Assembly: GCA_020346805.1 (NCBI GenBank) | Contig: CP070790.1 | Span: 2,954,609-2,966,394, forward strand | Source: Planctomycetota bacterium | GTDB taxonomy: Bacteria; Planctomycetota; Phycisphaerae; UBA1845; PWPN01 | Direction: 5' to 3' | Length of the DNA: 11,786 bases | In this document: positions 1 through 11,786 of the stretch, piece by piece | Layout of the letters: every line of letters starts with the position of its first letter | Position numbering within the stretch: position 1 is the first letter of the stretch | Translations under genes and position numbers: made by a program | Notes under the pieces: model-generated | Databases searched by the model: none | What the model saw: the letters and a program-made list of their open reading frames with translations, nothing else | What the model was told of the DNA's origin: nothing

Positions 1-558
1 GAATAGCCGTACGTCGTCTGGCAGATTGGATTCGAACAGTTCCTTGATCTCATCATAATCGGCGGAGTTATCGATCAAGCGATGGCGGTAAAGAATACGG
101 GCGGTATAGGCGTCAACTACGAAGGTGGGCATTTGACCGGCATATAACAGAATGGAGTCGGCGGTCTCTCTGCCTATGCCGGGGACAGCGAGCAGCTCCT
201 CGCCGAGTGAATGAAGATCTGCAGCAAACATTCGATCCAGATCCGCATCGTAGCTTTCCCAGAGCCATTCAACAAAGGCCTTCAACCGACGGGTCTTGAC
301 GTTGTAATAGCCGGCGGGGCGGATCAATTCCGCTAATTGTTGGTCGGGTATCTCCCGAAGCTGCCCCCAATTCAGGGCATCGGCCTGTTTGAGAGTTTCG
401 ATGGCCCGTTCCACGTTTCGCCATGCGGTATTCTGGGTGAGGATGGCCCCGATGATGACTTCGGTCGGGGTATCGCCCGGCCACCAGTGCTGGGGACCGT
501 AGGCCTTGTACATGGCCTCATAAAAGGCGCGGAGATTTTCAGCGGTACGCGTGCTCAT
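1..558 (-). CDS. HhH-GPD DNA glycosylase, MagIII-like (endonuclease III superfamily), 3' end outside the window
   Basis: The first 186 residues are visible, and the C-terminus lies beyond the left edge. The protein belongs to the endonuclease III superfamily, whose members excise damaged bases in base-excision repair. Residues 31-54 carry the GAILTQNTAW motif typical of the endonuclease III-related group that includes Helicobacter 3-methyladenine glycosylase MagIII. The helix-hairpin-helix is VPGIGRETAD (125-134) and the catalytic Asp is D149 in VVDAY. The position of the endonuclease III catalytic lysine (GRKTAN) holds E131, as in MagIII, which predicts a glycosylase without the lyase step. 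Whether C-terminal iron-sulfur cysteines exist cannot be seen. The ATG at 558 overlaps the TGA of the upstream sulfatase-like gene (ATGA). No good Shine-Dalgarno precedes it, so translation is probably coupled. Family is sure; substrate is inferred. Confidence 0.9.
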   Translation of the reverse strand, partial: MSTRTAENLRAFYEAMYKAYGPQHWWPGDTPTEVIIGAILTQNTAWRNVERAIETLKQADALNWGQLREIPDQQLAELIRPAGYYNVKTRRLKAFVEWLWESYDADLDRMFAADLHSLGEELLAVPGIGRETADSILLYAGQMPTFVVDAYTARILYRHRLIDNSADYDEIKELFESNLPDDVRLF

Positions 559-1949
559 CTGCTGACCGGGTCCTTGGTGAATTTGCGCCAATATTCGAGG
601 CGTTGTTTCAATACTTTGATGACCGCGCTGTATTCTCTCTCATTGTTGAGGTTATTCATTTCCTCCGGATCTCGCTTTAAGTCATATAAAATGTCGTTAT
701 CTTTTAGGTAGTCGATAAATTTGTAGTTGCTGGTAACGATGCCGCGGGCCGGGTATGGCCGGTTGTTCTGCTTGTCATACTCGAAGAATCGCTCGTTGAC
801 ATGTTGAGATGTGTCGGGATTACGGATCAGGGGCATTAATGATTGTCCCTGCATGGTAATGGGCACGTAGATATCAATCAACTCGCAAAAAGTCGGGGCC
901 AGATCAACCAGACTAACCACGCGATCGATCTTTTTCCCTTGGTTTTCCATTTTGGGGATGTGGATCAGCAGCGGGCCGCGGACCAGTTCGTCATAGAATA
1001 ATGGTCCCTGTCCGTAGAGTTTGTGTTCGCCCAGGGCCAGGCCGGTGTTGCAGGTAAAAACAATGGCGGTCTTATCCCGAAGTTTCAATTCGTCAAGCCG
1101 CTTAACCAGCCGCCCGATATTTTCGTCAGTTCGCGTAATCATGGCGTAATGTTTCGAGCGGTCCTGGAGAAGGTTTTTTTCTTTTCTCTGATAGTCTTTG
1201 ACTACCGGTAAATTACGAATAGTGTTGGGTAGTCTTCTGTTGTAAATATTGGCGGACTTAGGTAGATCAACCTTGTCTGGCGGATAGATTGATTCGGTAG
1301 CGGGCGGATAGGTAAGCGGCGGTTGCGGGGCCTTGAAACTCAACCATAAAAAGAAGGTTTTTTCTTTATGTTGATTGACGAACTCGATAGCCCGATCACC
1401 GTGCCAATCGGTTAGGAACTTTTCCACTTTAGTATCCTTACCTTGGACCCAGGCCTTGCAGTTGTTCCAGCCGGCCGGGAGTCTGACGATGGCGCTGTAA
1501 TCAGCCAATCCGAAGCCGGGTTTGGTGGTATTGGATTTGTCCAGATTCCACGTTCCGACAAAACCGCAGATGTAGTTGGCCTTTTTGAGCCGGGCGGTAA
1601 AAGTATTGGCGGTTTTGGACAGAGTCATTCCATCCGAGGTAACGTGGTGGGTATGGGGATATTGACCGGTCAGAATACAAGCCTGGCTGGGGGCGTTCTG
1701 CGGCGTCGGTGTATAGCAGCGGGTGAAATGTACGCTATCGGCGGCCAGTGTGTCCAGGTTAGGGGTTTTGACGATTTTGTTACCCTCAAAGCCGGTCATA
1801 TTGAATGCTTGGCCGTTAGTAGTGATCAAGATGATGTTCGGTTTATTGGCAGCGAGTATATGTGGGCCGATCATGCAGGCGACGATGCTGATCGAGCAGA
1901 GTCGGCAGATCAAAAATTTCAATATATTTTGAGTGTCGATATTATTCAT
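555..1949 (-). CDS. Exported sulfatase-fold protein lacking all recognisable catalytic residues (probable pseudosulfatase)
   Basis: 464 residues with a signal peptide (hydrophobic stretch about 12-33, cleavage probably after ILAA near 34), so it should act outside the cytoplasm. The fold is a type I sulfatase of the alkaline phosphatase superfamily: PNIILI near 38, LTGQYPHTHHV (93-103), TDENIGRL (274-281), LGEHKLYGQGP (306-316), VRGPLLIHIP (323-332) and a normal C-terminal region (LYDLKRDPEE, 421-430). The active site is gone. Compared with the family consensus, the metal-binding DD is N45-G46, the formylglycine Cys of CxPSR is N85 and its Arg is Q89, GKWH is GTWN (T133, N135), the His of the PHxP motif is Q209, the DH pair is N301-T302, and the late Lys is Q314. 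Hydrolysis is therefore not expected; carbohydrate or sulfated-glycan binding is a guess. Start is ATG at 1949 with a weak GAGAAG upstream. It lies 40 bp after the trkH-like gene and overlaps the glycosylase gene by 4 bp. Confidence 0.93.
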   Translation of the reverse strand: MNNIDTQNILKFLICRLCSISIVACMIGPHILAANKPNIILITTNGQAFNMTGFEGNKIVKTPNLDTLAADSVHFTRCYTPTPQNAPSQACILTGQYPHTHHVTSDGMTLSKTANTFTARLKKANYICGFVGTWNLDKSNTTKPGFGLADYSAIVRLPAGWNNCKAWVQGKDTKVEKFLTDWHGDRAIEFVNQHKEKTFFLWLSFKAPQPPLTYPPATESIYPPDKVDLPKSANIYNRRLPNTIRNLPVVKDYQRKEKNLLQDRSKHYAMITRTDENIGRLVKRLDELKLRDKTAIVFTCNTGLALGEHKLYGQGPLFYDELVRGPLLIHIPKMENQGKKIDRVVSLVDLAPTFCELIDIYVPITMQGQSLMPLIRNPDTSQHVNERFFEYDKQNNRPYPARGIVTSNYKFIDYLKDNDILYDLKRDPEEMNNLNNEREYSAVIKVLKQRLEYWRKFTKDPVSR

Positions 1950-1989
1950 AACTTCTCGCTTTCGGACACGATTGATTAAAACAAATCGA

Positions 1990-3951
1990 TCATAAGTCCG
2001 TCAACTTTTCCATGGGGATCGACTCTTCGGCCGGTTGGGTAGCCGGCGTCGGTGTTTGTTCTATTGCCGGTACCGCAGGTAGTGGAGTTGGAGCGGCGGG
2101 TGGTTGATACATACACCGGAAAAGGACTATCAGCGGTACGATTCTTCCAAGCAACATGCCCAGGGTTAGTACCACCTTGCCTTGGACCGAAAGCAAAGGC
2201 GTCATGCCGCTGGTGAATCCGACATTGCAGCACGCACTGAGCGCATCGAATATGCATACCTCCATGGGCTGTGGTTCACGATAGATTAAGGTGAAGGCGG
2301 TCAGAACGAGTATTATGGTCAGGGCCATGGCCATGGCCGCGGCAATGGCCACTGCCCGGGCAACGGGCGGTCGGCGCCGGGAAAAGACGGCCCCTATCAG
2401 CAAGGCAACGACAACGATGCGTAGCCCGCCGGTTGCCCCGCCGACTCCGCCGCCGATTAGCATAAGTGGCCGCAGGACAATTTGGCTGGCCGGTGATAAA
2501 GACTCAGAATCCAATCGTACGGTCCGCATGCCGCAGCTTCGGGCGGCGATACTGTGAAACAGGCAAGCCAACCATTTGTCTCCCGGAGACATGTCTCGTA
2601 TGCGATGGGTGTCGACCGGGGCGGTCTCGGAAGGGGATTGGGTGGCCGGCAAACTCTCGGCCTGGGTGGTGTTCGGTAACTCAATGCGCCCGGGGATATT
2701 GGATTTGGGATAACGATGCTGCCATTGCTGTGTACTTTCAATGGCAAACAGTAGCCCCATCCCAATAACTATAAGAGCGATAGTGGCCAGCAAAGTTATT
2801 CTGCTGTCTTTGGAAAGCTTTTGATGGGCAATCCTTCGTCGTGTCAGCTTGTGTAATAACTCACGAATCACCGGCCCGCCGATACTCCCAATGACCATCA
2901 AGGGTAAAAGAAATATATACAAACTCATGTGGTCTCGGTAAGCAAATACGCTTTCTCGCGGCAAGGTAAGGCCCACGTTGCAGAACCCGCTGACGGCATG
3001 AAAGATGCTGGCGAACAGGCGGGCTTCGTCCTTAAATACCTCTCCGAATAGGGGGGCGGTTTGTTGGGCGGCGGCAAAGTTGGTATCGACGGTAGGATCC
3101 CAGGTATCGTAAATAGCAACCGCCCCTATGGCTTCGATCAAGAGAGTCATGATGAATACGAAACGAATCAGTTTCCTTAAACCGATGGGCGAGTAATCAT
3201 CGTTTTGGGCGCCCCAGCCGATCATTTGTCGCAACCGCCATCCAATGGCGGCACCAATGGTCAGAACCGCCAATCCCCCGATCTGTATCATGATCAGAAT
3301 AACCAGTTGTCCGACCCGGCTGAATTGGTAACCGATGTCGAGAACCGCCAGTCCGGTACAGGTAAGGGCCGCGGTGGCGGTGAACAGGCAATTGAGCCAA
3401 TGCATGGATAATTCATAACGGAACTGTCCTTGGTAGGTGCTTTCTTCGGTGACGGGATAGGCATGGGCCCAGCAAACGGGCAGGGCCAGCACTACGCTGG
3501 CGACAAGTACTGAAATAACCGCCCCGATCAGCAGTCGGCGACCGGCCGATCCGATGGTTTTTTCGCTCCATTCCTCAATCAGTCCGCGTATGCCTGCTTT
3601 GGCGATTGCCCCTGCAGCAATGATCAGGCAATAAGCGGCAGCTATACGCAGGATGATGGGTTCTCGGGAAGGATCGAATAGATACCAGGGAATGGCGGCA
3701 ATGATGAGTACGAAGTCTACCCACCAGCGTTTCAGCCGGGTTCCGAGCCCCGCTGCCGGCATCAGCATGAGCAGTCGGCTCAAAAGGAATAGTCCCAGTG
3801 CCGCCAGTAGGGTACTGTGTATGGTATTATCAGTAACCACCGGTTGGCGGAAGCCGTAGTCCAGTCCTAATCCCGCCGCTGCCGCCAGTCCCGAGGCCAA
3901 CCACATCAAAACGCAACGCTTTGGTGTTGGATTATGTAAATGTTTATTCAT
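1990..3951 (-). CDS. TrkH/KtrB-family potassium uptake transporter subunit
   Basis: 653-residue integral membrane protein of the TrkH/KtrB/HKT superfamily, the ion-conducting subunit of K+ uptake systems. All four pore loops with filter glycines are visible: TATAALTCTG (191-200), FHAVSGFCNVG (317-327), FHSIAARSCG (465-474) and FDALSACCNVG (568-578). Family signatures IGGGVGGATGG (499-509) and MLLGRIVPL (599-607) are present. Four extra hydrophobic segments (about 12-30, 46-64, 76-92, 98-118) precede the first pore unit, making it longer than KtrB (about 450 residues) or TrkH (about 485). A Pro/Thr/Ser-rich insert (about 408-455) precedes pore loop 3, and a Pro-rich tail of about 40 residues follows the last helix. 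The ATG at 3951 has AGGTG seven bases upstream. No TrkA/KtrA regulatory gene lies in the window, so its partner must be encoded elsewhere. Family certain; ion choice K+ versus Na+ inferred. Confidence 0.95.
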   Translation of the reverse strand: MNKHLHNPTPKRCVLMWLASGLAAAAGLGLDYGFRQPVVTDNTIHSTLLAALGLFLLSRLLMLMPAAGLGTRLKRWWVDFVLIIAAIPWYLFDPSREPIILRIAAAYCLIIAAGAIAKAGIRGLIEEWSEKTIGSAGRRLLIGAVISVLVASVVLALPVCWAHAYPVTEESTYQGQFRYELSMHWLNCLFTATAALTCTGLAVLDIGYQFSRVGQLVILIMIQIGGLAVLTIGAAIGWRLRQMIGWGAQNDDYSPIGLRKLIRFVFIMTLLIEAIGAVAIYDTWDPTVDTNFAAAQQTAPLFGEVFKDEARLFASIFHAVSGFCNVGLTLPRESVFAYRDHMSLYIFLLPLMVIGSIGGPVIRELLHKLTRRRIAHQKLSKDSRITLLATIALIVIGMGLLFAIESTQQWQHRYPKSNIPGRIELPNTTQAESLPATQSPSETAPVDTHRIRDMSPGDKWLACLFHSIAARSCGMRTVRLDSESLSPASQIVLRPLMLIGGGVGGATGGLRIVVVALLIGAVFSRRRPPVARAVAIAAAMAMALTIILVLTAFTLIYREPQPMEVCIFDALSACCNVGFTSGMTPLLSVQGKVVLTLGMLLGRIVPLIVLFRCMYQPPAAPTPLPAVPAIEQTPTPATQPAEESIPMEKLTDL

Positions 3952-3985
3952 CAGAAGGCACCTGTATTATTAGATATGACATTAC

Positions 3986-4375
3986 TCACTTTTTGCCATA
4001 GACGTCTTCGGGATTTACCTGCCGGTCGGCGCAAACGTTCCACTCGCCGCTTTTTGAATCATACTTGCGGAAGAAACAGTTTTTGTAACCTTCGTGACAA
4101 GCAACACCTTTTTGTTTGACTTTGATCAGAACCGTGTCGGCGTCGCAGTCTATAAAAACCTCCTCAACCTGCTGGATATGGCCGCTGGTCTCACCCTTCA
4201 TCCAGTACTTTTGTCGGGAACGCGACCAGAAGTGAGTTTTGCCGGTTTGAATCGTTTTTTCCAAAGAAGTCTTGTTGATATAGGCCATCATTAGTACTTC
4301 GTTGGTATCGGCATCCTGAATTATGGCCGGTATCAGTCCGTTGGCGTCGTATTTCAAATCATCGAGCCCTTTCAT
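3986..4375 (-). CDS. hisI: Phosphoribosyl-AMP cyclohydrolase (histidine biosynthesis)
   Basis: HisI opens the adenine ring of phosphoribosyl-AMP, the third step of histidine synthesis, in the cytoplasm. Recognised by [38 protein letters not shown], the Mg-binding triad [17 protein letters not shown], and the Cys set expected to bind zinc (the Cys of DCD, of ACH and of NCF). It is a stand-alone HisI with no HisE domain; length is normal. The frame opens with an ATG at 4387 (133 residues), but no ribosome-binding site precedes that codon. The second ATG at 4375 has GGAG six bases upstream (4385-4382), so I place the start there, giving 129 residues. No other his gene is in the window. It sits between recG and the trkH-like gene, with 34 bp to the latter. 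Confidence 0.95.
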
Positions 4376-4444
4376 TGCGTACTCCATAAAAATGTTGCCG
4401 TTATTCTTTCATTTTTTATTCTCAATTCGTAATTCGTAAGTGTA
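4376..4444 (-). other. AT-rich spacer between recG and hisI with a tandem 7-bp repeat
   Basis: This short spacer is much richer in A+T than its surroundings. On the minus strand it holds two adjacent copies of TTACGAA (about 4425-4440 on the plus strand, seen as aattcgtaattcgtaa), followed by an A-rich tract. No hairpin-plus-T-run terminator and no convincing -35/-10 pair were found. The GGAG ribosome-binding site of hisI (4385-4382) lies at its end. Confidence 0.5.
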
Positions 4445-6643
4445 TCACCCAACGTCGATAAAGGCCACTTTATCGCGGAAACGTCGACGAAGTTCTGCTT
4501 TGAGATCGGCATGTTGGGGGCTTTTCAGGCCCGGATCCTGGTGGACGATTTGGGCGGCGTCATCACGGGCCTGCATCAGGATATCGACATCCTCGACCAG
4601 ATTGGCAACCCGGAACTCCGGCCAACCGTGCTGCCGGGTACCCAACAGTTCCCCCGGCCCGCGGATCCGCAGGTCCTCTTCGGCGATCCGAAAGCCATCG
4701 TTTGTTTCGCAAAGAATGTTGAGCCTTTGTCCGGCGATGGCCCCTTTGCTATCGGTCATCAGTAAACAGATGGAGGGTTTGGAACCTCGGCCCACCCGTC
4801 CGCGGAGCTGATGCAGGGCCGACAGTCCATATCGATCGGCATGCTGAATGACCATTATCGTGGCGTTGGGTACATCGATACCCACTTCGATGACGGTGGT
4901 GGATACCAGGGCATCCAGTTTTCCCTTGGTGAATTCATGCATAACCTTTTGTTTTTCGTTCTTTTTCATTCGGCCGTGCATCAAGCCCACCCGTGCCCCG
5001 GGGAGTGAATTGCGCTTGACCCGATCCACTTCCACAGTGGCGGCTTTAAGATCGAAGACATCCGACTCTTCGACTAAAGGATAGACAATATAGGCCTGAT
5101 CGCCGTCGGCTATACGCCGACGTACTTCCAGCCAGGCGCCGGTTTCGTCCTTGGGTTTGATTATCTGGGTATGGATGGTTTGACGCCCGGGCGGCAGCTC
5201 GTCGATGATCGACACATCCAAATCGCCGAAGACGGTCATGGACAAAGTCCGCGGTATCGGTGTGGCGGTCATTACCAGGTAATGAGGTACCAGATGGGCG
5301 TGGGATTTGGACTTATCGTTGCCTTTGCCGCGCAAGGTGGCCCGTTGCGACACCCCGAATTTGTGTTGCTCGTCCACAATAACCAAACCTAATGAAGTAA
5401 ATCGGACCTTCTGTTCCAGTAGTGCTTGGGTGCCTACGATCAGATTCATCTTGCCGTCGACGACGGCTTGGAGCATTTTATCGCGTTGTGCTTTGGGTGT
5501 TTTGCCGGTCAGCAGGCAGCGATTGACCTGGCTGCCTTCAAGATACTTTTCGATGTTGTTGAAGTGTTGGGCGGCCAATACTTCGGTAGGGGCCAGGATG
5601 GCACATTGTCTGTGATTGGCCACCGCCACCAGAGCGGCATACAGGGCCACTACGGTTTTGCCGCTGCCCACGTCCCCTTGCAGCAAGCGGGTCATGGGGC
5701 GTTCGGCTGCTATATCTGCGGTGATATCGTTGATTACACGGTTTTGTGCATCGGTGAGGTTGAAAGGGAATCGTTGGCGGATTCGCTGATCGATCCGGTT
5801 ATTGGTTGGCAGCTTGGGGGCCTTGGCATAGGTTGTCGACCATCGGCGTTGCAGGCTGATAGCCAGTTGCATCATAAAAAATTCCTCATAAGCCAATCGA
5901 TGTCGGCTGGGTGTGAGATTGCTCATCGAGCTGGGATGATGCATCTGTTCGATGGCTTCGGTGCGGGAAAGTAGTCGGCGATTATCACAGATGGATTGGG
6001 GTAGGGTTTCCTTGATGGCGGGTAGTGCTTCAGCCAATGCGGTATCGATGAGCCGGGCGATTTGTTGGGAGGGCAAGCCTTTGGTAGCCCTGTATACGGG
6101 GACTATCTTGGAATAGTCCCATGTGGCGGGATCGTCGTCGGGATCCAGCCATTCGATACTTGGATTATTCAACTGGGCCAAACCGTCATACTCACCAACG
6201 GTACCGAACAAGCGAAGCACCTGCCCGCGTGCCAACTTGTCGCTAATAAATGAAGCATTGAACCAGGTTGCCCGCATGGTTCCCGTGCCATCGCTCAGTT
6301 TTATGTTGACGGTGGGTTTGCCGAAGCCGCCCCGTTTGTATACGGAATCGACGATGCCGACGATTGTAGCCGGTTCGTTGAGTTGCAGCGTTTCGATGGC
6401 CTGGGGTCGGCCTTGTTCTGCGTGCCGAAAGGGGAAATATTCGATCATCTCGCCGACGGTTCTTATATCCAGACTGGCCAGCAGCCTGGCCCGATGGGGA
6501 CCTACGCCGCGAACATACTGTACCGGCTTGTCCAATGGCGAGGTAATTGCTTTACGATGAGATGCAGCAGGTTGTGATTTGCTGTTACGCGAATAACCGG
6601 TTGCAGGTTTAACCGATGATTGTATCAGGCGCGCGGTTTCCAT
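4445..6643 (-). CDS. recG: ATP-dependent DNA helicase RecG
   Basis: RecG is a superfamily 2 helicase that regresses stalled replication forks and branch-migrates Holliday junctions. The 732-residue protein has the full domain order: N-terminal helix-hairpin region (VQYVRGVGPHRARLL, 41-55), OB-fold wedge (about 90-165, with FGTVGEYDGLAQLNNP), then two helicase domains. Motifs: Walker A GDVGSGKT (323-330), APTEVLAAQH (351-360), DEQH box (424-427), TATPIPRTL (459-467), STTVIEVGIDVPNA (581-594) and QLRGRVGRG (612-620). The C-terminal RecG signature EEDLRIRGPGELLGTRQHG (655-673) is intact. A short hydrophilic insert (about 438-453) lies between DEQH and TATP. Length is slightly above the E. coli protein (693) because of a 40-residue N-terminal leader. 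The ATG at 6643 has no clear Shine-Dalgarno, but no better in-frame start is seen. It follows the LysM gene by 49 bp. Confidence 0.97.
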   Translation of the reverse strand: METARLIQSSVKPATGYSRNSKSQPAASHRKAITSPLDKPVQYVRGVGPHRARLLASLDIRTVGEMIEYFPFRHAEQGRPQAIETLQLNEPATIVGIVDSVYKRGGFGKPTVNIKLSDGTGTMRATWFNASFISDKLARGQVLRLFGTVGEYDGLAQLNNPSIEWLDPDDDPATWDYSKIVPVYRATKGLPSQQIARLIDTALAEALPAIKETLPQSICDNRRLLSRTEAIEQMHHPSSMSNLTPSRHRLAYEEFFMMQLAISLQRRWSTTYAKAPKLPTNNRIDQRIRQRFPFNLTDAQNRVINDITADIAAERPMTRLLQGDVGSGKTVVALYAALVAVANHRQCAILAPTEVLAAQHFNNIEKYLEGSQVNRCLLTGKTPKAQRDKMLQAVVDGKMNLIVGTQALLEQKVRFTSLGLVIVDEQHKFGVSQRATLRGKGNDKSKSHAHLVPHYLVMTATPIPRTLSMTVFGDLDVSIIDELPPGRQTIHTQIIKPKDETGAWLEVRRRIADGDQAYIVYPLVEESDVFDLKAATVEVDRVKRNSLPGARVGLMHGRMKKNEKQKVMHEFTKGKLDALVSTTVIEVGIDVPNATIMVIQHADRYGLSALHQLRGRVGRGSKPSICLLMTDSKGAIAGQRLNILCETNDGFRIAEEDLRIRGPGELLGTRQHGWPEFRVANLVEDVDILMQARDDAAQIVHQDPGLKSPQHADLKAELRRRFRDKVAFIDVG

Positions 6644-6654
6644 TCGGTATCAGT

Positions 6655-6665
6655 CCGATTATCGG
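6655..6665. repeat. Perfect 11-bp palindrome in the spacer upstream of recG
   Basis: CCGATTATCGG has five-base arms around one central base and lies 12 bp before the recG start, in the 49-bp spacer after the LysM gene. It is too short to be a terminator and has no T-run. It could be a protein-binding dyad or chance. Confidence 0.3.
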
Positions 6666-6692
6666 TACGATTTATTAACGTTTCGGGTGAAG

Positions 6693-7121
6693 CTACGGTA
6701 TGACCAGCTTCATTCCGATCTGAATCTTGTCCGGTCCCTTGGATAAGGTTTTGCGATTGGCTTTGTAGAGGGCCCGCCATTTCTTGGTGGTTCCATAGTA
6801 TTTTTGGGAGATTTTTTGCAGGGTTTCACCCTTGCGGACCACGTGATAGCGGACGACTTTCTTTGGAGGTGCATAGCTTTCCTTGGGTGCCGGCTGAGGT
6901 TTGGTCTCAGGTTTGCGGGCCTCTATGCTGGCCGTGGTGTCGACCGGCGGTGAAGCTACCGGTTGCGGTTCCGCCGCCGGCACTTGTTCTTCGGGAAATA
7001 TTTCGGTCGGCTCCTGCTGGGCGGGGGCCTGGGCGACGGGTTCCTCGATCTTTTCCTGGCAGCCGGCCGTTAGGCTGATGGTCAGAACAGCTATCAGCAT
7101 CCATGCATTAATTGATTTCAT
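6693..7121 (-). CDS. LysM-domain lipoprotein
   Basis: A 142-residue envelope protein. Residues 1-20 form a lipoprotein signal peptide with lipobox LTAGC (Cys21), so the mature protein should be lipid-anchored. Residues 22-88 are a Pro/Glu/Ala-rich low-complexity linker. Residues about 92-142 are one LysM domain (YHVVRKGETLQKISQKYYG ... IQIGMKLVIP), a fold that binds N-acetylglucosamine-containing glycans such as peptidoglycan. The likely role is tethering membrane to cell wall; no catalytic domain is present. The ATG at 7121 has an excellent GGAGGAG (7133-7127). The gene has its own promoter just upstream and runs toward recG, 49 bp away. Confidence 0.92.
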   Translation of the reverse strand: MKSINAWMLIAVLTISLTAGCQEKIEEPVAQAPAQQEPTEIFPEEQVPAAEPQPVASPPVDTTASIEARKPETKPQPAPKESYAPPKKVVRYHVVRKGETLQKISQKYYGTTKKWRALYKANRKTLSKGPDKIQIGMKLVIP

Positions 7122-7131
7122 TTGGTCTCCT

Positions 7132-7158
7132 CCAATTGAATTGGTGATTCTGCATCAC
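7132..7158. promoter_or_regulatory. Two abutting inverted repeats in the leader of the LysM lipoprotein gene
   Basis: CCAATTGAATTGG (7132-7144, six-base arms around one base) and GTGATTCTGCATCAC (7144-7158, five-base arms, five-base loop) share one base. They lie between the predicted transcription start (about 7171) and the ATG at 7121, and the first dyad touches the Shine-Dalgarno. A one-base loop cannot form as RNA, so the first dyad would more likely be a DNA operator. The second could be either. Function is inferred only. Confidence 0.4.
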
Positions 7159-7177
7159 GCTTGCAGACTCGCCCATG

Positions 7178-7205
7178 ATGATATCGTGATTGGCTGACTA
7201 GTCAA
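7178..7205 (-). promoter_or_regulatory. Predicted sigma70-type promoter of the LysM lipoprotein gene
   Basis: On the minus strand the -35 element TTGACT (7205-7200, 5 of 6 matches to consensus) is followed after 16 bases by the -10 element TATCAT (7183-7178, 5 of 6). The -35 overlaps the TGA stop of the upstream lipoprotein gene. It predicts a start near 7171 and a leader of about 50 bases, so this gene need not depend on read-through from the glycosyltransferase pair. Confidence 0.6.
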
Positions 7206-10114
7206 CCGGCTGGGTTGGTTGCGGCTGAGTCGATCATTATCTTTACCGAATCCAGCGATTGCCGCAGGTTCTCGCGGTGGTCGGCCGGGGCAATGAGGTA
7301 ACGGATGATTTCGTTGACTTCCACAATCCGCCGGTCCGCTTTGCTTACCACCGGTTCGGGAAGGCCCATGCAATCAATTACTTTTATATTCGCCGGCAGG
7401 TTGACGAATCCTAACTTGGTCGGTGACAAACCAAAGGGCCGCCAGGCGGCAACCACCGCTTGCCCGTTATCCTTTTCAAAATATAAGAGTCGACTTCCAT
7501 CAGGCGCGTCTATCCATCGTTTCGCGGTTGCATCGTTCAGTAAGGAGGTCATTAGGTCGAAGGCGACCAGGGCTGCCCGGGGCGAAAGGTCTTTTTCGTG
7601 GAGACATCGGGAAGTTTCATCGTAGATAGAACGCACCGGTGACAAAACAACTGCGTCGGAACATACCATTTCCACCCCGGCCAGAGATCGGATTAGCAGC
7701 GAACGTACAAATCGAGACGCGGACCTTACCGGATCGATGGGATATGCCAATAGCTCAATCGGTCCATCGGCAGCGAGAGGATTGTTTACTGTCGTTTTGG
7801 CTGATCGATTTGGGGCACCGCCGATGTGGGCGGGAACGCGAAGATCCCAAAGATGTTGGTTTTGGGCTCCCAGCGTTTCCAAGGTCGGCTCGCATGCTTC
7901 GGGAATTTGTGTTTCAATACATGTAAAGCCGGAAATCCCAGTGGTGAACTTCGGACGATTACTGGGGGAAGCGGACTCATCGTCCCATCCGGACAAATAT
8001 TGTATCAGTTTCATCTCGGGAGCGTGTACGGTCAGCAAGTCGCTGATCCACGCCAGTTGATTTGCGTACTCCTGTATCGGCTGGGCGGATATGGCCGGTG
8101 GGTGTATCACCGCGCCGATGGGCAGAATCTCATTGTCTTTAAACAGTTGTTCCAGAAACATTTTCCAAAGGGCTTTGGATTTGGGGAGGGTAAGACCGAC
8201 AAAGATCTCGACCTGGGCTCGCTTGCATTGGGCTACCAACAGTCTCCAGAAGGTAAAGTCGTATAGGCCCGGGCGAATTTGCACACGGTGTGCCGGTAGA
8301 TCCATTCGTACCCAACCGGCGCCGATATGTGTTGTTCGCATGGAAACATTCGCGCCATCCGTCGACAACCCGAACATATTGCTCAGTGGGACGGGATCGT
8401 TCAGATCGATGGTCGCTATAGCCAGGTTGGCACGAGAAATTATTTTCGATTCCCCCGGCTCGCCGCTCCAGAGGGTGGCCAGCACGCGGTAGTATCCCCG
8501 GGGTAATTGTAGTTTAATTGTGTCATTCAGCACTCCGGTGGCCGGGATGATCGGGGTAGTGGTCTTGGTCCAAACCACACGGTCCCAGGCATCCAGCACG
8601 TCGACGGCTAATTTGCCGACTTTAATATCGGGTGTAGAGGTTGCTTTTTGATCGGTATCTGATTCAGCAGCGGGTTTAATGGTTGCCTTTGCCGAATCGC
8701 TTTTTGTCTGCTTGGCCGGATAAGCCCGTAATCGGATGCCGAAGGATACCGGACTTTTCAAATCTAATAGGTTCGACAAATCAGTCGGGTTGGGTACCGG
8801 ACCAAAGAGGCCCACTTCAACAGGTTCCGAAGGTATATAAGGCTTTTCCGAATAAACATTGGTCAATGCCACCGCGTCCAGCCAACAGCGGTTAGGCTTG
8901 GATAAACCGTCACCGAGAACGTCGAACAGTAGTTCGGTCGATGCCAGTTCTACACGCTCGTCATAGGTTCGGGCCGTTATGGTGAATGTCTTTGTAAATC
9001 GCTGCCAATCATTCGTGAGTTGGAAGGACGATTGTTCGATGGTTCCTTTGCGGTTACGAAGCGTAGCAATAATTGTCGTAGGACGCTCGACTCGGGCGTG
9101 GAAACTGAGATACCATTTTAAAATGCCGGACCGGCTGGTAATTGATTTTGGATTCAAATCCAACGGTCCAAAGACAAGTCGCCCGGTCTCATCGGCAATA
9201 TGTATCAGCATAGAGTTTTCGCCGACCACCGCATCGTAATCGAATTCCCATTGTGAGGGGATGGACATCTCATCACCGTTGGGCCAATATTTAGTGGCGC
9301 TGGTGAAGAACAAATGTTGTCCGGTTTCGAAATCTCCACCTGCGATCAGGTTGATAGGTTGGACAACCGGTTGGGAAGTCGACTTGCCGGCGGATTTGGG
9401 CATACTTTGGGGCAGCGTCTCTTTGCCTGTAAGGGTAATACGGTCGATAGTGAAGATTGTGTCGGGACTTGTTATGTCGATGCGTATGGTAATCGGCCCG
9501 ATGGTAGGATGAAACCGCAGCCGATAGTGTTGGCTTTCCCAGCCCGGGCTGACATCGGCCACGATCGGCAGGTCCAGGGTATGTAATGCGCCTGAACCAT
9601 CGATGGCCCGTAACGACAGGGAAATACCGGACAGTGCTTTAACCCGCCTCGAAGATCGGCAGGTGAAACGTACTTCCAGGCGTACGTCTCGTCCCGCCAA
9701 TAGTGTAGGATTGATAATCCGCTGAATCCCGCACATTTCAAACGGATCTTTGGGAGCGAGCAGTTCGATTCCCTTGGTATCGTCGAGACGAATAGGTCTT
9801 ATGGCAGGTTTACCAATGATTTGCCAGCCGGGACTCCCTTGGGAAATAACCTCGTCAAATTCTTCAACCAGTAGTGTTTTCCATCCATTGCTGGGCGCTA
9901 AGTGTCTTGTTCTGGCATAGGTGTCCATTCTTCCGGCAGTTTCAAACCAATCGGCATATTTCAGATCACGGGTCTCGATGGGGTTTTTCAATAACAATAT
10001 ACCGCCGCTGACCCGCTGGCCCACTAATTTACCCCCTTGTGGTTCAACACACCCGACGAGCGGGATCAAAATACTGATAACCAGTATGCGGATCAGATAC
10101 ATGGAAGCGTTCAA
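7202..10114 (-). CDS. Large lipoprotein with carbohydrate-binding-like and degenerate glycoside-hydrolase-like regions
   Basis: 970 residues; lipoprotein signal with lipobox LVGC (Cys22), so it is lipid-anchored in the envelope. I do not recognise a named family for the whole protein. Visible regions: a beta-rich, jelly-roll-like region (about 80-230); a low-complexity linker (231-252); a second such region opening with NLIAGGDFETG (255-265), the usual start of CBM4/9-type modules, to about 420; a beta-rich part with a Lys/Ala/Thr-rich insert (470-498); and a TIM-barrel-like region (about 578-830) with PGLYDFTFWRLLVAQCKRAQVEIFVGL (written here only as 615-641, key PGLYDF and VEIFVGL) resembling clan GH-A enzymes, then a C-terminal beta region. 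Where these enzymes have WNEP the protein has GWDDE (709-713), and no nucleophile Glu is evident near IELLAYP (786-792). The frame starts at TTG 10114, overlapping the glycosyltransferase stop (TTGA); ATG 10102 is an alternative that gives an 18-residue signal peptide. Confidence 0.85.
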   Translation of the reverse strand: MNASMYLIRILVISILIPLVGCVEPQGGKLVGQRVSGGILLLKNPIETRDLKYADWFETAGRMDTYARTRHLAPSNGWKTLLVEEFDEVISQGSPGWQIIGKPAIRPIRLDDTKGIELLAPKDPFEMCGIQRIINPTLLAGRDVRLEVRFTCRSSRRVKALSGISLSLRAIDGSGALHTLDLPIVADVSPGWESQHYRLRFHPTIGPITIRIDITSPDTIFTIDRITLTGKETLPQSMPKSAGKSTSQPVVQPINLIAGGDFETGQHLFFTSATKYWPNGDEMSIPSQWEFDYDAVVGENSMLIHIADETGRLVFGPLDLNPKSITSRSGILKWYLSFHARVERPTTIIATLRNRKGTIEQSSFQLTNDWQRFTKTFTITARTYDERVELASTELLFDVLGDGLSKPNRCWLDAVALTNVYSEKPYIPSEPVEVGLFGPVPNPTDLSNLLDLKSPVSFGIRLRAYPAKQTKSDSAKATIKPAAESDTDQKATSTPDIKVGKLAVDVLDAWDRVVWTKTTTPIIPATGVLNDTIKLQLPRGYYRVLATLWSGEPGESKIISRANLAIATIDLNDPVPLSNMFGLSTDGANVSMRTTHIGAGWVRMDLPAHRVQIRPGLYDFTFWRLLVAQCKRAQVEIFVGLTLPKSKALWKMFLEQLFKDNEILPIGAVIHPPAISAQPIQEYANQLAWISDLLTVHAPEMKLIQYLSGWDDESASPSNRPKFTTGISGFTCIETQIPEACEPTLETLGAQNQHLWDLRVPAHIGGAPNRSAKTTVNNPLAADGPIELLAYPIDPVRSASRFVRSLLIRSLAGVEMVCSDAVVLSPVRSIYDETSRCLHEKDLSPRAALVAFDLMTSLLNDATAKRWIDAPDGSRLLYFEKDNGQAVVAAWRPFGLSPTKLGFVNLPANIKVIDCMGLPEPVVSKADRRIVEVNEIIRYLIAPADHRENLRQSLDSVKIMIDSAATNPAG

Positions 10115-10818
10115 GATTTTTTCTCAGCTAAAATCTGTTTACGTAGTTGTAACAATTCCTTGAAGGCCCGTGCGATTACTTTCAAATTGGCTCCGGTCTG
10201 TTGGCCGGCGGTGCGGGGGTAATGATACACGCCCACTTGGCCTATTTTGTATCCTCGATGGGTGGCTTTGGCCAATATTTCCGCGTCGATCAAAGCACCC
10301 TCGCTGCGCATCTCGATTTCGTCGAATAGTCTGTGGGGAAAGATCTTGAAGGCGCAATCTATATCGCGGATCTTCATCCCCAGCAGGAGGTTGCACAACA
10401 TCGACCAACCCCACCCGTTGATCCGTCGAATGGTGGGATCGTTACGATTCAATCGATAGGCGCTGACGATTTCATATTTATCCAGCAGGTCCAATAGCTT
10501 GGGTAGTTCCTTGAAGTCGAATTGCCCGTCGCCATCAGTGTAAAATACCCATTCCTTTTGGGCGGCGCCGAAGCCGGCCTGCAATGCCCCTCCGTATCCG
10601 CGATTGGGCCGATTGTGTATCGCCCGGACCTTTTCGTGTTGCTCGGCCAACTGGTCGGCCAACTCGCCGGTTCGGTCCTTGCTCCCGTCGTCGACGATAA
10701 TGATCTCAAAGTCGTCGGTAATCGATCGGCAAACCTCCAGGGCCGCCAGCGTGGTTCGTTCCACGTTAGCCTCCTCGTTGTAACAGGGGAAAAAGACCGA
10801 AAGACCTATTTTATCCAT
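10111..10818 (-). CDS. Family 2 glycosyltransferase (polyprenyl-phosphate sugar transferase-like)
   Basis: 235 residues with a GT-A fold, similar to dolichyl/undecaprenyl-phosphate mannosyl- or glucosyltransferases. Seen: SVFFPCYNEEANV (7-19), the nucleotide-binding VDDGSKDRT (42-50), NRGYGGALQAGF (72-83), the metal-binding TDGDGQF (94-100, D95/D97) and a conserved IDCAFKIF (153-160). No transmembrane helices follow, so it is a soluble or peripheral enzyme, expected to move a sugar from a nucleotide donor to a lipid or glycan acceptor. Donor and acceptor cannot be read from sequence. The open frame extends to an ATG at 10926, but the ATG at 10818 has GAGGA eight bases upstream and places the first beta strand (KIGLSVFFP) correctly, so I start there. 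It overlaps the downstream lipoprotein gene by 4 bp, suggesting translational coupling. Confidence 0.93.
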   Translation of the reverse strand: MDKIGLSVFFPCYNEEANVERTTLAALEVCRSITDDFEIIIVDDGSKDRTGELADQLAEQHEKVRAIHNRPNRGYGGALQAGFGAAQKEWVFYTDGDGQFDFKELPKLLDLLDKYEIVSAYRLNRNDPTIRRINGWGWSMLCNLLLGMKIRDIDCAFKIFPHRLFDEIEMRSEGALIDAEILAKATHRGYKIGQVGVYHYPRTAGQQTGANLKVIARAFKELLQLRKQILAEKKS

Positions 10819-10902
10819 ATGCTGCATCCTCTTTTGACTATATCCTGTTAAGGTCAATATAACCCAGCTGACAACTATTGGAGTCTGCCCTGGGGGACGT
10901 TG

Positions 10903-10931
10903 ATTATCGGGTATACATGCTATCATGAAAA
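10903..10931 (-). promoter_or_regulatory. Candidate promoter of the glycosyltransferase-lipoprotein pair
   Basis: On the minus strand TTTTCA (10931-10926, 4 of 6) and GATAAT (10908-10903, 5 of 6) are separated by 17 bases. This predicts a start near 10896 and a leader of about 78 bases before the ATG at 10818. The -35 overlaps the edge of the inverted repeat at 10929-10960 and the candidate mntP -10, so the two divergent promoters could compete. Confidence 0.4.
10918..10926 (+). promoter_or_regulatory. Candidate extended -10 promoter for mntP
   Basis: TGC followed by TATCAT (10921-10926, 5 of 6) is an extended -10 element. A weak -35, TTGATT (10900-10905), lies 15 bases upstream, which is short. 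It predicts a transcript starting near 10933 with a leader of about 220 bases. A second, weaker candidate is TTGGGA (11005-11010) with TATCTT (11028-11033), 17 bases apart, each 4 of 6. Confidence 0.3.
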
Positions 10932-10960
10932 GGCGATTCGGTCCGAAATTTTACGCCTTT
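10929..10960. repeat. Nested inverted repeat between the divergent genes
   Basis: Outer arms AAAGGCG (10929-10935) and CGCCTTT (10954-10960) pair over seven bases. Inside lies a second dyad, TTCGG-T-CCGAA (10937-10947). On the minus strand the outer stem is followed by a run of only four T, so terminator function is weak. Overlap with the candidate divergent promoters makes a regulatory site as likely. Confidence 0.5.
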
Positions 10961-10983
10961 AGCCGGTTTTTACGAAAGTCTCG

Positions 10984-11133
10984 CAACCGCCATATTAGTG
11001 GAGCTTGGGATTGGTCTCAGTGTGTAGTATCTTGTGGAGGATAGTACTCTTTATGTAAGCGGCGGGAGGCGGGGTTCTGATACGCCGGTCCGTAACTATT
11101 AGGTCCACGTTTTGTGGCAGATATTGGCGTTTG
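10984..11133 (+). promoter_or_regulatory. Possibly structured 5' leader of mntP
   Basis: No gene is seen from 10819 to 11155. Within it, CAA-CGCCATAT (10984-10995, with one mismatched C at 10987) can pair with ATATTGGCG-TTTG (11121-11133, one bulged T), closing a domain of about 150 bases. Smaller inverted repeats lie inside: AGTAT/GTACT (11026-11030 with 11044-11048, one G-U pair), CGGCG/CGCCG (11060-11064 with 11083-11087) and CCAC/GTGG (11105-11108 with 11114-11117). The stem ends about ten bases before the purine-rich AGAGAAG that precedes the TTG start. mntP genes are often under a manganese riboswitch (yybP-ykoY), but its conserved GGGGAGUA core is not seen here. Pairing was judged by eye without energy calculation. 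Confidence 0.3.
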
Positions 11134-11155
11134 ACTGTTACTGAGAGAAGCCTTG

Positions 11156-11786
11156 TTGCATTGGCTGTATATTTTTGGGATTGCTGTTGGATTGGCCATG
11201 GACGCTTTGGCGGTGTCGATTGCCGCCGGTCTGGCCATTGATCGGCTGACGCGCCGACACATATTCCGTTTGGCCTTCCACTTCGGGCTGTTTCAGTTCA
11301 TGATGCCGATACTCGGCTGGCTGGCCGGTTGCACCGTGGCTTCCTACATTGTCGATTACGATCATTGGGTGGCTCTGGGCCTGTTGGGCATTATCGGCGG
11401 AAAGATGTTACTCGATGCCTGTTTAGGCAAAGAAAAGAAATTCAGGTCATGTCCCACCCGCGGCTGGAAGCTGGTGACGCTTTCAGTGGCTACCAGCATC
11501 GATGCATTGGCGGTCGGAGTTAGCATGGCTTTTCTTATGATATCCATATGGCTTCCTTGTGTGATCATAGGGTTGGTGGCCGGCATTTTCAGCTGGGTTG
11601 GTGTAACCTTCGGTCACAGAATCGGCCGCCGATGGGGACGTTGGGCGGAGGTGGTCGGAGGAATTATTCTTATATGCATCGGCCTTAGAATCCTGATTAC
11701 GCATCTGACGACAGTGCAGAGTGTCGAGGTGGTCGCTTTCTCCGATGAAGACATCGCCGTCTTGCAGACGATGGCCGATCAAGTAG
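11156..11786 (+). CDS. mntP: Manganese efflux pump MntP, 3' end outside the window
   Basis: MntP is an inner-membrane Mn2+ exporter of the LysE-related superfamily that protects against manganese excess. The 210 visible residues hold both family repeats: GLAMDALAVSIAAG (12-25, D16) and ATSIDALAVGVSMAF (112-126, D116), with GLFQFMMPILGWLAG (44-58), GLLGIIGGKMLLDA (75-88) and AEVVGGIILICIGLRIL (164-180). These match the E. coli protein along its length. No ATG fits: an in-frame stop lies at 11132-11134 and the first in-frame ATG (11198) falls inside helix 1 at the MD motif. TTG at 11156, with AGAGAAG five bases upstream, is the best start; TTG at 11153 is possible. Known MntP proteins end near residue 188, but here the frame continues at least 25 residues past the last helix (VEVVAFSDEDIAVLQTM). 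Confidence 0.93.
   Translation, partial: MHWLYIFGIAVGLAMDALAVSIAAGLAIDRLTRRHIFRLAFHFGLFQFMMPILGWLAGCTVASYIVDYDHWVALGLLGIIGGKMLLDACLGKEKKFRSCPTRGWKLVTLSVATSIDALAVGVSMAFLMISIWLPCVIIGLVAGIFSWVGVTFGHRIGRRWGRWAEVVGGIILICIGLRILITHLTTVQSVEVVAFSDEDIAVLQTMADQV

Follow-up and report, generated by a model that had tools for sequence, protein, structure and literature searches.

In an 11,786-nucleotide stretch of a Planctomycetota contig (CP070790.1; here called the window), we found a gene whose product belongs to the formylglycine (S1) sulfatases by sequence family and fold and in which all ten catalytic residues examined are replaced. On balance, and with confidence slightly above even, we regard the product as a secreted pseudo-sulfatase in which catalysis is gone and selection for a non-catalytic role maintains the fold. 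The sequence gives good support to the view that the machinery was lost and the gene retained, and the protein would have no sulfatase chemistry. Export to the periplasm or the cell surface is probable; we are less sure of the work done there, which might be binding a partner or a polymer, or serving as a structural piece. The gene and the positions concerned are as follows.

555..1949, minus strand: pseudo-sulfatase gene, an open reading frame of 464 aa (Pfam, alignment, predicted model)
1848..1949, minus strand: probable signal peptide, residues about 1 to 34 (hydrophobic stretch LCSISIVACMIG, mean hydropathy 2.35)
1812..1817, minus strand: N45-G46 replacing the metal-binding Asp-Asp (alignment; codons AAC, GGC)
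1695..1697, minus strand: N85 replacing the formylglycine Cys (alignment; codon AAC)
1683..1685, minus strand: Q89 replacing the Arg of CxxxR (alignment; codon CAG)
1545..1553, minus strand: T133 and N135 replacing the Lys and His of GKWH (alignment; codons ACG, AAT)
1323..1325, minus strand: Q209 replacing His (alignment; codon CAA)
1044..1049, minus strand: N301-T302 replacing the metal-binding Asp-Asn/His/Gln (alignment; codons AAC, ACC)
1008..1010, minus strand: Q314 replacing Lys (alignment; codon CAG)

An earlier note on this DNA had described these ten replacements beside preserved scaffold motifs, in an intact frame with a signal peptide and without a named family of its own. All ten codons read as described, and a HMMER alignment to 6pt6_B, a solved chain titled as a C84S mutant, pairs them with D, D, S84, R, K, H, H, D, Q and K. 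The quoted motifs are present in the translation, and the frame is open throughout, with no ambiguous base in the window. Only one canonical residue is left among 11 scored, Ser88, which lies outside the ten. The hydrophobic stretch before residue 35 makes the signal peptide plausible, short of proving it; in the predicted structure of the window protein this segment is a helix of lower confidence, and the sulfatase fold is intact, as structure prediction had been proposed to check. The protein matches Pfam Sulfatase at 129.1 bits (cut-off, 25) and SGSH_C at 105.7 bits, while all its NCBIfam matches are far below their cut-offs (best, 204 versus 481 bits), in line with the lack of a named family.

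The nearest solved S1 sulfatases (PF00884) are 6hr5 (an S1_25 module), 5g2v (BT4656) and 6pt4/6pt6 (PsS1_NC), but the window protein differs from enzymes of this class in lacking all ten residues, with neither Cys nor Ser at the formylglycine position. Its counterparts of what we take to be the metal ligands of S1 sulfatases (Asp-Asp ... Asp-Asn/His/Gln) are N45-G46 and N301-T302, and what are presumably the Lys and His of the sulfate site (K133, H135, H209 and K314) have become T133, N135, Q209 and Q314. The nucleophile motif, given as [CS]-x-[PA]-x-R in the SulfAtlas paper (PMC5066984) and in which Cys or Ser is converted to formylglycine, is broken by N85 and Q89. Section 7 of that paper mentions nine sequences from Planctomycetes and Lentisphaerae with Ile or Leu for the catalytic Arg, perhaps inactive; the passage treats that one position, with no clade, locus or selection (PMC5066984). 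An analogy only is offered by YejM/PbgA (LapC), which is essential, resides in the inner membrane and carries a periplasmic domain of the hydrolase superfamily; its fold is related and its status as an enzyme disputed. According to PMC7576196, earlier work judged YejM non-enzymatic for want of Cys/Ser and metal, and that paper itself argues for a Mg-dependent phosphatase; YejM differs from the window protein in its 5TM membrane anchor and conserved Thr site (PMC7576196). The window protein scores 22.3 bits against a cut-off of 825 for the LapC_YejM_PbgA family, a marginal similarity that leaves it outside that family. No published description of such a dead-sulfatase family was found under the terms searched (titles and abstract openings).

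A search of about 5.8 billion protein sequences gave 1107 matches, and among the best 120 of the 1107 the first 56 relatives (at least 273 bits) form a discrete set, the next match having 216 bits. Forty-nine of the 56 became rows of our tree, the partial P0030, P0052 and P0054 to P0056 being omitted and P0021 and P0042 entering as identical sequences from their genomes. The ten residues are complete in 14 of these 49 clade relatives (P0002 to P0004 are complete members) and incomplete in 35. At the ten positions relatives read SDSRKNQDGR, NHSRQEPTST, DSWRQHCDGR, NDDQANHNGK, ADAQRAAESK and others. The replacements differ by lineage, contrary to the expectation that N/G/N/Q/T/N/Q/N/T/Q would be conserved across a clade, and the idea of a neutral-polar site kept for shape without charge fails as well, as clade relatives carry charged or bulky residues there. 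As their sequences read, dead members cannot work by the known sulfatase mechanism. A Pfam sulfatase match was nevertheless obtained for all 48 clade members scanned, dead and complete, several dead members are named, for example, arylsulfatase in public sources, and confident folds were predicted for two clade proteins, the window protein included. Long linkers rich in Pro, Ala, Ser and Thr join the signal peptide to the sulfatase fold in the dead members P0036, P0049, L054 and L099, and a Pro/Ala/Thr linker has low confidence in the predicted structure of one member. Among 57 clade rows, a hydrophobic N-terminal stretch was not found in 8, and several of these 8 are truncated or short at the N terminus.

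Outside the clade, the 64 proteins P0057 to P0120, among the matches listed, are mostly canonical in an alignment whose K314 column is shifted in many of them; the exceptions include the Ser-type P0065 and P0093 and proteins, P0100 among them, whose 135 column holds Gly. One outsider, P0088 (29% identity), has Asp aligned with Cys, Arg with Lys, and Gly and Gln with the two His, and is perhaps a separate case of catalytic loss. A protein from another class (G736), 41% identical to the catalytically complete relative P0003, is canonical by eye, and viral contigs yielded a single weak partial match (35%).

Since complete relatives sit both inside and just outside the clade, catalysis appears to have been lost; we infer this direction because the outgroups are canonical and the joint regain of several residues is implausible. 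We removed the ten catalytic columns and built a maximum-likelihood tree from 72 rows, 43 of them dead and 29 canonical; it needs at least four state changes, three of which are forced by well-supported branches, and six when columns 80 and 313 are also removed. The best tree has five all-dead groups, and of 200 bootstrap trees 0% show a single origin of the dead state. Grouping all 43 dead rows as one clade was rejected (AU p 0.0056), whereas a single clade of the 42 without P0037, which still keeps eight of the ten residues, was not (AU p 0.214). At least two losses of catalysis are thus supported, and more than two are likely.

Exactly one copy of the gene is carried by 10 of the 13 genomes of the window's GTDB family (E≤1e-60), and in all ten most of the readable catalytic set is lost. 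Eight copies could be read completely, and none of them retains more than four of the ten residues; in G399 an in-frame TAG breaks the copy, which keeps one residue, Asp301, and the G398 copy, which ends at a contig end, keeps none of six readable. At the same threshold no match to the gene was found in G346, G397 and G355. Because of these three genomes and the TAG in G399, the gene may be dispensable in some genomes. Among 397 genomes sampled from the class, 10 matched at E≤1e-65 in searches that scored few candidates per genome, eight from the window's family and two, canonical and 36% identical, from another family of the order. Another genome of the order from outside the window's family (G405) has four canonical copies; these sister sulfatases (L172, L173) form two adjacent pairs, with lipobox-like N termini in the three read. 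We also considered that the dead protein might be a paralogue accompanied by an active copy in its own genome, but this was not seen: with at most 14 candidates scored per genome, the other P0003 matches inspected in family genomes are more distant canonical sulfatases.

Selection was estimated from two relatives of one genus (G263 and G364), for which 478 codons give a dN/dS of 0.197 and the last 430 a dN/dS of 0.162 (dS 0.22), values that rest on this one pair, to which the window gene does not belong, and that lie below 1, the threshold that the earlier note had proposed for such a test. For the neighboring glycosylase ORF of the same pair the ratio is 0.36, over a frame running into the overlap, and other ORF pairs in the same stretches range from 0.04 to 3.2, many of them probably spurious frames. 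Residues lost, fold kept and purifying selection, the marks of a maintained pseudoenzyme, are thus found together, selection being read from one pair and the fold from prediction. On the other hand, the median node-to-tip distance is 1.17 in the dead rows (n = 43) versus 0.68 in the canonical clade rows (n = 14), a sign of relaxed constraint. If the gene were a relic heading for loss, with catalysis dropped and slow decay ever since, these faster rates would be expected, as would the TAG in G399, the three family genomes without a match and a variable pocket. However, deeply diverged dead relatives, at 34 to 57% identity to the window protein (P0001), have full-length open frames, 24 columns are invariant over 48 dead and complete members, dN/dS is 0.16 to 0.20 and the predicted folds are confident, so that we consider such decay quite unlikely. 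A simple pseudogene is likewise unlikely given the low dN/dS, though the dead rows are faster.

The former pocket varies more than the protein average. Pairs drawn from 42 dead rows (L101 was excluded as a near-copy of P0051) differ at catalytic positions in 77% of cases, compared to 53% for all positions and 44% for neighbors within two residues (permutation fraction, 0.0016), in a sample whose rows are related and whose dead group is defined by loss at these same positions; among the 14 canonical clade rows the catalytic positions never differ. The variability of the catalytic positions is above average in the NH group (fraction, 0.036), average in the SN group, and below average, although not significantly, in the SD subclade (11 rows). 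Thr occupies the Val80 column in 35 of 43 dead rows versus 0 of 29 canonical rows, and the change to Thr goes in the same direction as the loss in two to three of three independent pairs on supported branches, a suggestive coupling for which three to four independent pairs exist and the sign test cannot reach 0.05.

One explanation would make the old pocket a lineage-specific recognition site, through whose diversifying residues a lectin-like pseudoenzyme would bind glycans, sulfated or not, and glycan binding by the window protein, which had been suggested before, is possible. The pocket positions varying above the protein average, with their neighbors below it, and the frequent Thr at position 80, near the nucleophile in sequence, speak for it, but free drift after catalytic loss predicts much the same, the pocket evolves no faster than average within the SD subclade, and the few Val80 pairs fall short of significance. 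Moreover, PsS1_NC, solved and outside the clade, has Thr aligned with position 80, which makes Thr no general mark of a dead enzyme, and we find this explanation rather doubtful. Still less credible, and very unlikely in our estimate, is an enzyme that has evolved a new active site within the sulfatase fold: S85, K133, D301, G302 and R314 are kept in all 11 SD rows, but no replacement set is common across the clade, and in the window protein all ten residues are gone.

Constraint of another kind was found at twenty positions where 85% or more of the dead and 85% or more of the canonical clade members share a residue that no more than 34% of outgroup sulfatases have, among them W161, W182 and P223 and, in the C-terminal part, E386, F388, R402, Y440 and W454. 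Many of these residues may only hold the fold, yet the set suggests that the clade had a function before catalysis was lost and that this function does not depend on the pocket. For the pseudo-sulfatase that we favor, the working surface would lie away from the former pocket, because the pocket differs by lineage while the clade-specific residues are fixed in dead and complete members alike. That common set also suggests a second function predating the loss, which the ancestral sulfatase may already have had and which would have let catalysis lapse. Against our preferred reading stand the faster dead rows, the single-pair dN/dS, the three family genomes lacking a match, the TAG in G399 and the 8 of 57 rows in which no hydrophobic N-terminal stretch was found.

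Two neighboring genes lie on the same strand in the window.

1..558, minus strand: HhH-GPD DNA glycosylase gene, 5' part, MagIII/EndoIII-like (PF00730)
1990..3951, minus strand: TrkH-like cation transporter gene (PF02386), 40 bp upstream of the pseudo-sulfatase gene

In nine of the ten family genomes that carry it, the gene is directly upstream of the HhH-GPD glycosylase gene on the same strand; the best NCBIfam match of the glycosylase, below cut-off, is 3-methyladenine DNA glycosylase. In the window and in the two genomes of genus g5, the glycosylase gene probably starts at an ATG that shares bases with the stop codon of the pseudo-sulfatase gene (ATGA); near-overlaps occur elsewhere, and the gap between the two genes is about 50 bp in G236 and about 390 bp in G398. 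On the other side, dprA is directly upstream of the gene in G379, G281, G012 and G399; for G398 we deduce the same arrangement from the ends of two contigs, about 0.7 kb separating dprA from the first residue matched. The L101 record has dprA near the gene, another ORF lying between them, and no glycosylase match in 17.8 kb. TrkH is absent from the relatives' stretches examined and is not a conserved neighbor. One genome (G257) carries the gene and gives no match to the glycosylase, G355 shows the reverse, with the glycosylase alone, and neither was found in G346 and G397 at the thresholds used. Across the order, the glycosylase is present in 73 of 114 genomes, 10 of them of the window's family, and no clade sulfatase was seen beside it in any of the 20 inspected among the 63 others, over about 1.5 kb or less on each side (about 8 kb in five).

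The overlaps and the conserved adjacency would also fit a leader reading frame kept mainly for translation into the glycosylase gene. Such a role leaves the amino acid constraint and the retained fold unexplained and sits badly with G257 and with the gaps in G236 and G398, and we give it hardly any credence. As DNA-handling neighbors have no apparent functional link to an exported protein, we would read the locus as inherited gene order with probable co-transcription. Farther along the window (7202-10114, minus strand), a 970-aa ORF, whose N terminus looks lipobox-like and which matches nothing in Pfam or NCBIfam, lies upstream of a LysM-protein gene and recG.

The window genome has 100 PF00884 matches, and we surveyed stretches covering 96 of them for ORFs of at least 140 aa, scoring 11 positions. 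Ninety-six ORFs matched a sulfatase profile and 66 had no gap at the scored positions; of the latter, 62 have 9 to 11 canonical residues, two have 8, one has 5 and the window gene has 1, the 30 gapped ORFs (many of them fragments) being outside this count and some scores below 11 possibly reflecting alignment shifts. Loss at ten positions is not usual among the sulfatases of this genome. Two long sulfatase-superfamily ORFs, L256 (G000:C1:631600-634200) and L241 (G000:C1:1606100-1608800), have no CxxxR and keep GKRH and SDHG; they are possibly other non-formylglycine members of the superfamily. Just past the right end of the window, a canonical-looking N-terminal sulfatase match (G000:C1:2966497-2967180) sits in a 329-aa frame (L248) cut short in the assembly.

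PF00884 genes are usually taken as polysaccharide-degrading capacity, and because dead members score as sulfatase in Pfam, estimates of degradative capacity take in dead enzymes as well. With members that are complete, partly dead or fully dead, this one gene forms a natural series in which to ask how an enzyme turns into a non-enzyme and which function survives catalytic loss. A bolder idea, which we hold to be unlikely, is that one orthologous sulfatase repeatedly lost catalysis in Phycisphaerae owing to a second role, binding at the cell surface, its former active site becoming a freely diversifying or positively selected recognition pocket. If true, a dead sulfatase would have become the basis of a family of receptor-like proteins.
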